A program made the position numbers and the translations under genes. A stretch of 8,363 nt of DNA from the NCBI GenBank assembly GCA_903927855.1, contig CAIYOL010000336.1, forward strand, positions 1-8,363, given 5' to 3'. The notes beneath the pieces are model-generated. The model ran no database searches, was not told where the DNA came from, and saw only the letters and a program-made list of their open reading frames with translations. Positions 1 to 8,363 of this stretch are shown in pieces; the first letter of the stretch is position 1, and the number at the start of each line of letters is the position of its first letter. This stretch comes from an uncultured Planctomycetota bacterium (GTDB lineage Bacteria > Planctomycetota > Phycisphaerae > Sedimentisphaerales > Anaerobacaceae).

Positions 1-8
1 CGGACGAG

Positions 9-1589
9 TTATTTTGAGTTGGTTCTCAGGTGATGCTGTGCGTCTCGTAATTTTTGCAGAAAGTTGTTTTTTTTGAACGCGATGGTCCATTTTCGGAAGG
101 TTATCCAGCCGACAAAACGAATCAGGTAGTTGCGCCAGTTGCGGTACCACCTTCTCCAGCCGAACCGGATGTTGTGGAAAAAGAAAATCAACGCGGGAAA
201 AGAAAATATATTCAGCACCACAAGGAACATATACTTGAACTGATAGAAGCGGCCCATGATTTTCTTGGCGCAGCGATGTATCTGCTTTGCAGTCAGCGGC
301 TCATCCGGCTCGAAGACGGGGAAATTGCCGTCGTAGTACTCCCAGCCTATGTCCGATAGCGGGTAAATTCTGTTTTGCTCTTGCAGGCGGTGCCATAACT
401 CGGTGCCGGGCATGGGAACGGGCAGCAGTACCTGCACCGTATCGATTTTGGCCCTGCGGATAAAATATCTGTAACGCTTGGCACGTTCGCCGGCGGGCAT
501 TTCAAAGGTCTGTCCTGTCTTTAGCGGATACCCAAAGATGAACATGCCGTGAACGAGGAATCCGAATTCGTGAAATGTCCTCGCTAGTGATACCATCTCC
601 TCGCACCGCACGCGCTTATTCATCGCGATGAGTTCTTCCTCGATAGGCGATTCGAATCCTATAGCAACCGTCTCAATGCCGGCCCGCTGCATCGCAGAAA
701 GCAGCTCAGTGTCTTTGGCTTTGTCTAATCTTATCTGAACGGTAATGCTCGGTCTTATCTTGATGCTTTTTTCGTAGTCACCGAGCATGTTGCAGAACCT
801 TATCGTTTCATCTCGCTGTTGGCCGAAAAGGTCATCCACTATGAAAAATTGCTTCGCGTTCCTGTTCTCGACCAGAGAGCGGATATGCTCGAACAGTCGT
901 TCAGGAGTGGCCGGCCGGGGTTTGCCTTTGACCGTGCAGAACTCACAATCCATCCCGCAGCCGCGAATCCTTTCCACGGGATAAATTTTGATTTTGGCAT
1001 AACGCACGAGAGAGAAATCAGGCAGCGGCAGTTTTTCAAAATCCGTAATCGGAGGCCTTTTTTCCGTAATAAAGACCTCGCCGTTCTTCAGATAAGCCAA
1101 GCCGTTGATGTGGCTCGGCTCTTTTTGGCCTTCTATCATACTGAGAAGTTCTGTGATTGTTTCTTCTGCTTCGCCGATAGCGATGTAGTCTATGCCGGAA
1201 GACAATGCCTCGGCGATGTTTTCTTCAATAAAGTGCTGGCCGCCGGCGATGGTAACAATGCCCATATTCTTATAGAAACGGGCTATTTGATAGACTCTGG
1301 GTATGGTGCTGGTCAGGCCGCCGTAAAAACCGACGACGTCCGCCGGTCTATCTCTCTGCAGTAATTCGTGGTCGGCCCCGCCGCCCGTGCTTGCCTTGGG
1401 GCCGAATCGGCCGAGGTTATTTTCGTCGATGACCTCAACGTCCCATTTTCCCATTTTGTTGGCTGCCGTAGCGACGCAGACCGGTCCCAGAGCCGTAGTT
1501 TTTTTGGCGATATGGGAATAGATGTTAAAAGCCGGGTAAGCTGGAATTACGATTCTTAATCTGTATCTTTTTTTGGATAAGTCAAGCAT
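9..1589 (-). CDS. B12-binding domain radical SAM protein
   Basis: 526 aa. The N-terminal part (about residues 10-155) resembles the Rossmann-like cobalamin-binding domain of B12-dependent radical SAM enzymes: a first strand LRIVIPAYP, then VEVIDENN near 51-58, VVGFYGG near 85-91, TIAGGQH at 113-119 and AIGEAEET at 137-144. It has no DxHxxG cobalamin-ligating histidine motif, as in many radical SAM members of this fold. The radical SAM core follows, with the [4Fe-4S] cysteines C211, C215 and C218 in CGMDCEFC, and downstream core strands such as VDDLFG, ETVAIGFES and VPMPGTELW. The last 80 residues are unusual: a hydrophobic stretch (about 453-471) followed by an Arg/Trp-rich tail, suggesting membrane association. 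It starts 12 nt after the proA stop on the same strand, so co-transcription is likely. The start has no clear Shine-Dalgarno. The substrate cannot be told; relatives with this architecture methylate, cyclise or otherwise remodel lipids, tetrapyrroles and secondary metabolites. The family call is firm, the reaction unknown. Confidence 0.9.
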   Translation of the reverse strand: MLDLSKKRYRLRIVIPAYPAFNIYSHIAKKTTALGPVCVATAANKMGKWDVEVIDENNLGRFGPKASTGGGADHELLQRDRPADVVGFYGGLTSTIPRVYQIARFYKNMGIVTIAGGQHFIEENIAEALSSGIDYIAIGEAEETITELLSMIEGQKEPSHINGLAYLKNGEVFITEKRPPITDFEKLPLPDFSLVRYAKIKIYPVERIRGCGMDCEFCTVKGKPRPATPERLFEHIRSLVENRNAKQFFIVDDLFGQQRDETIRFCNMLGDYEKSIKIRPSITVQIRLDKAKDTELLSAMQRAGIETVAIGFESPIEEELIAMNKRVRCEEMVSLARTFHEFGFLVHGMFIFGYPLKTGQTFEMPAGERAKRYRYFIRRAKIDTVQVLLPVPMPGTELWHRLQEQNRIYPLSDIGWEYYDGNFPVFEPDEPLTAKQIHRCAKKIMGRFYQFKYMFLVVLNIFSFPALIFFFHNIRFGWRRWYRNWRNYLIRFVGWITFRKWTIAFKKNNFLQKLRDAQHHLRTNSK

Positions 1590-1601
1590 GCTACTTGCGG
1601 C

Positions 1602-2885
1602 CTATATCAGCTTTTTATGGGTGAATTTTTTTGCGTTGCTGCCGGAATAGCTGGCCACAATCTGCCCGCTGCCCAAAAGCTTCCATTTGTAAATTACGAG
1701 CCCTTCTAAGCCGACGGGGCCGCGGGCGTGGATTTTGTTGGTGCTTATTCCGACTTCGGCACCAAGGCCGTAACGAAAACCATCGCTGAAACGAGTGCTG
1801 CAGTTCCAGAACACATTCGCAGAATCGACTAAGTCCATAAACTTTTTGGCCTTTTCCTTGTTGGTGGTAATAATCGCATCGGTATGGTGTGAACCGTAAC
1901 GATTTATATGCTCAATGGCCTCATCGATGCCATTCACAACCTTTATCGAGATAATATAATCGAGATACTCCGTTGACCAGTCTTTTTCTGCGGCGGCTTT
2001 GACCTTGATGATTGCACGGGTTTTTTCACAGCCGCGAACTTCAACATTCCTTTCTTCCAAAGCTGCTTTAACCTTCGGCAGGAATTTTTCTGCAATTTTT
2101 GCGTCGACCAGCAATGTTTCAACCGCGTTGCAGACAGCGACGTACTGACACTTGGAATCGATAGTGATTTTTACGGCCATATCCAAGTTAGCATCACCGT
2201 CAACATAAACGTGGCATATTCCTTCTGCGTGTCCGAGGACGGGAATATTGGTATTGTCCATTATATGCCGGACAAACTCATTACTGCCGCGGGGTATGAG
2301 CAAATCAATGTATTTCTCCATTTTCAATATTTCTGCGACCTCAGCGCGGGTTTCCATCAACCCCAGCCATCCTCTCGGCAAACCGGCCTTTTCGCCGGCC
2401 TCTCTGATTGTATCAGCTAATTTCTTGTTTGTATTCTGTGCTTCGCTTCCGCCTTTCAGCAGCACGACATTGCCGCTTTTTAAGCAAAGCGTTGATATTT
2501 GAACAAGCGCATCGGGCCGGGATTCAAAAATGACCCCGATTACTCCAATCGGACAACTGACTTTGTAAAGTTCCAGTCCTTTATCAAGCTCGGTAGCCGA
2601 GAGGGTCTTGCCGACAGGGTCGTCCAATTCAATAAGACTCTCAATGCCGGCAACAGCGTCAGCTATTTTGTTCTCATCGAACTTAAGACGTTTCAGCAGG
2701 GGGGCGGAAAGTTTATTCTTCTCAGCGTCAGCCAGGTCCTTCTTGTTGGCGGAGATGATTTTGCCGGCGTTTTGCTTTAATGCCTTGGCAATCTCAGTTA
2801 AAGCAGCATTTTTAACACTGGTTTTAACCGCCGATAGTTGGATTGCGGCTTTTTTGGCTTGTTTAGCTATATCTGCTATACTCAT
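1602..2885 (-). CDS. proA: Gamma-glutamyl phosphate reductase (proline biosynthesis)
   Basis: 427 aa, the usual ProA length. The enzyme reduces gamma-glutamyl-5-phosphate with NADPH to glutamate-5-semialdehyde, the second step of proline synthesis from glutamate, in the cytosol. Family signatures are visible in order: CPIGVIGVIFESRPD (111-125), LKGGSEAQNTN (143-153), LIPRGSN (196-202), PVLGHAEGICHVYVD (215-229), CNAVETLLV (252-260) with the likely catalytic Cys252 that forms the thioacyl intermediate, TDAIIT (335-340), and GLGAEVGISTNKIHARGPVGLEGL (373-396). The stretch FWNCSTRF (359-366) replaces the commoner NASTRF. The ATG at 2885 fits the family N-terminus, although no Shine-Dalgarno precedes it. 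The partner kinase gene proB is not in the window. The downstream radical SAM gene lies 12 nt away on the same strand. Confidence 0.97.
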   Translation of the reverse strand: MSIADIAKQAKKAAIQLSAVKTSVKNAALTEIAKALKQNAGKIISANKKDLADAEKNKLSAPLLKRLKFDENKIADAVAGIESLIELDDPVGKTLSATELDKGLELYKVSCPIGVIGVIFESRPDALVQISTLCLKSGNVVLLKGGSEAQNTNKKLADTIREAGEKAGLPRGWLGLMETRAEVAEILKMEKYIDLLIPRGSNEFVRHIMDNTNIPVLGHAEGICHVYVDGDANLDMAVKITIDSKCQYVAVCNAVETLLVDAKIAEKFLPKVKAALEERNVEVRGCEKTRAIIKVKAAAEKDWSTEYLDYIISIKVVNGIDEAIEHINRYGSHHTDAIITTNKEKAKKFMDLVDSANVFWNCSTRFSDGFRYGLGAEVGISTNKIHARGPVGLEGLVIYKWKLLGSGQIVASYSGSNAKKFTHKKLI

Positions 2886-2890
2886 AATGA

Positions 2891-2919
2891 TTGACTATTG
2901 GTTATTGATTATTTACAAT
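2891..2919 (+). promoter_or_regulatory. Candidate tRNA-Gly promoter
   Basis: TTGACT (2891-2896), a 17-bp spacer and TACAAT (2914-2919) give a near-consensus sigma-70 promoter pointing right. The predicted start near 2926 would leave a leader of about 43 nt before the mature tRNA 5' end. It sits within the proA leader region and overlaps the candidate proA initiation site. Confidence 0.5.
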
Positions 2920-2929
2920 TTAAAAACGG

Positions 2930-2958
2930 ATATTAAATAATAAATAGTAAATAGTAAA
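2930..2958 (-). promoter_or_regulatory. Candidate proA promoter
   Basis: Read on the minus strand, TTTACT (2958-2953) and TAATAT (2935-2930) are separated by 17 bp, which would start transcription about 38 nt before the proA ATG. The -35 hexamer lies in the 7-nt tandem repeat, so alternative registers exist. The assignment rests on hexamer matching only, in very AT-rich DNA. Confidence 0.3.
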
Positions 2959-2965
2959 TAGTAAA
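2934..2965. repeat. 7-nt tandem repeat (TAAATAG)
   Basis: One TAAATAA unit, three perfect TAAATAG units (2941-2961) and a partial TAAA make about 4.6 copies of a 7-nt unit immediately before the tRNA gene. It may vary in copy number, and it contains TTTACT hexamers on the minus strand at 7-bp intervals. Confidence 0.85.
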
Positions 2966-2968
2966 CTT

Positions 2969-3039
2969 GCGGGTGTAGCTTAGTGGTAAAGCGCCAGCCT
3001 TCCAAGCTGGCCATGTGGGTTCGATTCCCATCACCCGCT
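2969..3039 (+). tRNA. tRNA-Gly (anticodon UCC)
   Basis: A 71-nt cloverleaf can be folded by hand. The acceptor stem pairs 2969-2975 with 3032-3038. The D stem pairs GCTT (2978-2981) with AAGC (2989-2992). The anticodon stem pairs CCAGC (2994-2998) with GCTGG (3006-3010) around loop CTTCCAA, putting anticodon TCC at 3001-3003. The T stem pairs 3015-3019 with 3027-3031 around TTCGATT. The discriminator base is U at 3039. CCA is not encoded, so it must be added after transcription. It reads GGA and, by wobble, GGG glycine codons. Confidence 0.97.
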
Positions 3040-3045
3040 TTTTTT
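3039..3045 (+). terminator. T-run directly after tRNA-Gly
   Basis: Seven consecutive T residues begin at the discriminator base and directly follow the GC-rich acceptor stem. This could support transcript termination right after the tRNA, but there is no separate hairpin in front of it. Confidence 0.35.
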
Positions 3046-3277
3046 ATCATTTGTTCTCAGCCTTTTCTACAATTCCGCAACTTTTACCCCTTGCGTCCAA
3101 ACACTGAAACTACGTACGCACCTGTGAAAAAATCGCTCCGCATGCTTAAAAAAATATTCAGCCTAAATGCGAAGCGGATTTTTCCTCTAAGCGCATTGAA
3201 CTACAGGGATTATGGATTTTTAGCCGTAGTCCTATAATAAAATTTTGTAAAAATTTTGAAAAAAAAGAACTTGCGTA
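3046..3277. other. Non-coding gap between tRNA-Gly and mraZ promoter
   Basis: No convincing gene is visible. It holds an imperfect long hairpin (3127-3183, listed separately) and a short inverted repeat TGCGT/ACGCA (3092-3096 with 3116-3120). An isolated perfect TATAAT (3233-3238) has no good -35. An A/T-tract stretch follows, with AAAATTTTG repeated at 3239-3247 and 3250-3258, 11 bp apart, then a run of A. The last part lies just upstream of the mraZ -35 box and could act as an UP element or a bent-DNA region. Confidence 0.5.
3127..3183. terminator. Imperfect hairpin with A- and T-tract flanks
   Basis: The left arm 3128-3143 (AAAAATC, GCTCCGC, AT) pairs with the right arm 3167-3183 (AT, GCGAAGC, a bulged G, GATTTTT). 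There is one mismatch, one bulge and a loop of about 23 nt. A residues flank one side and T residues the other, as in a bidirectional intrinsic terminator. It could insulate the mraZ operon from tRNA transcription. The long loop makes this uncertain; a regulatory leader element or small RNA is an alternative. Confidence 0.35.
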
Positions 3278-3305
3278 TTGACTTGGTGGGAAAGAGTGGT
3301 AGGAT
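3278..3305 (+). promoter_or_regulatory. Candidate mraZ (dcw) promoter
   Basis: TTGACT (3278-3283), a 16-bp spacer and TAGGAT (3300-3305) form a plausible sigma-70 promoter, with A/T tracts upstream (3239-3268) that could act as an UP element. The expected transcription start is near 3312, giving a short leader of about 29 nt before the mraZ ATG. The putative MraZ boxes lie between and after these hexamers, which fits repression by MraZ. Confidence 0.5.
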
Positions 3306-3332
3306 TTCCCATTGTTAATTATCTTAGTGGGA
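3286..3332 (+). promoter_or_regulatory. Candidate MraZ operator repeats
   Basis: GTGGGA at 3286-3291 and GTGGTA at 3296-3301 are 10 bp apart, and another GTGGGA lies at 3327-3332. MraZ of E. coli is known to bind direct GTGGG-type repeats with about 10-bp periodicity in its own promoter, so this is the expected operator type. In addition, TGGGAAA (3287-3293) and TTTCCCA (3305-3311) form a perfect 7-bp inverted repeat spanning the -10 region. The third box lies 8 nt before the ATG and may double as a weak ribosome-binding site. Confidence 0.5.
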
Positions 3333-3340
3333 CAAATGCC

Positions 3341-3814
3341 ATGCTTTTGTTAACAGGCGAATATGAACACATAATCGACGACAAGAGCAGAGTGCTCATC
3401 TCGAATAAGCTGAGGAGCCAGATTGATGCCGAGGAGCACGGCAGCAATTTCTATCTTGTCCTCGGTGCCAACGGCATACTTTGTTTATATCCTGAAAAAT
3501 ATTTTGAGCGTCTTGCCCTTGCGATTGCACCCGGGACTACTGCACCTGATGAAGCTGTGGGGTTTGAGCGGATGAGCTTTGCTTTAGCGAGCAAAATAGA
3601 GCTTGATAATCAGGGGCGCTTGCTTTTGAACGAGAGATTGAGAAAAAGGGCCGGTTTGAAAGACCAAGTTACCCTAATCGGTGTCAGAGACCACATCGAG
3701 CTGTGGAACAGCGAAAACTGGGAACAGTATCTCACGGATAATATGGCTCAATACCAGAAACAGATGTCACAGGCAAGACAGGTTGTCTTGCAAAAGGAAA
3801 GCAGGGAACTTTGA
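3341..3814 (+). CDS. mraZ: Transcriptional regulator MraZ
   Basis: 157 aa from the ATG at 3341. MraZ is a ring-forming DNA-binding protein with two AbrB-like halves that heads dcw clusters and represses its own operon. The N-terminal half begins with GEYEHIIDDKSRVLIS (residues 6-21); the canonical DxKGR signature has Ser in place of Gly. The C-terminal half has ASKIELDNQGRLLL (about 83-96) with an intact D-x-x-G-R core. A polar helix (about 132-157) ends the protein. The open frame extends back to a TTG at 3278, but that would add 21 residues unlike the family and would overlap the -35 box; the family N-terminus matches the 3341 start. GTGGGA 8 nt upstream is the only Shine-Dalgarno-like site. 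A 69-aa ORF follows after 19 nt, then rsmH. Confidence 0.93.
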   Translation: MLLLTGEYEHIIDDKSRVLISNKLRSQIDAEEHGSNFYLVLGANGILCLYPEKYFERLALAIAPGTTAPDEAVGFERMSFALASKIELDNQGRLLLNERLRKRAGLKDQVTLIGVRDHIELWNSENWEQYLTDNMAQYQKQMSQARQVVLQKESREL

Positions 3815-3833
3815 TTCTGAGGTGGAGGCAAAA

Positions 3834-4043
3834 ATGATTGGAATGGATTTGAATCATTGTCGGATTGTGGAAAAGGGGCTTACAGGGGAGCGGGCGGTTG
3901 ACGAACAAACCCTTGCCTCGCTGGAAATTCTTGCCGAGCGGTTGGAACGGCTCAAAAAACTCGACAAGCTTTTTTCCAGCATTGAATTTTCGTCTGCCGT
4001 TAAAAAGCTTAAGACCCGCAGAAATGTCTTGGCCGTAAGCTGA
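3834..4043 (+). CDS. Unrecognised 69-aa coiled-coil-like protein between mraZ and rsmH
   Basis: The ATG at 3834 is preceded by GGAGG (3824-3828) at 5-nt spacing, one of the clearest ribosome-binding sites in the window, and lies 19 nt after the mraZ stop. A second in-frame ATG at 3843 is too far from it. The product is small, charged and cytosolic-looking, with no signal peptide or membrane segment. Residues about 24-62 form a Leu/Glu/Lys-rich heptad-like helix (LASLEILAERLERLKKLDKL), and the C-terminus is basic (KKLKTRRN). I do not recognise the family. Its place in the dcw operon suggests a role in division or envelope regulation, or as a MraZ or RsmH partner, but that is inference from context. 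The same stretch could be extended upstream in frame to 3681, but that part overlaps mraZ and is not plausible. Confidence 0.75.
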   Translation: MIGMDLNHCRIVEKGLTGERAVDEQTLASLEILAERLERLKKLDKLFSSIEFSSAVKKLKTRRNVLAVS

Positions 4044-4049
4044 AATCGA

Positions 4050-4086
4050 TGTATAGTGTTTAGAAAGAAAAACTAAACATTATGCA
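4050..4086 (+). promoter_or_regulatory. Hairpin in the gap before rsmH
   Basis: Bases 4050-4063 pair with 4073-4086 to give a 14-bp stem (two G-U pairs in RNA) closing a 9-nt A-rich loop. There is no following T-run, so it is not a standard terminator. It ends 6 nt before the upstream-most rsmH ATG at 4093, where no Shine-Dalgarno is seen. It may control rsmH translation or serve as an mRNA processing or stability element between mraZ-orf69 and rsmH. Confidence 0.5.
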
Positions 4087-4092
4087 CTATAT

Positions 4093-5037
4093 ATGGATAC
4101 CGGACCCTGTATGGGGTTTGCTGATTTAGAAGTGAATAGTTCGGCAGCAGAGCATATTCCTGTTCTTGCAGAAACGTTGGCCGAACGGATACATTTGCCC
4201 ACGGATGGGGTAATGGTCGATGCGACCATCGGACAAGGAGGTCACAGTTTCCTGTTCGGCAGGAATTTGGGCCCTGAGGGTGTTCTCATTGGCCTGGATG
4301 TCGATAAAGATTCTATCCGAAGGGCCCATTTTAAATTAAAGAACCTTCTTTGCAGGGTTATTTTGATTCGTGCCAATTTTTCCCAGATAGGCGAGCAGCT
4401 TTCCGAGCAGGGTATAGAAAAGGTCGATTTTATATTGGCTGACTTGGGTCTCTGCTCGTCGCAGTTGGCTGACGCCGGGATGGGGCTGAGTTTCCAGATG
4501 GATTCGCCCCTCGATATGAGAATCGACGAAAGATTAAAGACCACCGCTGCCGATATAGTTAATAAAACAGATGAAAAAGCCTTGGCTGATTTGATTTACA
4601 AGTTTGGTGAGGACAGGGCCTCAAGGCGGATTGCACGGTTTATCGTTGGGTATCGTCAGGGTCGGCCGATAACCACAACCGGCCAGTTGGCAGCTGTAGT
4701 TTGTAAAGCGCTTTACAGGCCGGCGGGGAAAGGAAAGACCAAAATACATCCGGCAACCAGAACCTTTCAGGCCCTGCGAATTGCTGTCAACAATGAGCTG
4801 GAAAACCTGGAAAAGCTGCTTAGTTCAGTGCCTGGGCTGCTAAAGAAAAAAGGGCAGGTAGCGGTCATTAGCTATCATAGTTTGGAAGACAGGTTAGTTA
4901 AAAATAGTTTTAAGCAAAATAAACAGGAGAACATTTACTCCGACATCACAAAAAAGCCGATTGTGCCGTCGCGGCAGGAAATCGCAGGAAACGCAAGAGC
5001 AAGAAGCGCAAAGTTAAGAATAGCTCAAAAATCGTAG
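4093..5037 (+). CDS. rsmH: 16S rRNA (cytosine-1402-N4)-methyltransferase
   Basis: 314 aa, a normal length. RsmH (MraW) uses S-adenosylmethionine to methylate N4 of C1402 in the ribosomal P site. Signatures in order: EHIPVLAETL (20-29), VDATIGQGGHS (42-52) as the SAM-binding loop, GLDVDKD (67-73), ADLGLCSSQL (116-125), MDSPLDMR (136-143), IHPATRTFQALRIAVNNEL (218-236), AVISYHSLEDRLVK (257-270), and the C-terminal NARARSAKLRIAQ (300-312). The start is uncertain: ATG 4093, ATG 4111 and GTG 4132 are all in frame and none has a good Shine-Dalgarno. The conserved part begins near residue 20, so any of them is possible. A stable hairpin ends 6 nt before 4093. The next gene follows after 30 nt. Confidence 0.96.
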   Translation: MDTGPCMGFADLEVNSSAAEHIPVLAETLAERIHLPTDGVMVDATIGQGGHSFLFGRNLGPEGVLIGLDVDKDSIRRAHFKLKNLLCRVILIRANFSQIGEQLSEQGIEKVDFILADLGLCSSQLADAGMGLSFQMDSPLDMRIDERLKTTAADIVNKTDEKALADLIYKFGEDRASRRIARFIVGYRQGRPITTTGQLAAVVCKALYRPAGKGKTKIHPATRTFQALRIAVNNELENLEKLLSSVPGLLKKKGQVAVISYHSLEDRLVKNSFKQNKQENIYSDITKKPIVPSRQEIAGNARARSAKLRIAQKS

Positions 5038-5054
5038 GATACTAAAAAAGGAAA

Positions 5055-5060
5055 AAGGAG
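5055..5060 (+). promoter_or_regulatory. Shine-Dalgarno of the LysM gene
   Basis: AAGGAG lies 7 nt before the ATG at 5068 and fixes that start. It is one of only two strong ribosome-binding sites placed before a real gene here. Confidence 0.85.
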
Positions 5061-5067
5061 TTTCGTT

Positions 5068-5913
5068 ATGGCTTCCGACGCTAAAATTGGGTTACTGTTA
5101 GGTTTGGTCTTTATATTCATAATTGCACTTATAATTAATGGGATGCCGAGCTTTCATGAAAAAGGAAGCAACAATCAGTTGACTACCAATATGGTTAGTT
5201 TGCAGAATAATCCGCCGGCTATCGCAGCCAAGGAGCGTGGGGTTATCAGCCTGAGAGGAGCAGTTGAAAAAAAGACCGCGCAGGTTGAGCTGCCTTCCAC
5301 AGGCAACCAGGATGTTCTCCCTACGACGGCAGTGCCGAAAAGTGTCTTAGTTGTAAAAGAGAATACGGCGTTGGAAACGATTGTTGCTGCTGCCGCACAG
5401 GCGGTGGCGGCAAAAGATGAAGGTCAAAAGACCGAATCGGATGAGGCAATTCTTTCAAAAATCTATGTCGTCAGTAAAGGTGATAGCCTTGCCAGTATAG
5501 CCAGAAAATGTTATGGCTCCCAGCAGGGCAGCAAAAAAGTAAATGTCGCCAGGATATTCGACGCCAATCGCAAGTTATTGAAGTCGCCTGATGAAATCAG
5601 TGTCGGGCAAAAGCTTGTCATACCGCAGTTGTTGGCTTCGGCGCCGGACAAAGGCAAGATTGTGAACGTTCTTTCCGGGACGGAGTTTACGAAGGTTGAT
5701 TCTATCGGCAAGAAGCATCTTGAGGCTAATGGTCGCCAGGCGGAGCAAAGCAATGAGTACGTTGTGCGGGAAGGCGATAGTTTATGGCAGATTGCTGCCG
5801 AGCAGCTTGGAAATGGAAATCGCTGCAGCGAAATAGCAGAACTAAACGCCGGTGTTTTGAACGGCGAAAATAATCTTTCCGTTGGGATGCGTTTGAAAAT
5901 GCCGGCACGATAA
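5068..5913 (+). CDS. Membrane-anchored protein with two LysM domains
   Basis: 281 aa, starting at an ATG with a good AAGGAG site. Residues 7-24 form one hydrophobic segment (GLLLGLVFIFIIALII) after a short cytosolic N-terminus, so it is probably a type II single-pass protein with the rest in the periplasm. A low-complexity Ala/Lys/Glu linker covers about 30-130. LysM 1 spans about 132-187 (IYVVSKGDSLASIARKCYG to SVGQKLVIPQ) and LysM 2 about 230-279 (EYVVREGDSLWQIAAEQLG to SVGMRLKMP). LysM domains bind N-acetylglucosamine in peptidoglycan; no catalytic domain is present. It occupies the place between rsmH and the ftsL-like gene, where most dcw clusters have no such gene. A role as a septal peptidoglycan tether or targeting factor is inference. 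The domain call is firm. Confidence 0.92.
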   Translation: MASDAKIGLLLGLVFIFIIALIINGMPSFHEKGSNNQLTTNMVSLQNNPPAIAAKERGVISLRGAVEKKTAQVELPSTGNQDVLPTTAVPKSVLVVKENTALETIVAAAAQAVAAKDEGQKTESDEAILSKIYVVSKGDSLASIARKCYGSQQGSKKVNVARIFDANRKLLKSPDEISVGQKLVIPQLLASAPDKGKIVNVLSGTEFTKVDSIGKKHLEANGRQAEQSNEYVVREGDSLWQIAAEQLGNGNRCSEIAELNAGVLNGENNLSVGMRLKMPAR

Positions 5914-5922
5914 AGCACATCG

Positions 5923-5973
5923 ATTGATTGTTGCTTATTGATTGTTGAATTATCAGTTATTAATTATCAATAA
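5923..5973. repeat. AT-rich direct and inverted repeats before ftsL-like gene
   Basis: An 11-nt direct repeat ATTGATTGTTG occurs at 5923-5933 and 5937-5947, 14 nt apart. TTATTGAT (5935-5942) and ATCAATAA (5966-5973) form a perfect 8-bp inverted repeat with a 23-nt loop. The motif TTATTGATT also appears at 2902-2910 in the other AT-rich gap. I see no confident promoter in it; the role may be a binding site, a weak promoter or simply filler. Confidence 0.6.
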
Positions 5974-5979
5974 CGCTGT

Positions 5980-6210
5980 ATGAGGTCCTGGTTTTGTTTT
6001 ACTTTTGTTGTTTTTTGTTTTACGGCAGCTTTAATTCTTACCATTTATCTCCGTAACGCCGACAATCGCATTTTCTATAAGCTTTATACGTGCACAGCCG
6101 AGCAAAGTCGGCTAAAACAGCAGCTTTGGCAGAAGCAACTGCGGCTGGAAAATTTAATAAGTCCTGCCGCTGTCTTGCACCGTCTTGACGGTAATAAAGC
6201 AGGACATTGA
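5980..6210 (+). CDS. ftsL: FtsL-like small bitopic cell-division protein
   Basis: 76 aa. It has a short N-terminus, one hydrophobic segment at about 4-23, and then a periplasmic part with a heptad-like helix at about 38-60 (EQSRLKQQLWQKQLRLENLI) ending in SPAAV. This layout (transmembrane segment, leucine-rich coiled coil, then a 'LxSP' turn) and the position immediately before ftsI are typical of FtsL, which forms the FtsQ-FtsB-FtsL complex that activates FtsW and FtsI at the septum. Sequence identity in this family is low, so the call rests on topology and context. It is shorter than many FtsL proteins and lacks a long cytosolic N-terminus. The ATG at 5980 has no clear Shine-Dalgarno. Alternative: a lineage-specific divisome scaffold equivalent to FtsL or FtsB. 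Confidence 0.7.
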   Translation: MRSWFCFTFVVFCFTAALILTIYLRNADNRIFYKLYTCTAEQSRLKQQLWQKQLRLENLISPAAVLHRLDGNKAGH

Positions 6211-6252
6211 AAAATTGTTTTAAAAGTAAGAGAATCAAGCTTCACTATCGAA

Positions 6253-6268
6253 TGAAAAGTTGAAAAGT
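6253..6268 (+). repeat. 8-bp perfect tandem duplication at the ftsI start
   Basis: TGAAAAGT occurs twice in direct succession (6253-6260 and 6261-6268). The A at 6252 makes an ATG with the first copy, but that ATG reads only three codons (MKS) before TGA at 6261-6263. Removing one copy would restore an ATG in frame with ftsI and give the same N-terminal residues MKSVR. The mini-ORF stop overlaps the TTG start of ftsI. Confidence 0.8.
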
Positions 6269-7963
6269 GTACGAATTATCATTTTCTTCTTTGTTTTGCT
6301 GATTGTGGCATTTTTGTCACTGGCGGGGCGGTGTTTTTATCTGCAGTTTCTTAAAAGCGACGATTATATTGCCGCCTGTGCCAGGCAACAGCAGGGGCGC
6401 ATAATCCAAATGCCTCAACGCGGCGTGATTCTCGATTGTCGGGGAAGGGTACTTGCCGCGAGCAATAGAGTTCAGACTATTTTTGCCGAGCCGAGAGTTA
6501 TAAAAGACGCCAAGACTACCTCCACCGAACTTGCCCCGATATTGGATATGGGCGCACACGAAATCTGTAAGCTTATCACCGACAGTAAAAATCCTGGCTT
6601 TACTAAAATCAAAGCAGGCGCCGACGCAGACCAGTGTGGAGCAGCGGCTAAAATTTATGGCATCGGTGTTCAGTCGGATTGGCGAAGGTATTATCCGGTC
6701 GGTTCTCTGGCTGCACATGTCGTTGGTTTTACAAGTTCTGACAACCACGGCTTGGGGGGAATTGAGCTGCAATACGACAAGAAGCTTGGCGGTTCGTCTG
6801 GACAGGACATTTTTTTTGCCGATGCAGCTCGTCGGCCAGTCCGGCTGAAACAACAGGATAGCGTTGTCAGTGATGGTGTCGGCATTATTTTGACCCTCGA
6901 TGCCACCATCCAGCAGTTCGCACGGACCGAACTTATGAAGCAATACCGCGCTTTCCAAGCCGAGTCGGCCGTGGCGATTGCGGCTGATGCCAAAACGGGG
7001 GCGATTTTGGCACTTGTTTCGCTGCCCGATTTTGACCCTAACAACATTCAGTTAGTTGCCGTCGACCATTTCCGTAATCGGGCGGTAACCGACCAGTTTG
7101 AACCCGGCAGTATCATAAAGCCGGTCGTCGCTGCTGTCGCAATCGACGCGGGCGCTATTAACAGGAACGAGAGAATATACTGCGAAGATGGCAGCTATCA
7201 CGGCAAGGGCTTCGGCAGCATCAGCGAATACGGCGGCCATCGCTATGGAAGCCTGACGATAGATGAGATTCTGACTGTTTCGAGCAACATAGGAATGGCC
7301 AAAGTCGGACAAAAGCTCGGCAAGGAAAAGCTCTACAACGGGATGAAACGTTTCGGCTTCGGCAAAGAAACAGGCCTCGAATTGCCGGGCGAGGCGGAGG
7401 GTTTCCTGCCGCCTTTGCAAAGCTGGACGGGGTACAGCGTGACTCGAATACCTTTCGGACAGGAAATTTCCGTAACCGCGATTCAGCTCATGCGGGCCTT
7501 CTGCATACTTGCCAATGGCGGGCATTCGGTCCAGCCGTTCCTTGTCAGGGCAATGGTGGACAGCGACGGCAAGATTATTGAAAGAAATGAGCCGGAGCCG
7601 TCCGCGGGTTTTATTATTGACCCTGAAGTCGCTAAATGGATTGTTACCAAAGCTATGGTGGACGTGGTCAATGACGAGAAAGGCACCGGCAAACTGGCCA
7701 AGCTGGAAAAATGGCAGGTGTTCGGAAAGACCGGAACTGCCAACGTCGCCAGCAGCGACCGGCGGGGATACTCCGAAAACGAATTTATAGCATCCTTTAT
7801 AGGCGGAGCGCCTGCCGAGGACCCGAAAGTGCTCGTTCTGGTTTCAGTCCGAAGGCCCAGAGTTTCTCTCGGCAAAGGTTATACCGGCGGGGCAGTCGCC
7901 TCTCCAGTTGTCGGCAGCATACTCGAAAAAACCCTCACTTACCTCGAAAAACATCCGCTCTAA
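6260..7963 (+). CDS. ftsI: Septal peptidoglycan transpeptidase (class B PBP, FtsI/PBP3-like)
   Basis: 567 aa from TTG. It has a short basic cytosolic start, a membrane anchor (about 6-22), a PBP dimerisation domain (about 45-195, with RGVILDCRGRVLAAS at 54-68 and GGIELQYDKKLGG at 166-178) and a transpeptidase domain (about 235-560). The active-site motifs are complete: SIIK (284-287, nucleophile Ser284), SSN (341-343) and KTGT (490-493). It cross-links septal peptidoglycan in the periplasm and is the target of beta-lactams; no PASTA domains follow. The position after the ftsL-like gene fits FtsI rather than an elongation PBP. TTG 6260 is the only start in the frame: the in-frame stop TAA is at 6227-6229, and no ATG, GTG or other TTG lies between. 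The upstream ATG at 6252 is out of frame because of an 8-bp duplication. No clear Shine-Dalgarno is visible. The gene ends 121 bp before a convergent PBP gene. Confidence 0.95.
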   Translation: MKSVRIIIFFFVLLIVAFLSLAGRCFYLQFLKSDDYIAACARQQQGRIIQMPQRGVILDCRGRVLAASNRVQTIFAEPRVIKDAKTTSTELAPILDMGAHEICKLITDSKNPGFTKIKAGADADQCGAAAKIYGIGVQSDWRRYYPVGSLAAHVVGFTSSDNHGLGGIELQYDKKLGGSSGQDIFFADAARRPVRLKQQDSVVSDGVGIILTLDATIQQFARTELMKQYRAFQAESAVAIAADAKTGAILALVSLPDFDPNNIQLVAVDHFRNRAVTDQFEPGSIIKPVVAAVAIDAGAINRNERIYCEDGSYHGKGFGSISEYGGHRYGSLTIDEILTVSSNIGMAKVGQKLGKEKLYNGMKRFGFGKETGLELPGEAEGFLPPLQSWTGYSVTRIPFGQEISVTAIQLMRAFCILANGGHSVQPFLVRAMVDSDGKIIERNEPEPSAGFIIDPEVAKWIVTKAMVDVVNDEKGTGKLAKLEKWQVFGKTGTANVASSDRRGYSENEFIASFIGGAPAEDPKVLVLVSVRRPRVSLGKGYTGGAVASPVVGSILEKTLTYLEKHPL

Positions 7964-7972
7964 TGTGAAAGC

Positions 7973-7980
7973 AGGAGGTG
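7973..7980 (+). promoter_or_regulatory. Orphan consensus Shine-Dalgarno after ftsI
   Basis: AGGAGGTG lies 10 nt after the ftsI stop, where the ribosome-binding site of the next dcw gene (often murE) would be. No ATG or GTG follows at usual spacing; a TTG at 7993 opens a frame of only seven codons. The sequence directly after it is antisense to a protein-coding trace on the other strand. It may be the leftover 5' edge of a lost gene, or chance. Confidence 0.4.
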
Positions 7981-7984
7981 TAGT

Positions 7985-8084
7985 TCACTGCTTTGCTATC
8001 CATCGCAGCTCGTTAATATCTTCGGCTCGAACGAACTCGACACGGCCGTCATTGAACAAGATGTTGCAGGTTGTACGTTTTGTT
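7985..8084 (-). pseudogene. C-terminal protein remnant without a start
   Basis: On the minus strand, in a frame different from the upstream PBP gene, about 30 codons read like a real protein end: RTTCNILFNDGRVEF, then VRAEDINELRWIAKQ and TGA. The 'N-hydrophobic-F-x-DG-x-VEF' pattern resembles the C-termini of planctomycete proteins with prepilin-like H-X9-DG domains. No ATG, GTG or upstream TTG begins a reasonable gene after the PBP stop at 8085. Extending the frame upstream only gives a shadow of the PBP gene with low-complexity Ser/Arg/Ala content. A deletion or recombination remnant fits best. The family assignment is tentative. Confidence 0.4.
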
Positions 8085-8363
8085 TTATTCTGCTGTATGG
8101 TTATTTTTCCCGATATAGTTGGCGTCGATGCAGAAGCGGATGATGTCACGCGCGATAGGGGCGGCATCGCTTGAGCCGTGCTGGCCGCCTTCAACAAGGA
8201 CCGCAATCGAAATCTTTTTGCTGGAGCTATCTTCTGCAAAACCGCAGAACCACGCGTTCTCAGGGTTTTCAGTCGAGCCGGTCTTGCCATAAACCTTCAC
8301 GCCTCGCTCGGAGAAACCTGTAGAGGTAAATTCGTTATAAGCTGTTCCGCCGGATTCGTTAAC
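8085..8363 (-). CDS. Penicillin-binding transpeptidase, C-terminal part (partial)
   Basis: 92 codons plus a stop are visible; the gene continues past the right edge of the window, so its start is not seen. The fragment begins with VNESGGTAYNEF, then VYGKTGSTENPENAWFCGFA. K27-T28-G29 is the third active-site motif of the penicillin-binding protein fold, and AWFxGFA is the strand that normally follows it. IAVLVEGGQHGSSDAAPIARDII is typical of the C-terminal end of MrdA/PbpA-type class B transpeptidases or similar PBPs without a PASTA tail. It is convergent with ftsI. It differs clearly from the ftsI C-terminus, so the two are not a recent duplication. Whether it is the elongation PBP2 or another class cannot be decided from this piece. 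The last ten residues (YIGKNNHTAE) are not conserved-looking and may derive from the junction. Confidence 0.88.
   Translation of the reverse strand, partial: VNESGGTAYNEFTSTGFSERGVKVYGKTGSTENPENAWFCGFAEDSSSKKISIAVLVEGGQHGSSDAAPIARDIIRFCIDANYIGKNNHTAE

Follow-up and report, generated by a model that had tools for sequence, protein, structure and literature searches.

A probable TTG start for ftsI within an octamer pair at the ftsL-ftsI junction of an uncultured planctomycete

In the division cluster of an uncultured planctomycete, the ftsI reading frame opens at a TTG codon over which the octamer TGAAAAGT is repeated head to tail. The question raised by this arrangement is whether a recent duplication has displaced an earlier ATG start, as the initial annotation of the locus proposed, or whether start codon and repeat were inherited together. 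The window analysed here is an entire contig of 8363 bases (C336) from a 2.05-Mb genome in 417 contigs with a completeness of about 90%. We regard it as probable, with good though not full confidence, that ftsI is translated from TTG 6260 and that the TGAAAAGT pair at the ftsL-ftsI junction is an inherited echo and not a new ATG-displacing duplication. On that reading TTG is often kept as the ftsI start of these planctomycetes and misplaced by gene callers, and a motif on the start codon that looks striking in a single genome can prove to be an inherited feature of the junction. A non-exhaustive literature search found nothing on this ftsI start.

The locus and the candidate start codons

The genes of the window follow the order mraZ, a small ORF, rsmH/mraW, a LysM protein, an ftsL-like ORF and ftsI (Table 1). 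FtsI matches the Pfam transpeptidase (PF00905, E 7.8e-73) and dimerisation (PBP_dimer, PF03717, E 1.4e-17) domains, and the named relatives found with it are mostly Phycisphaerae, Sedimentisphaerales and other Planctomycetota MAGs. A Pfam search with the ftsL-like ORF gave no match; its name rests on its position and on a LISPAAV/LINPAAV tail common to the relatives. The initial annotation spoke of an essential gene, a status that is not established here, since a Planctopirus limnophila paper (PMC10632474) reports ftsI as not essential in Planctomycetes.

Some further features of the cluster may be recorded. The small ORF in the mraZ/rsmH interval (3834-4043, 69 aa) has no Pfam match, and the LysM-domain protein (5068-5913) lies inside the division cluster, between rsmH and the ftsL-like ORF. 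The minus strand at 8085-8363 carries the end of a second transpeptidase-domain protein (PF00905, E 2.7e-08), convergent with ftsI; among the relatives, weak second matches are seen near ftsI in a number of cases.

Table 1. Features at the ftsL-ftsI junction, in window coordinates
Feature	Coordinates	Strand	Remarks
ftsL-like ORF	5980..6210	+	76 aa; stop TGA 6208-6210, 49 nt upstream of the ftsI TTG
ftsI-frame reading from TTG	6185..6223	+	overlaps end of ftsL; stops at TAA 6221
TGAAAAAT	6208..6215	+	earlier near-copy of the octamer; contains ftsL stop codon
Spacer	6211..6259	+	between ftsL and ftsI; in-frame TAA at 6221 and 6227
Mini-ORF ATG AAA AGT TGA	6252..6263	+	3 codons; TGA overlaps the TTG start (TTGA 6260-6263)
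First TGAAAAGT	6253..6260	+	in ftsI frame, inside an Asn-Glu-Lys-Leu tract
Second TGAAAAGT	6261..6268	+	within ftsI codons 1-3 (TTG AAA AGT)
ftsI (class B penicillin-binding protein)	6260..7963	+	TTG start; 567 aa

The TTG start of the initial annotation is confirmed as the opening of the frame, which has 567 residues: TTG 6260-6262 is the first in-frame ATG, GTG or TTG downstream of the in-frame TAA at 6227. The next in-frame candidates, TTG 6296 and GTG 6305, both fall inside the membrane segment. Measured from the three candidates in turn, the longest stretch lacking charged or strongly polar residues comprises 18, 11 and 8 residues, so that the N-terminal membrane segment is retained when FtsI starts at TTG 6260. 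For two database copies of the same protein (P0001 and P0002), gene callers have nonetheless placed the start at TTG 6296 and GTG 6305, respectively. RNA folding around the ftsI start gave no stable structure (z +1.36 and +0.93). The promoter search found one 9-of-12 match in the spacer, at 6207-6235, with three promoter-like sites on both strands of the region against 1.2 expected.

The start codon among relatives

Starts were compared over FtsI loci drawn from the family and from some near relatives outside it. The set comprised 97 sequences including the window, of which 75 were unique; 60 could be aligned at residue 1 or 2 and 15 could not. Copies of the window (L001, L002, L099 and L100) and duplicates of the same stretch were removed before counting. 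At the position of 6260 the 60 alignable loci, which are related and so do not give independent counts, have TTG in 34 cases (window included), ATG in seven, GTG in four and other codons in the remaining 15. Both congeners have TTG (L003, 82%; L032, 78%). The alignment of related starts suggested by the initial annotation thus comes near to contradicting it, TTG being the commonest state, although not all the loci have this codon. TTG starts occur in bacterial genes generally, and their retention within a protein family, as here in ftsI, is likewise familiar; the only unusual aspect is their persistence in the ftsI of these genomes.

Protein databases tell a similar story once the origin of each entry is considered. 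Among the best 120 of 5211 homologues, 71 begin exactly at the 6260 residue (40 written M and 31 written L), 33 are extended N-terminally (23 of these with Leu at the 6260 residue), 14 begin downstream of the TTG (11 within the membrane segment) and two lack an N-terminus. All 31 L starts belong to entries found in JGI only. In a tally made by eye, with multi-source entries such as P0057 left out, 31 of the 35 JGI-only proteins that begin at this residue within the same best 120 are written L, the four M starts being P0003, P0012, P0087 and P0092. The pairs P0105/P0111 and P0027/P0028 are each identical apart from an M or L as first letter, and an M in other sources can therefore hide a TTG. 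From the locus counts together with these source-dependent first letters, TTG is likely to be the ancestral ftsI start. P0003, the closest distinct protein (90%) among the matches listed, is written M in a source where L is usual, and this sister may use ATG at the 6260 position. Starts overlapping or near ftsL have been annotated upstream in P0007, P0009, P0016, P0017, P0023, P0024 and P0033; in such relatives the TTG may encode an internal Leu.

Origin of the octamer pair and of the longer spacer

The exact 8-bp tandem described in the initial annotation is present: the window has two copies of TGAAAAGT and no more, at 6253-6268, the extent of 6252-6268 quoted earlier including in addition the A of the ATG. 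It is equally correct that a version with one copy would read ATG AAA AGT GTA CGA. In 500 dinucleotide shuffles of the window, exact 8-bp tandems had a mean of 0.186 start positions and at least one appeared in 11.4%; when only the surrounding 150 bp were shuffled, 3000 times, the mean was 0.009. The octamer tandem is hence uncommon locally, yet unexceptional across 8.4 kb. Exact octamer pairs are not rare in the window, since a second one lies at 1441-1457, inside a minus-strand ORF (9-1589). That such a pair should fall on the start codon by chance is nevertheless unlikely.

Related loci show that the ftsI start tends to be echoed just upstream, a tendency that follows from two sets of counts. 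Exact tandems with a unit of 5-12 straddle the ftsI start in six of the 60 loci, window included (units 8, 8, 7, 7, 6 and 6), the rate at control anchors being 1.4% (200 of 14400); a tandem-repeat scan of the ftsI loci gave at least 16 of 60, with the window's pair counted, where the controls gave 6 and 6.85. Comparison of the octamers upstream and downstream of the join yields no more than three mismatches in 17 of the 34 TTG loci, while permuting the upstream octamers gave a mean of 4.4 and none of 5000 permutations reached 17. After thinning to 24 loci, in groups chosen by hand, nine pairs remained at this threshold against a mean of 3.3 (7 of 5000 permutations reached nine); at no more than two mismatches the count of three was not unusual, being reached by 497 of 5000. 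The congener L003 has an exact octamer pair of its own, TGAAAAAT twice, in which the ftsL stop TGA heads the first copy and the TTG stands at the join, and pairs with a single mismatch are found in L039, L068 and L087. Judged from these loci, the paired octamer predates this species. The echo likely exists because TGA or TAA followed by A-rich bases resembles TTGA followed by A-rich bases.

The window differs from L003 in the distance from the ftsL stop to the TTG, which is longer by some 45 nt; TGAAAA repeats make the exact placement of the extra bases ambiguous. A mobile or repeated origin of this stretch was considered and rejected, since 6215-6252 is single-copy, with no further copy in the genome at up to three mismatches. 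TGAAAARTTGAAAARYGT, similarly, has one occurrence in the genome at up to two mismatches, its reversed control also giving one match. TGAAAAAT (at 6208) precedes the first TGAAAAGT (at 6253) by 45 nt, and a deletion from one to the other would produce the L003 arrangement; the difference may thus reflect gain in the window or repeat-mediated loss in the relatives, both being compatible with the sequences. Changes in the length of the junction would likely have been helped by the TGAAAA repeats.

Translation of the junction from TTG 6185, in frame with ftsI, gives LTVIKQDIEKLF, a stop, a single K, a second stop and then ENQASLSNEKLKSVR. The N-terminal extension of P0033 aligns without gaps to the translation of 6185-6274, with 20 of 30 residues identical, and the NEKL peptide recurs in P0005, P0006, P0040, P0041, P0042 and P0083. 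On these two grounds the long form of the junction is likely older than this species. Short-form and long-form N-termini, as labelled by the analyst, require at least five changes on a quick tree of 16 scored rows. In the congener locus L032 (genome G001), a run of seven A just before position 3001 puts the extension upstream out of frame with ftsI.

How do these observations bear on other accounts of the junction? The initial annotation held that a recent 8-bp duplication turned ATG AAA AGT GTA CGA into a mini-ORF plus TTG, weakening ftsI and leaving a slippage-prone site that may switch its expression. The exactness of the pair and the small chance of its landing on a start codon speak for this, as do the restoration of an in-frame ATG on deletion of one copy, the M of P0003 in a source that mostly writes L, and the excess of straddling tandems over control anchors. 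We nevertheless consider such an event improbable, and the claim of a displaced ATG is mostly unsupported: TTG is the commonest state and is present in both congeners, L003 has its own exact pair, and the first copy sits in a tract for NEKL, a peptide also encoded by several relatives. Should P0003 indeed have one copy, the TTG outgroups on the tree (L003, and P0004, which is written L) would make a contraction in P0003 the simpler course. Phase variation can work by repeat slippage, and the present tandem shares with such systems a unit that is not a multiple of three and a position on the start; it differs in having only two 8-bp copies and in the prevalence of TTG among relatives. Less probable still, and indeed very unlikely, is a sequencing or assembly error concealing a genome with one octamer. 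The sequence does rest on a single MAG contig. However, P0001 and P0002 are found on three contigs each (up to 8375 and 14163 bases long; the window has 8363), which may include the window's contig or derive from the same reads; the callers there started downstream of MKSVR and not at an ATG, as expected if the one-copy ATG is absent, and the congener L003 shows an octamer pair independently.

It is also unlikely that the ancestral start was TTG 6185, overlapping ftsL, the extension then being lost through the in-frame TAA codons at 6221 and 6227 and the start moving to TTG 6260. The gap-free match of P0033 from 6185 would fit such a history, and five further proteins are annotated from the 6185 residue (P0007, P0023 and P0024, written L; P0016 and P0017, written M), with P0009 annotated from one residue later. 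Similarity of the early residues is, however, forced by the overlap with ftsL whatever the start, and of the two congeners L003 has TCG at this place while L032 is out of frame there. P0015 and P0016, identical beyond the start, are annotated with different starts, so that the extension is partly a caller's choice, and the preponderance of starts at the 6260 residue (71 of the best 120 of 5211 proteins) is a further point against it. Inheritance of the TTG start together with its echo remains our preferred reading.

The mini-ORF and translational coupling

The Met-Lys-Ser-stop mini-ORF of the initial annotation, with its TGA overlapping the TTG, is borne out. It arises because AAT GAA AAG TTG contains ATG AAA AGT TG(A) out of frame, and it is likely a by-product of the Asn-Glu-Lys-Leu tract, a peptide that several relatives encode. 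Comparable mini-ORFs occur at two other loci, L006 and L039.

Whether the mini-ORF has a part in translation depends on the spacing of ftsL and ftsI. In the 29 TTG loci with an assigned ftsL (L017, L054, L068, L087 and L098 fall outside this number), the distance from ftsL stop to TTG is 3-5 nt in 13 and 22-200 nt in the other 16; L068 has a gap of 4 nt in a separate, smaller locus set. The 13 short gaps resemble known termination-reinitiation pairs, as described in two papers (PMC10666635, PMC12548453), and so does the overlap of mini-ORF and start in the window as TTGA, a spacing of -4; unlike those pairs, the window has its ftsL stop 49 nt away, beyond the few nucleotides of such coupling, and a putative mini-ORF of just three codons. 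Coupling is described as dropping steeply with spacing and nearly abolished by some 20-38 nt (PMC10666635); studies cited in a review (PMC12548453) saw no influence of spacing as far as +25 nt, or coupling still present at +62 nt.

In relatives where ftsL and ftsI are tightly packed, L003 among them, the ftsL stop falls in the first octamer copy, 3-5 nt before the TTG, and from this spacing ribosomes finishing ftsL would be expected to restart at the TTG. In the window, because of the 49-nt gap, the predicted main route is direct initiation at TTG 6260, on a leader that is A-rich and unstructured. Reinitiation across the gap may also take place, and ribosomes could pass from the mini-ORF to the TTG by way of the TTGA overlap.

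A three-codon ATG ORF is present in three of the 16 long-gap TTG loci (the window, L006 and L039) and in none of the 13 with short gaps, although the short-gap locus L065 has a mini-ORF of four codons. Three of the 34 TTG loci have an ATG at -8, the mean per offset being 0.31. The contrast between long and short gaps, with the window as one of its three cases, is no more than suggestive. The arrangement itself is easily come by, for in 13 of the 34 TTG loci an ORF started by ATG, GTG or TTG, not more than about 60 nt away, likewise closes in the TTGA overlap. The mini-ORF pattern ATGAARARTTGARRAR was found 38 times in the 89 genomes of the family, spread over 30 of them, and its reversed control 18 times; only in G000 and G095 does the pattern lie at ftsI, and the motif alone therefore means little. 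A more elaborate proposal makes the mini-ORF a relay cistron that replaces the distant ftsL (ATG 6252 to TGA to TTG), with the number of octamer copies setting FtsI output: two octamers would give the relay and the TTG, one octamer a direct ATG start, and P0003 would be a candidate for the one-copy state. We hold this to be unlikely; were it true, the locus would offer a natural test of the minimal size of a coupling cistron.

Short direct repeats near start codons have a parallel in the Beggiatoaceae, where TAACTGA heptamers are reported to be tandemly repeated shortly before start codons (PMC4679880). Similar in kind are the heptamer arrays that L055, L036 and L008 have up to about 55 nt upstream of the ftsI start, with 5.9, 3.3 and 2.4 copies respectively; the window's repeat differs from the Beggiatoaceae heptamers in unit, length and copy number, having two copies that include the start codon. 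Elsewhere in the window, heptamer tandem arrays are present at 2890-2913 (ATTGATT), 2930-2965 (ATAGTAA) and 5948-5971 (AATTATC), the second of which directly precedes a tRNA-Gly gene (2969-3039).
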